Positions 1-64,000 of a DNA stretch of 64,000 nucleotides are shown here, in pieces. The translations under genes and the position numbers were made by a program. Under the pieces are notes generated by a model. That model was given only the letters and a program-made list of their open reading frames with translations, was not told the DNA's origin and did no database searches. This DNA comes from Cyclobacterium marinum DSM 745 (GTDB lineage: Bacteria > Bacteroidota > Bacteroidia > Cytophagales > Cyclobacteriaceae). The stretch lies in contig NC_015914.1 in the NCBI RefSeq assembly GCF_000222485.1, positions 372,001 through 436,000 on the forward strand, given 5' to 3'. The number at the start of each line of letters is the position of its first letter. The stretch's first letter is position 1.

Positions 1-1632
1 CGGTAATATTTTCAGGATTTCATCATTGTATTTCGTTTCCTTATCAGTTTCAATAAATGACACGATTACCTTTCCTTCCACTCCTTTGGCTTTTTGCCCG
101 GGAGCAATTTTCTGCAAAACATCACCATAGGCTTGCTCAATTCTGTCCATTGATGCGTCATCTAAGACCGTTTTTAAATGATCACTTAGCAACTTTGACA
201 ATTTTGAAAACAATGTATTGTTAAAGGCTACAATATTAGGCAAACTTCTAAAGTTGGTATCCAACTTTTTAACATCTATCCCAAAACCTCCAAGGTCTTT
301 CTCGACTTGATTCATGAGTAGCCGCATTTCCCCTCCTCTCCAGCGGTAAATGGATTGCTTAACATCACCGACCACCAAATTTGTTTTACCCATAGAAAGA
401 GTATTTAGCAATAGCGGACGAAAACTTGCCCATTGAAAACCTGAAGTATCCTGAAATTCATCCAGTAAAAAATGTTGGTATCGATTGCCTACTTTTTCAT
501 AGATGAATGGAGTGTCATTGTCACTTGTAATGGATTTTAGAAAATCATTTGTTTCTGAGATCAATAGCAAATTCTCTTCCTCTTTCAATTCCTTCAGTTC
601 CCTTAACAAATAGCCAAATAAACCAAAAGTGTACAAATTTTTAGCTATCGCATCTAAGGTATTCCAGCTCCTTTTAAGAGGTTTAAACTGATGCAAAATT
701 TCACTTAAACCTTCTGCATAGGCAGACTCAATAGCAGCTTTACATTTACTTGTTTTGGTGTACCACTTTTCCGGCCCAAGGAGAAACTTTTCTTGGGCAT
801 CTGTAAGCAGAGGAATCGGATCTTCCTTTTTCCCTAATTGATCAAAATTTTTACTGAAAGACCTAGTCCCACCGGAAAAATCTTCCCAAGAAAGCCCATT
901 GTTATCTCGGATGGCCTGAGCTGTAGTCTTAAGTTCTGTAGCCTTATCAATAATGACCTGTTTCTGCCCAAATATAAATTCCTTAAACGCTTTAAAAGTA
1001 TGGGGATTCTCCAAAAAGACTCCCACTTCTTTTTGGACAATTTTAAAGTCTTCTAAAAATATTTTTTTTCCTAAGTCCTCAATAGATTTTCTAACGTCCC
1101 AGGATTTTCCTTCTGTCACCTTGCTGATAGAAAACTCAACCATCCACCTGTGTAACTCCGGGTCTTCTGCTACCCGTAACATTAGTCTATCTACCATTCG
1201 AGTCATGACCCCATCCAGGTCTAACTCGACATCAAATTTAGCTTGTAAATCGATTTCCCTAGCGAATGCTCGGATAACCTTTTGAAAAAAACTATCAATT
1301 GTACTCACCGAAAAAGATCCAAAATCATGAAGAATTGTGGTCAACACTTGTGTCGCCCTTTCGGACAATTCCTTAGGAGACAATTGCCATTTCTCCAAGA
1401 GTTCTCTGTGCATGGTTTCATTCGGATCCACCCCACTCTTAAGTCTTTTTAGCTCTTTAATAATCCTGTCCTTCATTTCTTGAGTAGCCTTATTGGTAAA
1501 GGTAACCGCCAAAATCCGAGTAAAAGCAGTCGGAGATTCAAGAGCCAATTTCAAATAAGCGGTTGTGAGGGTATAGGTTTTTCCGGAACCTGCGGAAGAT
1601 TTATAAATTTGTAAAGGAGCTTCTGTAATCAT
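1..1632 (-). CDS. UvrD/RecB-family helicase, AddA-like (3' end cut by window)
   Basis: This is a superfamily 1 DNA helicase of the AddA/RecB type, which works in double-strand break resection and recombination. Only the N-terminal 544 codons lie in the window; the rest is beyond position 1. Translation from the ATG at 1632 gives a Walker A loop SSAGSGKT at residues 12-19, then AVTFTNKA (motif Ia), LLDEFQDT (motif II), VVGDVKQSIYRWRGG (motif III) and DTNFRS (motif IV). A long helical insert separates motifs Ia and II, as in AddA. The start is supported because the P-loop sits about 10 residues from the N-terminus, as is usual in the family. In Bacteroidota the partner AddB-like nuclease normally lies next to it; it is not visible here. 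The helicase family is certain, the AddA subfamily likely. Confidence 0.93.
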   Translation of the reverse strand, partial: MITEAPLQIYKSSAGSGKTYTLTTAYLKLALESPTAFTRILAVTFTNKATQEMKDRIIKELKRLKSGVDPNETMHRELLEKWQLSPKELSERATQVLTTILHDFGSFSVSTIDSFFQKVIRAFAREIDLQAKFDVELDLDGVMTRMVDRLMLRVAEDPELHRWMVEFSISKVTEGKSWDVRKSIEDLGKKIFLEDFKIVQKEVGVFLENPHTFKAFKEFIFGQKQVIIDKATELKTTAQAIRDNNGLSWEDFSGGTRSFSKNFDQLGKKEDPIPLLTDAQEKFLLGPEKWYTKTSKCKAAIESAYAEGLSEILHQFKPLKRSWNTLDAIAKNLYTFGLFGYLLRELKELKEEENLLLISETNDFLKSITSDNDTPFIYEKVGNRYQHFLLDEFQDTSGFQWASFRPLLLNTLSMGKTNLVVGDVKQSIYRWRGGEMRLLMNQVEKDLGGFGIDVKKLDTNFRSLPNIVAFNNTLFSKLSKLLSDHLKTVLDDASMDRIEQAYGDVLQKIAPGQKAKGVEGKVIVSFIETDKETKYNDEILKILP

Positions 1633-1797
1633 TAAAACCAATTATTTAAGGAATCAAAATGAGAAAAATGTAAGCTTAAAATTTTCCTACAAAGTGAAGT
1701 TATAAAGAAAAGAGTCAGACAATAACCAATTATTGAATAATTTTGAAATTAGGAACCAATAATTGCCTCATTATATAAACAAAAAATTCACGCTCCA

Positions 1798-2574
1798 ATG
1801 TTTTTTTATATCTCTCAATTATTTAGCTTTTTAATAATGCCTTTCAATATTTGCTTAACCCTTATCCTTTTGGGCTTGGTTTTTAAACGAAAACGCTGGG
1901 GTAAAATACTTTTACCGGCTGGAATAATTTTGCTTCTATTTTTTTCCAACGGGTATATCGCCAATTTGGTAATGCATAATTGGGAACCCCAACCCAAAGA
2001 ACTTTCTTCTTTGCCTAGCTATGAATTGGGTATCGTACTGACAGGTGTGACCAATATTAATATGCTTCCTAAAGACCGAACCTATTTTACCCGGGGAGCC
2101 GACAGGGCCACCCACACTGTACAGTTGTATAAAATGGGGAAAATTAAAAAAATACTAATTACAGGTGGCTTGGGTTATGACCCAGTTCACCCCCTGTCAG
2201 AAGCAGAATCGTTAAGGGATTTTATGATATGGGCAGGTGTGAAAGAAACAGACATTATTACAGAAACCAAAGCTGTAAACACGCGGGAAAATGCTTTGTT
2301 TAGCGAGGAAATTATTAGCTCAAAAAAAATCGGATTAAAGCCCTCAGATAAGTTGCTATTGATCACTTCAGCATTTCACATGAAACGAGCCAAAGCCTGT
2401 TTTTTAAAGGTTGGATTAAACCCCGATACTTTCCCCGTAGATTTTTATGGAAAAGTACCGAGGCTGAATTTCAAATCAATCGTTCAACCTGACGTAGGCT
2501 CATTGGTCGCCTGGCATAAATTAACCAAAGAATGGGTTGGGATAGCTGTTTATTCCCTCGTAGGATATATATAA
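1798..2574 (+). CDS. YdcF/ElyC-family (DUF218) membrane protein
   Basis: A 258-residue member of the DUF218 (YdcF/SanA/ElyC) family. Two hydrophobic segments (about residues 5-28 and 34-55) anchor it in the inner membrane. The DUF218 domain follows, with the strand YELGIVLTG near residue 75, the ILITGG motif near 118, a conserved ENALFSEE helix near 163, and LLITSAFHMKRA near 188, which is the typical signature near the family's C-terminal half. E. coli ElyC affects peptidoglycan and lipid-carrier metabolism, but the biochemical reaction of the family is unsettled. It is divergent from the helicase gene and convergent with the CBS protein. An exact TAATTTTG (Bacteroidota -7 consensus TAnnTTTG) lies at 1738-1745, but I see no matching -33 TTG. 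Confidence 0.88.
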   Translation: MFFYISQLFSFLIMPFNICLTLILLGLVFKRKRWGKILLPAGIILLLFFSNGYIANLVMHNWEPQPKELSSLPSYELGIVLTGVTNINMLPKDRTYFTRGADRATHTVQLYKMGKIKKILITGGLGYDPVHPLSEAESLRDFMIWAGVKETDIITETKAVNTRENALFSEEIISSKKIGLKPSDKLLLITSAFHMKRAKACFLKVGLNPDTFPVDFYGKVPRLNFKSIVQPDVGSLVAWHKLTKEWVGIAVYSLVGYI

Positions 2575-2592
2575 AAGTTCTGGTTATTTAAC

Positions 2593-3051
2593 CTACCAGG
2601 TGGACGCCTTTAATTTAGGCATAGCTCTTACAATGTCACTAACACTTATTTGACCTATCAACTTTTGGTCTTTGACCACTGGAAATCTTCTAATTTTCAA
2701 GGTTAAAAACCGATCTGCAGCATCAAAAATCGAAATCTCCGGTGGCAAGGTAAATACCTCTGTCGTCATATGCTCAGCTACAGATGCAGGAAATTTAGGC
2801 GTATTAGTATATTGACCTTTAATGATTTCTTTAAGGCAATCTCCTTCAGAAATCATACCTACAAGTCTACCATTATCATCTACTACCGGCGCGCCTGAAA
2901 TTCTCTTTCTTGTTAGAACCGTGATGACATGATCTATGGTATCCTCTGCACTAAAGGTGATCAAATTTGTGGTCATAAAATCCTTGACCAAAATCGGTTG
3001 ATCACTAATTTTTGGTGGGGCTTGTCTAACCCCCTGAAAACTTTTTACCAT
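2593..3051 (-). CDS. CBS-domain pair protein
   Basis: A 152-residue soluble protein made almost entirely of a CBS pair (Bateman module). CBS1 covers about residues 22-78 (VKDFMTTNLITFSAEDTID, then a GAPVVDDNGRLVGMISEGD core). CBS2 covers about 92-147 (AEHMTTEVFTLPPE, then RRFPVVKDQKLIGQISVSD). Such pairs bind adenosine nucleotides and regulate a fused or partner protein; no effector domain is attached here. The gene is convergent with the YdcF gene and has a 264-bp AT-rich upstream region, so it is probably monocistronic. The partner cannot be inferred from context. Confidence 0.9.
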   Translation of the reverse strand: MVKSFQGVRQAPPKISDQPILVKDFMTTNLITFSAEDTIDHVITVLTRKRISGAPVVDDNGRLVGMISEGDCLKEIIKGQYTNTPKFPASVAEHMTTEVFTLPPEISIFDAADRFLTLKIRRFPVVKDQKLIGQISVSDIVRAMPKLKASTW

Positions 3052-3315
3052 CTTTTATAGGGTTTATTGTGAGGGAATAATATATTAAATTATTCCCATA
3101 AAAACAAACTTTAACCCCAGATAAATTGAATTTATAAAATAAAAATAAGGTCAATTGAAAGCAGAATAAGTAATTCAACTTATCGTTAATGATGGTTAAA
3201 CTGCTAATACTTTAATAATTTTACCGAGGTTAACCACGAACAATTGGACCCTTGGAGCAAGTAAAACCCAACTATCAATTAGAGATTAGTATTCTTTAGA
3301 TACAAAGTTAAAGGA

Positions 3316-4065
3316 TCATAGGTTATTCAAATACCCAACTAGGGCTGCCATTATTTGGGGATCTATAGTCAATACCTTTCCTTCTATTTCTTCCATTTGA
3401 GATAGCCTCAAATGTTCATTTATACCCTGTGGCATAGATGAAGGCCTGAATTGTTTACAGGAAGCGTGTATTTCTTTTAGGAGCCCTGTCATATTTAAAT
3501 CAGCTATATCTTGGAGCATTAAACCTCCACCGGGTAAAATTATTATCCGACCATTGGCTTGCATAAGTAATTCCAAAATTAGTGGCAATCCTTCCATCAC
3601 ACTGTTTTCTCCACCAGATGTCAAAATTCTCTTAAACCCCAACTGTATTATTTGTTCCAGCGCACCTTTCTTATCTTCCAACACATCAAAAGCCCTATGA
3701 AAAGTGCATGGTTTTTCTCCGGCGGAACTGATAAGTTGCTGGCAAGCTGTTTTGTTTACCTCTCCCTCTTTGTTCAAAATACCAAAAACAAATCCATCAG
3801 CCCCATGAGATAAAAAAGATTTAATATCTTCTTTCATAACCGATATCTCAAGATCGTTATAGATAAAGTCCCCCCCTCTAGGTCTGATCATCACGAAAAC
3901 AGGCACATCGACCTTACTTTTTATCACCTTTAATAAACCTAGACTAGGGGTCGTACCTCCTTCTCCAAAATCAGCACATAGCTCCAATCTATCCACCCCA
4001 TTTTCTGCCGCAAGTAATGCTGCTTCTAAGGTATATACCGGTGACTCTAACAAAATCTTTTTCAT
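3316..4065 (-). CDS. cutC: CutC family protein
   Basis: A 249-residue CutC homologue with a TIM-barrel fold. Hallmarks are the N-terminal ESPVYTLEAALLAAENGVDR segment, LCADFGEGGTTPS near residue 31, VFVMIRPRGGDF near 56, and FHRAFDV near 121. CutC was named for copper tolerance in E. coli, but its enzymatic role is unproven. Here it is the second gene of a probable two-gene operon, 14 bp downstream of an exported glycosylasparaginase and divergent from a ROK/NagB amino-sugar cluster. That context points to sugar or N-glycan breakdown rather than copper handling; this is inference from position. No metal-transport gene is nearby. Family assignment is certain, function is not. Confidence 0.93.
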   Translation of the reverse strand: MKKILLESPVYTLEAALLAAENGVDRLELCADFGEGGTTPSLGLLKVIKSKVDVPVFVMIRPRGGDFIYNDLEISVMKEDIKSFLSHGADGFVFGILNKEGEVNKTACQQLISSAGEKPCTFHRAFDVLEDKKGALEQIIQLGFKRILTSGGENSVMEGLPLILELLMQANGRIIILPGGGLMLQDIADLNMTGLLKEIHASCKQFRPSSMPQGINEHLRLSQMEEIEGKVLTIDPQIMAALVGYLNNL

Positions 4066-4079
4066 TCTTAGGGAATTAA

Positions 4080-5072
4080 CTATTTAAACCAGCTATTTGC
4101 GTCAATCAAGGATTGTTCAGATGCATGGTGTCGAGCAAAATTAAACCCGGGCCTGATAGAATAAGCACCAAATTCACCTTCTTTATTTAAAGCTAAGAAT
4201 CCAATCTGAGTATTGTCCAAATCTTTACACTTACTAACTGCCCTTTTTACAGCCTCTTCGCATGCCTCTTGAGGCGTTCTCCCTTGCCGCATTAATTCTA
4301 CAATTAAAAAGGAACCGCAGATGCGAATGACTTCCTCACCCAGACCTGTGGCCGTTGCAGCCCCAACGGCTTCATCCACAAATAAACCTGCACCTATGAT
4401 AGGACTATCTCCTACTCTGCCATGCATTTTGTATCCCAAGCCACTTGTGGTACAAGAACCCGCCAACTTACCCGATGCATCCAAACCGATCATTCCTATA
4501 GTATCATGATTTTCAACATTTATTATAGGCTTGTATTGAGCGTTTTTTTTCCAATTATTGTAAGCTTTTTCTGCCCCGGCACTTAACACTTCTTCTTCTA
4601 AAGACATTCCTTCTTGAATGGCAAACTGCCTAGCCCCTTCACCCACCAACATAACATGAGGTGTTTTTTCCATGACCATTCGAGCTAAAGTGATGGGATG
4701 CTTCACTTGTCTCACAAATGCAACGGAACCACAAGATCCATCTCCTTTCATGATAGAGGCATCCAGCGTGACGACACCTTCCCTGTCAGGAATCCCATTA
4801 AGTCCTACTGATAGCACCTTTTTGTCAATTTCCGTCACCTTGACTCCCTCTTCTACAGCATCCAATGCATCCCCATTGGCGGATAAAATACTCCAGGCCT
4901 TGTCATTAGCAGCCATACCATGATTCCAGGTGGATAATACTTGGGCCCCTTTCTGATTGATATTTCTATTTAATTTATCGGTACCTGCATATGCCTTCAC
5001 TTGATTTGCAAATGGACTAATAATGAAGGAAGAAAGTAATGCTCTTTGAAGAAATTCCCGTCTGCTTTTCAT
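4080..5072 (-). CDS. Exported N4-(beta-N-acetylglucosaminyl)-L-asparaginase (glycosylasparaginase)
   Basis: An Ntn-hydrolase that cleaves the GlcNAc-Asn bond left after N-glycoprotein digestion. It is 330 residues long, matching the well-studied Flavobacterium enzyme. The N-terminus carries a Tat-like signal (SRREFLQ, then a hydrophobic stretch ending near residue 28), so it is probably periplasmic. Self-cleavage should occur before Thr191 in the motif NHDTIGMIGLD. The downstream signature CTTSGLGYKMHGRVGDSP and GAATATGLGEE is characteristic of glycosylasparaginase and separates it from plain isoaspartyl peptidases. It is first in an operon with cutC and divergent from the ROK-nagB-ROK genes, so released GlcNAc could feed that pathway. 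Confidence 0.93.
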   Translation of the reverse strand: MKSRREFLQRALLSSFIISPFANQVKAYAGTDKLNRNINQKGAQVLSTWNHGMAANDKAWSILSANGDALDAVEEGVKVTEIDKKVLSVGLNGIPDREGVVTLDASIMKGDGSCGSVAFVRQVKHPITLARMVMEKTPHVMLVGEGARQFAIQEGMSLEEEVLSAGAEKAYNNWKKNAQYKPIINVENHDTIGMIGLDASGKLAGSCTTSGLGYKMHGRVGDSPIIGAGLFVDEAVGAATATGLGEEVIRICGSFLIVELMRQGRTPQEACEEAVKRAVSKCKDLDNTQIGFLALNKEGEFGAYSIRPGFNFARHHASEQSLIDANSWFK

Positions 5073-5303
5073 AGAATATTTTTATTTCTTACTTATTTTT
5101 GAAAAAGTTTTGAAACAAACATGATTATTTTTTTTCAAAAATTGACAGGGGATATGTATAAATTTTGAAATTAATTAATCCTACAAATGTTTCAATCAGA
5201 CCATTATTAAGCTTTTTCTGCCCTAATTATTTGGGTATAAGCAAAAAAAACGCCAATCAATTTAAATAGTACTTATTAGAAAATGTAGATTTTTTTGTTT
5301 AAG

Positions 5304-5336
5304 TTGCCTTAATTAAATAAAATTTTTATTATTTTG
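5304..5336 (+). promoter_or_regulatory. Possible promoter of the ROK-nagB operon
   Basis: TTG at 5304-5306 and TTATTTTG at 5329-5336 resemble the Bacteroidota -33 (TTTG/TTG) and -7 (TAnnTTTG) elements. The spacing is 22 bp and one of the six fixed -7 bases is off. Transcription would start about 10 bp before the ATG at 5353. The match is weak in such AT-rich DNA. Confidence 0.3.
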
Positions 5337-5352
5337 CATCAAAGTTTATCCT

Positions 5353-6597
5353 ATGAATTTAATAGACCCGAAGATTGTCCTGGATAAGAAGGAAGGTGTA
5401 GTTGAAATTAAAAACTATATCAACAAGTTAAAGATAGTAAAAGAGCTGTATACACTCGGCAATAATACTGCCAGTAATATCTGCCAATTGGTAGGCATAA
5501 GCCTACCAACGGTAAACCTTTTGCTGACTGATTTATTAGAAGAGAAAATCATAATCAAGGAAGGCCGAGGGCAGTCCCAAGGTGGTAGAAAACCTGATCT
5601 TTATGGTTTGGCACCTGATTCTTTTTATATTTTAGGTATAGACTTGAACAGATTTGGAGCCAAGGCGGCCATTTACAACACTAAGAATGAAAAGGTTAGT
5701 GATATCAAATCTATCAAGCTTTCGCTAAACAATGAATTAGAAACCCTAGATGCTATTTATGATTTTTCGATGGAAATCATCCATTCTTCCGGAATCCCCG
5801 AGGAGAAGGTAATTGCAGTAGGAATCAGCATGCCTGGTTTGGTTGATAGTGTTTCCGGAGTAAATCACACTTACTTAAAATCAGGAAAAAAGACATTAAA
5901 AGACCAGTTAGAGGAAAAATTTTCAAGGAAAGTTTTCATTGAAAATGACGCAAGAGCTAAAACCCTTGCTGAGTTTAAATTTGCCAACAAGGGTACGAAC
6001 AAAAACGTAATGGGGATTTTTGTCGATTGGGGAATTGGACTTGGAATTATTATAGACGAAAAACTTTACAGGGGTTATTCCGGCTTTGCCGGAGAGTTCA
6101 GTCATTCTCCTTTGTTTGATGCCAAAGAAATAAGTTGCACCTGTGGAAAAAGAGGTTGTCTGGAAGCAGTGGCATCTGGTGGGGCTGTAGTCCGGTTGGC
6201 TAAGGAAGCCATATTATTAGACAAGGACTCTATTCTTGCCAAATTAAGTGATGGTAAGGAAGAAAACTTAGAGCCTTCCACTGTTGTTGAAGCAGCAATT
6301 GCCGGAGATCAAAGAGCAATTAGTATTTTGTCTGACGTAGGACTTGATTTAGGGCGAGGTATTGCTATACTTATTCAGTTATTAAACCCCGAGTTGATCA
6401 TATTAGGTGGGGCTATAGCTGAAGCCAAGCAGTACATTACCACTCCTATTCAACAAGCCTTGAATATATACAGTATGGCCAAGTTAAGAGAAAAAACCTC
6501 GATTGAACTTTCTCAATTAGGTATGGAAGTTGGCCTGAGAGGAGCAATTGCCATAGTTAATGAGCATATTTTTGAGGACACCATTAATTCACAATAA
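5353..6597 (+). CDS. ROK-family transcriptional regulator (NagC-like)
   Basis: A 414-residue ROK repressor. Residues about 25-80 form a winged helix-turn-helix (TASNICQLVGISLPTVNLLL), followed by a linker rich in Gly and Arg (EGRGQSQGGRKPDLY). The ROK sugar-binding fold starts near residue 92 (ILGIDLNRFGAKAAI). The zinc-binding signature CTCGKRGCLEA begins at Cys262. The glycine-rich phosphate motif of sugar kinases is altered (LNRFGAK instead of IGGTK), which fits a regulator rather than a kinase. It starts the rightward operon, 26 bp before the deaminase gene. It most likely senses an amino sugar or its phosphate and represses this cluster and perhaps the divergent glycosylasparaginase-cutC operon; the ligand is inferred. 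Confidence 0.9.
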   Translation: MNLIDPKIVLDKKEGVVEIKNYINKLKIVKELYTLGNNTASNICQLVGISLPTVNLLLTDLLEEKIIIKEGRGQSQGGRKPDLYGLAPDSFYILGIDLNRFGAKAAIYNTKNEKVSDIKSIKLSLNNELETLDAIYDFSMEIIHSSGIPEEKVIAVGISMPGLVDSVSGVNHTYLKSGKKTLKDQLEEKFSRKVFIENDARAKTLAEFKFANKGTNKNVMGIFVDWGIGLGIIIDEKLYRGYSGFAGEFSHSPLFDAKEISCTCGKRGCLEAVASGGAVVRLAKEAILLDKDSILAKLSDGKEENLEPSTVVEAAIAGDQRAISILSDVGLDLGRGIAILIQLLNPELIILGGAIAEAKQYITTPIQQALNIYSMAKLREKTSIELSQLGMEVGLRGAIAIVNEHIFEDTINSQ

Positions 6598-6623
6598 AAT
6601 TAAAACAAAATAGATACAAGCAT

Positions 6624-8951
6624 ATGTTAGCGAATTATCCACTTTCCAAGACCGAAGAGGCCTTCTTTAAAGATTCAGACGTAGAGAAGATCACTACCAA
6701 AATACCCTATCTTACGGTTGATAATTTCCCAAAATTGGGACTCCTTACAGCCTGCAGATTTTTGGAATGGGCCTCAACAAACCCTGAAGGGGTTATCAGT
6801 CTACCTACAGGAAAAACTCCGGAATACTTTATCAAGTGGACCAAGTTTCTTCTTGAAAACTGGGAAGAAAAAAAAGGACTGGAAATAAGAAAAAAATATG
6901 GATTAATTGACTGCAAGAAGCCGGTATTAAATGGCTTACACTTTGTTCAGATTGATGAATTTTATCCTATTTCTGCAGAACAGAATAATAGCTTTCACCA
7001 TTATGTAAACAAGTTTTATATTGAGGGATTCGGTTTAGACCCTAAAAAGGCATTGCTTATCAATTCTGATGAGATACCTCTAGCCGAAGGTAAAAGTTAC
7101 AAGGAGGTATTTCCTGATTCAAAGGTGGATCTAACTTTGCGGTTCAGAGAATACAAAACCCCATTAGAAAAACTTCAACAAGAATCCATTTACTTGATAG
7201 ACCAATGGTGTGGGGAATATGAAGCCAAAATTCGTGAAAAAGGAGGAATAGGTTTCTTTTTAGGAGGAATAGGCCCCGATGGTCATATTGCCTTTAACAC
7301 CCGTGGTTCAGACATCTTCTCTACCACTAGACTTACAGAAACCAACTTTGAAACGCAAGCCGTAGCTGCAGGTGATTTGGGAGGGATAGAAATATCGGCC
7401 AATCGTCTTGTCATCACTATAGGTCTGGATACTATTGTTCATAATCCCGATGCTGTGGCCATAATCATAGCTGCCGGAGAGGCCAAAGCGGGCATAGTAA
7501 AGGAATCTTTAGAACAATCCATGACCAACATTTATCCGGCAACTGTATTGCAGAAGCTAAAAAATGGACGGTTCTATATTACCAAAGGTGCGGGTTCTAA
7601 ATTAACAGATAGTACCGACCAATACTATTTTAAAGGAGAATGGAACAATACGAAAACAGAACGTTCAGTATTGGACCTTTGTAAAAAATTACAAAAGTAT
7701 GGTCACAGAATCACGCTTGAAGATTTAAAGAATGACAAATATACCAGTCAAATTCCTGATCTAAATGAGCATACTGTAAAGAATGTAATCAAAAGCATTA
7801 GTGAGAAAATAGACAAGGGCATGCAGGAGGAGAAAAATGAAGTTTTCCTTCATACAGGACCTCACCATGATGATATTTCTTTAGGTATTTTACCTCAGAT
7901 TACCAAGCAATTGCATGAGATCAGTAATGAAGCACATTTTGCTGTATTGACCTCCGGTTTCACAGCCGTGACCAACACCTTTGTTATAGAGACTTTAAGG
8001 AGTACCAAGCGATTTTTAGACAACGGTAGGATTCAAATGGTGAACTTTGAGGACTTTTATACCTCAGGCTATAAATTAAAGATGGACAAAGATGTGTACC
8101 ATTATTTAACAAATGTAGCGTCAGATAATGCAGAAGAAAGACTAAGAGGACTTTGTCATAGAGTAGTAAGGGCAATAGTTTTCACTTTTGGCATTAAGTC
8201 TACTCAAGAACTTAGAGAACAGATTAACGAAATCATAACTGTCCTTAAAAACTCTTATGATGGAGAAAAGAACCCTAAAAACATTCAGACCTTAAAAGGA
8301 ATGATTAGGGAGTTTGAGGAAGAACTTGTATGGGCTCATTTTGGTGTTCAAGTAAAAAATGTCCATCACCTAAGGTTAGGTTTCTATACCGGCGATATCT
8401 TTACTGAACAACCGGACAAGAAACGGGATGTTGAACCTATCTTGAATATGCTTCGGGAAATTAAGCCTACCAAACTTAGTTTAACATTAGACCCCGAAGG
8501 CAGTGGCCCAGATACGCATTATAAAGTATTACAAGCAACTGCTGAAGCTGTAAGGCAGTGGAGCTTGGAAGAAGACTTGAGTGATTTTAAAATCGTTGGG
8601 TATAGGAATGTCTGGTTTAAATTTGATGCTGCGGAATCTAATGTTATCGTTCCTGTTTCCTTAGGAGACATATCGGTTATGGAAGATTCTTTTTCAAATT
8701 GTTATTTGAGTCAGGTAAATGCCTCATTCCCAAGTTATGCACACAATGGTAAATTTAGTACCCTAGCAAAAAATACTTGGGTAGACCAATTAAGTGATGT
8801 GCAACTTCTCCTTGGTAAAAACTATTTCTACCAACATCAATCTGCAAAAGTTAGATCAAGCCATGGCTTGATCTTCTTTAGGGAAATGGATGTGGAAGAC
8901 TTCTTGGTTGAAGCAAGAGAACTAGAAAAGTCAACTGAAGGTATGCTTTAA
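6624..8951 (+). CDS. nagB: Glucosamine-6-phosphate deaminase fused to a PIG-L-like domain
   Basis: A 775-residue two-domain protein. Residues about 40-340 are a NagB/6-phosphogluconolactonase-like domain with VISLPTGKTPEYF, HFVQIDEFYP and GGIGPDGHIAFNTRGS, the usual ring-opening and deaminase motifs. NagB turns glucosamine-6-phosphate into fructose-6-phosphate and ammonia. From about residue 405 there is a PIG-L/LmbE-type deacetylase-like domain with HTGPHHDDISLG (canonical HPDDE) and DPEGSGPDTHYKV. The first part of the zinc motif keeps His-Asp-Asp, but the usual Glu after DD is Ile. This fusion is known in Bacteroidota NagB proteins; the role of the second domain is not settled. It lies between two ROK genes, consistent with GlcNAc use. 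Confidence 0.9.
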   Translation: MLANYPLSKTEEAFFKDSDVEKITTKIPYLTVDNFPKLGLLTACRFLEWASTNPEGVISLPTGKTPEYFIKWTKFLLENWEEKKGLEIRKKYGLIDCKKPVLNGLHFVQIDEFYPISAEQNNSFHHYVNKFYIEGFGLDPKKALLINSDEIPLAEGKSYKEVFPDSKVDLTLRFREYKTPLEKLQQESIYLIDQWCGEYEAKIREKGGIGFFLGGIGPDGHIAFNTRGSDIFSTTRLTETNFETQAVAAGDLGGIEISANRLVITIGLDTIVHNPDAVAIIIAAGEAKAGIVKESLEQSMTNIYPATVLQKLKNGRFYITKGAGSKLTDSTDQYYFKGEWNNTKTERSVLDLCKKLQKYGHRITLEDLKNDKYTSQIPDLNEHTVKNVIKSISEKIDKGMQEEKNEVFLHTGPHHDDISLGILPQITKQLHEISNEAHFAVLTSGFTAVTNTFVIETLRSTKRFLDNGRIQMVNFEDFYTSGYKLKMDKDVYHYLTNVASDNAEERLRGLCHRVVRAIVFTFGIKSTQELREQINEIITVLKNSYDGEKNPKNIQTLKGMIREFEEELVWAHFGVQVKNVHHLRLGFYTGDIFTEQPDKKRDVEPILNMLREIKPTKLSLTLDPEGSGPDTHYKVLQATAEAVRQWSLEEDLSDFKIVGYRNVWFKFDAAESNVIVPVSLGDISVMEDSFSNCYLSQVNASFPSYAHNGKFSTLAKNTWVDQLSDVQLLLGKNYFYQHQSAKVRSSHGLIFFREMDVEDFLVEARELEKSTEGML

Positions 8952-8966
8952 TACGCTTCGTTAAAT

Positions 8967-9010
8967 TATCAAATTCGTCTGTGATTTTATTTTCATGGAC
9001 GAATTTGATA
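8967..9010. repeat. 13-bp perfect inverted repeat between nagB and the ROK kinase
   Basis: TATCAAATTCGTC (8967-8979) and GACGAATTTGATA (8998-9010) are exact reverse complements with an 18-bp spacer. No T-run follows, so it does not look like an intrinsic terminator. A second imperfect stem (AAATTGACA at 9022-9030 with TGTCAATTT at 9052-9060) lies immediately downstream, before the next gene. The pair could be an operator for the ROK regulator, an RNA-processing site or an mRNA-stabilising stem; the sequence does not decide. Confidence 0.6.
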
Positions 9011-9110
9011 TTCATTAGGAAAAATTGACACTTTGTCTTTGAGGCAAATAATGTCAATTTGAAGGTAAATATTAATGGTAATCAGGGATAACCTGAAATT
9101 TGGGAGTAAA

Positions 9111-10010
9111 ATGAAAGTAAACAATATGGTGCTAGGATTGGACATTGGGGGTACTAAAATTAGTTCAGGATTATTTAGAAATGGAAGCTTGACAGAAAGC
9201 ATGGAAATAAAAACTCCTGCAAAGTCCCCAAAAGAAGAAATCCTAGAAACCATTTCCCAACAAGTCGAAGCTTATAGACATTTTAATTTTAAAGCCATAG
9301 GAATAGGGATCCCCGGACTGGTAGATCCTACCAATGGAATTATATATAACTTGGCAAACATCCCTTCTTTCCATAATGTGAACCTAAAAAAATATTTGGA
9401 AGATAGGTTTGGAGTTCCAGTAGCTATAAACAATGATGCCAATTGTTTCGCTTTAGGAGAGTATAAATTTGGTGCTTCCAATATTCACAAACATGTCATC
9501 GGTATCACCTTAGGTACAGGAATCGGCACAGGCATAATAGCCAATGGCCATTTGTATACAGGTAAACTATGTGGTGCAGGCGAATGGGGAGCAATTCCTT
9601 ATTTGGATGGCACCTTCGAAGATTATTGTGGTAGTAAGTTTTTTAAAGAAAAACACCATATTAGTGCAAAAAAACTAGCCAAAAAAGCAAGTGAAGGTGA
9701 TCCAGAAGCAGTAAATATTTTTTATGATTTCGGGAAACATATTGGCGCGCTCATTTACAGGTTGATGCTAACCTTTGCCCCTGAAGCCATAGTGCTTGGA
9801 GGTTCAATAAGAAAAGCCTTTCCTTATTTCGAAAAAGGTATGCAGGAAGTAATTGATGCATTCCCCTATCTACCTATCTCCGAAAATTTAAAAGTATATG
9901 TTTCAGGATCAAATGATTCAGCCATATTAGGCGCAATCTCTTTGGTTGAAGAAAATAAATACCTGGTAAATATGGGAAATAGTGTGGATGTAACCAATCC
10001 CACTGTTTAA
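9111..10010 (+). CDS. ROK-family sugar kinase (probable GlcNAc/hexose kinase)
   Basis: A 299-residue ROK kinase. The N-terminal phosphate loop LGLDIGGTKISSG is intact, as are GIGIPGLVDP, AINNDANCFALGEY with the catalytic Asp, and GITLGTGIGTGI. The usual zinc motif CxCGxxGCxE is missing; the equivalent stretch reads WGAIPYLDGTFEDYCGSK, as in a subset of Bacteroidota ROK kinases. I prefer the ATG at 9111, preceded by GGGAG and giving the usual short N-terminus; an in-frame ATG at 9075 would add 12 residues. It sits downstream of the nagB fusion and is the likely kinase step (GlcNAc to GlcNAc-6-phosphate), although glucose, mannose or other hexoses are possible. Confidence 0.88.
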   Translation: MKVNNMVLGLDIGGTKISSGLFRNGSLTESMEIKTPAKSPKEEILETISQQVEAYRHFNFKAIGIGIPGLVDPTNGIIYNLANIPSFHNVNLKKYLEDRFGVPVAINNDANCFALGEYKFGASNIHKHVIGITLGTGIGTGIIANGHLYTGKLCGAGEWGAIPYLDGTFEDYCGSKFFKEKHHISAKKLAKKASEGDPEAVNIFYDFGKHIGALIYRLMLTFAPEAIVLGGSIRKAFPYFEKGMQEVIDAFPYLPISENLKVYVSGSNDSAILGAISLVEENKYLVNMGNSVDVTNPTV

Positions 10011-10062
10011 GCGTATCGTATACCCTTAAAACAGTAAAAAAAGTTCACCCACAAGAGCATTG

Positions 10063-10091
10063 TATCCCTCCCATTGGAGGGATATTTTTTT
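10063..10091 (+). terminator. Intrinsic terminator after the ROK-nagB-ROK operon
   Basis: A perfect 9-bp stem, TATCCCTCC (10063-10071) with GGAGGGATA (10076-10084), with a CATT loop, is followed by seven T residues. It lies 53 bp past the ROK kinase stop codon and closes the amino-sugar operon. Confidence 0.9.
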
Positions 10092-10154
10092 GAGCTAATC
10101 CGTATTTAAATTCTTTAGATTAAGCCAATTATTCTTGTGTTTCGCCTCAGTTGA

Positions 10155-10278
10155 ATAAGGAGTGAGCTGCTGTTAAATCACACCCTTATCAGTGGGTTCC
10201 TTTCTAAATTAGGTAATATATAACCCATTACATAATCCGGATTTAACCTTCTAAACCCTATCCTGAAATAGGTTTTTT
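10155..10278 (+). ncRNA. Candidate structured RNA or leader with terminator-like hairpin
   Basis: Three consecutive hairpins lie in a gene-free stretch. P1: ATAAGG (10155-10160) with CCTTAT (10184-10189), with inner GTGA/TCAC. P2: AGTGGGTT (10191-10198) with AACCCATT (10222-10229), one G-U pair, enclosing CCT/AGG. P3: CCTAT (10257-10261) with ATAGG (10268-10272), then six T residues. A 10-bp palindrome AATCCGGATT (10234-10243) sits between P2 and P3. A weak -7-like TATTCTTG occurs at 10130-10137. The upstream operon already has its own terminator, so this final hairpin ends something else: a small RNA, or an attenuated leader of the haloperoxidase gene 87 bp downstream. Structures were found by eye and some could be chance. 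Confidence 0.4.
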
Positions 10279-10313
10279 AATCTTATTTTTTGGCACAAGG
10301 AGCAGGATGAATA

Positions 10314-10344
10314 TTGGCCTTTTAGCGATTTTTAAATATATTTA
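10314..10344 (+). promoter_or_regulatory. Candidate promoter of the haloperoxidase/PAP2 gene
   Basis: TTG at 10314-10316 and TATATTTA at 10337-10344 are separated by 20 bp, close to the Bacteroidota -33/-7 pattern (one mismatch at the last base of TAnnTTTG). The start would fall near 10350, leaving a short leader to the ATG at 10365. Confidence 0.45.
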
Positions 10345-10364
10345 AAAATACAATTTCACCCAAT

Positions 10365-11741
10365 ATGTTAAAAAGCCAAAACCTGTTAATCCTTTCTTTA
10401 CTTTTTCTAACACTTACAAGCAATCTATTTGCACAGAAAACCACTGCTGAAAAGGAAATATTTGTTCGTGACAAGTTGATTGAACACCTATTCTCCATAA
10501 CTGATGTCATGGTTACGGATGTTACTAGTCCTCCAGGAGCTGCCAGGTTCTACAGTTACTCTTTATTGGCAGCCTATTTAGCATATAATAATGAGGGGAA
10601 TTTGAACGATTTACCGATGGTGGAGCATTTCAATGCACCTCTTCCTGATTTGGGAACAGAAATCACTATCGAATCAAACAATATGAAATTGGCATTTGCC
10701 GGCACTTATGCAATGCTGGAGGTGGGAAAAAAAATCATGCCTTCCGGAAAAAAACTAATTAACGCCCAAGAAGCCTTGGTCAATCAATATCTAAAAAATA
10801 GAATCCTAAAGAAAAAGGAAATCAAACAAGGCATTAGCTATGCAGAATATATTGCTTCAACTGTATTAGAATACGCCGGCAAGGATGGATACTTGCAATT
10901 AAGTACCCTAAAAAGATATAGTCCTACCAATGATAAAGGTAAATGGTATCCTACTCCTCCTGCATATTTGGCAGCCATAGACCCGGAGTGGAGAACGATC
11001 AGGCCATTTTTCATAAACAGTGCCGATGCATTCAGCCCTGCTCCTCCCGCAGCTTATTCAGAAAATAAGAACAGCTCTTTCTTCAAGCAATTGACAGAAA
11101 TTTATGAAGTTACCTCCAACTTAACAGAAGAGCAACGATTAATCGCTAACTTTTGGGATTGCAACCCATTTAATGTGTCTTACAGTGGACACATGGCCAT
11201 TGGATTGAAGAAAATTTCTCCGGGAGGCCACTGGATGGGAATCACAGGTATTGCCAGCCAAAAAGCAAAACTAGACTTTAAAGAAAGCCTTTTCATACAT
11301 ACTCTTGTAGCATTAGGCCTTCATGATGCTTTCATAAGTTGCTGGGATGAAAAGTACAGGAGTGACAGGATACGACCTTTAACAGCCATCAACAGGCTTA
11401 TTGATGAAACTTGGCGACCCATCTTGCAAACTCCTCCTTTCCCTGAATACACCAGTGGGCATAGCGTAATCTCCAAAACCTCCGCGGTATTACTCACCTC
11501 TTATTTTGGTGATCATTTCAAGTTTATCGATACCTCAGAAGTTTACTTTGGCTTACCGGAACGCGCTTTTGATTCCTTTTTAATTGCATCCAATGAAGCC
11601 GCAATCTCTCGGTTGTATGGTGGTATACATTTCAGGGATGCCATTGAAGTAGGTATGCAGCAAGGTGAGAATATTGCCCAATATATATTGGAACAAATGA
11701 AAACCTATCCAAATCGCTTAAGCAGTGATGCCGAAAAGTAA
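10365..11741 (+). CDS. Exported vanadium-dependent haloperoxidase/PAP2-type phosphatase
   Basis: A 458-residue secreted protein with a clear signal peptide (hydrophobic residues 6-20, cleavage after LFAQ at about residue 24). The three vanadate/phosphate-binding motifs are present in order near the C-terminus: KYRSDRIRP (K-x6-RP), EYTSGHSV (SGH), and SRLYGGIHFRD (SR-x5-H-xx-D). These are shared by vanadium haloperoxidases and class A acid phosphatases. The long N-terminal helical region and total length fit the bacterial haloperoxidase-related group better than small PAP2 phosphatases. Whether it oxidises halide or hydrolyses phosphate cannot be told from sequence. The next gene is convergent, one base after the stop. 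Confidence 0.88.
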   Translation: MLKSQNLLILSLLFLTLTSNLFAQKTTAEKEIFVRDKLIEHLFSITDVMVTDVTSPPGAARFYSYSLLAAYLAYNNEGNLNDLPMVEHFNAPLPDLGTEITIESNNMKLAFAGTYAMLEVGKKIMPSGKKLINAQEALVNQYLKNRILKKKEIKQGISYAEYIASTVLEYAGKDGYLQLSTLKRYSPTNDKGKWYPTPPAYLAAIDPEWRTIRPFFINSADAFSPAPPAAYSENKNSSFFKQLTEIYEVTSNLTEEQRLIANFWDCNPFNVSYSGHMAIGLKKISPGGHWMGITGIASQKAKLDFKESLFIHTLVALGLHDAFISCWDEKYRSDRIRPLTAINRLIDETWRPILQTPPFPEYTSGHSVISKTSAVLLTSYFGDHFKFIDTSEVYFGLPERAFDSFLIASNEAAISRLYGGIHFRDAIEVGMQQGENIAQYILEQMKTYPNRLSSDAEK

Positions 11742-11742
11742 A

Positions 11743-12312
11743 TTATTCCTGAGAATATTCATTTATTTTAAAATCATTAAACACAATATCAAAGCCTTTG
11801 CCTTTTGGAGATGCAGCCATAAAACCTATACGGAGTAATGGGGCCGGTGGGAAATAGGCTTGTCTAAGCAACTGGAAATTCTTACCGTCCAAACTGTAAC
11901 TGATTTCTACATAATCACGCCCCCTTTTGGCTTTGATAAAGAAAGTAGATGGGCTACCATTTAGCGCTACTACGGACCAGTCTGAACAATCTCTTGTAAC
12001 CACAGCACTTGCATTTTGAACTCCGTCTACGTATTCGATACCGGCTTTGATCCAATTTTCATTGTCCAATAGGATCATAAGGCCGGCTTGGTCATAAAGG
12101 TCTGTGTAATTCCCCGAAAATTGAACCATAAACTCAAAGTCACCAGCTTGATCGGTGTGTAAAAAATGACCTGAGTTTTTGATAAATCCATAATGTGTCT
12201 TTCTCCAGAAATCTGTTTCAGCATTCGTCACTAATGAAAATTTCCCTTCTTCCTCAGACCATTGCTTTGGAGGATTCATCCAGCTAAAATCACGTCCTTT
12301 AATAGTTCTCAT
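11743..12312 (-). CDS. DUF1349 concanavalin-A-like domain protein
   Basis: A 189-residue protein matching the DUF1349 family (concanavalin A-like lectin/glucanase fold, related to yeast Ree1). Typical features are WMNPPKQW near the N-terminus, TDFWRKTHYGF, the strand DQAGLMILLDNENWIKAGIE at about residue 75, and IGFMAASPKGKGFDIVFNDF near the end. There is no signal peptide, so it is probably cytoplasmic. The substrate or binding partner is unknown. It stands alone, convergent with the haloperoxidase gene. Confidence 0.88.
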   Translation of the reverse strand: MRTIKGRDFSWMNPPKQWSEEEGKFSLVTNAETDFWRKTHYGFIKNSGHFLHTDQAGDFEFMVQFSGNYTDLYDQAGLMILLDNENWIKAGIEYVDGVQNASAVVTRDCSDWSVVALNGSPSTFFIKAKRGRDYVEISYSLDGKNFQLLRQAYFPPAPLLRIGFMAASPKGKGFDIVFNDFKINEYSQE

Positions 12313-12496
12313 TACTTATTAATTGCTTTGTATAAAACTAATTTAATGAATTACCTGTAGGTTTCGCTATTCCAAATCAGCCAAAACACCTATTGTGGTC
12401 CGGCATTCTTCTCTATTTTTTTACTTTTTGATCCCTATCTATGTTTATAAAATTCTAGTTTCGTGCTTCTTTAAAACCGATCCCTACATAAAAGCA

Positions 12497-12537
12497 AAAA
12501 AGGAAAACAAGAACCAAAAATACTCGTTTTCCTTTTT
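12497..12537 (-). terminator. Intrinsic terminator after the 12587-13633 gene
   Basis: A 12-bp stem, AAAAAGGAAAAC (12497-12508) with GTTTTCCTTTTT (12526-12537), with a 17-nt loop. Read on the minus strand it ends in a T-rich run, about 50 bp past the stop codon of the leftward gene at 12587. On the plus strand the T-run is also reasonable, so it may act in both directions. Confidence 0.65.
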
Positions 12538-12586
12538 AAATATTTATCCTTTTAGTAAAACTGCTAGGAAAGAAGGTAGAAAATTA

Positions 12587-13633
12587 TCAATTAACATCGA
12601 TAACCATCTTACCTAAAGAAACCACAATCTTCAAAAGTCTGTCATTGATGCCTTTTCTGGCATTGGCAAAGGAGTCTTTATTATAGCAATCTGTATAGTC
12701 ACTTAGATGTAAAAAGAGTTTGCTACCACCGTCTGTCAATTCCACGCTGATCTTTAAGCCACTACTATAATCCAACTGAACAATATCCATTTGTCTTAAT
12801 TCCGGCTCACTTTTTCTACCTGTAAGCTTATTGAAGAACAATTGTTTCTTATAATCAGAAATACTAACCAACTCCTCATGCATCGCATCGGAAGGTGGCT
12901 TTGTCCTGAACCTGTCAAATATTTTCTTATTTTCACCTTCAGAGGTAATATTGAACGTCTTCTCTCCATACAGTTTATACCTGATCTGGAGATCTACATG
13001 AAAATCAAAAAGGCTCTTTTCTTTCCCTTTCAATTCTTTCACCAATTCTTCAATTAAAGAAATTTGCAGCTCTATATTTTTATCTTTATCAAGATCCAGA
13101 ATTACATGATTTCTTTCATCGAAAGCCAGATAAGACTCAATAGGATCTTCGATCTCTAAAATCTTTTCTTTAAGGTCTTCGTAACCTGCATGTGATTCTT
13201 TGTAAGCCCCATTATTTTTGGTTACAATTTTATCAATTTGCTGGGAAAGAACTATACCCTTAATTACCAATTTGGTTTTTTCTTCATCCATTGAAGGAAA
13301 AGAATTTCCGGCTAAAAAGGTATGGGTAAAAATTGCTCCTTGCTGATGTGCATTGAAAACCAAAAATCTTCCCTCTGCATTTGGATAGCCGATAATGGTT
13401 CTAGATAAGTCAGAATCAAACCCAATGACATAATCATAATCTTGTCCTTTTATTTGATCCAAAGCCGGCAACAAAAACTTATAATTCAGGTTTTCTTCAG
13501 GGTTTTGTCCAGGAGTATAGAACATGGTTTCAATCTTCGTTTCTGAAACACACTTTAACCCTTTGGCAGTCTCTGGCAGATAGATTAACCCTTTGGGTGT
13601 AATATTTACTTCTACAGGCTGGTCGTTTTCCAT
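12587..13633 (-). CDS. Hypothetical protein, unrecognised family
   Basis: A 348-residue protein that I do not recognise. It has no signal peptide or membrane segment and is acidic and charged. A central region (about residues 125-230) rich in Glu, Lys and Leu is probably helical. The N-terminal third is more beta-like, with a run YDYVIGFDSDLSRTIIGY near residue 65 and an NAHQQGAIFTHTFLAGNSF stretch near 95. Composition and codon use match the neighbours. It is flanked by non-coding DNA, ends in its own terminator and seems monocistronic. A cytoplasmic structural or regulatory role is possible but unsupported. Confidence 0.8.
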   Translation of the reverse strand: MENDQPVEVNITPKGLIYLPETAKGLKCVSETKIETMFYTPGQNPEENLNYKFLLPALDQIKGQDYDYVIGFDSDLSRTIIGYPNAEGRFLVFNAHQQGAIFTHTFLAGNSFPSMDEEKTKLVIKGIVLSQQIDKIVTKNNGAYKESHAGYEDLKEKILEIEDPIESYLAFDERNHVILDLDKDKNIELQISLIEELVKELKGKEKSLFDFHVDLQIRYKLYGEKTFNITSEGENKKIFDRFRTKPPSDAMHEELVSISDYKKQLFFNKLTGRKSEPELRQMDIVQLDYSSGLKISVELTDGGSKLFLHLSDYTDCYNKDSFANARKGINDRLLKIVVSLGKMVIDVN

Positions 13634-14017
13634 TTGTATACTTATTTCAATTTAGTAGGCAGTACCTAATATGTATAAATTTTTGATTTGCTAGCCCCGA
13701 GGATTACTTTTTATCTCCAAAATCCCAGGCGGAAGGAATAAGTATCAAAATTATGTTTTAATAAACGACAATGCAAGTAAGCACCCCAAGGTTTCTTAAA
13801 TTATCTAATAATAACTGGTTTCTCCCTACCTGTTTTAAGAATTTTTAAAAATTATCTTCAAATTTTACACTGTCTTTTCAAAATCATTTGATCTAGACTA
13901 TCATAAAATTGAAACAATCAGGTCAAACTAATTTTAATTTTATAAATCATACATATTAAAAAATCATGGCAAAGGAATAAACTGTGTAATAAGGAATAAA
14001 CAAAGCTGAAACTGGAA
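13634..14017. other. 384-bp intergenic region, no feature seen
   Basis: AT-rich DNA upstream of the unknown gene and downstream of the sulfotransferase-like gene. It should hold the promoter of the gene starting at 13633. I see no ORF, convincing hairpin or exact TAnnTTTG box there. Confidence 0.6.
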
Positions 14018-14743
14018 TTAAAGCGCATCTTTTAAAAGCTTTTCATAAATAGGTTGACACTCCTTCAATAACGGGATCAACCGTTCCGGGAAAGTTATAT
14101 CCTTTTGTCGATAAGGCTGAAAACCGGTGGATAAATGTACATTTTTATACCAATACTTGGCCCAAACCCCATCTTCCGGAATAGGCCCTTTTTGCCAGGA
14201 AAGCATTGCATGGTCAAATGGAATATTCAAAAAGTTGCAGAGTTTATACAACTGATCCTCAGGATGTTTCAAAACTTTCTTGGCATCTAAAACCACAAAA
14301 GGAAGCTTTATAGAAGTAAAATAATCTAATAATTCCAATTGTATGGCATATCCAATATCACTCATCTCAGGCTCCTCAATCACCTCTGAAAATGACATCA
14401 ACATATCCTTAGGGTCTCTTGTTAGGATAACATTGGCTCCAGATTTCATAAAATCCCAGTCAAGACCGATAAGGTGATGACTCATGTTCTTAAAGAAGGT
14501 TACCTGCTTTTTACCTTCCTTTTGCATCCCTTCTATTACTTTCTCCCCGTTGACCTCCATGCTTGAAAGGATATCATCAGCTCCGGGATGTAGGGGCTTG
14601 GCCGGAGAACGAGTCAAATAATGCGCATACAAAGGCTCATCAACAACAACTGTATCTTGCCGCTGAGCAAAACTATACATTAAGGCTGTGGAAATATTTC
14701 TGGGTCCTGACCAAAGAAATACCTTCTTGTCTCTCGAATTCAA
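14018..14743 (-). CDS. Sulfotransferase-like P-loop protein
   Basis: A 241-residue member of the sulfotransferase superfamily. The N-terminal WSGPRNISTALMYSFAQR replaces the usual PAPS 5'-phosphosulfate loop, followed by VVVDEPLYAHYL. A 3'-phosphate-like segment NVILTRDPKDMLMSF lies near residue 125, with the typical Arg-Asp-Pro. It is cytoplasmic, with no signal. The start is 5 bp after the stop of the class IV aminotransferase gene upstream, so the two are almost certainly co-transcribed and probably act in one pathway. The acceptor is unknown. Some members of this subgroup may not use PAPS. Confidence 0.85.
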   Translation of the reverse strand: MNSRDKKVFLWSGPRNISTALMYSFAQRQDTVVVDEPLYAHYLTRSPAKPLHPGADDILSSMEVNGEKVIEGMQKEGKKQVTFFKNMSHHLIGLDWDFMKSGANVILTRDPKDMLMSFSEVIEEPEMSDIGYAIQLELLDYFTSIKLPFVVLDAKKVLKHPEDQLYKLCNFLNIPFDHAMLSWQKGPIPEDGVWAKYWYKNVHLSTGFQPYRQKDITFPERLIPLLKECQPIYEKLLKDAL

Positions 14744-14748
14744 AATGA

Positions 14749-15660
14749 TTATTTTAATTGTTCGGCAACCAACCCTTCATAGAGTTTACGCAAATTAGTG
14801 GTAACAGGTCCACAGGCTCCATTACCTATGGATTTACCATCGATTTTAACCACAGGAGTAAGTCCTCCAAATGTACCTGTAACAAAGGCTTCGTCTGCCC
14901 CATAAACATCGAACAAGGAGAAGTTTTTTTGAAAACATCTTATCCCATTCCGGGAACAAACTTTAATCACATTCCCTCGGGTGATGCCATTCATACAATA
15001 TTCTCCTGTAGATGTCCACACTTCTCCCCCTTTTACCATAAAAAAATTGGTTGCATTGCAGGTGGCAACAAAACCATTAACATCCAACATCAAAGCCTCA
15101 TCAGCTCCTGCTTCTATTGCTTGAATCAAAGCTTGTACTTCATGTAGTTTGCTATGGCAATTCAATCTGGGATCTAAGTAATCCGGCGCCCCCCTTCGAA
15201 TGGTACTGGTAAAAAGACTTATACCTTGAGTCTTACTTTCTTCTGCTGCCGCTTTGAACTCTGCGATAATTACAAGGTTGGGCCCGGAAACAGTAAGTCT
15301 TGGATCCTGAGAAGGCGTTTTTTTAATTCCTCTGGTAAGCATGGCTCGAACATGCACATCATTTTTCATACCATTGATCTTAAGGGTACGATGAACATTG
15401 TTTATCAATTCTTCCTTGGAGAATGGAATATCAATTCCTATCACCTTGGCGGATTGCCAAAGTCTATCCAAGTGTTGATCAATAAAAATTAGCTTGCCTT
15501 GATGTACCCTAAAAGCTTCCCAAACGCCATCTCCAACTAGGTATCCACTGTCAAAAACTGATATCTTTGCCTCCCTTCGATCATGAAACTCTCCATTGAT
15601 AAAAATTTTGACAGTCTCATTTCTAACATCATCTATTGCTTGATGGGTGCCTTTAACCAT
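14749..15660 (-). CDS. Class IV PLP aminotransferase (BCAT/D-amino acid transaminase-like)
   Basis: A 303-residue fold-type IV PLP enzyme of the family that includes branched-chain aminotransferase, D-alanine transaminase and aminodeoxychorismate lyase. Visible marks are SVFDSGYLVGDGVWEAFRV near residue 38, the Schiff-base lysine in LNCHSKLHEVQAL, and the cofactor-binding EALMLDVNGFVATCNATNFF with the downstream GITRGNVI and AFVTGTFGGLTPV motifs. It reads EALMLDVNGFVAT where typical IlvE proteins have EAI-LD--G-V-E, so a side-branch substrate is plausible. It is the first gene of a pair with the sulfotransferase-like gene. Substrate specificity cannot be set from sequence alone. Confidence 0.88.
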   Translation of the reverse strand: MVKGTHQAIDDVRNETVKIFINGEFHDRREAKISVFDSGYLVGDGVWEAFRVHQGKLIFIDQHLDRLWQSAKVIGIDIPFSKEELINNVHRTLKINGMKNDVHVRAMLTRGIKKTPSQDPRLTVSGPNLVIIAEFKAAAEESKTQGISLFTSTIRRGAPDYLDPRLNCHSKLHEVQALIQAIEAGADEALMLDVNGFVATCNATNFFMVKGGEVWTSTGEYCMNGITRGNVIKVCSRNGIRCFQKNFSLFDVYGADEAFVTGTFGGLTPVVKIDGKSIGNGACGPVTTNLRKLYEGLVAEQLK

Positions 15661-15713
15661 AAGTCGTTAAGTAAATGTGATTCTTGAAGGTAAACAATCG
15701 ATCTAAATCTTCC

Positions 15714-16679
15714 CTAATCAATAGCTAATTTTTCAATGCTATTCAACTCAGGGTTTCCTCCCCTATTGCCACATCCAGCTGCTAAATATAAATTCTCGTC
15801 AATCAATACTGCCGGAAAACCATGTCTTCCCCTATTTAAATGATTCAATAACTTCCATCCATTCTCAGGATGAAAATACTCAACCTCTGAATGTGCTTGT
15901 ACTTGTGCATCACTTTCTCCACCAATTACTAAAAAACCTTCCTTATAAGGAATCGTAGTACTTCCGGCTCGTTCTGTAGGTAATGGGTAATTTTCTAGCG
16001 TAGACCATTTTTCAGTAGAAAAATCATATACATCCAGTTCAGGATATGTAAGTTCGAACCCATGACCTTCTTTGGCAAAAGAACGTCTTCCTCCTACTGC
16101 ATATAGTTTATCATCTACTACTACAGCCTGAAAGTGATCCCTTAGTCTAGGCATCGAAGGAAGGGTTTTCCATGCTCCGGTTTTAGGGTCATATTCATCC
16201 ACATAATCTCTATTGTCTGCCCAATGTCCGTCTTGCGCACCACCTAAGAGATAAAATTTATCCTTATAAACGACCAGTCCGGCTGCCCCCCTTCTTCTTT
16301 CTGCAGGGATCTCATGACTCTTGGTCCAAGAATCTTTCTCCGGATCATAAATATAGACATTTTCAACGGGGGTCTCATGGGGATATCCTCCAGTAAAGGC
16401 ACCAATTACATAAATTTTCCCTTTGTAGCTTACCGCCTGAAAATGATGCATTTCAAAAGGAGCACCATTAAGTTTTGTCCAGCTATTTTTGGCCGGATCA
16501 AATACCTCAACAGGCTTATCTCCTCTACCTCCCATTAAATAGAATTTACCGTTTACTGCTGCACCGGAACATTCATGCCTCTTTGTGCAAGTAATTTCAG
16601 GTTTTAATGTTTCCCAAGTCTGCGCTTGACCAAATGTAGCGATAAGAGCTAATGCGAATGTAAAAACTAACTTTACCAT
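15714..16679 (-). CDS. Exported Kelch-repeat protein
   Basis: A secreted Kelch beta-propeller of 321 residues. I place the start at 16679, where the protein begins with a good signal peptide (MVKLVFTFALALIATFGQAQ). The frame stays open to 16829, but that extension is unlike an export signal and lies in a region with inverted repeats. About six Kelch blades are visible by their glycine pairs followed by Tyr/Asp and Trp: GGRGDKPVEVFDP, GAFTGGYPHETPVENVYIYDP, GGAQDGHWADNRDYVDEYDP, GGRRSFAKEGHGF, GGESDAQVQAHSEVEYF and a partial last one. Kelch propellers in this phylum bind or isomerise sugars (for example NanM) or act as binding modules; no activity is assigned here. Confidence 0.87.
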   Translation of the reverse strand: MVKLVFTFALALIATFGQAQTWETLKPEITCTKRHECSGAAVNGKFYLMGGRGDKPVEVFDPAKNSWTKLNGAPFEMHHFQAVSYKGKIYVIGAFTGGYPHETPVENVYIYDPEKDSWTKSHEIPAERRRGAAGLVVYKDKFYLLGGAQDGHWADNRDYVDEYDPKTGAWKTLPSMPRLRDHFQAVVVDDKLYAVGGRRSFAKEGHGFELTYPELDVYDFSTEKWSTLENYPLPTERAGSTTIPYKEGFLVIGGESDAQVQAHSEVEYFHPENGWKLLNHLNRGRHGFPAVLIDENLYLAAGCGNRGGNPELNSIEKLAID

Positions 16680-17009
16680 AATTGATTTTTCTGGTTTGAC
16701 TAAAGATGATCCATTTACAAGTACAATGCTTAAAATTACGAATTTTACCGGCCTCTTTGTACTTCCATGAAAATAAAAGAAGGCAGAATTTTTAGACCGA
16801 CCGTATGGGTAGCCATTAAGATCGGTCATTTTAGGTTTATTATAAAGATGGCATCCACTAAAAAGGCTACCCTTATAATTTAAATTTTAACCCCTATTTT
16901 CTATCTATACACAATCTTATATTTTGTTAAAATTAAGGTTAACAGATGTTAATAAAGATTTTTTATAAATCCACTTGCATACCTTCATGAAAGCCTTGCA
17001 CTAAAAAAC
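16680..17009. other. 330-bp divergent intergenic region with inverted repeats
   Basis: This spacer lies between the Kelch gene and the gene at 17010. It contains an 8-bp perfect inverted repeat, GGGTAGCC (16807-16814) and GGCTACCC (16865-16872). A shorter one, GACCGA (16795-16800) and TCGGTC (16822-16827), partly interleaves with it. No T-run follows, so these could be regulatory or chance; no promoter box is convincing. Confidence 0.4.
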
Positions 17010-17693
17010 ATGAGAATGAAACCCATCTTGTATTTGATTTCAATACTTTTTACAGGATTTCCTGCCTTTGGGGAAAAAGATCCAGAAAAACCATTCCTTC
17101 TTAAAGGCAGATTACTAGATGCAAATTCCATACAACCAATTGGAAATGCTCATATACATTGGAGCAAAAACCACGCAGTAAGTGATGAGGAGGGGAAGTT
17201 CTCTATTTGGGTAAATGATAAAACCTTACTTAATATCTCCCATATAGCCTATACATATACAAATTATGAAGTCAATAACAAGGATGACAGTATCATCACT
17301 ATCTTTCTAAAGCCTGCTGTTACGGAACTGGAAGCGGTTACTGTACGTGTTTTACCGGATGAGCAAACCTTTAAACAACAGGTTTTAGCAGCAAAAACCC
17401 CATTTTATAAGGAAAATCAGCGGTTAAAAAGCAACCTCCAATTCATGAAAAACATACACCATTTGGCATATTATTATGACATGAACAGTTATGACAAACT
17501 TTTATCCACTTTAGACAATAAGGGTTCAATGGTGCTTTTCTCAACCAACCCCTTATTAGGTATTAAAGGATTGATTCGTCTGTTAAAACAAAAACCTGAT
17601 CTTCCTAAAAAAACCAGGTTTCCAAATTCTTATGCTATCCCTTTATACCCTTATCAAAGGGAAAAAGGTGGATTTCAAAAATACTTCGAGTAG
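17010..17693 (+). CDS. Exported carboxypeptidase-like regulatory domain protein
   Basis: A 227-residue exported protein. After a signal peptide (about residues 1-21, MKPILYLISILFTGFPAFGE) comes a CarboxypepD_reg-like beta-sandwich at about residues 28-110, with FLLKGRLLDANSIQPIGNAH and the SDEEGKFSIWV and ISHIAYTY motifs. Such domains are common at the N-terminus of TonB-dependent receptors and as free periplasmic proteins in Bacteroidota. The rest (about 115-227) is charged and ends near a Lys/Pro-rich tail; I do not recognise it. A second in-frame ATG at 17016 is an equally possible start. Confidence 0.82.
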   Translation: MRMKPILYLISILFTGFPAFGEKDPEKPFLLKGRLLDANSIQPIGNAHIHWSKNHAVSDEEGKFSIWVNDKTLLNISHIAYTYTNYEVNNKDDSIITIFLKPAVTELEAVTVRVLPDEQTFKQQVLAAKTPFYKENQRLKSNLQFMKNIHHLAYYYDMNSYDKLLSTLDNKGSMVLFSTNPLLGIKGLIRLLKQKPDLPKKTRFPNSYAIPLYPYQREKGGFQKYFE

Positions 17694-17700
17694 ACAAATA

Positions 17701-18993
17701 TTACCCGAGTAAATACTTTTTAAACTGCTCGTAATCATTTTCCATAAAAGTAACCTTTTTCTCACCTTCCATAAATGCAGCTAATCTTTCTGGCAAAACC
17801 AAAGCTTCCCCCAGAGCATCTTCAACGGTACTTCTAAATTTACCCGGATGTGCAGTTTCCAGAAAGACTCCTTGATAGGTATCAGGGTACTTGTCCATAA
17901 AAGCTTTAAGGCCAAGGTAGGCTACAGCTCCGTGTGGATCCATGGTATAGCCTGTTTGGGCTTTCACATTTACCATGGCTTCTTTTGTGCTTTCATCGGT
18001 GTAGAAACAGCCTTGAACTTTTTCCTTTAATTTCTCTTCATCTCCGCCAAACAAAGCCAACAACCTATAAAAATTACTTGGGTTCCCAACATCCATACTA
18101 TTACTAATGGTTTGGATTGAAGGTTTCGGAGCAAATGCCTGTCCACTTAAATAATCGGGAACCACTTTATTCACATTGGTTGCGGCAATAAACATATCTA
18201 TTGGCAAACCCATTCTTTCCGCCAATATTCCCGCTGCTAAATTCCCAAAATTACCACTAGGTACAGAAAAAGCAAGTTTTTTGTTCTCTTTTGGCAATCT
18301 TGAATAAGCATAAAAATAATACAGGCATTGAGGAATCCACCTGGCTATATTAATTGAATTGGCAGAAGTCAGTAAAAGTTTACTGTTCAATTCAGGATCC
18401 AAGAAAGCCTCCTTCACCATTTTCTGGCAATCGTCAAAAACACCTTCTATTTCAATTGCATGAATATTTTCACCCAAGGTAGTAAACTGCTTTTCTTGGA
18501 GTTCACTTACTTTACCAGAAGGATAAAGGATTACAACTTCAACACCCTCCACACCCAAAAAACCATTGGCCACCGCACTTCCTGTATCCCCGGAAGTAGC
18601 TACAAGCACCTTTATGGCTCCTTTATCCTGAAGCATACTCATTAATTTGGAACAAAACCTGGCCCCAAAATCCTTAAATGCCAATGTTGGTCCATGGAAG
18701 AGTTCAAGTGTAAACACATCCTGCTCTACCGGCACCACAGGAGCATCAAAATCCAATGTATGGTCAACCAAGGCTTTGATTTGGTCTTGGGATAAATCTT
18801 CGGAGAACAATGCTGAAATGACCTTATAGCCAATCTCCTTAAAAGAAAGCTTGTGTATGTTTGAAAAAAAATCCGAATTCAAAACCGGAATTTTTTCAGG
18901 CATGTAAAGTCCTTGATCAGGAGCCAACCCTTTTATAACAGCCTCTTTTAAATCTACTTTATGATTCGGATTATTGGTACTATAATATTTCAT
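17701..18993 (-). CDS. thrC: Threonine synthase
   Basis: A 430-residue PLP-dependent threonine synthase, which converts O-phosphohomoserine to threonine. The N-terminal YYSTNNPNHKVDLKEAVIKG and GLAPDQGLYMPE are typical of this enzyme. The PLP lysine lies in GPTLAFKDFGARF near residue 108, with ATSGDTGSAVANGF and VPSGNFGNLAAG as phosphate and substrate loops. It is the last gene of thrA-thrB-thrC, 25 bp after thrB. Regulation of the whole operon is expected from the threonine-rich leader ahead of thrA. Confidence 0.96.
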   Translation of the reverse strand: MKYYSTNNPNHKVDLKEAVIKGLAPDQGLYMPEKIPVLNSDFFSNIHKLSFKEIGYKVISALFSEDLSQDQIKALVDHTLDFDAPVVPVEQDVFTLELFHGPTLAFKDFGARFCSKLMSMLQDKGAIKVLVATSGDTGSAVANGFLGVEGVEVVILYPSGKVSELQEKQFTTLGENIHAIEIEGVFDDCQKMVKEAFLDPELNSKLLLTSANSINIARWIPQCLYYFYAYSRLPKENKKLAFSVPSGNFGNLAAGILAERMGLPIDMFIAATNVNKVVPDYLSGQAFAPKPSIQTISNSMDVGNPSNFYRLLALFGGDEEKLKEKVQGCFYTDESTKEAMVNVKAQTGYTMDPHGAVAYLGLKAFMDKYPDTYQGVFLETAHPGKFRSTVEDALGEALVLPERLAAFMEGEKKVTFMENDYEQFKKYLLG

Positions 18994-19018
18994 TAGTAAA
19001 TGACAGGTTTGTCAGGAA

Positions 19019-19963
19019 TTAAATTTCTTCTTCAACGATATACGCTCCTCTAGTATTGATAGCGGAAACATATAGATCTATGGGCAGTTGTAATTTATCA
19101 AACACTTGTTGGGAAAGCCGGCTTACCTCCCAAGCAATTTCCTCCGTAGGAGACAACACAAATAGTGTAGGTCCGGAACCTGAAATACCACATCCCAAAG
19201 CCCCAGCAGGAACAATTCCTACCTTTACTTCATCATAACCAGGAATTAAAATAGACCTGGAAGGTTCTGCTATCACATCATTCAGGGAACGGCTAATTAA
19301 GGCCATGTCTTCCTGAAACAACCCGGCCACGAGACCTGCAATATTACCCGATTGGGTTGTTGCATCTTGCAAAGTTACATTTCTTCTTAAAACACTTCTT
19401 GAATCAGAGGTATTCAATTCCAAATGTGGGTGAATCAAGGTACAATATAGTCCTCTAGGAACATGTAATGGAATGACATCTAAAGGTTGGTATTCACGAA
19501 TCAAAACGAAACCACCCAATAAAGAAGGGGAAATGTTGTCGGCATGTCCTGCACCACAAGCAATCCTTTCAGACTCAATACCGAATGGCAATAAATCCTT
19601 TTTTTCATAGGGATTTCCCAGTAGCGTATTGGTAGCTACCAAGGCAGCAACAGCACTTGCTGCACTTGACCCCATCCCACTCCCTAAGGGCAATCCTTTG
19701 TACAACTCTATTTCTAAACCACCTTCAAAACCAAGGTCTTCAACCATTGCTTTAACAGCAACACTACAGGTGTTTTTTTCTGATTCATAAGGTAACTTCC
19801 CGTTGTCACCTTCAATTTTAACAACCCGAACCCCTGGTTTATCGGAAAGGGCTACACTTACCTTGTCTCCTAAATCCTCAATTGCAAAACCTAAAATATC
19901 AAATCCGCAAGAAACATTGGCTACAGTAGCTGGTGCAAATGCAGTAACTTTTTGCTTGTCCAT
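19019..19963 (-). CDS. thrB: Homoserine kinase
   Basis: A 314-residue GHMP-family kinase that phosphorylates homoserine. The ATP loop GLPLGSGMGSSAASAVA lies near residue 92, the N-terminal motif APATVANVSCGFDILGFA is intact, and the C-terminal GCGISGSGPTLFVLSP (GHMP motif 3) is present. It starts one base after the thrA stop codon, which implies translational coupling, and precedes thrC. Length and motifs match standard ThrB. Confidence 0.96.
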   Translation of the reverse strand: MDKQKVTAFAPATVANVSCGFDILGFAIEDLGDKVSVALSDKPGVRVVKIEGDNGKLPYESEKNTCSVAVKAMVEDLGFEGGLEIELYKGLPLGSGMGSSAASAVAALVATNTLLGNPYEKKDLLPFGIESERIACGAGHADNISPSLLGGFVLIREYQPLDVIPLHVPRGLYCTLIHPHLELNTSDSRSVLRRNVTLQDATTQSGNIAGLVAGLFQEDMALISRSLNDVIAEPSRSILIPGYDEVKVGIVPAGALGCGISGSGPTLFVLSPTEEIAWEVSRLSQQVFDKLQLPIDLYVSAINTRGAYIVEEEI

Positions 19964-19964
19964 A

Positions 19965-22412
19965 TTATCTTGAATAATTACCTAACCTAATAATATCTGC
20001 AAATACGCCTGCCGCGGTCACATCTGCTCCTGCACCAGGCCCTCTTATGATCATAGGAAACTCGTGGTACCTTTCTGTTGTAAACAAAATCATATTGTCA
20101 CTTCCTTCCAAAGAATAAAATGGATGCTTTTTGTCAACAGATTTTAATCCTACTTCAGCCTTACCATTCTCTAATACAGCCATAAACCTAAGGGTTTCTT
20201 CTTTTTCCTTGGCTTCCTCAACCAAACTCTTGAAGTGGGGATCATGCGATTTTAACTTTTCCAAAAATTCCTCTACCGATTCAATATCTTGGCAGTCCTC
20301 AGGAACCATACTCTGAATACTTACATCCGAAAAATGTAAATCTTGTTCCGCTTCTCTGCCTAATATTAGAATTTTTCTCGCTACATCCATCCCGCTTAGG
20401 TCATCTCTTGGATCCGGTTCAGTAAATCCTTTTTCCTTGGCTTGAGTTACCACTTCACTAAAGGGAGTACCTTTGCTCAACTCGCTAAAGATATAATTCA
20501 TTGAACCACTTAGCACACCTTCTATTTTGAGCACTTTGTCTCCACTTAATATAAGATCTTGTAGGGTACTGATAACCGGTAGTCCTGCAGCTACATTGGT
20601 TTCATAAAGAAACTTGATATTTCTTTGGCCTGAGAGTTTCTTCAAAGATTTGTAGTTTTCCAAAGAACTTGAATTGGCTTTTTTATTGGGTGTAACAATA
20701 GCCACCTTAGAAGTAAGAACCCTTTCGTAGGTATCTGCCACATCTTGGCTTGCAGTACAATCTACCAATACAGAATTGGAAAAGTTCATACTGTTCATTG
20801 TATTCAAAAATACAGTAAGGTCCATGGGTAAGTCTTCGCTAGAAGGGACAGGAATGGAACTAAGATCAAAGCCATCTTCATCAAAAGCCATAAAACGAGA
20901 ATTCGCAAGTCCATGGATCTTGATATCCAGCATATAATCCTCTTGCAATTTATTCAATTGATTTTGAATCATTGAAATCAAGGTCTTACCGATAAGCCCA
21001 ACTCCAATCAGAAAAACGTGCAATACTTTATTGTCAGAAAGGAAAAAGGCCTCATGCAATGCGTTTAGGCCTTTTTGCAGGTCAGACTGTTTAATTACTG
21101 CAGAGATATTTAGTTCTGAACTTCCCTGAGCCACTGCCGAAACGTTAATATTGTTTCTCCCCAGAGCTTGGAAAAGCCTCCCGCTTGCTCCCGGGTGGTG
21201 TTTCATGTTTTCACCTACCACAGCAATTACAGACATGTTGGGCATGATTTGAACTTTGTCCATCTCACCGGCAAGTATTTCATAATGAAACTCATTCTCC
21301 AAAACCTCACGAGCCAGATCTGAATTTTCACTTTTTATTGCAATACAGATACTATGTTCTGAGGATGCTTGACTAATTAAGACAACATTGATATCTGCTT
21401 TAGCCAATGTTCCAAAAACTCTACTACTTACCCCAATCACATCTACTAAACCTGAACCTTGAACATTTAATAGGCTGATATGATTTAAGGATGAAATCCC
21501 TTTTATTAACTTGGTATTTTCCGGTTTTTCACAAATAAGGGTACCTTCCTCCTCCGGCTGGAAAGTATTTTTGATATAAATTGGGATCTTTCTCTTCATC
21601 GCGGGTTGCATGGTTGCCGGGAAAACCACCTTGGCACCAAAATGAGAAAGTTCCATTGCTTCATTGTAACTCAATTGAGGGATGGTGATGGCAGAATAAA
21701 CCAACCTTGGATCTGCAGTCATTACACCAGTCACATCAGTCCAAATCTCCAAACTATCGGCTTTCAGGGCCGCTGCAAAAATTGCTGCAGTATAATCGGA
21801 TCCACTTCTTCCTATGGTAGTAGTTTCTCCCTTATCGGTAGAAGCCACAAAACCGGTTACAACAAGAACTCCAGGGTTTTTGCTGTAATAATCATAGATC
21901 AATTGATTGGTTGTAGGGAAATTTACCTTGGCATTTCCAAAGCGGTCATTGGTTCTGATAACTTCTCTGGCATCTAAATAATGTGTACTGATTTTATTTT
22001 CACGTAAGGCCTCAGCCATAACATAAGTGGAAATTCGCTCACCGAAACTAACGACATAATCAGAGGTTCTGGGAGAAAACTCTTTAATCAAGAATATACC
22101 ATTAAACAGATCTTCCAATTCATTGAACCTGACCTTTACAAAGGTCAATACTGCAGACTGCTTTCTTACAGGTATTAAATCCTTTACAAGTTGAAGATGG
22201 CGCTTTTCTAAGGAGAGTAAAAGCGCTTGGTATGCCAGGTCATTTTCTTTGGCAAGATGAGCACACTTCAATAGGTCTTCGGTAACACCACCAAAAGCCG
22301 AAAACACGACTGCTATCTGATCATCTTCGGATGCTTTCTTTACGATAGAAAGAACATTCTTAATTCTTTCCAAATTGGCGATGGATGAACCTCCAAATTT
22401 TAATATTTTCAT
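19965..22412 (-). CDS. thrA: Bifunctional aspartokinase/homoserine dehydrogenase
   Basis: An 815-residue fusion catalysing the first and third steps of threonine synthesis. Residues about 1-300 are aspartokinase (MKILKFGGSSIANLERIKNV; GRSGSDYTAAIFAAAL; EIWTDVTGVMTADPR). About 310-460 hold two ACT domains for feedback binding (LNVQGSGLVDVIGVSSRVF and MSVIAVVGENM). About 465-810 are homoserine dehydrogenase, with HVFLIGVGLIGKTL as the NAD(P) loop, TPNKKANSS, and GVLSGSMNYIFSELSKG with EPDPRDDLSGMDVARK. It heads the operon, 84 bp after a Thr-rich leader ORF, so expression is probably controlled by charged tRNA-Thr supply as well as by allosteric threonine. Confidence 0.97.
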   Translation of the reverse strand: MKILKFGGSSIANLERIKNVLSIVKKASEDDQIAVVFSAFGGVTEDLLKCAHLAKENDLAYQALLLSLEKRHLQLVKDLIPVRKQSAVLTFVKVRFNELEDLFNGIFLIKEFSPRTSDYVVSFGERISTYVMAEALRENKISTHYLDAREVIRTNDRFGNAKVNFPTTNQLIYDYYSKNPGVLVVTGFVASTDKGETTTIGRSGSDYTAAIFAAALKADSLEIWTDVTGVMTADPRLVYSAITIPQLSYNEAMELSHFGAKVVFPATMQPAMKRKIPIYIKNTFQPEEEGTLICEKPENTKLIKGISSLNHISLLNVQGSGLVDVIGVSSRVFGTLAKADINVVLISQASSEHSICIAIKSENSDLAREVLENEFHYEILAGEMDKVQIMPNMSVIAVVGENMKHHPGASGRLFQALGRNNINVSAVAQGSSELNISAVIKQSDLQKGLNALHEAFFLSDNKVLHVFLIGVGLIGKTLISMIQNQLNKLQEDYMLDIKIHGLANSRFMAFDEDGFDLSSIPVPSSEDLPMDLTVFLNTMNSMNFSNSVLVDCTASQDVADTYERVLTSKVAIVTPNKKANSSSLENYKSLKKLSGQRNIKFLYETNVAAGLPVISTLQDLILSGDKVLKIEGVLSGSMNYIFSELSKGTPFSEVVTQAKEKGFTEPDPRDDLSGMDVARKILILGREAEQDLHFSDVSIQSMVPEDCQDIESVEEFLEKLKSHDPHFKSLVEEAKEKEETLRFMAVLENGKAEVGLKSVDKKHPFYSLEGSDNMILFTTERYHEFPMIIRGPGAGADVTAAGVFADIIRLGNYSR

Positions 22413-22439
22413 TGCTATTCTTTATCAGTTAAAACGGTT

Positions 22440-22613
22440 AACAAAAGCCTGTGAAAGGCCTCCTTTGTCGGGGGCAATATGTAGGAATGCACGGGATTAC
22501 CCCGTAATACCTGTAGTTGTGGTGGTATTGCCACTAAAAAATAGACTGCAGTCGATTGACCGAAAAGATTCGGTGAATGAAATTTCTTGAATTTTGTTTA
22601 CTGCGAAAACCAT
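22440..22613 (-). promoter_or_regulatory. Candidate threonine attenuator ahead of thrA
   Basis: Leader RNA structures around the leader ORF. A 5' strand GGCAATA (22532-22526), just before the Thr codons, can pair with TATTGCC (22479-22473), enclosing the Thr run and stop codon. A hairpin ATTAC-GGG-GTAAT overlaps the stop. Nearer thrA, GGCCT can pair with AGGCT, backed by ACAAA/TTTGT with a bulge, giving a moderate hairpin ending in T-rich DNA. Stalling at Thr codons would cover the first arm and change the fold. The final hairpin is weaker than in enterobacterial attenuators, so the exact mechanism is inferred. Confidence 0.6.
22497..22613 (-). CDS. Threonine operon leader peptide candidate (38 aa)
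   Basis: A short ORF from the ATG at 22613 to TAA ends 84 bp before thrA. It encodes 38 residues whose end is SGNTTTTTGITG-stop: five consecutive Thr codons (ACC ACC ACA ACT ACA), then Gly-Ile-Thr-Gly. Such a Thr/Ile run just before a thrA gene and followed by alternative RNA stems is the hallmark of ribosome-mediated attenuation, as with thrL of enterobacteria. The N-terminal half (MVFAVNKIQEISFTESFRS) shows no signal. The peptide itself is probably not functional; its translation is the sensor. Confidence 0.75.
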   Translation of the reverse strand: MVFAVNKIQEISFTESFRSIDCSLFFSGNTTTTTGITG

Positions 22614-22979
22614 GATTGATCGTTTGAAGGGACAATTCTAAGGACAAATTTTATATATCACAAGTTTTTTAGATTAGAAATCCCTTATTCAATAAAGATT
22701 AAAAAACTGATAACCACTCAAACAAGTTCCTTCATATCGATTATCATTGAATTATTTTGATTTTAACAAAGCTTTTTAGCACCAAAAAACCTTAATAGAG
22801 CATATTAAGCCTGTTCACATACCCAATAATAAAAAAAGTTTGGTTTTATGAATGGAACGAAAGGCGAAAACCAAGCTGAGATAGAATTTTAATAATGGTA
22901 ATGAAATTTTCCATTCATAAAAGGCCTTGAAAAACAACATGAAAATGAACATGCTATTTTTCAACGCCAATACCACATG
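22614..22979. other. 366-bp region: GIN-gene terminator and expected thr promoter
   Basis: The right half holds the terminator at 22831-22874 and a larger inverted repeat (22844-22857 with 22909-22922). The left half should contain the thr promoter reading leftward. I find no exact TAnnTTTG; an imperfect candidate on the minus strand lies around 22645-22655. Confidence 0.5.
22831..22874 (-). terminator. Terminator after the SDR/head-GIN operon
   Basis: On the minus strand, TTGGTTTT (22874-22867) pairs with AAAACCAA (22847-22840) and is followed by AC and seven T residues. It lies about 105 bp past the stop of the leftward head-GIN gene. A competing, longer 14-bp inverted repeat, TTTTATGAATGGAA (22844-22857) with TTCCATTCATAAAA (22909-22922), overlaps one arm. 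Confidence 0.65.
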
Positions 22980-23663
22980 TTATAATTTCTCAATGGCACC
23001 TCCAATACTTTCTTTGACATCAATTATTTTCGGCTCTCCTTTATAATTAACCCGTCCTCTGGTAGCTGCTGTACCTTTAAGCGATTCTGTCACTTCAAAT
23101 ACACCACTCGCATTGGTGTTTGTCCTAATTTCTGCATGCTCTACCACCAACTCTTCTCCATCTATTTCTGCATTAGTAAAGGCATTATAGTCTAGATTAA
23201 CTGCAGTTCCTTTGACAAACATTCTGGCATTGGTTTCAGCTTCCAACATTAAATTTTCAGCTTTCACCTCGATTTCAAGGTATCCATTACTTGCAACTGT
23301 TAAGTCAATGTCCTTATTTTCTATCAGGTCTTTTACAAAAACTTTGGCTCCGGAAGACACCTCGATCTCGTTCAATTGAACATAGGTAACTACCACCTTA
23401 ACAGCACTGGACTTGGGTTTACTCCCATCCACTTCAAGTTCCAATCTCCTCTTATCCACTGAAGAAACTATTTGGTCAAGACCAATTCCCGAAGCAGTAA
23501 TGGTAATTTCTTGCTTTTCCCCTTTTTGAAGTTCCACCTCTATGGCATCACTAACATCTAGTTGATCAAAAGCATTAAGCGTTCTTGTCTCAGTATTGGT
23601 TTGGGCTTTGGCTCCAATAAAAGCCATTACCACAATAAGAAGGGATAAAATAGTCGTTTTCAT
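22980..23663 (-). CDS. Exported head-GIN domain (DUF2807) protein
   Basis: A 227-residue exported protein with signal peptide MKTTILSLLIVVMAFIGAKAQ. The rest is a putative auto-transporter adhesin-like head-GIN (DUF2807) beta-helix. Repeated short strands with V-x-L/V patterns show in LDVSDAIEVELQKGE, VVVTYVQLNEIEVSSGAKVFV, IDLTVASNGYLEIEVKAENL and LDYNAFTNAEIDGEELVVEHA. Its role is unknown; the family is abundant in Bacteroidota envelopes. It begins 20 bp after the SDR gene and is probably in its transcript. Confidence 0.9.
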   Translation of the reverse strand: MKTTILSLLIVVMAFIGAKAQTNTETRTLNAFDQLDVSDAIEVELQKGEKQEITITASGIGLDQIVSSVDKRRLELEVDGSKPKSSAVKVVVTYVQLNEIEVSSGAKVFVKDLIENKDIDLTVASNGYLEIEVKAENLMLEAETNARMFVKGTAVNLDYNAFTNAEIDGEELVVEHAEIRTNTNASGVFEVTESLKGTAATRGRVNYKGEPKIIDVKESIGGAIEKL

Positions 23664-23683
23664 AATTCAATTTTTATAGGTAA

Positions 23684-24364
23684 TTAAATGACACCACCAT
23701 ACAACTTAAAGGTCATGTTCCTTAATGCAGCATTGGTGGCTGCGTAATGCATGGCTTCAGCAATTTCAAAAGGTTTTACCCAATCTGAAAAATCCGAATC
23801 TGGCATGGAGGCTCTATTTTGTGGCGTATCAATTATACTTGGAACAAAAACATGAGATCTGATTTTAGAATCTGCAGTTTCATTGGCAATAAGGTCTGCT
23901 AAATTCATTACCATACTTTTGCTCAAAGCATATGCCAAAACATCTTTTCCTTCACCGGCATTTAATGCAGGTTTAGCCCCCACAAACAAAAATGTTCCAT
24001 TATTGGCCTTTCTCATTAACGGTAAAAAATGTTTAACCATATTGAATGCACTAAAAAAATTCAATTGGATCATATCCTCCATGTCTTTGCTGGATGTTTG
24101 TTCTATCCCACCCATAGCAAAACCTCCTACCAACAATGCCATGCATTCAAGACTCCCATACTGCATTTGGTATTCCTTACTAAAATCTTTAACAGATTGT
24201 TCTTCAGTAACATCAACTTGGTAGACATCATCAGCCTCTTCTACTTCCTGATCACTCCCCGGAATGGTAATGGCAATAACTTTAAAACCTTCTCTTTTAA
24301 ATTTACTTACTACAGCACTTCCCAAATTGCCTGCACTTCCGGTGATGATTATATTTCTATTCAT
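23684..24364 (-). CDS. Short-chain dehydrogenase/reductase (SDR)
   Basis: A 226-residue SDR. The start is placed at 24364, so the protein opens with MNRNIIITGSAGNLGSAVV, the Rossmann TGxxxxLG motif. A longer reading to 24481 would invade the divergent MscS gene and lacks family similarity. The NNAG-equivalent region reads LLVGGFAMGG near residue 82, and the catalytic Tyr-x-x-x-Lys appears as YALSKSMVMN with the Ser/Ala position at LFVGAKPALN. The usual catalytic Ser is therefore not obvious, as in some atypical SDRs. It is followed by the head-GIN gene; the substrate is unknown. Confidence 0.87.
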   Translation of the reverse strand: MNRNIIITGSAGNLGSAVVSKFKREGFKVIAITIPGSDQEVEEADDVYQVDVTEEQSVKDFSKEYQMQYGSLECMALLVGGFAMGGIEQTSSKDMEDMIQLNFFSAFNMVKHFLPLMRKANNGTFLFVGAKPALNAGEGKDVLAYALSKSMVMNLADLIANETADSKIRSHVFVPSIIDTPQNRASMPDSDFSDWVKPFEIAEAMHYAATNAALRNMTFKLYGGVI

Positions 24365-24449
24365 GTGATTGTATTGTTTGGTTTTTATGCGGTATTTTTG
24401 TCTTTCTAGTGGACAAAACATAAAAGTAAGCTTTATTTTTAAAAATATA

Positions 24450-25334
24450 ATGGAAACTGAAAAAAGCAGTATTGAGGTCAATGAGCGTAGAAAGCGGATA
24501 ATATTTGTTTTGAAGGTCCTTGCTTACTTTGCTTTTCTAGTCTTGCAAGAAACTATAGAACCAAGCAAAAACTTGTTGTACTCCAGGCTTTACAATATAG
24601 CAGATGCTTTAACTTTTCTTCTCGCTGGTAATATTCTCGTCTCTCTAGGTAGAATATTTTTGGTTAGGTTTTATTTAAGAAAAACCAAAACCATCTCTCT
24701 TCATAACAATTTTGTTTTGGGAATTAATAGAATTGCTCACTTGTTAAATGTGATTATTCTGTTGATCGCCTTGATGATATTTTTTGAAATCGATCCCAAA
24801 GAATTCCTTTCGAGCATTACCATAGTTGCTGCTGCTATTGCTTTACTATCCAGAGATTACATCATTAACATGCTCAATGGGCTTATTATTATGTTTTCTG
24901 ATCAAATTACCCTTGGTGACTATATTAGAGTAGGAGAACATCAAGGACGAATCAAAGACATCACCTTATTAAATGTGGTATTGCTAAATGAAGATCATGA
25001 TCTGGTAATGATACCTAATAGTCTGATGCTCACAGCCAATGTAGTGAACTACAGCAGGCAAAATATAAGGAAATTAACCTTTGATTTTGAGACCACCAAC
25101 CATTCATCTTTGGATGTGGATGAAATGGAGAAAAAGCTAAAATTAATCATCGAACCCTACAACAAAGAAGTACTTAGTGAAAGTCTCTCTCTCAAGACGA
25201 TAAGCATTTTAAAGGATATTGTAAAAATGAAACTACAAGTCCAACTAAGTAACCCTTCCAAGGAATCTGAAAGGAAAATTAGACGCATTATCAACCAATC
25301 TATCATAAAGTTATCCGGCGATGAAATCAAATGA
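24450..25334 (+). CDS. MscS-family mechanosensitive ion channel
   Basis: A 294-residue MscS-type channel protein for osmotic downshift. The start at 24450 (METEKSS) avoids overlap with the divergent SDR gene 85 bp away. Three N-terminal hydrophobic segments (about residues 12-32, 45-67, 85-106) precede the pore helix and beta-domain: SITIVAAAIALLSRDYIINMLNGLIIMFSDQ, then LGDYIRVGEHQGRIKDITLLNVVLLNEDHDLVMIPNSLM, which matches the MscS core. A cytoplasmic alpha/beta tail follows. The ATL gene overlaps its end by 14 bp, so the two are co-transcribed. Confidence 0.9.
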   Translation: METEKSSIEVNERRKRIIFVLKVLAYFAFLVLQETIEPSKNLLYSRLYNIADALTFLLAGNILVSLGRIFLVRFYLRKTKTISLHNNFVLGINRIAHLLNVIILLIALMIFFEIDPKEFLSSITIVAAAIALLSRDYIINMLNGLIIMFSDQITLGDYIRVGEHQGRIKDITLLNVVLLNEDHDLVMIPNSLMLTANVVNYSRQNIRKLTFDFETTNHSSLDVDEMEKKLKLIIEPYNKEVLSESLSLKTISILKDIVKMKLQVQLSNPSKESERKIRRIINQSIIKLSGDEIK

Positions 25335-25656
25335 CAACTTTTTCGCTCAAGTTTATCAGGTTGTAAGGCTTATCCCTTCGGGAAAAGTTACTACCTATGG
25401 TGCAATTGCTGCCTATCTTGGTAGCAAAGGCAGTGCACGAATGGTAGGCTGGGCGATGAATGCTGCTCATGGTTTAAAAGACGTACCTGCCCATAGAGTA
25501 GTGAACAGAAATGGAATGCTTACCGGAAAAAATCATTTTTCCACACCAAATTTGATGCAAGAACTCCTTGAAAAAGAGGGGATTTATGTGGAAGATAATA
25601 CTATTATTAATTTTGAAAATTTATTTTGGGACCCGGCTTTAGCCTTAGAATTATAA
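25321..25656 (+). CDS. Alkyltransferase-like (ATL) DNA repair protein
   Basis: A 111-residue protein of the O6-alkylguanine-DNA alkyltransferase C-terminal family. The signature position that holds the acceptor Cys (PCHRV in Ogt/MGMT) reads PAHRVV with Ala57, so it cannot transfer an alkyl group and belongs to the ATL class. Those proteins bind O6-alkylguanine and recruit nucleotide excision repair. The arginine finger (SARMVGWAMN, Arg40) and the LIPSGKVTTYGAIAAYLG helix-turn-helix are intact. The ATG at 25321 overlaps the MscS gene end by 14 bp. Confidence 0.9.
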   Translation: MKSNDNFFAQVYQVVRLIPSGKVTTYGAIAAYLGSKGSARMVGWAMNAAHGLKDVPAHRVVNRNGMLTGKNHFSTPNLMQELLEKEGIYVEDNTIINFENLFWDPALALEL

Positions 25657-25954
25657 TCACCTGACAATAAACACCTAAGTAATCTGAACAAGACTTCAAC
25701 TTAACTTTCCAATCATTCTCTAATTTAGATACACTTTTTTTAATAAAACAGTCTTTTTATTATCTGAAAATTAATTATGCATTAATTTAACTAAATAAAA
25801 GCAACAAACTCAACACTTTACTAGGTGATTAAAACCCTTTATTTTAGATTTGAAATACAATTATCAAAAGACCAAAAAATTTTAAGCAACTATTATGGCA
25901 CGATAATGGTTAATTGAAACATCAGCTTTTGAATAGCGAAATTTAAAATATTTT

Positions 25955-26665
25955 ATGTCCACTACAATCACCGAAAAAAAACCACCTGCCTCGGGCAGAA
26001 AATACATTCCGAAAACAAATAAGTCAAAGGGACTATATATAAAAAATTTCCCGGATGCAATTTTTAATGAATCTCAGCAATTACTCAAAAGAACCTTTGA
26101 TGTAACATTAAGTATTGTATTAACGGTATTGATCTTTTCTTGGCTGTTTCCCTTAATTGGATTATTAATTAAACTAACTTCTTCAGGACCCGTATTTTTT
26201 CAACAATTGAGACATGGGAAAGATAATGTCCCCTTTTATTGTTATAAATTCAGGACAATGTATGTCAATGATCAGGCGGATACCAAGCAAGCGACTAAGG
26301 ATGACCCAAGAATTACTTGGATCGGGAAATTTTTAAGAAAATCTAGCTTAGATGAACTACCGCAATTCTTTAATGTAATCAAAGGTGAGATGTCTATCGT
26401 GGGCCCTCGCCCTCATGCTATGCCGATGAACTATAAATTTTCTGCAGAAATTGATAATTTCATGTTTCGTCATACAGTAAAACCGGGCATTACAGGCTTG
26501 GCACAAGCCAAAGGGTTTAGAGGAGAAACGAAAGATTTTTATGACATCTATTCCAGATGTAAGTTAGATATCTTTTATGTCAAAAATTGGTCGCCAATAT
26601 TAGATATTAAAATCATTATCTGGACCGTCTTCTCATTGCTTTTAAGCAAGAATGACGTTTATTAA
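25955..26665 (+). CDS. Sugar transferase for undecaprenyl-phosphate-linked glycans
   Basis: A 236-residue bacterial sugar transferase (WcaJ/WbaP C-terminal type), which moves a sugar-1-phosphate to undecaprenyl phosphate to begin an exopolysaccharide or glycan. It has one hydrophobic re-entrant helix (about residues 48-75, KRTFDVTLSIVLTVLIFSW) followed by SSGPVFFQQLRHGKDNVPFYCYKFRTM, LRKSSLDELPQFFNVIKGEMSIVGPRPHA and TVKPGITGLAQ, all diagnostic. There is no polysaccharide cluster next to it: the left side is ATL/MscS and the right is a convergent symporter. It may serve a glycan made elsewhere. Confidence 0.93.
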   Translation: MSTTITEKKPPASGRKYIPKTNKSKGLYIKNFPDAIFNESQQLLKRTFDVTLSIVLTVLIFSWLFPLIGLLIKLTSSGPVFFQQLRHGKDNVPFYCYKFRTMYVNDQADTKQATKDDPRITWIGKFLRKSSLDELPQFFNVIKGEMSIVGPRPHAMPMNYKFSAEIDNFMFRHTVKPGITGLAQAKGFRGETKDFYDIYSRCKLDIFYVKNWSPILDIKIIIWTVFSLLLSKNDVY

Positions 26666-26763
26666 GCCTTCAAAATTCACTTTCCAAGCGATTTTAAATT
26701 GTACCTAGCTCCCTCATTCCCCCTTAAAAAGAGCTTATTTGAAACATGTAAATTATGTATATT

Positions 26764-28218
26764 CTATCGATCTGTTGATCTTAATCTAACTAACCATAAT
26801 CCGATAAACATTAGCAAGCCGTTTAATATCAACAATTCAAAACCAAACTTATACCCCCAAAACCATTTTTCTGACTGGGATGAAATAAAAAATGAAATCA
26901 ATGGAGCTATTACTGCCAAGTACGGCACCCAAGCATCTTTCACTTTGTATCTGGTAAATAAACCGAAAGAATAAAGACCCAACAAGGGTCCGTAAGTATA
27001 GCCTGCAATTAGAAAAACCGCATTGATTACACTTTGATCGTTAATCCAACGAAATAATAAGATCACAAAGAACATTAACAAAGTAAATCCGAGATGCACT
27101 GCTTTTCTAGTGGTCAAGGCTTTTTCTTTGTCAGGATTTTTATCTATTTGAAGAAAATCATAGCAAAAGGAGGTAGTAAGAGCGGTAAGTGTGGAGTCGG
27201 CACTGCTGTAGGCTGCAGCAGTTATCCCCAAAACAAAAACAATTCCAGCAAAAGTAGAAAAATGAGATGTAGCCAATAAGGGATACAAATCATCTGTTCG
27301 TTCAGGGATGGCAATTTGGTTGGTTTCCGCATACATGTACAATAGTACACCTAGGGCCAAAAAAATAAGGTTTACCAAAACCAAAATATTGGTAAACCAA
27401 AACATATTTTTTTGGGCATCCTTCAGGTTTCTACATGTTAGATTTTTTTGCATCATATCCTGATCCAGACCGGTCATTACTATGACAATAAACATCCCGG
27501 AAAAAAACTGCTTAAAAAAATTAGTCCCACTTTTCCAGTCCCAATTAAAGATTTTTGAATAAGGTTGTTCCGATACCTTTACCATCAAATCACCTACTCC
27601 GGTAATATTAAGTTCCTTTGACACCAATACAATACTTACCAAGACAGCCAAAAGCATAAAGAAGGTTTGCAAGGTGTCTGTCCATACCACAGTCTTTATC
27701 CCACCTCTAAAGGTATACAACCAAATGAGTGTAACGGTAATTAACACTGAAACCCAGAAAGGAATACCCCATTGATCAAATAAGATAATTTGTAATACGC
27801 CCGCCACTAAGAACACTCTTATAGAAGAGCCCAAAGTACGAGATAAGATGAAAAAGAAAGCTCCAGTCTTATAGGACCAAAATCCAAACCTCTCTTCCAA
27901 GTATGCGTATATCGAGACTAAATTGAGCTTGTAATAAAGAGGGAGTAACAGCTTGGCAATCACTGCATAACCTACAGTATACCCTAACACCAATTGAAAA
28001 TAATAGAAATTACTATTACCTACTTCCCCGGGAACTGAAATAAAAGTAACGCCTGACAACGATGCACCTATCATTCCAAAAGCCACTAAAAACCAAGGTG
28101 ATTTTCTATCACCGGTAAAAAATGTGTCGGAGGTTAAATCCCTTGAAGTAAACCAGGAAATAAGGAACAACAGTAAAAAATAAAATGTTATAACAATTAA
28201 TACCAGATTTGAGTCCAT
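26764..28218 (-). CDS. Sodium:solute symporter (SSS family)
   Basis: A 484-residue integral membrane transporter of the solute-sodium symporter family, with about 13 predicted membrane helices. Typical motifs are FGMIGASLSGVTFISVPGEV near residue 48, the TFRGGIKTVVWTDTLQTFFML region near 168, and FAGIVFVLGITAAAYSSADSTLTALTTSF near 324 (sodium-site Ser/Thr). The substrate is not evident; relatives carry sugars, sialic acid or organic acids. It is divergent from clpS with only 53 bp between starts. Confidence 0.92.
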   Translation of the reverse strand: MDSNLVLIVITFYFLLLFLISWFTSRDLTSDTFFTGDRKSPWFLVAFGMIGASLSGVTFISVPGEVGNSNFYYFQLVLGYTVGYAVIAKLLLPLYYKLNLVSIYAYLEERFGFWSYKTGAFFFILSRTLGSSIRVFLVAGVLQIILFDQWGIPFWVSVLITVTLIWLYTFRGGIKTVVWTDTLQTFFMLLAVLVSIVLVSKELNITGVGDLMVKVSEQPYSKIFNWDWKSGTNFFKQFFSGMFIVIVMTGLDQDMMQKNLTCRNLKDAQKNMFWFTNILVLVNLIFLALGVLLYMYAETNQIAIPERTDDLYPLLATSHFSTFAGIVFVLGITAAAYSSADSTLTALTTSFCYDFLQIDKNPDKEKALTTRKAVHLGFTLLMFFVILLFRWINDQSVINAVFLIAGYTYGPLLGLYSFGLFTRYKVKDAWVPYLAVIAPLISFFISSQSEKWFWGYKFGFELLILNGLLMFIGLWLVRLRSTDR

Positions 28219-28259
28219 AATGCTTTCCGCTAAAGGGCAATAAAATTGGGATTATTTAT

Positions 28260-28267
28260 TAACTTTG
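28260..28267 (+). promoter_or_regulatory. -7 box for clpS, implying a leaderless start
   Basis: TAACTTTG at 28260-28267 is an exact match to the Bacteroidota -7 consensus TAnnTTTG. It ends 4 bp before the clpS ATG at 28272, which would put the transcription start at or near the start codon. No TTG is seen at the expected -33 position, so support is moderate. Confidence 0.45.
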
Positions 28268-28271
28268 CAAA

Positions 28272-28559
28272 ATGAAACCTTTAGAACATTTATTTGAATC
28301 CGAAGAAGAATTACTCGTAGAAGAACTTGTAGACAAGGAAGAACATGACTTGGTGGTTTTTAATGATGATGTCAACACTTTTGATCATGTATCCAAGGTT
28401 TTAATTAAAGTTTGTAAGCATACTCAAGAACAGGCGGAGCAATGCACAATGATCATTCATTATAAAGGCAAATGTTCTGTGAAAAAAGGAAGTGTAAGTA
28501 AACTTAAGCCAATGTGTGAATCTATTCTTGAAGCAGGCATCCAGGCGACAATTGTTTAA
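28272..28559 (+). CDS. clpS: ATP-dependent Clp protease adaptor ClpS
   Basis: A 95-residue ClpS, the N-recognin adaptor that delivers N-degron substrates to ClpA-ClpP. The conserved VVFNDDVNTFDHVSKVLIKV (N-degron pocket) and CTMIIHYKGKCSVKKGS core are present. The N-terminal extension is acidic. It lies 12 bp ahead of recR, so the two are probably co-transcribed. The -7 box overlaps the untranslated region almost completely, suggesting a leaderless transcript. Confidence 0.94.
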   Translation: MKPLEHLFESEEELLVEELVDKEEHDLVVFNDDVNTFDHVSKVLIKVCKHTQEQAEQCTMIIHYKGKCSVKKGSVSKLKPMCESILEAGIQATIV

Positions 28560-28571
28560 ATCATACGTTAA

Positions 28572-29192
28572 TTGAACTTTCCTTCCAAATTAATTGAAGA
28601 TGCTGTAACAGAGATAAGTCGACTTCCCGGCATTGGAAAAAAAACTGCCCTACGACTTACATTACATTTGCTCAAACAAAAGGAGCCTGTAACTACAGCG
28701 CTTACAGATTCATTATTAAACCTTCGTAAAAACATTCAATACTGTGAAGTCTGTCACAATATTTCAGACAGTACCATTTGCAGCATATGCGAGGGGAATA
28801 AAAGGGACAAAAGTGTAATCTGTGTGGTGGAAGACCTTCCAGATGTATTGGCTATAGAAAATACCAACCAATATACAGGGCTGTACCATGTTTTGGGAGG
28901 GGTTATCTCTCCTATCCAAGGAATTGGGCCTGATGAACTGAAGATTGAATCACTAATCAAACGCATCGATTCTCCCAGCAATGAAACTCCTGTCGATGAG
29001 ATTATTTTGGCCCTTCCGGCTACCATGGAGGGTGATACTACTTCTTTTTTTATCACCAGAAAATTAAAAGATAAAAACATTAAAGTTTCTTCCATCGCCA
29101 GAGGTATACCTGTTGGAAGCGAATTAGAGTATACGGATGAAATCACCTTAGGGAGAAGTATTCTGACTCGCATAAAATATTCTACAGAATAA
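28572..29192 (+). CDS. recR: Recombination protein RecR
   Basis: A 206-residue RecR of the RecFOR recombinational repair pathway, which helps load RecA at gaps. It shows the helix-hairpin-helix ISRLPGIGKKTALRLTLHLL, the four-Cys zinc finger CEVCHNISDSTICSIC, a Toprim domain beginning VICVVEDLPDVLAIE, and the Walker-B-like C-terminal region with SSIARGIPVGSELEYTDEITL. The start is TTG at 28572, which places the N-terminus as expected; no ATG is nearby. It follows clpS by 12 bp. Confidence 0.95.
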   Translation: MNFPSKLIEDAVTEISRLPGIGKKTALRLTLHLLKQKEPVTTALTDSLLNLRKNIQYCEVCHNISDSTICSICEGNKRDKSVICVVEDLPDVLAIENTNQYTGLYHVLGGVISPIQGIGPDELKIESLIKRIDSPSNETPVDEIILALPATMEGDTTSFFITRKLKDKNIKVSSIARGIPVGSELEYTDEITLGRSILTRIKYSTE

Positions 29193-29223
29193 TTTGATGG
29201 TTTAAAATACCTATCTATATTTG
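29193..29223 (+). promoter_or_regulatory. Promoter of the tRNA-Ala gene
   Basis: TTTG at 29193-29196, exactly 19 bp, then TATATTTG at 29216-29223: a perfect match to the Bacteroidota primary sigma promoter. The transcript would begin a few bases before the tRNA at 29235. Confidence 0.88.
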
Positions 29224-29234
29224 CACTCCATTTC

Positions 29235-29308
29235 GGGGGATTAGCTCAGTTGGCTAGAGCGCTACACTGGCAGTGTAGAGGTCATCGGTTCGAATCCGTT
29301 ATCCTCCA
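29235..29308 (+). tRNA. tRNA-Ala (anticodon GGC)
   Basis: A 74-nt cloverleaf. The acceptor GGGGGAT (29235-29241) pairs with ATCCTCC (29301-29307, one G-U); the D-arm has TAGCTCAGTTGGCTAGAGC; the anticodon arm is CTACA-CTGGCAG-TGTAG with GGC at the anticodon; the T-arm is TCGGTTCGAATCCG-like. The discriminator A is followed by no encoded CCA. It decodes GCC/GCU alanine codons. It has its own promoter and terminator. Confidence 0.95.
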
Positions 29309-29313
29309 CTTTT

Positions 29314-29346
29314 GGTTTCCAGCTATAGTTGGAAACCTTTTTTTTA
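29314..29346 (+). terminator. Intrinsic terminator after tRNA-Ala
   Basis: A 10-bp stem, GGTTTCCAGC (29314-29323) with GTTGGAAACC (29328-29337), one G-U pair, with a TATA loop, is followed by eight T residues. It lies 5 bp past the tRNA. Confidence 0.92.
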
Positions 29347-29541
29347 TTTTGGAATTTTTTTTATTCTTTTTATTGTTATAAATTATATATTGCCAAATCA
29401 TTATAAATTGGCTGAACATCAATTTTTTTTTATTCTTTAAAATATACTGGCGTTACGATACTCATTATTATTTAATCACTGGCCTACCCAATAAGAGTGA
29501 TTCATAATAACCCGGTTTTATTGGAAATTAACTATTCGCTT

Positions 29542-32500
29542 ATGTCTTCTCACTTATCTAAAAATTCGATCCTTTTTTTTATTCTTTTTTTTCCAATTTT
29601 TACGCTTTATGCACAAATAGAAATTCAAAAGCTAGAAGGATCAATCAGTACTAGCTCTAGTGCCTCTCAAACAGGCATGGAAAAAGCGATAGATGGATCG
29701 CTCAACACCTCTTGGTTATCCACCAATCCTTTCCCAACAAATTATTATTCCAACGATTACCAAAACTTAATCCTTCAACCTGAACGGATCCTAACCAGTA
29801 ACATATTTCCTGAAACAAGCAACTCCTTTCAACCTAACAATACAAACCCGGCAGAAGCTTTTATTGATTTTTCTTCACCGGAAAACATCTATTTATTGGG
29901 ATTGAAGATCAATGACTTGCAAGAAAAGGTAAGTATTTCCTTTTTGGATAATGATGGAGTAATTACGCAAAAAGAATATTTACCGGGACAGAAATACAAT
30001 CATATTAGGTTTGAAGTCAATCTTCAAAATATTGTAAAAATAACACTGAGTAGTATTTCCGCATTTACGATAAGTGATATCGCCGTATTAGGAAGCACAC
30101 CCAAAGAATACATTACTTTAGATTTAGGCGACAACCACCTGATCAGTGAGGTAAAAACCAAGCATTGGGCTGGAAATGACAATGCATTGTCCACACAATT
30201 GCTTGCTGGAAAGCATCTGGATAGTTTGAAAATAGTTGCTCAATTGCAGCCGAATGAAGTCTCTTTTATCAGTACCGCCTTCGCTGAACCAATAGAAGCC
30301 AGGTACCTAAGAATTGTACATGAGGTGGTTCCTGAAAACTATAAAAAGGTTAGTGTTTTTGAATTTGAAGTCTATGGGGATGGTTTAGTCGCCGAAACTC
30401 CAATAGATCCTGAACCCACACCTGAAACCACTTGGGACCCTGATGCAGGTTTATACGAAACCTTGTCTAAAAGTGCCACTGTTTCTGCCAGTTCCTCTGC
30501 TAACAATGCCCAAAATGCCCCTGAAGCGGTTAAAGATGACAACAATGCAACGGCATGGTTATCTACCAACCCCTTGCCAGATGCCTATGTAAGCAATGAG
30601 CGCCAAAACATTTTCTTGAACAAAGTCGGTATTGCATCCAATGGTGAACTTATGGAAAATGCAACGGATGGCAACCTTGGAACCAGCACACCTACCTTAA
30701 CTCCCCTTGAGGGTGAAGCTAGCTTCACTTTAGATTTTGCACCGGTTAAAATACATAGGCTAGGTTTGAGATTGGTAAACAATCACATTGAACCTGTCAA
30801 CATATATGTAATCAACCAGCTTGGGGACACTCTTTCAGTAAACTACACTACCGATGATATGGGTCATATTCGGTTTCCCATTGAAATGGAGGATGTAACA
30901 AAAGTAAGTTTGACTTCCACTGCAGCATTTAGCATTCAGGAAATTGCCGCCTATTCAGAGCCATTGTCAGAGTACATCACTTTGGACCTTGGTGAAATCA
31001 AACCTGTTTCGTGGATTGCTGCCAAGCAATGGAATGGTAACAATACTGCTGTTTCTTCGAAATTGTGGGTTGGCCCGAACCTGGACAGCTTAACTTTACT
31101 TGCAGAATTGGATCCCAATTCATTGGATATACATAACATAGAACTTCCTGAGGATAGCCAAATCAGGTTTATAAGATTGGAACAGCAATTGGTTGATATC
31201 AACTATAAAAAAGCCACAGTTCAAGAGCTTACCGTTTACGATCAATTTGGGAACTACGGCCCACCTCCTGTACCAAAGCCTCAAAGCTCTAGTTTTGGGA
31301 AGCTCTTTGGTGTCAATACAGTTTGGGCTTGGGGCACCAAGAAAGTCCCCAATTTACAGGGACCGGACGAAGGCGCTCAAAAATTTATTCGAGCAGCAAG
31401 TCAGGCAAGAAATTACCACAATATTCATTGGGATACTGCAGATCCTGACATCACGCCTTCTTATGGGGGCGAAAACCCCGATGTATTACGTCCTTGGACC
31501 CAATGGACAAGGGAGTATAAAGACTGGATTGATAAAGGTTTCGAAGTAGATGCGACTTTTACTTTTGACAGGTTTATCGAATCTGTTTGGGATCAACCTT
31601 TTTCCTCCGGCTATGGACTTGGGCATGCCTTTGCAAGTACCTTTGGACCAAGTCATGAAAATTTAATCCGCACAGTAGAAGTAGGCAATGAACCATGGGA
31701 TTACAGTGACTCTACTTACAGAAAGATACTGGAAGGAACAGCTCAGGGACTAAAAACTGCAGACCCCTTATTAAAAGTTTTACCTGCTGCTTTACAAGCA
31801 TCTCATCCGGTAACAAGTACAGGCCACAAAAACTATATGGGTACAAAATTACATGAGGCTGCCGCACCCTATCTTGATGGGATTAATTTACACCTTTACA
31901 GCTATTACAGAAACGATGAAGGAGCTAGGATTGCTGTTCACCCGGAACATCCTGCCTCTGAAATGAGGGCTCTATTTTCGGGCATTCGCTTTAGAGATGC
32001 CAATATGCCCGGAAAAGAAGTGCATGTAACAGAATGGGGATGGGATGCCTCCAGCGAAAATGAAGCCGCTGTTAATTCCGAAGCCGTAAGTGCCATCTCA
32101 CAGGCAGTGTATGCATTGAGAGGCTTGTTTTGGCTAAGTAGAATGGGTGTTGACAAAGCGCATTGGTACTTCTTTGCCAATGTGGACACCCTGGCCGGAA
32201 TTGATCCTATCAATTATCAACGGTCAGGGCTGACAGAATCTTTGCACTACGACTTTAAAGAAAAACGTGCTTTTACTGCAATGGAAGCCATGCAAAATAG
32301 AATGGGAAATCTCTTTTTTGAAGACGTAATCAGAGAAGATGAGCAGGCATATATTTACCAACTCCGCAATGAAGATGGAGATTTGTCACATATCATAGCT
32401 TGGCGGCCGGTTTCGGGAGATGATAGTTTAACAGTCAATTTCCAACTTCCAGCCGCATCCCCGGCGCAAAACGCATGGTATTTGTCTGGAATATTACCAA

Positions 32501-33117
32501 CTGGGGAAGAGATTGACATTTCGTATACCAATGGTCAACTCACATTACCTTTGTCTTCCAAACCCCTTTTAATACACTTAGGTGATTCAATTCAAAGCAA
32601 TACGGTACCAGTAGAAGGACAACTTAGGGTGATAAAAGGAGAAGATCATGCTTTTAACCTTAAGCTAAACACTTCAGTCCCTTTGCTCAGTGCAAACGAA
32701 ATTCAATTGACCCATGGGTCAGGGACAATATCAAATGCTGATATTCACTGGATTCAAGAGTCTCCTCTGATCTGGAAGGGGCAATTGAGTGAGCTAGATG
32801 CCGGCAGCTATAATGCTCAAGCTATGTTGGGAGAAGAAGGGGCTGTTACCAATAGGGTATCTATTGACATCCCTCATAAATTTACCTTATCACCCAACCC
32901 TACACAAGGGAAATGTGTATTGAGGTTGACTGAAGCCTACACTGCACCTACAAAGATTTCTATTTTTAGGTTAGATGGATTAAAAATCGAAACCTTTTCC
33001 CTTCCGGCACTTTACCCTGCTATGGAACTGAATCTAAGTCATTTAAAAAACGGGACTTACTTGATTCGAATAGAAAATCCCGATTTTGTAGGCCAGCAAA
33101 AATTTATTAAGAAATAA
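29542..33117 (+). CDS. Secreted clan-A-like glycoside hydrolase with two tandem modules and T9SS tail
   Basis: A 1191-residue exported enzyme; start at ATG 29542 (a GTG at 29497 would add 15 residues before the signal peptide). After a signal ending FTLYAQ come two homologous beta-rich modules (about residues 30-280 and 310-570), each with an ATAWLSTNP-like element and a YITLDLG strand, resembling discoidin-type carbohydrate-binding modules. A TIM-barrel domain follows (about 585-985): VEVGNEPWDY gives the Asn-Glu acid/base (Glu717) and VHVTEWGWD the nucleophile (Glu831). The end has a type IX secretion sorting domain (FTLSPNPTQGK to the Lys tail). The substrate is unknown; GH39/GH5-like families are the nearest guess. 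It is a single gene with its own terminator and no PUL partners. Confidence 0.9.
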   Translation: MSSHLSKNSILFFILFFPIFTLYAQIEIQKLEGSISTSSSASQTGMEKAIDGSLNTSWLSTNPFPTNYYSNDYQNLILQPERILTSNIFPETSNSFQPNNTNPAEAFIDFSSPENIYLLGLKINDLQEKVSISFLDNDGVITQKEYLPGQKYNHIRFEVNLQNIVKITLSSISAFTISDIAVLGSTPKEYITLDLGDNHLISEVKTKHWAGNDNALSTQLLAGKHLDSLKIVAQLQPNEVSFISTAFAEPIEARYLRIVHEVVPENYKKVSVFEFEVYGDGLVAETPIDPEPTPETTWDPDAGLYETLSKSATVSASSSANNAQNAPEAVKDDNNATAWLSTNPLPDAYVSNERQNIFLNKVGIASNGELMENATDGNLGTSTPTLTPLEGEASFTLDFAPVKIHRLGLRLVNNHIEPVNIYVINQLGDTLSVNYTTDDMGHIRFPIEMEDVTKVSLTSTAAFSIQEIAAYSEPLSEYITLDLGEIKPVSWIAAKQWNGNNTAVSSKLWVGPNLDSLTLLAELDPNSLDIHNIELPEDSQIRFIRLEQQLVDINYKKATVQELTVYDQFGNYGPPPVPKPQSSSFGKLFGVNTVWAWGTKKVPNLQGPDEGAQKFIRAASQARNYHNIHWDTADPDITPSYGGENPDVLRPWTQWTREYKDWIDKGFEVDATFTFDRFIESVWDQPFSSGYGLGHAFASTFGPSHENLIRTVEVGNEPWDYSDSTYRKILEGTAQGLKTADPLLKVLPAALQASHPVTSTGHKNYMGTKLHEAAAPYLDGINLHLYSYYRNDEGARIAVHPEHPASEMRALFSGIRFRDANMPGKEVHVTEWGWDASSENEAAVNSEAVSAISQAVYALRGLFWLSRMGVDKAHWYFFANVDTLAGIDPINYQRSGLTESLHYDFKEKRAFTAMEAMQNRMGNLFFEDVIREDEQAYIYQLRNEDGDLSHIIAWRPVSGDDSLTVNFQLPAASPAQNAWYLSGILPTGEEIDISYTNGQLTLPLSSKPLLIHLGDSIQSNTVPVEGQLRVIKGEDHAFNLKLNTSVPLLSANEIQLTHGSGTISNADIHWIQESPLIWKGQLSELDAGSYNAQAMLGEEGAVTNRVSIDIPHKFTLSPNPTQGKCVLRLTEAYTAPTKISIFRLDGLKIETFSLPALYPAMELNLSHLKNGTYLIRIENPDFVGQQKFIKK

Positions 33118-33154
33118 CTCAGGTTTCCCCTGAACTTTAGGTATTTGGAAAAAT

Positions 33155-33207
33155 AATAAAACCGGTGATAGCTTAGCAAGGCAGGCAAAGCTATCACCGG
33201 TTTTATT
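33155..33207. terminator. Bidirectional terminator, 20-bp stem
   Basis: AATAAAACCGGTGATAGCTT (33155-33174) pairs exactly with 33188-33207 across a 13-nt loop, with T-rich flanks in both directions. It ends the rightward glycosidase transcript and the leftward GNAT-like transcript. Its right arm includes the stop codon of the leftward gene (33203-33205). Confidence 0.92.
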
Positions 33208-34366
33208 TTAATACTTTATGTCTTTCAAAAGGAACTGTTCTATCAAAAATAAATCGGTAGGTATGGTGTGTTTTATAAATGGAGGCATTCAACTGCTCAC
33301 ATACCCGCATCATTTTAGGGTTAAAATCTCCAACCCAATTCATTTCAATGGTTTGATAAGCTAATTTTTTCTCAGCTATATTATCCCTAAACTCAGTTAC
33401 CATGGCACTTTCTACTCCTTTTCCTTGAAATTCGGGCACCACTCCAAAAACCAATCCCAGCATTTTGTTGGGTGGGTTAAAAGTTTTATTCCATAGAAAT
33501 TTCAATTTCCCTATCCAATCCATCTTGCCATCCACATATTTAAATAATTGATTGATTTCAGGAATACTAATAAAAAAGCAAATAGGATCTCCTTTATAAA
33601 AACCGAAATAGACAAGATGAGGATCTATGATAGGTTTCATCGAAGAAAGCATCAATTTTGCTTCCCTTTCAGAAATCGTTTTTCCCAGGTGCGCGGCCCA
33701 AGCTTTATTGTAAACTGTCATAAAGTATTCAGGGAATTTTTCCCAAAGCTCCTTCCCTTTGAGGTACCTGAATTGGAAATTTTTATCTTGTGCGATAATG
33801 GAGGCACGCTTTTCAATCTTGGGATCTACTTCGACACCTTTGACATTCCTACTGTAGGTATATTGCTTAAAATAGATTTGAAAACCGTAAGCCTCAAAAA
33901 AGTCTTTATAATAAGCAAAATTCCAGTGCATATTATAATTCGCCGGGGAAAACCCATCAACTAAGAGCCCCCACCATTTGTCTCTTTCCCCAAAATTCAC
34001 CGGACCGTCCATGGCCTCCATACCTTGCGCCTCTAGCCAGTCTCTTGCAGCATCAAATAGCACAAAAGCCGCTTTTTGGTCATTGATACATTCAAAAAAA
34101 CCCATCCCTCCGGTTGGAATTTTCTCTTTCCATTTTGGGTTGATAAAAGCGGCGTTTCTACCAATTGTATTTCCTTGATCATCTAACAACAACCAACGAA
34201 TGGATTTGCCTCCACTTTTAAAGAGTTTGTTGGTTTCAGGGTGAAAAAGATCTTCTATATCTTTATCCAGGGGTCTGATCCAATTTTTTTCATTTTTATA
34301 AAGCCTAACGGCCAATTGAAAAAATTCTTTTTGATGTGCCGGGGTGGTGACTTCCTGTAAATACAT
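33203..34366 (-). CDS. GNAT-like N-acetyltransferase-fold protein
   Basis: A 387-residue soluble protein, conserved in Bacteroidota and usually labelled hypothetical or GNAT. The N-terminal part opens with FFQLAVRLYKNEKNWIRPLDKDIEDLFHPETN, and the region near 95-130 reads MGFFECINDQKAAFVLFDAARDWL then GPVNFGERDKWWGLLVDGF. The C-terminal half ends with a GNAT-like acetyl-CoA segment LGLVFGVVPEFQGKGVESAMVTEF (Q-x-x-G-x-G/A type loop). The substrate is unknown. Its stop codon is buried in the bidirectional terminator it shares with the glycosidase gene. Confidence 0.8.
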   Translation of the reverse strand: MYLQEVTTPAHQKEFFQLAVRLYKNEKNWIRPLDKDIEDLFHPETNKLFKSGGKSIRWLLLDDQGNTIGRNAAFINPKWKEKIPTGGMGFFECINDQKAAFVLFDAARDWLEAQGMEAMDGPVNFGERDKWWGLLVDGFSPANYNMHWNFAYYKDFFEAYGFQIYFKQYTYSRNVKGVEVDPKIEKRASIIAQDKNFQFRYLKGKELWEKFPEYFMTVYNKAWAAHLGKTISEREAKLMLSSMKPIIDPHLVYFGFYKGDPICFFISIPEINQLFKYVDGKMDWIGKLKFLWNKTFNPPNKMLGLVFGVVPEFQGKGVESAMVTEFRDNIAEKKLAYQTIEMNWVGDFNPKMMRVCEQLNASIYKTHHTYRFIFDRTVPFERHKVLK

Positions 34367-34425
34367 GAATTGAACAACTATTTTAATCTTTTAACAATGC
34401 TTTGATAACTAGGCCTGATGATAGG

Positions 34426-35736
34426 CTAAATGACTTCTCCGTAAAGGTCAAATTCGGTAGCCTCAGTAATTTTAACATTGACGAAATCTCCCAACCTACA
34501 ATAAAATTTACTGGCATCTATCAGCACCTCGTTGTCTACCTCCACAGAATCATAAGCTGTACGTCCTACAAAACGGCCATTTTCTTTTTTATCAATCAAT
34601 ACCTTAAATTCCTTTCCTATTTTTTCCTGATTGAGTTCAAAAGAAATCTGTTCTTGAATCTCCATCAGGCGATTGGCTCTTTCTTGTTTGACTTCCTGAG
34701 GCACACTATCCTCCAAGCCATAGGCATGTGTATCTTCTTCGTGGGAATAGGTAAAGACCCCTAATCGTTCAAATCGCATGCGCTCCACAAAATCTACCAT
34801 TTCTTCAAATTCTGCCTCTCCTTCTCCGGGGTGCCCGGTGATAAGCGTGGTCCTAATCGCAATGTCAGGGATTTTACTTCGGATTTCATTGATCAAGGCC
34901 TCCTGTTTTTCACGTGTAGTGCCCCTTCTCATCGTTTTTAACACCTCGGTAGATCCATGCTGCAAAGGAATATCCAGATAATTGCAAATATTGTCCCTTT
35001 CTGACATTACTTCCAAAACATCCATGGGAAAGCCTGTCGGGTAAGCATAATGCAACCTTATCCATTCCAACCCTTCTACATCCGAAAGGGCGCGCAATAG
35101 ATCTGCAAGTCTTCTTTTTTTGTAAAGATCCAAACCATAATAGGTAGAATCTTGAGCGATCAATAGTATCTCCTTTGTTCCTCCGGCCACTTTGTGCTTG
35201 GCCTCTTTTACCAATTCTTCAATTGGGCGAGAAACGTGTCCACCTCTCATAAGGGGAATGGCACAAAAAGAACATGGCCTGTCACAACCTTCTGAGATTT
35301 TCATGTAGGCGTAATGCGAAGCGTGGCTTAGCAACCGCTCCCCCACCAACTCATGCTTATAATCAGCCTTAAATTTCTTTAATAATGCAGGGAGTTCTCT
35401 GGTTCCAAAAAAGGCATCGACCTGAGGAATTTCAACTTCCAAATCATCCTTATACCGCTGAGAAAGGCATCCTGTTACATAAACTTTATCCACCAAACCC
35501 TGATCCTTTGCAGTAGCATATTCTAAAATTGTATTGATAGATTCCTGCTTCGCATTGTCTATAAATCCACAAGTATTGATGATCACTATATTATTGTCCT
35601 CAGCACTTGATTCATGCCTGGCATCAATACCATTTCCTTTCAGTTGGCTTAATAGCACTTCAGAATCCACGAGGTTTTTGGAACAACCCATGGTGATGAT
35701 ATTGACTTTATCTTTTTTTAAGGTTCTTGCTTTCAT
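34426..35736 (-). CDS. rimO: Ribosomal protein S12 methylthiotransferase RimO
   Basis: A 436-residue radical-SAM methylthiotransferase that modifies an Asp of ribosomal protein S12. It has the N-terminal UPF0004 domain (IITMGCSKNLVDSEVLLSQL, VINTCGFID), the radical-SAM cluster motif CDRPCSFC, and a C-terminal TRAM domain (about residue 375 on). The ATG at 35736 is chosen. A TTG at 35748 would lie inside a -7 box (TACTTTTG on the minus strand, 35753-35746), so the true transcript probably starts near 35740 with almost no leader. Confidence 0.96.
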   Translation of the reverse strand: MKARTLKKDKVNIITMGCSKNLVDSEVLLSQLKGNGIDARHESSAEDNNIVIINTCGFIDNAKQESINTILEYATAKDQGLVDKVYVTGCLSQRYKDDLEVEIPQVDAFFGTRELPALLKKFKADYKHELVGERLLSHASHYAYMKISEGCDRPCSFCAIPLMRGGHVSRPIEELVKEAKHKVAGGTKEILLIAQDSTYYGLDLYKKRRLADLLRALSDVEGLEWIRLHYAYPTGFPMDVLEVMSERDNICNYLDIPLQHGSTEVLKTMRRGTTREKQEALINEIRSKIPDIAIRTTLITGHPGEGEAEFEEMVDFVERMRFERLGVFTYSHEEDTHAYGLEDSVPQEVKQERANRLMEIQEQISFELNQEKIGKEFKVLIDKKENGRFVGRTAYDSVEVDNEVLIDASKFYCRLGDFVNVKITEATEFDLYGEVI

Positions 35737-35745
35737 ATCTTCCTG

Positions 35746-35753
35746 CAAAAGTA
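35746..35753 (-). promoter_or_regulatory. -7 box for rimO
   Basis: TACTTTTG on the minus strand (35753 to 35746) is an exact TAnnTTTG. It lies 10 bp before the rimO ATG at 35736, giving a very short or absent leader. No TTG is found at the ideal -33 spacing. Confidence 0.45.
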
Positions 35754-35891
35754 CAAAATTACCCTGACAACCATTCTATACATCTCCCCTTTAGCGAAAT
35801 GTTATTTAATTATTAAAGACTGCGTTATTATGTAAAGAATCCTTAACCTTCAAAAGACTATTATAATTCAGGAAAAGCCTAATTTTGAATC

Positions 35892-35970
35892 AGTAATACA
35901 GCGACAATTTTTTTATTACTCCTTGTAATTTTTTAAAAGGCCACGATCCATATCGAGGCCTTTTTCTTTT
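35892..35970 (+). ncRNA. Candidate small RNA with intrinsic terminator
   Basis: In the rimO-haemolysin III spacer, an exact -7 box TAATTTTG (35880-35887) is followed by a hairpin AGTAATA (35892-35898) with TATTACT (35914-35920). A strong terminator follows: AAAAGGCC (35935-35942) pairs with GGCCTTTT (35957-35964), with an inner CGAT/ATCG stem and a CCAT loop, then a T-rich tail. No ORF precedes the terminator on this strand, so an approximately 80-nt transcript is a good explanation. A -33 TTG is not obvious. Confidence 0.5.
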
Positions 35971-36202
35971 TGTCCCAAAAGTCCCTCTGAGAAATCTAAT
36001 TTCCCATCACCTAGAATCCGTGAATATTTCAGGTTTTATGAAGGACGACCCGGATATTAAAATTAGCCGAGTAAACCTGATTGGTTTTATTTTAATAAGA
36101 ACCAAATGATTAACGAAATAGCCTGGGGATTTTAGGTACTACCCAGCCGAAATATTAATTTAAATACCCGATATTTACTGCAACTATTATTAATTAATTA
36201 CA

Positions 36203-36847
36203 ATGGCCGGACAGGTAGATAGAAAACAAACAATAAAAGAAGAGTTTGCCAATACCCTCACCCACCTGATTGGTATTCTTTTTAGTATTGTGGCCATATC
36301 TCTTCTGGTGGTTTTTTCTGTTTTAAACGGCACTGCCTTGCATGTGGTCAGTTGCTGTATCTTTGGCGCCACCATGTTATTGCTTTATACTTCCTCTACT
36401 CTCTATCATGCCATTCAATCCAAACAACTAAAGCCCCTTTTGCGCAGTATTGATCATATCAGTATTTACTTTCTGATTTCCGGCACCTATACCCCCTTTT
36501 TATTGATAGGATTGGGTGGCACCTTGGGATGGGTCTATTTCGGAATCGTGTGGACCATCACCCTATTGGGATTGGTATTTAAAATATTTTTTATTGGGAG
36601 GTTTGAAAAACTATCCCTCATATTGTACTTATGCATGGGCTGGATGGCGCTGCTTCTTATAAAGCCATTGGTGTCCAACCTTAGTACAGAAATCATTTAC
36701 CTGATTGCAGCTGGTGGTTTGTCATATACCATAGGCACTGTTTTTTATGCCAATAAAAAAATGCTTTATGCCCATGCCATCTGGCATGTTTTTGTCTTTG
36801 TTGGGACGAGTTTACATTTTATAGCCATTCTGTTTATGATTACCTGA
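36203..36847 (+). CDS. Haemolysin III family (PAQR-type) membrane protein
   Basis: A 214-residue seven-helix membrane protein of the YqfA/TrhA, haemolysin III branch of the PAQR superfamily. Characteristic segments are the N-terminal EEFANTLTHLIGILFSIVAIS, LLLYTSSTLYHAIQSK, LRSIDHISIYFLISGTYTPFLL, and the C-terminal HAIWHVFVFVGTSLHFIAILF, which holds the histidine cluster typical of the family's metal site. Bacterial members influence membrane energetics or fluidity; haemolytic activity is not implied. Confidence 0.92.
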   Translation: MAGQVDRKQTIKEEFANTLTHLIGILFSIVAISLLVVFSVLNGTALHVVSCCIFGATMLLLYTSSTLYHAIQSKQLKPLLRSIDHISIYFLISGTYTPFLLIGLGGTLGWVYFGIVWTITLLGLVFKIFFIGRFEKLSLILYLCMGWMALLLIKPLVSNLSTEIIYLIAAGGLSYTIGTVFYANKKMLYAHAIWHVFVFVGTSLHFIAILFMIT

Positions 36848-37834
36848 TGGATTCCTCGAAGACTTGTACTATAAACGCGTAGATTCATCTCGAAATTAAT
36901 TCCGAAACCAACCAAAGTCGGCCCATGGGTATTCGGTGAAATTTTATTCTCTATTCAGTTATGCTATCAATCCTTCCATTGAATAGTCCGATAAAAAAAT
37001 CCATTAAGCAATTCTTTCAACTAATTACTTTTTATACTATTTAAGTATGGATAAAACTTATACTTACCTTCCCTGAAATATACCTATTTTGCTGCAGCCT
37101 TAAACATGATTCAGCTACTCTCAAAAATAAAATAAATGCTGAATTATGTATTTTAGCTATGGTACTAAACAATGATATAGGTCCTCCTATAATTTTTCAT
37201 GACCTCGACCCTATTTTTAAATCAATTCTTGGTATATAGCTATAATGGAATAATGACCTATGATTTTTATGGTAAATTGTGATCCCAAGTAAAACTTAAT
37301 AATTTAAAGGTTGCTGTTAATACATCCAATGGATTTCTCAACTATTTATTAAAGTGGGAGAAAGGTACTTAGGGTCCAATCAAAAATCTCCTTATTATTG
37401 TCTATTTTCCCGGGTATTATCCTTGAGATCAAATTTTATTAACAAAGACTAAAAGTGCTGATGAAAATGTTTCATTCAGAGAAAAAGTGAATATAAAATG
37501 CCCAATCTGGTTACATGTGCTCAATAAAAATTATGAAAAAATAGCAGATTTACCTTCTCCGGATGGTATTGATTTTAGCCTGACGTAAGTTTAAGATGGC
37601 TCTACCTAGGCAATGGATAGTAAAGACCTTGGTATAGAACTGGATTATTTCACTTTTTTTAAGCTTGACTTGGCAATAGAAGACCAATAGGATATTATCA
37701 TCTAACGCTTATTATAAACTTCATAAAGTTTACAGTCAACGGATTAGAAATGGTCATTAATATGTAACAAAGGTCACTGTCTTTGGCCCGATCTATGTGT
37801 AGTTTTAAAATCGAACCAATAAAATGATTTAGCT
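36848..37834. other. Gene-poor 987-bp spacer with a possible gene relic
   Basis: No intact ORF above about 60 codons lies on either strand in this unusually long gap. Its right part contains an interrupted reading frame (37199-37690), listed separately. The left part (36848-37198) shows no hairpin or promoter that I trust. The lack of coding potential in an otherwise gene-dense genome suggests decay of a former gene. Confidence 0.55.
37199..37690 (+). pseudogene. Possible degraded coding sequence
   Basis: A single reading frame of 164 codons from an ATG at 37199 has a protein-like sequence broken by six internal stops. Fragments include LVYSYNGIMTYDFYGK, then NLKVAVNTSNGFLNYLLKWE, then WLHVLNKNYEKIADLPSPDG, and, after three clustered stops, AMDSKDLGIELDYFTFF. 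The mixture of hydrophobic and charged residues looks like former protein, but random AT-rich DNA would give stops at a similar rate. I cannot name a family. Confidence 0.35.
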
Positions 37835-38227
37835 ATGAAATATTATATAAATAAAACACTCGAAGCACAATCTTTTTCAGGCGTAAAAGACAAGGTAACT
37901 GAAGCCCTAAAAGAGCAAGGGTTTGGTGTGCTTACGGAAATAGATATTCAAGCCACCATGAAAAAGAAATTGGACAAGGATTATTTACCTACCCTAATAT
38001 TGGGCGCTTGTAATCCTGGGTTTGCAGACAAGGTGTTGACCATAGACCCAAATATGTCGGCCACGTTGCCTTGTAATGTCACAATCAGGGAGCTAGAAAA
38101 CGGTAAAGTCGAGGTCTCTGCCATCGATCCTGAGGCCGCCATGGTTCCGGTAGGAAAAGAGGAAATCAAACCTCTGGCCAAAGAGGTAAAAGAAAAGTTG
38201 GCTAAAGCTATTGAAACTATAAAATAA
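37835..38227 (+). CDS. DUF302 domain protein
   Basis: A 130-residue cytosolic protein of the DUF302 family. It opens with the usual SFSGVKDKVTEALKEQGFGVLTEIDIQATMKKKLD, then LPTLILGACNPGFADKVLTIDP and LPCNVTIRELENGKVEVSAIDP, matching the family along its length. The function is unknown, although members often sit with redox or stress genes. It shares a bidirectional terminator with the leftward flavoprotein gene. Confidence 0.93.
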   Translation: MKYYINKTLEAQSFSGVKDKVTEALKEQGFGVLTEIDIQATMKKKLDKDYLPTLILGACNPGFADKVLTIDPNMSATLPCNVTIRELENGKVEVSAIDPEAAMVPVGKEEIKPLAKEVKEKLAKAIETIK

Positions 38228-38228
38228 T

Positions 38229-38269
38229 AAAGAAGGAGATTTCTAAAATCAGAAATCTCCTTCTTTTTC
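38229..38269. terminator. Bidirectional terminator, 16-bp stem
   Basis: AAAGAAGGAGATTTCT (38229-38244) pairs perfectly with AGAAATCTCCTTCTTT (38251-38266) around a 6-nt loop and continues into T-rich DNA. It ends the DUF302 transcript and the convergent flavoprotein transcript. Confidence 0.94.
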
Positions 38270-38284
38270 TCTTTAAATGGTCAT

Positions 38285-38956
38285 TTATTTTTCAAAAACC
38301 AAAGCCTCAGGATTAGCGCCCAAGTCTTTCAACGCTCCATTTACTGCTTTTATAAATCCCTCAGGACCACATACGTAAAAGTTCTGGTGCTTGAAATCGT
38401 TTATATTCTCCTTAAGGTATTCCTTGTCAATTCTTCCTTGATCGTATGCAGTATCTTTCTGATTCTCAATGATATTTTGAAATTTATGACCTAAAATGGT
38501 CTTCAATTCTTCAAAAAGTATGATGTCATCATTGGTTTTATTAGCAAAAATCAGCTGATTGTTACCTATTTCGTTTTTTTGACGCAAGTCTCGTAGAATT
38601 GAAATAAAAGGAGTAATTCCTGCACCTCCTGCTAAAAACACACCTTCACCTTTGTATGAGATGGCACCCCAAGCATCTCCTATTTCAACTTTATCACCTA
38701 CCTGTACATTTCCTAATCTTTTGGTTACCCCTTCATGGTCCTCGTAAGTTTTAATGGTAAACTCCAAAAAATCATCTTTAGGAAGGCTTGTTAAGGAAAA
38801 CGGTCGTTTTACATTCTCCCACCCTTCTTTCAGTAAACTTAATTCTGTGGCTTGTCCAGGTACAAAAGTATACCCTTTCGGCTTTTCAATTTTAAAAGCA
38901 TAGGTATCATGCGTAACTACACTTTTATCTAAGATTTTTAATTGATAGCTTTCCAT
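38285..38956 (-). CDS. FAD/NAD(P)-binding ferredoxin-reductase-like oxidoreductase
   Basis: A 223-residue flavoprotein reductase of the ferredoxin-NADP reductase superfamily. The FAD domain shows KRPFSLTSLPKDDFLEFTIKTY (RxYS/T-type motif), a VGDKVEIGDAWG loop, and then the NAD(P) domain with GEGVFLAGGAGITPFISILRDL and FYVCGPEGFIKAV. No iron-sulfur domain is attached. The ATG at 38956 is preferred; TTG at 38983 adds nine residues. The partner protein is unknown. Confidence 0.9.
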   Translation of the reverse strand: MESYQLKILDKSVVTHDTYAFKIEKPKGYTFVPGQATELSLLKEGWENVKRPFSLTSLPKDDFLEFTIKTYEDHEGVTKRLGNVQVGDKVEIGDAWGAISYKGEGVFLAGGAGITPFISILRDLRQKNEIGNNQLIFANKTNDDIILFEELKTILGHKFQNIIENQKDTAYDQGRIDKEYLKENINDFKHQNFYVCGPEGFIKAVNGALKDLGANPEALVFEK

Positions 38957-39256
38957 AGGATTTTGGGTTTTATAATTATACAACTATAAAACATACCACA
39001 AACTTTAAACCATAAATTAATTTAGTAGCTTATTAACATTATTTTGTTAAAATTTAATTTTCGAATAGGTCCCACTAAAAAGACCAAGAAAGCTTTGAAA
39101 TTGTATTGGTTGAAATTTAAAAATAGTTTATGACAAGATTCTAGCTCTGGGTAAACTTGAAGTTTTGTGCGAAAAATTTTTTCCTGCAACATTCTATTCG
39201 TATTAATTGTGAATGTCTCCCTAAGCCTTTACTTTAAAGAAAAATATAAATCACAA
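38957..39256. other. 300-bp divergent intergenic region, no feature seen
   Basis: AT-rich spacer between the flavoprotein gene and the secreted protein gene. An approximate -7 box (TATAGTTG on the minus strand) lies near 38985-38995, without a convincing -33. Nothing else stands out. Confidence 0.4.
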
Positions 39257-40924
39257 ATGACCAATCTTTATACATCTTTCCTCCCTTGGTTTATTGTTCT
39301 ATCTTCATTTGTCATTAACACGACAGGCCAACCTAAACTTAAAGATTTTCGGCAAGCTTTTGAAGGTTTAAATCAGCAACCTTCCTCCTTTTTAGCAAAA
39401 AATAATATTTCTTACAAGGCCAAAGGAGGGCATCTTCAAGGCATTCAATTGTACAAAGAACATTCAATTTATCTAAGTGGAAGTTCCGACAAACTAAGTT
39501 ATATGGTAAAAATACACCTTGGTGATCAACCGAAGGTAGTGGCAATTGACACCTTAATGCACTCTCCGCTTCGCCATGCCGGGGGCTTTCAAATATTTGA
39601 TCAATTTCTGGCTGTAGGCATTGAAGACAATAAAGAAAGAAACCTTGCCTACCTACAGGTCTATAACTTAGAAGCTGAAACCCCTTTTGACAATCCCATT
39701 TATACTGTAGAACGAAAAGGAGATTATGAGCGGGTCACTGCCGGAGCAGTTGGCATAACTGCTTATCAGGGTGAAATTTTAATTTTGGTTGCCAATTGGG
39801 ACAGTCGGGTGCTGGACTTTTACTCATGTCCAGCAGAGGATTTTTATGCCGGAAAAGGAGATTTAAGACTGAAAAATTCCATAGAGGTCAAAAAACTATC
39901 TACTGCCGACTGGTCAGACCCTAAATGGGAGTCCTATCAAAATCTGAATTTATTTTCCGACAGGAATGAGCAACTGTTTGTCGTTGGTACAGCAAAAAAT
40001 GAGGATGGAGGACAGGTAGCAGACTTGTTTAAGCTACATTTGAAACCCTCTACCCCAAAAATCACAAAAATAAGCTCCAAAATATTTCACCCCTCTGAAG
40101 GTGTAGATTTTAAAGCTACTGCGGGATTAAATATCTCAACTTCCGGAACATTAATATTAGCCGCTGCACCTTATCAATTGGAAAAAAGCACCACGATTGA
40201 TATATTCACAAACGAGCCGGTAAAATTTCCAACTTGGAAAAAAACGGAAGAATGGGCTTCACCTGATGCCCGACAAGCAGCGGCCTCCACTGAACAACAT
40301 ATATTTGCCATTAACAATCATTCCATAAGCAAATATGACAGGGTTTCAGGGGGATTGGTAGCCACAAAAAACTATCCAAATACCAAACATTTAAATAGTG
40401 GATTTTTTGACAACGAGCTACTCTATTGCGCCCACTCAAACTATCCAAACAAGCCGGATAGCAGTAGCATTCGAATAATTAATCCTCAAAACTTAAGCTT
40501 GATAAAGGCAATTAATTTAGGAGAGTCTGAAGGAAGCCTTACATGGGTTGTGAAAAAACAAGCCCTATGGTATGCCCTTTTTGCCTATTATGGTCAGGAC
40601 AATCACCTCACTTACTTGGCAAGTATGAATAAAGATTGGGAGGTGGTAGATAAATGGACATTTCCTGAAGAAATTATTGATGAGATGGGCAGGATGAGTA
40701 TATCAGGCGGAGTTCCCTGGGGAAAAGGCTTTTTGGTTACCGGTCACGATGAAAAGATACTCTATTATGTAACTTTGCCTAAAGCAGGTAAAATTCTAAA
40801 TTTAATGGAACAATATAACGCTCCCTTTACAGGTCAAGGTATCGCATTGGATCCACTAACAGGAGGACTAGTAGGTATAAACAGAGCGGAAAAAGCCTTG
40901 ATTTCATCCCAGTTTTTACCCTAA
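39257..40924 (+). CDS. Secreted protein of unknown function, beta-propeller-like
   Basis: A 555-residue exported protein. The ATG at 39257 begins a signal peptide (MTNLYTSFLPWFIVLSSF, cleavage near TTGQ); an upstream GTG at 39167 would add an unlikely extension. The mature part is rich in short beta-strands with repeated Gly/Asp turns (GGHLQGIQLYKEHSIYLSGS, HAGGFQIFDQFLAVGIEDN, GFLVTGHDEKILYYV), which suggests a propeller. It has no sorting domain and no catalytic motif that I recognise. It is convergent with the esterase gene, immediately after its stop. It may be periplasmic or surface-linked; the function is unassigned. Confidence 0.8.
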   Translation: MTNLYTSFLPWFIVLSSFVINTTGQPKLKDFRQAFEGLNQQPSSFLAKNNISYKAKGGHLQGIQLYKEHSIYLSGSSDKLSYMVKIHLGDQPKVVAIDTLMHSPLRHAGGFQIFDQFLAVGIEDNKERNLAYLQVYNLEAETPFDNPIYTVERKGDYERVTAGAVGITAYQGEILILVANWDSRVLDFYSCPAEDFYAGKGDLRLKNSIEVKKLSTADWSDPKWESYQNLNLFSDRNEQLFVVGTAKNEDGGQVADLFKLHLKPSTPKITKISSKIFHPSEGVDFKATAGLNISTSGTLILAAAPYQLEKSTTIDIFTNEPVKFPTWKKTEEWASPDARQAAASTEQHIFAINNHSISKYDRVSGGLVATKNYPNTKHLNSGFFDNELLYCAHSNYPNKPDSSSIRIINPQNLSLIKAINLGESEGSLTWVVKKQALWYALFAYYGQDNHLTYLASMNKDWEVVDKWTFPEEIIDEMGRMSISGGVPWGKGFLVTGHDEKILYYVTLPKAGKILNLMEQYNAPFTGQGIALDPLTGGLVGINRAEKALISSQFLP

Positions 40925-41776
40925 TCATTCACCTACAGCCTTAACATAATCAATAACCCATTTAAACCCTCTACTTGGTGTATAGACCATTTGGAGCATC
41001 ATTGGAATGTGCCTTTTATTCTTCTGTATTTTGAAATTAGGTTCAGAAACAAATTTCTTGTATTCTTTCATAAACCTATCTGTACCTACTAAAATACTCT
41101 CATAGGTTTTTCCTCCCATCATGAAAAACATTGGAGGCATATCTTTATGTAAAAAGTAGATTGGAGAAGTGTCTTTCCACACCTGTGGAGCGTCAGTAAA
41201 TGTTTTTAAATGAGAAGTACCCGGGGCATAATTTTTCTCTTTAAGGTAATGGTACATGTCAAGACCTGCTGCATCATTTAAAACGGCGGCAGCAATAGGG
41301 CTATCCACCCCAAGACTATCGAAGTACTCCTCTCGAATAGAAATCAGGCTCGCCAAGTGCCCTCCGGCAGAATGTCCGGACACTACTATTTTTCCCGGAT
41401 CTCCACCATAATCAGCAATATTTTCATCCACCCAATTCAATGCCTTGGCAGAAGCCTTTGCCATGCTGTGAATTTTATACTCCGGGCTCAAGGGATAATC
41501 AATAATTACAGCAACTATGTTTCTTCGGGCCCACCTCCTACCAACCAAACTGTATTTCTCCTTGGATCCTGACCTCCAGCTACCTCCATGAATAAAAACC
41601 AACACAGGAAGGGCTTCTTTAATTTTTTTTGGTCGGAAAATGTTCAAGCTTTTTTCGGGTAATTCACCCAAGTAACCCTCCTCCATATAGGTTACATTTT
41701 CTGTTACAGTAATTCCCCTTAAGGAACAAGATCCACACCAAGCCAAGAGGAAAACAAAAATAAAAAATCGCATCAT
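40925..41776 (-). CDS. Exported alpha/beta-hydrolase (esterase/lipase-like)
   Basis: A 283-residue alpha/beta-hydrolase related to BD-FAE/carboxylesterases. It has the oxyanion-hole HGGSWRSGS near residue 65, the nucleophile elbow GHSAGGHLASL (Ser near residue 136), and a likely catalytic His in KNKRHIPMMLQ. The N-terminus MMRFFIFVFLLAWCGSC is an export signal that could also be a lipoprotein signal with Cys17, though the lipobox is imperfect. Substrates are probably acyl or acetyl esters, possibly on glycans. It is convergent with the unknown secreted protein gene. Confidence 0.87.
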   Translation of the reverse strand: MMRFFIFVFLLAWCGSCSLRGITVTENVTYMEEGYLGELPEKSLNIFRPKKIKEALPVLVFIHGGSWRSGSKEKYSLVGRRWARRNIVAVIIDYPLSPEYKIHSMAKASAKALNWVDENIADYGGDPGKIVVSGHSAGGHLASLISIREEYFDSLGVDSPIAAAVLNDAAGLDMYHYLKEKNYAPGTSHLKTFTDAPQVWKDTSPIYFLHKDMPPMFFMMGGKTYESILVGTDRFMKEYKKFVSEPNFKIQKNKRHIPMMLQMVYTPSRGFKWVIDYVKAVGE

Positions 41777-41934
41777 ATTGTACTTTTTTCCAATATACGT
41801 GAAAACTACTATTGCAGACCATTCTTAGCATCCAAGGAAATATTAATAGTGGTTTTTTATCGAGTTTCTTCCAATAAATGATATCTATTCTTCCTAGTTA
41901 ATTATTTTCGTATCCTAATTCATGATTGATAAAA

Positions 41935-43065
41935 ATGAAGGAAAATTCTCCAATAAAATTTTTAGACTTAAAAGCCATTAATCAGGCATTTGAACCTGAA
42001 CTCTCCGAAACTATATTACAAATAAGCCGGAGTGGTCAATATGTCAATGGGGAAATTTCTGCAAAATTTGAAAAAAATTTTGCAGATTATATTGGTACAC
42101 AACATTGTATAAGTCTAGGAAATGGCACCAACGCATTAGAACTTATTCTGCGGGCTTATCTTATCTTGGGTCATTTAAAGGAGGGAGATGAAGTTCTGGT
42201 TCCTGCCAATACTTTCTTTGCGACTTTTCTTGCCATTTCAAACCAAAGGCTAATACCCGTGGCAGTGGAACCTGAGCTTACTAGTTTCAATATCTCTGCA
42301 AGGTCTCTTGAACAAAAGATTACAAAAAAATCCCGTGCCTTGGTATTGGTTCATCTTTTCGGGAGAAATGCCTATAGTGAAGAGATTAAGCAACTAATAG
42401 ACAAGCATCAACTTAAGCTAATCGAGGACAATGCACAAGCAGTAGGCTGTATGTTTAAGGGAGTTAGAACCGGTGCATTGGGCCATGTTTCTGCCCATAG
42501 CTTTTACCCTGCAAAAAACTTGGGAGCCTTAGGGGATGCCGGAGCAGTTACAACCAACGAACAGGAATTAGCTAACATTATTCGGGCCTTGACCAATTAT
42601 GGGGGTACTGAAAAACACAAATATGAATATATTGGCACCCATTCCAAGATGGATGAAATTCAAGCAGGTGTACTGAATGTAAAATTACCCCATTTGGACA
42701 AAAACAATTGCCGTAGAGATGAAATTGCTAGTATCTATCTTGATAGAATTGACTCATGTCACGTGACATTGCCCTTGAAATCTAAGCCGAGCCCTCTTCT
42801 TTCTCATACTTGGCATTTGTTTACTTTACTAGTATCAAACAGGGAGAGACTGATTCAATATCTATCTCAAAAAGGAATAGAAACTGCCATCCACTACCCT
42901 ATTCCTCCACATCTTCAGCCTGCTTACAGAAAAATGAATTTTGGGAAATTGCCCCTAACAGAACGGATTCATCGAGAAATTTTAAGTATTCCTCTCCACC
43001 CCTCGTTGCGCGAAAATGAAGTCTCTACAATAATAGAATCAATAAACAAATGGGAAGGGAAATAA
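41935..43065 (+). CDS. DegT/DnrJ/EryC1/StrS-family sugar aminotransferase
   Basis: A 376-residue PLP enzyme of the sugar-nucleotide aminotransferase family, which makes amino sugars for surface glycans. SLGNGTNALELILRA begins the PLP phosphate-binding loop, IEDNAQAVGC contains the cofactor-stacking Asp, and the Schiff-base Lys is in SFYPAKNLGALGDAGAV. The end (GIETAIHYPIPPHLQPAY) is typical, with His-Tyr-Pro-x-Pro. ATG at 41935 is chosen; a TTG at 41926 would add three residues. No glycosyltransferase or nucleotide-sugar gene is close, so its pathway partners are elsewhere. Confidence 0.92.
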   Translation: MKENSPIKFLDLKAINQAFEPELSETILQISRSGQYVNGEISAKFEKNFADYIGTQHCISLGNGTNALELILRAYLILGHLKEGDEVLVPANTFFATFLAISNQRLIPVAVEPELTSFNISARSLEQKITKKSRALVLVHLFGRNAYSEEIKQLIDKHQLKLIEDNAQAVGCMFKGVRTGALGHVSAHSFYPAKNLGALGDAGAVTTNEQELANIIRALTNYGGTEKHKYEYIGTHSKMDEIQAGVLNVKLPHLDKNNCRRDEIASIYLDRIDSCHVTLPLKSKPSPLLSHTWHLFTLLVSNRERLIQYLSQKGIETAIHYPIPPHLQPAYRKMNFGKLPLTERIHREILSIPLHPSLRENEVSTIIESINKWEGK

Positions 43066-43112
43066 CCAGAATACCATAGGAGTCATCAGCCTTGCTCTCA
43101 ACAGCCTTTAAT

Positions 43113-43156
43113 TCAAAAAAATCCTGATGCACTTGACTACAGCAGCATCAGGATTT
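43113..43156 (-). terminator. Terminator after pgi
   Basis: A 12-bp stem, AAATCCTGATGC (43119-43130) with GCATCAGGATTT (43145-43156), with a 14-nt loop. On the minus strand it is followed by T-rich DNA and lies about 180 bp past the pgi stop. It could also serve the convergent aminotransferase gene. Confidence 0.75.
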
Positions 43157-43338
43157 GATTAATTTCATTTTATTTTGATAAGCTCTACCCAAAAAAGGTA
43201 AGAGACAATGTATTACGTATTGAAATCACTTCAAAATTCATCACAGCGATAAAATGCTAAAACTGGTTTTCCTTCGATTACAACACCCATTACACATCCC
43301 ATCACCTAATCCGTTTTTCTTTGAATGCATAAATCAAC

Positions 43339-44985
43339 TTAACTTTTTTGAAAATCTTTGAAGGCATTGATCAAACCATTGGTAGAAGAATCATGTGAAG
43401 CTATTTCCTCATCGGATTGCAGTTCCGGTAAAATTGATTTTGCCATTACCTTCCCTAACTCGACACCCCATTGATCGAAACTATAGATGTTCCATATTAC
43501 ACCCTGCACGAAAATTTTATGTTCATACATAGCTATTAAAGCACCTAAGGTAGATGGATTGATCTTCTTCACAAGGATTGAATTGGTAGGCCGGTTGCCT
43601 TCAAAAACCCGATGAGGCGCAATTTTATTGATGATTTCAGGAGACTTACTTTCCTTTTTCATCTCCTCTTTTACCTCCTCTAGTGATTTACCATTCATCA
43701 ATGCTTCTGTTTGTGCAAAAAAGTTCGACATTAACTTAGCGTGATGGTCACTTACAGGATTGTGCGTTTGCGCAGGAGCGATAAAATCACAAGGTATCAT
43801 TTGTGTACCTTGGTGGATCAATTGGTAGAAAGCATGCTGACCATTGGTGCCGGGCTCTCCCCAAATAACAGGCCCTGTGGAATAATTTACTTTTTTACCT
43901 TCTCGATCGATGTATTTACCATTGCTTTCCATATTACCCTGTTGGAAGTAAGCAGGAAAACGGTGCATGTATTGGTCATAAGGTAGAATCGTTTCAGAAG
44001 TAGCTCCCAAAAAGTTGGTATTCCAGATTCCTAGGAGTGCAAGCAAAACCGGTAAATTTTTATCAAATGATTCTGATCTAAAATGTTTATCCATATCATG
44101 CGCCCCTTCCAATAACTTCCTGAAATTATCGAAACCAACAGCGCAAGCAACAGTTAAACCTATGGCAGACCATAAGGAATACCTTCCTCCTACCCAATCC
44201 CAAAATTCAAACATGTTATTAAGGTCGATACCAAACTCTCTTACCGCATTACCATTTGTAGAAAGGGCTACAAAATGCTTGGCCACCTCTACTTCATTGC
44301 GAGCTTGATCCAAAAACCAAGACCTTGCAGTATGAGCGTTGGTCATGGTTTCCTGAGTTGTAAAGGTTTTAGATGCGATAAAAAACATCGTTGTCTCCGG
44401 ATTTACTTGTTTAAGCACCTCAGTTATGTGGGAGCCATCCACATTGGAGACAAAATAGGTTTTAATATGAGGGTGTTGGTAAGGTTTAAGTGCTTCTGTG
44501 ACCATAACTGGACCCAAGTCAGAACCACCAATACCAATATTAACAAGGGACTCTATAGGCTTTCCAGTATATCCCTTCCAAACGCCTTTTGACACTTTCT
44601 CCGAAAAAACCTTCATTTTTTCCAAGACTTCATTGACTTCCGGCATAACATCCTTTCCATCAACATAGACCGGATCATTGGATCTATTTCTCAATGCAGT
44701 ATGTAATACTGCCCTACCTTCTGTAGCATTGATGGGCTTACCTGAAAACATATCGTCTATGGCTTCTTTCAAACTTGTCTGGTTTGCCAAAGCTAAAAGT
44801 GAAGAGAGTATACGCTCATCTATTCCATTTTTTGAATAGTCAAGCAAAATATCTTTAAAACGAACACTGTACTTTTTGAATCGATTCGGATCTTCTTTAA
44901 ACAAAGATTTTATTTCAATAGGATTTTTAGCAGCTTCGGACAAATCTTTCCAGGCTGCAGTTGAGGTGGGGTTGGTATTTTTCAT
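43339..44985 (-). CDS. pgi: Glucose-6-phosphate isomerase
   Basis: A 548-residue phosphoglucose isomerase, interconverting glucose-6-phosphate and fructose-6-phosphate. The family signatures are present: [19 protein letters not shown] near residue 155, [34 protein letters not shown] near 263, and [23 protein letters not shown] near 379. The final [16 protein letters not shown] matches the C-terminal signature. Length is normal. It is monocistronic with its own terminator; a 681-bp gap lies upstream. Confidence 0.97.
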
Positions 44986-45666
44986 GGTATCATTAAATTC
45001 AATTATGAACCTTAAAGCTAAAAATAAAATTCAAGCAATTAAAAAAGTAATTCAGTGATTTATTGATTCAAATTGCTTTGGTAGGTTTCCAATTTAAATT
45101 TCATTCATTGATCTGAAGTGTATTTCGAAATTAAACTTCTCTAAATCAGAACAATTTTCTAACAAAATAGCATTATTACTCAAAAAATCAACTAAGTTCT
45201 TCCTTAATCTATTTTAATAAGTTAACTTAAAAAGAAAAGTCTTACAGAAGGCATGTTTAGTCTCTTATTAAACACAAAATCTTACTAGAAAAAGGAAATT
45301 AAAAACTTTAAAATCCATTAAATAATATTTAATAATTAATATTATAACGATAACTTTGTCTTTTCCTTGAAGGATCACAGAAGCCCTAAGAACCAACTAA
45401 AGGGAGATAAATATAACCAATAAATAGATTTAGAAAGGAATAATAGAACAATACTATTACCTCAGGGTTAATAAACAGGTAATGAGGATATAATGTGTAT
45501 TGTTGTTTGGTGTCAGCAATTTATGAAGCAGATCATTATTGACATTAACTCACTATAATAATATACTCAGTAAAACACATTCCTCAAATCCGAATTTTCA
45601 CAAAAAACTGTTTATTACTTGATGTGATGAATTAATTCTGTTTAAAACTTAAACAAACAATAACCT
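44986..45666. other. 681-bp divergent spacer with stem-loops
   Basis: This AT-rich gap between pgi and the sensor kinase has no ORF of note. It holds an exact -7 box TAACTTTG (45351-45358) reading rightward, without a clear -33. Farther on, ATTACCT (45456-45462) pairs with AGGTAAT (45477-45483), inside CAATAC (45449-45454) with GTATTG (45497-45502). If transcribed from 45360, the kinase mRNA would have a structured leader of about 300 nt. Confidence 0.35.
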
Positions 45667-47784
45667 TTGGCTGCGTTTTTTAATTTAAAAATTATTTTTT
45701 CCATTGCTGCATTTCTGTCAGTGATGTTTGCAACGCATTCTTTATATGCTCAAACAGATACCATTCAATCACAAGTAGATGAGTTACAAGCATTAGAAAA
45801 TCGAGAAAACTTTAGCCCCACGATCAATTTTATAGACCAATTGAATCGCTTAGGGGAGATTTATTACCACAGAAATCCGGACAGTCTTTATTTACTTGCT
45901 ATGAAAAGCCTGAAAGCAAGTGAGCAGATATCCTACACTGCCGGCAAAGTGGATGCTTACAGAAACATTGGTGCTTATCACAACCTTAAAGGCGAATACA
46001 CCCAAGCTTTAAGTTATTTTAAGGAAGGGTTAAGCTTGGCAGAAAAAGAAGAATACTGGTTAGGCTTAGCTAATATATACAATAGCATGGGGCTTAACGA
46101 TTACGAAAGGGGAAATTATTCAGATGCAGTGACCCATTATTTACAGGCACTTAAAATTAAAGAAAAACACCTATCGAAACTTGAGCAAAGCAAAACCCTG
46201 AATAACTTGGGCTTGGTGTTTATGGATTTCGGAGATATTGAAAAAGCTTTGGCATATCATACTCGAGCGCTAAAGATCAGGGAAGCTTACAATGACCAGA
46301 CAGGCATCGCTTCTTCCAGGATAAACATTGCTTTAATTTATAAGGAAAGAGGGGAATTGGAAGAGGCCATGTCACAATTTGAAGCTACACTTGAGTTAGG
46401 CTTAAAGATGAATAATAGGCAACTAATTTCTGTGAGTTATTTTAATATTGGTGAACTTTTTCTCCTCCGTGGAGCAAACGAAAACGCATATAGAAACTTT
46501 GAAAAAGCCTATTTTGTAGACAAAGAAAGGGAGGACCTGGTCGGGATTGGTTTTGATTTACTAGGTATGGGTGAAGCGCAGCTAAACATGAACCAGCTTC
46601 ATAAGGCCAAGCAAAACATTCAAGAAAGTCTTGAAATCTTTGTGGAAAGTGACATCAAAAGCAATATCGACAAAAGTCACTTATTGTTGAGTAAGGTATT
46701 TGAAAAAATGAATGACAATGCACAAGCCCTACATCATTTCAAATTGCATAAATTGTATCAAGACAGCATTGTCAATTTGGAGACCAATAAACAAATTCAA
46801 GAAATCAGCGCCAAATATGAATTTGACAAGAAGGAAACGGAGCTTTTACAACAACAGAAAGAGAAAGATCTCTTGAATGAAAAAAGGATTGCCCAAAATA
46901 TTCGCAACGGAGTATCAATTATTTTAATCATCCTTTTGATCGCATTTATTCTTGCCATCCGATCCATAAAAGTACAAACAAAGGCCAAGGCACTGGTCAC
47001 CAAACAAAGAAATGAATATGAAAAACTAAATAAAAGATTACTGCTTCAAAAGAAAGAAAATGAAAAAATAACTAAGCAATTGTTTCAGGTAAATGAAACG
47101 AAAGATAAAATTTTCAGTATAGTTGGCCATGACCTTAAAAGTCCCGTCACCAGTTTAAAAGGGCTGATGCAATATGTGGTAGATGAAAATTTAGATCGAA
47201 AAGAATTTCTATTGGTTTCCAAGCAATTGCGTAATGAAGTTGAACAAGTTCATTTTACGCTTGTTAACTTATTAAATTGGGCTAAAGGTCAAATGAGAGG
47301 AATCGTTACAGATCCTACAACCATATCCATGCATCAACTGGTGGAACAAAACATAAGCTTAAACGAACCGATTTCAAAAAATAAGAATATTGAAATAGTA
47401 GACGAATTGGAAGAAAATACAATTTGTTATGCTGACAAAGATCAAATAAGTTTGGCTTTAAGAAATGTATTAAACAATGCCATAAAATTCACCCCTAAAG
47501 GAGGTAAAATAATTATTTCCAGTAAAAAAGCTGCTAGGCAAGGTTATTGGGAGATTTCAATACAGGACAATGGTATAGGAATGTCTGATGAAATTTTAAA
47601 AAATTTATTTTCTAAGGAACTGGGAGGTAAACAACAATATGGTACGGAAGGTGAGAAAGGAACAGGCTTAGGCTTACAATTAACGAAAGATTTTATTGTA
47701 AAAAATGGGGGCGAAATTAAGGTCAGCAGTAAGCCCAATAATGGAACCACTTTTACTTTCACTATTCCTTCCGCCTATGTTTGA
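45667..47784 (+). CDS. Tetratricopeptide-repeat sensor histidine kinase
   Basis: A 705-residue membrane kinase. The start is TTG at 45667: an in-frame stop lies just upstream and the protein begins with an export signal ending SLYAQ. Residues about 60-370 hold TPR repeats (for example GEYTQALSYFKEGLSLAEKE and NYSDAVTHYLQALKIKEKH). A coiled-coil segment precedes one transmembrane helix (about 417-437, VSIILIILLIAFILAI). The HisKA domain has phosphorylatable His488 in IFSIVGHDLKSPVTSL. The HATPase domain has NVLNNAIKFTP (N-box), DNGIGM (G1), and GTGLGLQLTKDFI (G2). There is no receiver domain and no adjacent response regulator. The periplasmic TPR sensor class is common in Bacteroidota; the signal is unknown. 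Confidence 0.92.
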   Translation: MAAFFNLKIIFSIAAFLSVMFATHSLYAQTDTIQSQVDELQALENRENFSPTINFIDQLNRLGEIYYHRNPDSLYLLAMKSLKASEQISYTAGKVDAYRNIGAYHNLKGEYTQALSYFKEGLSLAEKEEYWLGLANIYNSMGLNDYERGNYSDAVTHYLQALKIKEKHLSKLEQSKTLNNLGLVFMDFGDIEKALAYHTRALKIREAYNDQTGIASSRINIALIYKERGELEEAMSQFEATLELGLKMNNRQLISVSYFNIGELFLLRGANENAYRNFEKAYFVDKEREDLVGIGFDLLGMGEAQLNMNQLHKAKQNIQESLEIFVESDIKSNIDKSHLLLSKVFEKMNDNAQALHHFKLHKLYQDSIVNLETNKQIQEISAKYEFDKKETELLQQQKEKDLLNEKRIAQNIRNGVSIILIILLIAFILAIRSIKVQTKAKALVTKQRNEYEKLNKRLLLQKKENEKITKQLFQVNETKDKIFSIVGHDLKSPVTSLKGLMQYVVDENLDRKEFLLVSKQLRNEVEQVHFTLVNLLNWAKGQMRGIVTDPTTISMHQLVEQNISLNEPISKNKNIEIVDELEENTICYADKDQISLALRNVLNNAIKFTPKGGKIIISSKKAARQGYWEISIQDNGIGMSDEILKNLFSKELGGKQQYGTEGEKGTGLGLQLTKDFIVKNGGEIKVSSKPNNGTTFTFTIPSAYV

Positions 47785-48082
47785 AGAATGGAAATATTGC
47801 ACCCTTTAGTTGATAAATCAAAATTTAATGCTTTAATTAACCATTAATTTATACTAAGGATCAATAAAATCAATCTGGGAAATTATTTCACTTATATTAA
47901 GAAAGTGAAGTAAATAATAAAAAGACGTTTCCATTATATTTTCCAAATGAAAAATCAAAAGTGGCTATCATTTCCAAATCAGTTTAACGTTTTTTTTAAT
48001 AAAATTGTATCAAAAAGATTTTCCTTTTAGCCTTATGCGTACCAATTTAAAATTTTAGCAAATATTTAATATTAATGTAAAC

Positions 48083-48724
48083 ATGACACGAAAAACATTT
48101 TTAGCTTTCAAGACAAAAATAGCCATTGCATTAATTCTCGTATTGTTTCTCATATTTGCTAAAAGTCTGGTCGATAAAAGCAACGTAGATGAATTGGAAG
48201 CTTCTTTTGTAACTGTATATGAAGACCGTTTGGTTGTTCAAGATTATATTTTCAACATCACTGAATTACTCTTTCGAATGCGGTTGCTTGTAGCAAATAC
48301 AGAATCCATGGATCAGTATATGTCTGTAAAAAATCAGGTAATCGACTATCACGAACAAATCTTAGCCATCATTTCCGGTTTTGAACGGACCTACTTAACA
48401 CCCAAAGAGGAAAAATACCTCAATGACTTTAAACATTTGGTTTCAGAAAAACTTGAGATACAAAGTTATTTCAGCAATCAAGTGGCCGCTGAAAATAATT
48501 ATGAAAACAGTGTTCAAAGGTTCAATTCAGATTTTGAACGTGTTTTTAATGATTTAAGAGAGCTTTCTAAAATTCAACTTTCCGAAGGCGAAAAACTCAC
48601 TAACCTGAGTTATCGGATTAAAGCAAGGTCAGACATTTGGTTACAATTCGAATATGCTGTCCTATTTATCCTTCTCATTATTATCAGCATGTTGATCTAC
48701 TCTTCACGAGGAATTCAAGATTGA
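48083..48724 (+). CDS. Orphan membrane sensor-like protein (four-helix-bundle MCP-type domain)
   Basis: A 213-residue protein with an N-terminal transmembrane helix (about residues 11-27), a helical extracytoplasmic region of about 160 residues, and a second membrane helix (about 190-207) near the C-terminus. The layout is that of a four-helix-bundle ligand domain, as in chemoreceptors and kinases, but there is no HAMP, kinase or signalling output; only a few residues follow the second helix. It lies downstream of the TPR kinase in the same direction after a 298-bp gap, so it may supply a sensor subunit in trans. It could also be the remnant of a truncated receptor. Family assignment is tentative. 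Confidence 0.6.
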   Translation: MTRKTFLAFKTKIAIALILVLFLIFAKSLVDKSNVDELEASFVTVYEDRLVVQDYIFNITELLFRMRLLVANTESMDQYMSVKNQVIDYHEQILAIISGFERTYLTPKEEKYLNDFKHLVSEKLEIQSYFSNQVAAENNYENSVQRFNSDFERVFNDLRELSKIQLSEGEKLTNLSYRIKARSDIWLQFEYAVLFILLIIISMLIYSSRGIQD

Positions 48725-48729
48725 TTAGA

Positions 48730-50211
48730 TTAGTTCTTTCTATTGGCTATCGCAGAAAATAAAAACCCTACCAAGAATATAACTATGGTACCAAAAACTA
48801 TGGTAAGGTTGGCATGAAAGGTACTTCTGAATCTCATGCCTTCTTCCAGTATAACGGGAGACAAACTCATCCAAGCAATCACCAAAACGCCTAATGCGAC
48901 GCCGATTGCAGCATACTTTTGTTTGATATTTTTACCGATAAACCCAAGCAAAAACAAGCCCAGTATACCACCGCTAAATATAGCAGACAAAGCCCACCAT
49001 GCATCCAAGGCACTTTCCACCCCATTGAAGGCAATGGCTACTATAATGGCCAATAAACCCATAATGAAAGATGAGAAAAGTAATACTCTCATTTCAGATT
49101 TCCCGCTAACATCCGGGGAAATGTACCTTTTATAATGATCTGTTAGAATGATGGTGGCAGAACTATTGATGCTTGTAGAAATTGTACTCATTCCCGCAGC
49201 AAAAATAGAAGCAATAAGTAGCCCCGTCATTCCCACAGGCAAGCCACTAACTATAAAATATGGAAAAACTTTATCAGCTTGATCCATACCACTATAGGCC
49301 TCGGGTAATAATTCCGGCATTGCCTGATAATAAGCAAAAAGAGCAGTACCAATAAAGAAAAACAGAAGTGACACCGGAATGTATAAAAGGCTACCCAATA
49401 AAGTAGATTTTACCGCTTCCTTGTCTGATTTGGCACTTAAGTAACGTTGCACATAGTTTTGATCCACACCGAAATTCTGCAGATTTATAAATAATCCGTA
49501 GATCAATATCACCCAAAATGTGCTTTCAGAGAGGCTAAAGCCTAAGCTCCCCAAACTAAATTTGTCATGTTCTGCCCCAATGGTAAAGACTTGTCCCGGC
49601 CCTTCAGGCATGGAAAACATGATGATTAATAAGCATGCTAATGCACCTGAAATGAGAACTATTCCTTGAATGGCATCGGTCCAAATAACAGCTTCAAAGC
49701 CTCCCATTATGGAATAAATCAATACACTGACTCCTGTAACTACAATAATCATCGGGATACTCCATCCAAACATTACGTTCATTGGCAGCGCCAATAAATA
49801 CATGATAGCACCCATTCGCGCCAATTGAGTCAATAAGTAACAAATGGATGCATAAGTTCTGGCCCATGCACCAAATTTTGTTTCCAGGTAATAATACGCT
49901 GAAGGGTTTTTAATTCCTCTGTATAAAGGAACAAAAAACTTAACCGCTAAAATTGCCGCAATTGGAATGGATAAGCTAAATACAAACCCACTCCAATTGG
50001 ACAAATATGCACTTCCTGGCAATGCTAAAAAACTGATACTACTCACAAAAGTAGCAAAGATGGACATCCCTATAGCCCATGAGGGTAATCTACCCCCTCC
50101 GGTAATGTAGTCATTTGCAGAACGCTTTTTGAAATAAAAGGAGGCCCCAAATAAAATGATGGCCAACATATAGGACAAAAAAACAACTAAATCAATAAGG
50201 GATAAATCCAT
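48730..50211 (-). CDS. Sodium:solute symporter of the catabolic locus
   Basis: A 493-residue SSS-family transporter with about 13-14 helices. It has FATFVSSISFLALPGSAYLSN near residue 55, TGVSVLIYSIMGGFEAVIWTDA near 160, and IASIFAAGMSTISTSINSSATIIL near 338, including the Ser/Thr cluster of the sodium site. It is last of the leftward gene set starting with the Asp-box protein at 56.6 kb, and directly after the DapA-family gene, so it probably brings in the sugar or sugar acid released by those enzymes. The substrate is unknown; sialic-acid or hexuronate carriers are the nearest relatives. Confidence 0.9.
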   Translation of the reverse strand: MDLSLIDLVVFLSYMLAIILFGASFYFKKRSANDYITGGGRLPSWAIGMSIFATFVSSISFLALPGSAYLSNWSGFVFSLSIPIAAILAVKFFVPLYRGIKNPSAYYYLETKFGAWARTYASICYLLTQLARMGAIMYLLALPMNVMFGWSIPMIIVVTGVSVLIYSIMGGFEAVIWTDAIQGIVLISGALACLLIIMFSMPEGPGQVFTIGAEHDKFSLGSLGFSLSESTFWVILIYGLFINLQNFGVDQNYVQRYLSAKSDKEAVKSTLLGSLLYIPVSLLFFFIGTALFAYYQAMPELLPEAYSGMDQADKVFPYFIVSGLPVGMTGLLIASIFAAGMSTISTSINSSATIILTDHYKRYISPDVSGKSEMRVLLFSSFIMGLLAIIVAIAFNGVESALDAWWALSAIFSGGILGLFLLGFIGKNIKQKYAAIGVALGVLVIAWMSLSPVILEEGMRFRSTFHANLTIVFGTIVIFLVGFLFSAIANRKN

Positions 50212-50325
50212 TCTTTTTATTTTTTAAATGATTATTTCAGGCTTTAACAGGCTAAGTACTTGAATTTCTATCCGATTTACTATAACAGAAAAATAGAATT
50301 AACAGAAATTGCTTGGCACTCGGGA

Positions 50326-51258
50326 TTATGCGTAAATTTCATAGGCCTTAAGCCCGGTCAATTTTTTCTTAATAGCTTCAATTTGGTCGCTTTCGAAGGC
50401 GGATAAAGGTGTGGCCAAATAGCCATTTCCAATACCTAAAATGGACATGGAAGCTTTTAAACCTTTCAAGAAACTTGAACCATAGGAACCCATGGCATAA
50501 ATTTCGTCAGCAATTTCCATTACCATTTCTTGCAATCGAGCAACTTCCTTTAAATCCCCCTTATCGGCTGCATTGTATAAATCCACAAACAGCTTGGGGA
50601 AAATATTGGCTCCTCCACTTACACCTCCATTTCCTCCCATCAAAACCGTAGAAGCCATCATTTCTTCAGGACCAACGAGCAAGGTGAAATCAGGTCGATC
50701 TCTGAAAGCATAAATCATGGCATTAAAAAACACCGCTTGTCCTGAACTGTCTTTCAATCCATAGACATTGGGATGCTTTGCCAGTTCCAAAACAGCTTTT
50801 TGACTCATCATTGTTTTGGTATGTGAAGGCATATTGTACAAATACAACGGAAGAGGTAAAGCATCTGCAAGCTTTTTGAAATATGTAATCAATTCACTTT
50901 CTCCTAAACCGTAATAATAGGGTGGTGCAGCCACCACTGCGGCTGCACCGGCTTCTTTAGACAACTTACTTAAAGCCAAGCTTTCTTCGAGAGAAGTGTC
51001 GGTAATCCCCACCAAAACAGGTACTCTACCGTCCACTTTTTCACAGGTTAGTGAAATTAATTCCCTTCTTAACTTATAGGAAATATTGGTACATTCACCT
51101 GTAGTGCCAAGTATAAAAATACCATGAACCCCTCCGGCTATCAAGTGTTCAATCAATTGGCAAGTTCCTGCTTTGTCTAAATGATCATCATCTAACAAAA
51201 GTGTTGCCATTGGAGGTATTACCCCTTTCAATGGATTTGTTTTTAAATCTCTTTGCAT
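50326..51258 (-). CDS. DapA/NanA-family aldolase (keto-acid lyase-like)
   Basis: A 310-residue class I aldolase fold. GTTGECTNIS at residue 51 and Schiff-base Lys169 in YGLKDSSG mark the family, which includes dihydrodipicolinate synthase, N-acetylneuraminate lyase and 2-keto-3-deoxy acid aldolases. The position of the DapA substrate arginine (YNVPSRT in E. coli) reads YNMPSHT, with His146, so lysine synthesis is unlikely. The neighbours (isomerase, Asp-box proteins, symporter) suggest cleavage of a sugar-derived 2-keto acid such as a 2-keto-3-deoxy sugar acid. The exact substrate is not decided by sequence. Confidence 0.88.
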   Translation of the reverse strand: MQRDLKTNPLKGVIPPMATLLLDDDHLDKAGTCQLIEHLIAGGVHGIFILGTTGECTNISYKLRRELISLTCEKVDGRVPVLVGITDTSLEESLALSKLSKEAGAAAVVAAPPYYYGLGESELITYFKKLADALPLPLYLYNMPSHTKTMMSQKAVLELAKHPNVYGLKDSSGQAVFFNAMIYAFRDRPDFTLLVGPEEMMASTVLMGGNGGVSGGANIFPKLFVDLYNAADKGDLKEVARLQEMVMEIADEIYAMGSYGSSFLKGLKASMSILGIGNGYLATPLSAFESDQIEAIKKKLTGLKAYEIYA

Positions 51259-51318
51259 TGCTTTATCGTGTATACAGGCATGGTTTTATCACCTGCGACA
51301 TTCTAGTATTTATTGTCT

Positions 51319-52488
51319 TTAAATTTTACTTGGATCAACTACGACATACTTCACTGTTTTTCTATCGTAAGTATACGTCATATGGACCATCCCATCTTTA
51401 CTTTGGATGATGGCAGGGTAACTGTAGCCGGATTCGTTGGGTTCGTTCTCAAGGGTCATGAATGGTTTCCAATCTTTCCCATCATCAGAGATAGCCAAAT
51501 TTAAGATATTCCTTCCCTTTGGCTCTTCACCTTCTTTGGTGCTATGGTTATATATCAAAAGCTGCCTTCCATCTGCCAAGGTTACTGCATCAGTTCCTGA
51601 GTTTGGATTGGGAAGTGAAGTGGCCTTCATAGGAGACCAGGTTTGACCATTGTCCGTAGACCAACTCTCTGATATCACACCTTGTCTTGTGCGGCATAAA
51701 ATCTGAAGAGAGCCGTCTTTATGAAATAAAATACTTGGTTGGATGGCATCAAATTCCACCCCATCATTAATAGGACCAACTACCTCCCAGGTTTGACCAT
51801 TGTCTTTACTCATTTCAAAATGAACCATCCAAAAGACATCGTCATCATGCTTCCTTTCAATACTTGTTGGGGCGATAATGGTCCCGTCTTCTAGCTGAAC
51901 AGCTTTATTTTTTACAGGGCCTAACAGTGGGCCAACTGCCGGATCTTCACCTAATTTCCTTGGCTCAGACCAGGTTTTGCCATCATCCTCTGAAGTCATT
52001 AGCATGCCCCACCATCCTCTAGGATCAGGTCCAACTTTATAAAAAAGCATCAGTGGGCCTTCTTTGGGTTGAAATAAGACAGGATTCCAAGTTGGATACC
52101 TTAGGTCTTTATTTTGTACCCCATTGGCCACTTCTACCGGTCTGGTCCATTGACCATCTCCCAAATGACTTACCCAAATTCCAACATCCGGATTTTTCTC
52201 ATGAGTTCCTGCGAAAAAAGCAGCGACGATCCCTGAGGGTGTTTCCACTAAAGTTGAAGCATGAACCTGTGGTGTAGGTCGGTCATCCAACGGGTAAATA
52301 AGTTCCGCATGGACAAGAGCCCCTTCTCCTACTTTTTGTTTTTCAGGCAGGTGATAATTCCCTGTAATGTCATTAGGTACCAATTGCGTATCTTCCTGGG
52401 TTTCGGCCTTTTTATCATTCGCCCCACCACAAGAATTCAATATTAAACCGGCAGTTATTGCGAGCATTGAAAGTGTTACTTTTCTCAT
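51319..52488 (-). CDS. Asp-box (sialidase-fold) lipoprotein
   Basis: A 389-residue six-bladed propeller protein with BNR/Asp-box repeats: SEDDGKTWSEP, SKDNGQTWEVV, STDNGQTWSPM and SDDGKDWKPF. The N-terminus MRKVTLSMLAITAGLILNSCGG is a lipoprotein signal with lipobox LNSC. The ATG at 52488 is preferred over the GTG at 52500; it starts one base after the fucose-isomerase-like gene stop, so coupling is likely. Sialidase-family proteins of this type in Bacteroidota include several non-sialidase glycosidases and rhamnosidases; the catalytic class is unresolved. Confidence 0.88.
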   Translation of the reverse strand: MRKVTLSMLAITAGLILNSCGGANDKKAETQEDTQLVPNDITGNYHLPEKQKVGEGALVHAELIYPLDDRPTPQVHASTLVETPSGIVAAFFAGTHEKNPDVGIWVSHLGDGQWTRPVEVANGVQNKDLRYPTWNPVLFQPKEGPLMLFYKVGPDPRGWWGMLMTSEDDGKTWSEPRKLGEDPAVGPLLGPVKNKAVQLEDGTIIAPTSIERKHDDDVFWMVHFEMSKDNGQTWEVVGPINDGVEFDAIQPSILFHKDGSLQILCRTRQGVISESWSTDNGQTWSPMKATSLPNPNSGTDAVTLADGRQLLIYNHSTKEGEEPKGRNILNLAISDDGKDWKPFMTLENEPNESGYSYPAIIQSKDGMVHMTYTYDRKTVKYVVVDPSKI

Positions 52489-52489
52489 A

Positions 52490-54085
52490 TTAAATACCAC
52501 AAAGTGACGTTTTAATTCCTAATTCATTCATTGCTGCAGCTTTTGCATAGCAGGCTTCAACAGCACTCTCTTCATTCTCTGCATAAACCACATGAATATG
52601 GTTTGCCTTATGTCTGGCCATCATCTGATCTCGATTTACACCATCTAATACACCATGCATAATTGGCCACTCAGGGGTGGTCATTTCCCATCTTCTCTTG
52701 GTTTCTTCCTCAGGCAATTCCACCACTTTACCGGTACCTAGATCACAATGCAATTGATCGTCCATCACAAAGACCCTACTCCATACGATATGTCCGGGTT
52801 TACTGACACCTTTTAAACTTCCTCCTCCTTGCGGAAAATACATGGCTGGTTGCCTATCACTACTTGCTCCTTTATATCCTCCTGAAAAGTGTGATGGGGG
52901 TGCTGCTCCTGAAATTAAGAATACCCACACAAACTCTTCTTTTCCATCAATGGTGAAATTTTCTCCATACCTCAAATCATGGAGGGTATTGTCTCCAACC
53001 AAACCCAATTGATCCCACAAATGATAAGTAATCAAACTATCTAATCCTGCACATTCATCAACTTCATTGAAATGTGGGAGGGCTTTTCCGGCTAGAATTT
53101 CAACTCCCTGTTCATCAGTCACCGGAGGTCTTTCGGTATTGTTTAACAAACCTTCTACAAGATCACTGGCCGGGCACAACTCATTAAGCCCTTGTTGGTA
53201 CTGTATACCAATGGTATCACAACCAAATTTGTCGGCTAACCTTAAAGCAGCCACATACATTTTACATTGCTCAAGGGTTTGTTCTCTTGTTAGCTCGGTC
53301 TCGGGATTTTTGCCCCAATTAAAAGTTAAGCCTCTATCGAGTAACCACTCCAAAACCTCTTCAGCTTCCTCTGCTGAAACATTTTGCATGGCGGCATACA
53401 AGGTCGATTGACTTAGCCGCTCTTTAAATAAGCCTGTTTTGTGCAATAAATGATCAGGTATAATGGCATTAAACATACCCATACAACCTTCATCAAACAC
53501 ACCCATTATGGCTTTGTTTCTTCTAAATTCCTTGGCAAAGGAACTTCCTATTTCCACTGCTTTAGCTGGAGCATCCTTGCTATCAAAATCCCGAACGTGA
53601 CTAAGATCATGTGTGATTTTACCTGTTTCTAACCACTCTTTAAATCCATTTAAAAAGAATTCGTCATTGAATTCCTTGCTCCAAATTGTAGAATAAGATA
53701 CGCCGGCTTTGGTTAAAGAACCATTGAGATTAAGCATTCCTACAAGCCCTGGCCATTGTCCACTCCAATTGGCTATGGTTAAAATAGGCCCTTTGTGTGT
53801 GGTCAATCCTGCCAAAACATGGTGAGAGAATTGCCAAACACTTTCTGCCACAATTAGTGGCTTTTCGGGATCTATTGTTCTAAAAACTTCCATTCCCATT
53901 TTCTGAGAATCAATAAAGCCATGCCCCTTTTCTTCATCAAACTTATGGGTTCTAATGACATTTACCCCTAGATTATCAAAAACGCCTTGCAGGCTGTCTT
54001 CCATTTCTTTTTGTGCAGGCCAACAAGTTTGGTTGGCAGAAAGTCTCAAATCGCCACTGGCAATCAGGTATATCTCTTTACTCAT
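52490..54085 (-). CDS. L-fucose/L-arabinose isomerase family protein
   Basis: A 531-residue isomerase-like protein of the FucI/AraA fold. Features are [18 protein letters not shown] near the start, [16 protein letters not shown], the metal-binding [19 protein letters not shown] near residue 205, and a C-terminal His-bearing [10 protein letters not shown]. coli FucI is 591 residues, so this is a shorter relative. It probably isomerises an aldose or deoxy-aldose to the ketose, but the sugar is unknown. It is in one run with the Asp-box lipoprotein, the DapA-like aldolase and the symporter. Confidence 0.85.
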
Positions 54086-54216
54086 TATCAGTAAGTATTT
54101 TAGTTATTTGGTTTTATCCTTATTTCAATAAATTTAAACTAACTATTGGGAGTATTACTCGAATTCCCCAAAATCAGGCCTATAAAAATCAAAAAATTAA
54201 TAGAGCGGTCATCTTT

Positions 54217-55449
54217 TTATTTGATCGGGTTTTCATACCAGATTACCCCCAGACCTTTCTTTGAACCATCTGCTGCTGTTTCCTCCGAGGTAATGATATC
54301 CAAATCCCCATCCCCATCCATATCCTTTAGCAAAATAAAGTCATATTTCACCCCTTCTTCACCACTGATGTCTATAAAGTATGAGCTATCCGTTTGAAAA
54401 TTCATCATGGCAATTACTCCGGATTTGCCTAAGGCCTGAGAAAAGGTAGCAGTCAGGTCCAAAAATCCATCTTGATTGATATCTCCTATCGTAACTGATT
54501 TTGCGCGGTCTCCAACGAAGTCCGGAAACTCAATCTTTTGACTTATCCAAAGTCCATCCTTCTTCTCAAAGTGCTCCCATCCATGCAAAACAACCGGCAC
54601 AACAAAATTCAGTACCTTTTCCTTTTTGCCACTTTCAAAATAATCCATAAACATTGGTTCTCCATCTCTGATACCCAGTAAATGATGCGTCCACTCTTCA
54701 TGTAAAGCTCCTTTTCCAGGGTTTTCCATCCACCTCAAACCACGTAAATCCCCTTTTCGATCGGTAAATACAATGTCCGTCTCCCCATCCATATTCATGT
54801 CCAATAACTCAATGGACATTACCCAACCCAGTCGAGCGATTTCATGGTATTTCCAGTCTTCCATTGTCATTGGATTTTCAGGAGCCTCTAGCCAACCCAA
54901 AGTCCCATTGGGAGCTTTGGAGCCTACTACCAGATCCACACCATTTTTTCCATCCAGATTAATGGGGCGCCCAAACATCCACTTTGTCTTACCTACGGTA
55001 ACAGGGATATCCTTGGAAAGCCATTTTTTGGGATTTAAATAATCATCAGAATCAGCAGGCGCCCAGTGAATGGTAATCCGCTGGTACTCCCCTTCAGACA
55101 AGGTGATCAAATCCATGAAACCGTCGCCATTTAAATCTGAAACAAAGGCATCTTCAACATCAGGGGACGGCAATTCAATAAAAGGCCATTTTTGTTGAGG
55201 GTTTTCCGGGTGCAAATAAATACGAGAAACACCCCCTTCTTCCCAGCCGGTAACCAAGTCAAATTTCCCGTCATTGTTGACATCAGAAAATTTTGTCCCA
55301 TCTGAGCCTAAGGATGAATCGTCTATGGTATGTCGCTGCCAGGGTGAGTCAAAAACTGATCTTGAGCTATTTTGGCCTAAAACCACACCCGGTTCCATCA
55401 ATACCATGGTAAATAGTCCACACAAAAGCCATTTATAGGTTGACATCAT
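54217..55449 (-). CDS. Secreted FG-GAP/VCBS repeat protein
   Basis: A 410-residue exported protein with a signal peptide ending VVLGQ. It has at least five FG-GAP/VCBS repeats with calcium-loop patterns: SDVNNDGKFDLVTG, SDLNGDGFMDLITL, LDMNMDGETDIVFT, GDINQDGFLDLTAT and KDMDGDGDLDIITS. These form a beta-propeller and usually bind ligands or partners rather than catalyse. The gene starts 4 bp after the second Asp-box gene stop, so it is in the same transcript. The specific partner is unknown. Confidence 0.88.
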   Translation of the reverse strand: MMSTYKWLLCGLFTMVLMEPGVVLGQNSSRSVFDSPWQRHTIDDSSLGSDGTKFSDVNNDGKFDLVTGWEEGGVSRIYLHPENPQQKWPFIELPSPDVEDAFVSDLNGDGFMDLITLSEGEYQRITIHWAPADSDDYLNPKKWLSKDIPVTVGKTKWMFGRPINLDGKNGVDLVVGSKAPNGTLGWLEAPENPMTMEDWKYHEIARLGWVMSIELLDMNMDGETDIVFTDRKGDLRGLRWMENPGKGALHEEWTHHLLGIRDGEPMFMDYFESGKKEKVLNFVVPVVLHGWEHFEKKDGLWISQKIEFPDFVGDRAKSVTIGDINQDGFLDLTATFSQALGKSGVIAMMNFQTDSSYFIDISGEEGVKYDFILLKDMDGDGDLDIITSEETAADGSKKGLGVIWYENPIK

Positions 55450-55453
55450 TTGA

Positions 55454-56623
55454 CTATTCCTTTTTCTTGCTTATGATTTTTCTGTTATTGAAAACTTTTA
55501 CCATTTGCTCATCATAGGAAGCATAAAGTATATCATCCTCAGTAAAGTGGGTCATCCATATCTCCTGATCCCCTGTCCTACTTCGGTCATAAGTAATGTA
55601 AATCGTACCATCAGCCGTTTGTTGTCCATCTGGATATGAAACATTTATTCTTTGGTCTAGCAAAAGTCCTTTTGACCAGGTTGCTCCGTCATCTTTAGAG
55701 ATGAAAGCCATCATATGACTTCTTCCTGTTTTTACAGATATAGGTCCATGTTTCACCAAGAGCAAATTACCGGATTGTAATCTTCTTATAAAAAATCTGG
55801 CACTAGGATGAGCTATAAAAGATTCTTCAAGGGCAGACCATGTCTTTCCTGAATCACTTGAATAACTTTCTCCAATACCATATTTGGTTCTTAAAAGTGC
55901 CCAAAGTTTACCATCTTCTTTTTCTACAAAATGGTGCTCATCAAAGGACCTAAATTCTTTGGGTACATGAACACCTCCAACAACTTCCCAAGTTTTTCCT
56001 TGGTCTTTTGAAACCACCATTTTGGCCGAATGATCCGTCTCACGCCAAGTAGAGGCTGGTAAAACCCAATCACCATTGTTTAGTATTAGCGGCTTACACA
56101 TCATCACACCATCAGTAAGTCTTCTTGGTGCAGACCAGCTGGTGCCTCCATCAACAGAAGTTTCACCTATGATGGCCCATACACCACCAATTTTGGCGTC
56201 TTTATCAACAGCTTGAGCCCAAAACACCCACACCTTACCTGAAGGGTCTACCCATACTTCAGGGTCAAATGCCCTTACCATGCCTCCGCCATCAGGATCT
56301 ATCACCAAGGTTTCTTTCCAAGTTTCCCCTTTATCGGTACTTGAGGAAAGCACTACATAATTGTTTTCATCTTCATCAGGACTAATTCCTGCATACCAAA
56401 CAGCCCAAAACTCCCCTTTATCTTCCTGAATGGCCAAACTGGAGATTCCTGAAAATTTACGATTTTCTATTTGGTGCCAATCTTCATAATCTGATACCGG
56501 AATTACTTTTGGAGGGTTTAAAAATGCTGCTTTATCTTGCCCATACAAGCTTTGGCAAATCAAAAAAACAATCGAAAAAACTAGGAATAAATTTGGGTTT
56601 CGTTTCATTAATATTTGGTTCAT
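55454..56623 (-). CDS. Exported Asp-box (sialidase-fold) protein
   Basis: A 389-residue propeller of the sialidase superfamily with five Asp-boxes: STDKGETWKET, SVDGGTSWSAP, SKDQGKTWEVV, SSDSGKTWSAL and SKDDGATWSKG. The N-terminus has an export signal (LFLVFSIVFLICQSLYGQ); ATG codons at 56623 and 56608 are both possible. There is an LRTKYGIGESYSSDSGKTW region near residue 255 and DEHHF near 235. Divergent from the first Gfo/Idh gene (155-bp gap), it heads the leftward catabolic set. Sugar specificity is unresolved. Confidence 0.87.
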   Translation of the reverse strand: MNQILMKRNPNLFLVFSIVFLICQSLYGQDKAAFLNPPKVIPVSDYEDWHQIENRKFSGISSLAIQEDKGEFWAVWYAGISPDEDENNYVVLSSSTDKGETWKETLVIDPDGGGMVRAFDPEVWVDPSGKVWVFWAQAVDKDAKIGGVWAIIGETSVDGGTSWSAPRRLTDGVMMCKPLILNNGDWVLPASTWRETDHSAKMVVSKDQGKTWEVVGGVHVPKEFRSFDEHHFVEKEDGKLWALLRTKYGIGESYSSDSGKTWSALEESFIAHPSARFFIRRLQSGNLLLVKHGPISVKTGRSHMMAFISKDDGATWSKGLLLDQRINVSYPDGQQTADGTIYITYDRSRTGDQEIWMTHFTEDDILYASYDEQMVKVFNNRKIISKKKE

Positions 56624-56778
56624 TTGTGGATTTTGTAATTACTCCTGAAAATTACCATAAGAAATCACTCTTTAAAAGAAAATTCGATTAAAATTCAATT
56701 TTCAAGAAAGAAAGACTTCCCCTGAGGTATAATTTTTATATATTGAATCTTTAATGTAGACAAACTCCATATAAATAA

Positions 56779-58146
56779 ATGAACCCATTAAAGTTAGACC
56801 GTAGAAAATTTATTAAAGGAAGTACAGCAATGGCCACCTTGGCTACTGTAGGAGTGCCAACAATGACTTTTTCCGCCCCAAATAAAAAATACAATGTTGG
56901 GTTGATTGGCACAGGATGGTATGGTAAAAGTGACCTATTCAGACTCATTCAAGTGGCAGATATAGAAGTAATAGGCATTTCGGATCCTGATACTCACCTA
57001 TTAGATGAAGCAGGAAAGCTTATCAGCCAAAGACAGCAGTCGAGAAAAACCCCAAAAAAATACAAACATTACCGGCAAATGCTTGATGAAAACAAGCTAG
57101 ACATTGTTTTAGTGGGCAGCCCTGACCACTGGCATGCATTACATGCAATTGATTCCATTCGATCAGGTGCCCATGTATACCTCCAGAAACCAATTAGTGT
57201 AGATGTAATTGAAGGGGAAGCCATCTTAGCAGCTGCCAGAAAATACAATAAAGTTGTCCAGATAGGTACACAAAGAAGAAGCACTCCTCACTTAGTAGAG
57301 GCCAAGAAAAACATAGTTGATAAAGGACTATTGGGAAAAGTGTCACATGTAGAAATGTGTTGCTATTACCACATGAGGGCCAATGGCAGTCCTGAAATCA
57401 AGCCTGTCCCTGATTTTTTTGATTATGACCTTTGGGTAGGTCCCGGACCAATGCGGCCCTTTGATGGCCTTCCCCACAGAAGATGGTGGAGAACCATGAT
57501 TGAATACAGCAATGGAATTACCGGTGATATGTGTGTGCATATGTTTGATGCCGTGCGTTGGACCCTTGGCTTAGGTTGGCCTAAGAGTGTTTTTGCCACA
57601 GGAGGAATTTATGTTCAAAAAGGGGGCAAATCTACCATTGCAGATACCCAAACGGCCACTTTCCACTATGATGATCTGGATTGCGTCTGGAACCATCGTT
57701 CTTGGGGAACTCCGCAAGACCCTGAATATCCGTGGGCCTACAAAATCTATGGGGACAAAGGGACTTTAAAGGCTTCTGTGATGAAGTATGAGTTTATTCC
57801 ACAGGGCAAAGGTGAAAAAATAACAGGAGATGTAGTCTTTGAAAAAGAAAAATATCCTGAGGACCTTAAGGAAAAAGACATCGAACTCCAAGCTGCACCT
57901 GCCACCAGAGCACATATGATAAATTTCATTCAAGCGATAGAAAAAGGTGGAAAACCGGTGGCAGATATAGAAGAAGGACATATTTCCACTGCCAGTTGTA
58001 TAATGGCAAATATGTCAATGGAATTGGGTAGACCTTTATCTTATGACCCGAAAAAAAGAATCATCATCGGAGATGAGGAAGCCACTCAACTATTGACCAG
58101 AAAGTACAGAGCGCCATTTGTCCACCCGGAACCAAACGAGGTATGA
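56779..58146 (+). CDS. Exported Gfo/Idh/MocA oxidoreductase
   Basis: A 455-residue NAD(P)-dependent sugar oxidoreductase. The N-terminus LDRRKFIKGSTAMATLATVG is a Tat signal, so it is folded before export to the periplasm. The Rossmann loop reads NVGLIGTGWYGKSDL, the EKP-equivalent motif is VYLQKPISVDV, and the catalytic region is HRRWWRTMIEYSNGITGDM with MCVHMFDAVRWTLG. Periplasmic members oxidise sugars, and some use a hydride-shuttle mechanism to cleave glycosides (GH109-like). It overlaps the next gene by 4 bp (ATGA), implying translational coupling. Substrate unknown. Confidence 0.92.
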   Translation: MNPLKLDRRKFIKGSTAMATLATVGVPTMTFSAPNKKYNVGLIGTGWYGKSDLFRLIQVADIEVIGISDPDTHLLDEAGKLISQRQQSRKTPKKYKHYRQMLDENKLDIVLVGSPDHWHALHAIDSIRSGAHVYLQKPISVDVIEGEAILAAARKYNKVVQIGTQRRSTPHLVEAKKNIVDKGLLGKVSHVEMCCYYHMRANGSPEIKPVPDFFDYDLWVGPGPMRPFDGLPHRRWWRTMIEYSNGITGDMCVHMFDAVRWTLGLGWPKSVFATGGIYVQKGGKSTIADTQTATFHYDDLDCVWNHRSWGTPQDPEYPWAYKIYGDKGTLKASVMKYEFIPQGKGEKITGDVVFEKEKYPEDLKEKDIELQAAPATRAHMINFIQAIEKGGKPVADIEEGHISTASCIMANMSMELGRPLSYDPKKRIIIGDEEATQLLTRKYRAPFVHPEPNEV

Positions 58147-59252
58147 AAAAGCAATTGATTTACTACCCAATTAGAGAAATTACTTGCTTGTTAACAGGAT
58201 TTTTGGTGTTGGTTGCAGTAACCCAATCAAACGGGCAAACCAAAGTTCAAATCAAAGGAGATAAATTCTTTATTAATGGTCAAGCCACTTATTCCGGACA
58301 AGCATGGAAAGGCCATACCATTGAAGGCTTGCTAATGAATGCTCGCTTGGTGCAAGGAGTATTTGATGATCTCAATCCTGAAACCGTAGATCGTTGGAAA
58401 TATCCGGACACAGGAAAATGGGACGCGGATAGAAACACCGATGAATTTGTAGCAAATATGTCCCAATGGAAAGCACATGGCATGCTTTCTTTTACCATCA
58501 ACTTACAGGGAGGCAGCCCAGAAGGCTACAGCAAAAATCAACCATGGCACAATTCTGCATTTACCGCCAAGGGTGAATTGAGAGGGGCCTATATGACTCG
58601 CTTAAAGAAAATACTTGATGAGGCTGACAGACTGGAAATGGTTCCAATTTTAGGCTTGTTTTATTTTGGACAAGATGAAAGACTAGAGGACGAAAAAGCT
58701 GTAATAAATGCGGTAGACAATGCTGTAAATTGGCTGCATAACCACAAGTATAAAAATGTACTTATTGAGATTAACAATGAATGCAATGTAAGGTACAGCC
58801 ACAAAATTCTCCAACCGGAAAGGGTTCATGAATTAATTTTAAGAGCAAAAGCCATCCAAAAAGAGGGTTACAGGTATTATGTCAGCACTAGTTATGGAGG
58901 GAAATTTATTCCTCTTCCTAACGTGGTTAAAGCAGCTGATTTTATTTTACTCCATGGAAATGGTGTGACCGAACCTGAGAAAATTGTGGAAATGGTAAAT
59001 CAAACCAAAGCAGTAGAAGGCTATCAAAAAATGCCTATTCTATTCAATGAAGATGACCATTTTGACTTTGACAAGGACTTTAACAATTTGATTGCATCTA
59101 TATCTTCTTATGCATCTTGGGGTTATTTTGACTTCCGAAAAAAAGGCGAGGGATTTGAAGAGGGTTACCAAAGCGTCCCGGTGGATTGGTCTATTTCTTC
59201 AGCAAGAAAAAAAGGGTTCTTTAATTTGTTAAAAGAAATTAGCGGTTATTGA
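58143..59252 (+). CDS. Secreted cellulase-like (clan-A glycosidase fold) protein
   Basis: A 369-residue exported protein with a signal ending SNGQ. The mature part looks like a TIM-barrel glycoside hydrolase of clan A: VLIEINNECNVRYSH gives an Asn-Glu acid/base pair, and PILFNEDDHFDF is the probable nucleophile strand. Overlap by 4 bp with the Gfo/Idh gene couples the pair, suggesting a joint act on one sugar or glycoside. A strong terminator follows. No GH family is certain. Confidence 0.75.
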   Translation: MKKQLIYYPIREITCLLTGFLVLVAVTQSNGQTKVQIKGDKFFINGQATYSGQAWKGHTIEGLLMNARLVQGVFDDLNPETVDRWKYPDTGKWDADRNTDEFVANMSQWKAHGMLSFTINLQGGSPEGYSKNQPWHNSAFTAKGELRGAYMTRLKKILDEADRLEMVPILGLFYFGQDERLEDEKAVINAVDNAVNWLHNHKYKNVLIEINNECNVRYSHKILQPERVHELILRAKAIQKEGYRYYVSTSYGGKFIPLPNVVKAADFILLHGNGVTEPEKIVEMVNQTKAVEGYQKMPILFNEDDHFDFDKDFNNLIASISSYASWGYFDFRKKGEGFEEGYQSVPVDWSISSARKKGFFNLLKEISGY

Positions 59253-59317
59253 ATCAATCAGAGACATACATTGATCGGTTCTCACTCTATCGACAATTTT
59301 AAGCCGATTTAAAACAT

Positions 59318-59355
59318 AAAAACTCCGCCTCTTAGACAGAAAGGGCGGAGTTTTT
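59318..59355. terminator. Bidirectional terminator between the cellulase-like and Gfo/Idh genes
   Basis: AAAAACTCCGCC (59318-59329) pairs perfectly with GGCGGAGTTTTT (59344-59355) around a 14-nt loop, with T/A runs in both directions. It ends both the rightward Gfo/Idh-glycosidase operon and the leftward second Gfo/Idh gene. Confidence 0.93.
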
Positions 59356-59384
59356 GTTTGGATTTTTTTAAAAAAGGATAAAAA

Positions 59385-60857
59385 TTAGATTTTAAATCCT
59401 TCTCTATGATTTCTACCAACAAATTGGTTGGCTTCTTCAAGGTTAGTAATCCTCATGTTTTCACCATCCCAAAGTAATTTTTTCCTTCCAAAGAATTCAG
59501 CTTTTCCTTCTGCATTCTCCCTGCGAAGCATATAACTTCTTGTCGCAAGGTTACCCATCAAGACTGTTTCGGTCATAGGGCCTGCATAGTCAAAGGAAGA
59601 AGTCAACGCCTTATGTTCCGGGCTGTTGAAACCTGCTTTACAAGCATCGATCCATTTGCGTTGATGGCCATATTCAGGCTCATCATTTTTCTCAACTTCA
59701 GGACCAAATTCTGTGGTTCCATCATTCAAGTATAACTTAGGCATCAATGGAGAACTATCGTTGATATTGGTAGAAATGATTCCTTTTTCACCAATTATCA
59801 ATACGCCATTTGCACTATCATGACCACCAATATCGCTGTCAGCAGGGATAATGTCCGGATGAGAAGGTTTAATTCCACCGTCACTCCATGTCATTTCTAT
59901 AGGCGATCTACTTTTCGTCGTTTCATCAAAATGAAGGGTAATAAAGGAAGCAGGTGGGCAACTTTTAGGATAATAATCCGCAGTCCACATGTCTGTATAA
60001 ATTGACGCCACACTGGCTTCTGCGTCGGTTGGATACTTCAAACCTAAAGTTCTGAAAGGAATATCGATCAAGTGACAACCAACATCTCCAAGGGCACCTG
60101 TTCCGTAATCCCACCAGCCTCTCCAGTTGAATGGATGAAGATTAGGCGTGTAGGGAATATATTCTGCAGGGCCTAACCATAAGTCCCAATTTAAATTGTC
60201 AGGTTTTTTTGATGGTTCAGCCTTAGGAAAAGGAATCCCCTGAGGCCATACAGGTCTATTGGTCCATACCTGAACTTTAGACACTTTACCAATTTTATCA
60301 TTATCAATCCAATCTTGAACCATATTTAACAATGGATTGGATCCGCCCTGGTTACCCATTTGTGTAACAATCTTCTTGTCCCTTGCCATTTCTGTAAGCA
60401 TACGGGCTTCTTGAATGTTATGGGTCATCGGCTTTTGCACATACACATGAACACCTCTATTCATGGCATAGGAAGCTGCAGGACCGTGAACGTGGTCAGG
60501 AGTAGAGATCGTAACAGCATCAAGGTCTTTCTCTTTATCCAACATTTCCCTGTAATCCGAATAAAGCTTGGCTTTAGGAAAATTCTCAACAGAACGCTTT
60601 GCCGATCCATTAAAATCAACATCACACAATGCGATCACTCGCTCTCTGCCATTAACTGAGGCGTTTTTGATATCACTGGCTCCTTTTCCACCAGCTCCAA
60701 TGGCTGCGATATTTAACTGATCACTTGGAGCAGTAAAACCGACACCACCCAATACATGTCGAGGAACGAATACGATGGAGGAAGCGATCGCAGCATTCTT
60801 TAAAAAAGAACGTCTGGAATTTTCCTGATTTTCATTTTTTGATGATTTCATGGCCAT
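59385..60857 (-). CDS. Second exported Gfo/Idh/MocA oxidoreductase
   Basis: A 490-residue NAD(P)-dependent oxidoreductase with a Tat signal (SRRSFLKNAAIASSIVFVP). The dinucleotide loop is LNIAAIGAGGKGASDI; the conserved VYVQKPMTHNI segment and NWRGWWDYGTGALGDVGCHL with its catalytic His-type region follow. It is only distantly similar to the first Gfo/Idh protein in this locus, so it probably acts on a different substrate or step. It is convergent with the cellulase-like gene and has a shared terminator. Confidence 0.92.
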   Translation of the reverse strand: MAMKSSKNENQENSRRSFLKNAAIASSIVFVPRHVLGGVGFTAPSDQLNIAAIGAGGKGASDIKNASVNGRERVIALCDVDFNGSAKRSVENFPKAKLYSDYREMLDKEKDLDAVTISTPDHVHGPAASYAMNRGVHVYVQKPMTHNIQEARMLTEMARDKKIVTQMGNQGGSNPLLNMVQDWIDNDKIGKVSKVQVWTNRPVWPQGIPFPKAEPSKKPDNLNWDLWLGPAEYIPYTPNLHPFNWRGWWDYGTGALGDVGCHLIDIPFRTLGLKYPTDAEASVASIYTDMWTADYYPKSCPPASFITLHFDETTKSRSPIEMTWSDGGIKPSHPDIIPADSDIGGHDSANGVLIIGEKGIISTNINDSSPLMPKLYLNDGTTEFGPEVEKNDEPEYGHQRKWIDACKAGFNSPEHKALTSSFDYAGPMTETVLMGNLATRSYMLRRENAEGKAEFFGRKKLLWDGENMRITNLEEANQFVGRNHREGFKI

Positions 60858-61022
60858 ATTTTGTGAATTGAACTATTTTAGGTTTAAAATTTATTAATCT
60901 AACTGTTTATATTTATTATCCCTATTAGAATACTGATTTTTAACACTTATTGACCACTCAAAAACTCAATTTTTCAATAAGCGGTAATATTTAAATTTCT
61001 CCTTACAGTTGATCCACCAAAC

Positions 61023-61274
61023 TCAATAGTCTTCATTATTGCTGTTGCGATGCTTCGTCTTAATATAAAGTTCCTCTACTTTTTCCCTTGCCCAAGGCGT
61101 TTTTCTTAAAAAAGTTAGCGAAGATTTGAGAGTGGGGTTATTGGTAAAACAACGGATATTGATCCGCTGACCCAATTCATTAAAACCATATTCATGGATC
61201 AAATAATCCAAAATATCTACCAAGCGGATACCGTGTAACGGATTATTAGGTTGTTTTTCTAATTCATTTGCCAT
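61023..61274 (-). CDS. VF530-family (DUF2132) protein
   Basis: An 83-residue small protein of the VF530/DUF2132 family. The diagnostic stretch NPLHGIRLVDILDYLIHEYGFNELGQRINIRCFTNNPTLKSSLTFLRKTPWAREKVEELY covers most of it. VF530 has a small helical fold and is proposed to bind DNA; the biological role is unknown. It stands alone between two intergenic regions. Confidence 0.93.
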   Translation of the reverse strand: MANELEKQPNNPLHGIRLVDILDYLIHEYGFNELGQRINIRCFTNNPTLKSSLTFLRKTPWAREKVEELYIKTKHRNSNNEDY

Positions 61275-61545
61275 TGTACCAAAAATAATGATAAAAAGCT
61301 TTTTCTCCTATTAATAAGCTAAATATGACAAGGGAATAAGACGCCTATATACTCACATTAAATGATTGAAAGCCGACCCATTAAACGAAAAATGATAGTA
61401 TAACAAAAGAAATTAAAAAGGATCCTAAAACAGATCAATAAGCTTGTTGAAAGGATAATTATTTGCTTAAATTCAACCTTTAGCCAATTTTTCATCATTG
61501 GCATTCTTAGGATATTTTGGCTTCTCATTTAAATAATTAGTCCCT

Positions 61546-62085
61546 ATGGATATCAAAAAACTCCAATTCCCAATCGGAAAATACATACCCAATAATAACC
61601 CGAATCATGAATTAATCGCTCAGTGGATCAAGCAAATCGAAGATTTCCCAACTGAAGTTGAAAACGCATGTCGGGACATTTCAATTGAACAACTCAACTG
61701 GAGACATAGACCAGGTGGATGGACTGTTAAACAGTTGGTACACCATTGCAGTGACAGCCATATGAACAGCCTTATTAGATTTAAGTTGGCACTGACAGAA
61801 AAATCTCCTACCATAAAACCTTATTTTGAGGACAAATGGGCGGAATTGGCTGATTCCTTAGACAACAATATTGAACATTCGTTAAACCTTTTGCGCGGAC
61901 TGCATAAAAAATGGGCACTCCTGCTCAGAAGTCTTAATGATCAACAATTGGAGCTGGAATACACGCATCCTGAACATGGAGAAATATTTAATTTAGCTGA
62001 AACTATTGGGAAATATGCATGGCATTGTAAGCATCATTTGACCCATATAAATAATGCCATTGCTTCGAACGGAAAATACAATTAG
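61546..62085 (+). CDS. YfiT/DinB-family protein (putative bacillithiol transferase-like)
   Basis: A 179-residue four-helix-bundle metalloenzyme of the DinB/YfiT family. Metal-binding His candidates are in WTVKQLVHHCSDSHMNS and the C-terminal YAWHCKHHLTHINNA. The family name comes from bacillithiol S-transferases, but the actual thiol in this genus is uncertain. It stands alone and is divergent from the VF530 gene. Confidence 0.9.
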   Translation: MDIKKLQFPIGKYIPNNNPNHELIAQWIKQIEDFPTEVENACRDISIEQLNWRHRPGGWTVKQLVHHCSDSHMNSLIRFKLALTEKSPTIKPYFEDKWAELADSLDNNIEHSLNLLRGLHKKWALLLRSLNDQQLELEYTHPEHGEIFNLAETIGKYAWHCKHHLTHINNAIASNGKYN

Positions 62086-62148
62086 CCAAAAACACGCTAA
62101 GCATCACAGAAAAGGAAGGTTATTAATGCCCTTTACAATAACACTTAA

Positions 62149-62832
62149 TCATTCCACACTAATTAATGTATGACCTTCGGTATCAAAAATAGCCTCAGGA
62201 AAAGATTCCTTTATATTTACCACCCGCATAACCACATCAGCTTTCCCTACTTTGCTTTTTAATTTTATAAATAGAGGCAATATTTGGACACCAAATTTAT
62301 CGAACAAACTCGATTCATCCTGTGACTTCCCCGCACCTACACTTTGGTAACTTAATACACTGGACATGGATATTTGAATATCCTCGGCAAGCATCATTGT
62401 TGCAGCATATTCTTCAATTTCTGCTACAACTTCCCGGCAGTAATATCCTTCTAAAGTTGCTTCATTTCCGGTGTAATTCAGTTTATTTCGCGGACCGGAA
62501 TTAAAAGAACGTAAAGCATATTGCATTCCCGGCCAATGTTTTTTATCCATGGGCAAAATATACCCTCCTTTCTTTCCATTCATTTCAAAAAGATTGGTAA
62601 TCGTAGAATCTTGCTTATTAAATACCATGCGCATGTCAGGATCTCTTCTCTTTCCGTAAATGATTATCGCTGATTTGGCTTTCCCCAAAAAATAAGAAAT
62701 CGTATCAATGCGCTCATTTCCATTTGGGAAATGATGCCTTACAACTAAATCAAAACTACCAGTAAATGTTTGTGCATTTAGCAACGTAGGGATTAAAAAA
62801 ATTGCGAAAAATAAAGAAAGATCCTTTTTCAT
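62149..62832 (-). CDS. Exported DUF4412-like protein
   Basis: A 227-residue protein with a signal peptide (LSLFFAIFLIPTLLNAQ). The mature domain has the beta-rich pattern of DUF4412: FTGSFDLVVRHHFPNG, SAIIIYGKRRDP, MRMVFNKQDSTITNLFEMNGKKGG, and GYYCREVVAEIEEYAAT. Its role is unknown, and the family label is from general resemblance. Confidence 0.72.
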   Translation of the reverse strand: MKKDLSLFFAIFLIPTLLNAQTFTGSFDLVVRHHFPNGNERIDTISYFLGKAKSAIIIYGKRRDPDMRMVFNKQDSTITNLFEMNGKKGGYILPMDKKHWPGMQYALRSFNSGPRNKLNYTGNEATLEGYYCREVVAEIEEYAATMMLAEDIQISMSSVLSYQSVGAGKSQDESSLFDKFGVQILPLFIKLKSKVGKADVVMRVVNIKESFPEAIFDTEGHTLISVE

Positions 62833-63021
62833 AGAGGAGGATGAATTATTAATTACATACCTAAACCGACAACAAAGAAAAGCATGAAGATCGTTGGAGG
62901 ATTAATGTTAATTATACGCTTGATAACCAGCTCACTTATTTACCTGATACCATGCTCCCATATCTTTTGAAGCATTTAGCCAGTTTTGTTACCTTTCGGC
63001 TGCTATTTGCTCAAATTTTTC

Positions 63022-63561
63022 TTACAATAGCTTTTTCACCATTATTACCGAATCCTCATAGTCGGGAACAAAATTAATAGGAAGATTTTTAGTTTCATTA
63101 AAACCAGCTTTGGTATAGGCCCTGATTGCTTTTAGATTTCGTTTAGAGGGAGCAATGTAGATGGTATTGCATCCAAAATTTTGGTTCAAATATTCACATA
63201 GTAGTCTTAATGCTTCACCCCCAAAACCTTTGCCGGTAAATTTTAGATCTGCCATCCAAATGTCAATTTCCGTTGATTGGGTAATAGGGTCAATTTCGTT
63301 ATGGTTTATTTGCCCCAACTCCTCTCCATTTAATGTTATTATGAAACATTGTCCTTTTAGTGGACGTGAACCATCAAAATAATAGGCTTTATAATCTTCA
63401 TTAAATTCCTCCCAAGTTGGAATTGGAATCTCGGGGAAATTTGGCGTCCCTAGCATATCTCTGGTCAAGTTAGAATGCGCCAACCATATGTAGATATTTC
63501 TCCTGTCCTGTAAAGTAGCAGGTTTTAGGGTCAATATATTGGTTGCCAATCCTTTTTCCAT
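63022..63561 (-). CDS. GNAT-family N-acetyltransferase
   Basis: A 179-residue acetyltransferase. The acetyl-CoA loop is LKFTGKGFGGEALRLL (R/Q-x-x-G-x-G/A-type), with CNTIYIAPSKRNLKAIRAYTKAGF as the strand-helix segment typical of GNAT aminoglycoside/RimJ-like enzymes. The acceptor is unknown. It stands alone. Confidence 0.88.
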   Translation of the reverse strand: MEKGLATNILTLKPATLQDRRNIYIWLAHSNLTRDMLGTPNFPEIPIPTWEEFNEDYKAYYFDGSRPLKGQCFIITLNGEELGQINHNEIDPITQSTEIDIWMADLKFTGKGFGGEALRLLCEYLNQNFGCNTIYIAPSKRNLKAIRAYTKAGFNETKNLPINFVPDYEDSVIMVKKLL

Positions 63562-63695
63562 CCACGAAAATCTATTTCTATAAATGATGATTATTTTAAC
63601 ACAGCCTTCTTCTATAACCCTAACGGGATTTTTCCAGAAAATACTTTCTCAATAAACCATTGTCTTTATTTGTCACAACTATTTGATAGTATATT

Positions 63696-64000
63696 CTATT
63701 GTGCCCATCCAAGAGCTTTTTCGGCATTATTTATTTTTTCCATGGCCTTATTCAATTCATTTTTTGAAGGTTCTTGAAGTGTCTGAGTCCGCTTTACACT
63801 TTCCTGAGATTTTTGATGGTCCTTAAACTTTTTGTAGATTTCATCTATTTCATCTAACTGTTTAGATATTTCATCTGGAGTGAAACCAGTTGCTTTTTCA
63901 TACAAATTATTCTGATAAAGCTGAATAAAAGTATTGTAATCAAGTGTTTCTGCATTTATTGTTGATTTACACATCACAAAGGCACTGATTTGTTCAGCTG
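63696..64000 (-). CDS. Hypothetical protein, 5' end beyond window
   Basis: An unrecognised, highly charged, probably coiled-coil sequence. It is open from 63696 (stop) to the window edge: the frame continues through AEQISAFVMCKSTINAE past the GTG/ATG at 63977/63974, so the start could lie outside. Visible parts include FTPDEISKQLDEIDEIYKKFKDHQ and KAMEKINNAEKALGWAQ at the end. No domain recognised. Confidence 0.55.
   Translation of the reverse strand, partial: AEQISAFVMCKSTINAETLDYNTFIQLYQNNLYEKATGFTPDEISKQLDEIDEIYKKFKDHQKSQESVKRTQTLQEPSKNELNKAMEKINNAEKALGWAQ

Follow-up and report, generated by a model that had tools for sequence, protein, structure and literature searches.

A threonine-rich leader peptide with a hairpin at its stop codon ahead of thrABC in Cyclobacterium marinum and other Cyclobacteriaceae

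The thrABC operon of Cyclobacterium marinum DSM 745 is probably controlled by a leader peptide responsive to threonine (or threonine and isoleucine), in a non-canonical version whose output step, polymerase pausing or Rho, we infer from sequence. That the short open reading frame (ORF) ahead of thrA is a leader peptide serving the thr operon is near certain, and control by the supply of Thr-tRNA is very likely; a hairpin at the leader stop codon (hairpin A) that would be sensed by the ribosome, with a pause or Rho step, is our best inference. The analysis started from a window, that is, the whole analysed stretch of 64,000 nucleotides, in a genome consisting of one contig of 6.22 Mb. The features of the locus, in window coordinates, are as follows.

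22661..22663, minus strand: TTG, candidate -33 element by sequence, 20 nt before the -7 box
22633..22640, minus strand: TAGAATTG, candidate -7 promoter box, at a conserved position
22497..22613, minus strand: Thr leader peptide ORF, 38 codons, 117 nt including the stop, with codon-position bias
22559..22574, minus strand: hairpin P0 inside the ORF (ACCGAATCTTTTCGGT), possible polymerase pause hairpin, with coevolving arms
22512..22526, minus strand: five Thr codons, ACC ACC ACA ACT ACA, the sole run of five ACN codons in the window
22491..22505, minus strand: hairpin A, ACGGGG-UAA-UCCCGU, with the leader stop in its loop, in 58 of 61 loci
22472..22481, minus strand: CATATTGCCC box, 9 nt downstream of hairpin A, ATAT or ATAC in 42 of 61 loci
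22440..22469, minus strand: hairpin C (stem around GGAGGCC..GGCTTTT), weak terminator candidate, in 46 of 47 loci
19965..22412, minus strand: thrA, bifunctional aspartokinase-homoserine dehydrogenase I (NF006959, 1057.4 bits, cut-off 726)
19019..19963, minus strand: thrB, homoserine kinase (TIGR00191, 208.6 bits, cut-off 168.25)
17701..18993, minus strand: thrC, threonine synthase (TIGR00260, 289.2 bits, cut-off 167.1)

The sequence-only reading had spoken of a fused thrA-thrB-thrC operon; the three genes are adjacent ORFs, and the fusion is that of aspartokinase and homoserine dehydrogenase within thrA alone. The closest named thrA, 98% identical, was that of Cyclobacterium sp. 1_MG-2023. Upstream of the leader ATG, at a distance of 23–30 nt, a box TAnn[AC]TTG was found in 58 of 61 loci, with a spacing of 27 nt in 36 of the 58. 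It reads TAAGATTG, TAGAATTG or a near form, is absent in three loci (L019–L021), and belongs to a type that we take to be the Bacteroidota -7 promoter element. The TTG at 22661..22663 may be the -33 element, going by the Bacteroidota promoter consensus.

The leader ORF exists as the sequence-only reading had claimed: it starts with ATG and ends with TAA, 84 nt before the thrA ATG (22412). Its full peptide is MVFAVNKIQEISFTESFRSIDCSLFFSGNTTTTTGITG, with the C-terminal end SGNTTTTTGITG-stop. Searching both strands and all frames of the 64 kb window, a run of five ACN codons was encountered once, at the leader ORF, and a stop preceded by at least six Thr in 12 codons also once, at the same place. 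In 20 first-order Markov sequences of 64 kb each, with the dinucleotide make-up of the window, the means were 0 and 0.05, respectively, which bears out the earlier suspicion that five successive Thr codons are improbable by chance.

For comparison with relatives, as the earlier reading had proposed, we assembled 63 loci, made up of 56 named ones, the window and another six from the family (window, L005, L015, L018–L021 and L033–L088). L041 and L047 were dropped as their first 100 nt around the core were identical to another locus, leaving 61 loci, whose counts are not independent because relatives share ancestry. Left outside the count were L001, identical with the window, L002 and L003, which encode other aspartokinases, L004, L006–L014, L016 and L017, which duplicate named loci, and L022–L032, which were inspected. 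A mini-ORF was found in all 61 Cyclobacteriaceae loci, open ahead of thrA and running into a shared core ACGGG. The last 12 leader codons contained on average 5.1 Thr; the leader ended with Thr-Gly-stop in 59 loci, with Ile at position -3 in 55 and Thr at position -5 in 53. In 61 pairs of close loci whose ORFs are equally long, the last 15 codons had 30/31/96 substitutions at codon positions 1/2/3, and the remaining leader ORF had 179/140/200. The third-position excess in the last 15 codons indicates that the Thr tail is kept as a peptide code; by this sequence measure it is under coding selection, and the ORF is presumably translated. That the ORF arose by chance, and that the RNA hairpins alone matter or nothing does, is therefore very improbable: the first part of the ORF, with its small codon-position bias, would agree with such a reading, but the third-position excess of the tail, the frame open in every locus and the single Thr run per 64 kb all speak against it.

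The genome also has leader peptides ahead of hisG (ending HHAGHHCS-stop), ilvD (MLVVVSLVVLIVIII-stop) and trpE (MKNQNQNWWWLSYFF-stop; L149, L150 and L153), and these his, ilv and trp leaders are kept in many relatives. Among 30 fetched loci of each kind, leaders were recognised in 25 for his, 18 for ilv and 28 for trp. Across the class, thrA of the same type was present at E ≤ 1e-150 in 62 of 247 genomes of the class, our own included. From 60 class thrA upstream regions (51 of the 61 places other than our own genome, and nine from another search), 25 passed the threshold for a Thr/Ile leader, six of them in the family and 19 outside it, compared with 2.6% of shuffled sequences and 1 of 60 reverse strands.

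Hairpin A, absent from the earlier reading, is the most conserved structure of the thr leader. A hairpin at the stop codon was present in 58 of the 61 family loci (11% of shuffles), in 14 of the 25 class-level thr leaders (7%) and in 7 of 25 his leaders (9%), and in the control leaders in 1 of 18 for ilv (6%) and 0 of 28 for trp (7%). ATAT or ATAC followed this hairpin after 5–16 nt in 42 of 61 family thr loci (shuffles 2.5%), 8 of 25 class-level thr leaders (2.0%), 4 of 25 his (1.2%), 0 of 18 ilv (0) and 0 of 28 trp leaders (0.4%). Using a wide definition of hairpin plus box, the numbers were 55 of 61 (3.9%) and 13 of 25 (1.6%) for family and class-level thr leaders, respectively. The sequence of the box is not uniform, as 19 of the 61 thr leaders lack the hairpin or have no ATAT or ATAC at its place; in most Algoriphagus loci the box is AGTACCC. 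In two loci of the Algoriphagus group (L080 and L088) the leader stop is gone from the hairpin loop and the ORF extends by a few codons, with the hairpin retained.

Within the family, hairpin A reads ACGGG..CCCGT and hardly varies. Testing covariation on 42 Cyclobacteriaceae sequences, 94.8% of the cells were paired, one pair had changed on both sides, and each measure was reached by 30 to 222 of 500 shuffles; since the hairpin is nearly invariant there, covariation within the family gives no evidence for it. What speaks for it is its position, the shuffle controls and the other hairpins found in its place elsewhere, which are AACCC..GGGTT or alike in several members of other orders and CATGCCC..GGGCATG in two members of a different family within the order. 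With such different sequences in the same place, the structure at the stop codon appears to have persisted while its sequence changed. Base pairing of at least 6 bp between the box and the Thr codons is possible in 17 of 61 loci, a count that has no control, and the pairing between the box and the last codons, which would be a competing structure, coevolves (z -4.2, third among 1081 window pairs). A covariance model of hairpin A and box, applied to 30 first-look candidates per genome, gave matches at E ≤ 0.001 in 3 genomes, our own included, out of 194 from the order; it missed two relatives known to carry hairpin A (G146 and G175) and is no basis for estimating the spread. A string CTATTGCC in the ilv and trp leaders of our own genome was considered as the same box and rejected, as it is not constant in the ilv leaders of relatives.

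Coevolution was assessed by comparing pairing energy within species to that between species for 1081 window pairs in 47 loci, which remained of the 61 after dropping 11 near-duplicates and three distant loci. The arms of hairpin C ranked first (z -5.2) and those of P0 second (z -4.7). The sequence-only reading had named two alternative stems, and both exist as strings. GGCCT with AGGCT is part of hairpin C, whose position is conserved and whose arms coevolve; GGCAATA with TATTGCC was discarded as a leader stem, being exact in the window, L005, L033 and L034 alone (4 of 61). Segment 2, with the linker, paired slightly better within species with the 5' arm of hairpin C (p 0.012 in the targeted test, z -3.1 in the scan), and values near -3 are weak because 5 of the 1081 pairs lay beyond z +3, opposite to the expected direction. 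Taken over its full length, the 271-nt region showed no unusual stability (z -0.5). RNAalifold on a MAFFT alignment gave merely three nearly invariant pairs, as the loop lengths vary. The best hairpin lay near the P0 position in many, not all, loci, and in the window (22574–22540, minus strand) and relatives CTG(C/T), a Cys codon, and a T run frequently stand downstream of P0; such a region may be a polymerase pause site. In L070, L072, L073 and L078, and also in L091, about 90–110 additional nt lie between hairpin C and thrA; this stretch holds a second short ORF beginning ATGAAATCGAGC or alike, whose ATG lies near the thrA start of close relatives.

A canonical terminator was defined as a perfect stem, 5 pairs or more, with 6 or more T in 8 nt after it, which 1% of shuffles contained. 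Most ilv (17 of 18) and trp loci (25 of 28) had one after the leader, compared with 6 of 25 for his and 7 of 61 for thr; in the window, no canonical U-tract terminator was detected between the leader and thrA, and hairpin C fails the definition. TTTTTT anywhere after the stop, regardless of a stem, gave a similar distribution (ilv 18/18, trp 26/28, his 4/25, thr 4/61). As ilv and trp terminators are common, those of our own genome included, this lineage uses U-tract terminators and the thr leader is mostly without one. That the lineage has leader-peptide control is also shown by the attenuator anatomy of the genome's own trp and ilv leaders. Elsewhere in the window, a tRNA gene is directly followed by a strong U-tract terminator (29235–29337, plus strand).

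Equilibrium folding of whole leaders was abandoned, as the ribosome states were indistinguishable even in the trp and ilv controls, and was replaced by a test on truncated transcripts. The RNA was cut after the 5' arm of the terminator, with the ribosome positioned either at the regulatory codons or at the stop, and a switch was scored when pairing of the arm with upstream RNA fell by more than 0.3. Leaders with a detected terminator entered the test; for thr, the arm of hairpin C was used. Two assumptions enter the test, a footprint extending 14 nt downstream of the A site and the choice of the stall codon. A ribosome-dependent antiterminator was predicted for 17 of 17 ilv leaders; the corresponding counts of 7 of 25 for trp and 4 of 6 for his mark the sensitivity as incomplete. 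For thr it was predicted in 1 locus and not in the other 45 of 46. A classical terminator-antiterminator switch in the thr leader is thus not supported. What stands of the Thr/Ile attenuation proposed earlier is the conserved Thr leader, with Ile at -3 in 55 of 61 loci, before thrABC; the enterobacterial arrangement of terminator and antiterminator is not supported.

Downstream of the leader stop, over up to 100 nt, C exceeded G in all 61 thr loci (C/G 1.98), in 23 of 25 his, 22 of 28 trp and 3 of 18 ilv loci. At the gene starts of the window, thrA among them, the same held for 16 of 31 (C/G 0.96, 100 nt upstream). Rho-dependent sites tend toward a C-rich, G-poor composition; the excess of C is nevertheless unspecific for Rho, as trp leaders with good terminators mostly show it too.

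Taken together, we propose the following course of events. A ribosome translating the leader would follow behind RNA polymerase. With abundant charged Thr-tRNA, perhaps also Ile-tRNA, it would enter hairpin A and be released at the stop codon; from the coordinates in the window, a ribosome on the stop codon covers hairpin A. If charged Thr-tRNA were scarce, the ribosome would stall on the early Thr codons, away from hairpin A, which could then form; counting the footprint, a ribosome on any of the first three Thr codons of the run leaves the hairpin free. The distance from hairpin A to the CAUAU box downstream, about 10 nt, roughly matches that of a polymerase pause stabilised by a hairpin. 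The position of the ribosome would in this way settle whether the polymerase continues into thrA. For the off-state, Rho acting on the C-rich, G-poor RNA past the stop, or the weak hairpin C, would be likelier than a strong intrinsic terminator, because a U-tract terminator is missing. The pause and Rho steps are suggested by geometry and composition. Against the proposal count the uneven sequence of the box, the stop codon lost from the loop in L080 and L088, the competing pairing of box and Thr codons, and the rarity of hairpin plus box in his leaders (4 of 25), though most of these also lack a terminator.

Classical ribosome-mediated attenuation as in enterobacterial thrL, with hairpin C as terminator and an upstream arm as antiterminator, would explain the leader peptide and its position, the conservation and coevolution of hairpin C, and the pairing of segment 2 and linker with its 5' arm (p 0.012, z -3.1), and six class members carry a U-tract form of this kind. 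However, 54 of the 61 family loci lack a canonical terminator, a T run alone is rare too, and the ribosome-dependent switch was predicted for a single thr locus among 46, compared with all 17 ilv loci; we therefore consider this explanation unlikely. Hairpin C may nevertheless be a weak intrinsic terminator in some species, namely in those of the 7 of 61 loci where a hairpin is followed by at least 6 T in 8. Control at the level of translation, in which the leader ribosome would alter the folding near the thrA start and any effect on transcription would be secondary, appears improbable. It would be in line with a leader stop located about 60–105 nt before thrA in most loci, and a precedent is toiL of E. 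coli, whose upstream ORF controls translation, with Rho termination being secondary (PMC12121999). Yet the four family loci L070, L072, L073 and L078 keep the leader and hairpins A and C despite the approximately 90–110 extra nt before thrA, and the final 20–30 nt ahead of thrA look, by eye, unconserved between genera. The preferred reading thus remains a leader peptide responsive to Thr (or Thr/Ile) with a pause or Rho step.

Across the class, the 25 thr leaders comprised 13 with hairpin plus box (wide definition), 6 with a canonical terminator, 6 with neither and none with both. The six with a canonical hairpin and U tract are L104, L111, L120, L122, L124 and L129. In L111, L120 and L125 (the last falls below the Thr/Ile threshold) the leader end, GGAGGA or GAGGAA, can by eye pair with the 5' arm of the terminator, and these three are, as far as sequence tells, the classical form of the attenuator. 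L106 combines a stop-codon hairpin with a long bulged terminator and lacks the box; its terminator was recognised by eye and missed by the detector, which demands a perfect stem. Only tentatively, and with considerable doubt, can it be suggested that in much of the class thr leaders and a few his leaders use a stop-codon hairpin with a CAUAU box about 8–12 nt downstream in place of the antiterminator-terminator pair, where the polymerase would pause at the box and then be released by Rho or escape, depending on the position of the ribosome.

The thr leader is a variant of known leader-peptide control. The E. coli thrL leader peptide is rich in Thr and Ile and lies before thrABC, and the arrangement directly ahead of thrABC is alike here. 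In contrast to thrL, the Cyclobacteriaceae thr leader is mostly without a canonical terminator or predicted antiterminator, and has its stop in a hairpin loop and a box downstream. The Rfam model of the enterobacterial leader (RF00506, Thr_leader) gave no match at the gathering score and was absent from the four matches obtained when E values up to 10 were allowed; nine other leader loci likewise had no Rfam match at the gathering score. In the E. coli trp leader the stop codon lies between the arms of the 1:2 pause hairpin. Leaders of this type share with the thr leader the stop codon between hairpin arms and a possible pause site close downstream, whereas most thr loci lack the 3:4 terminator and U tract. 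In tnaC, mgtL and corL, which are linked to Rho, the position of the ribosome on a short ORF governs a downstream gene without an intrinsic terminator; the likeness extends to toiL, but all four sense other signals, and here the putative signal would be Thr supply, with a putative role for Rho.

In the open-licence literature on leader peptides and attenuation in Bacteroidota we recognised no description of the Cyclobacteriaceae thr leader. Thr leaders of Bacteroidetes may be listed in Lopatovskaya 2010 or Vitreschak 2004. For Flavobacterium psychrophilum, of the same phylum as Cyclobacterium, PMC9723704 reports 'strong clues' of leader-peptide attenuation before amino-acid operons and several 5' elements without an Rfam match; in its main text neither 'threonine' nor 'thrA' occurs. 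Leader-like sORFs are also mentioned for Bacteroides thetaiotaomicron.

Within one family of Bacteroidota, leader peptides thus exist for Thr, His, Ile/Val/Leu and Trp; a further 19 members of the class, outside this family, carry Thr leaders. The canonical leaders (ilv, trp) and the mostly U-tract-free ones (thr, most his) in the same genomes offer a natural comparison, which bears on how the position of the ribosome steers the polymerase without an intrinsic terminator. If the proposal is true, amino-acid attenuation would, in the hairpin-plus-box element, have a form that needs no U tract and is specific to Bacteroidota.
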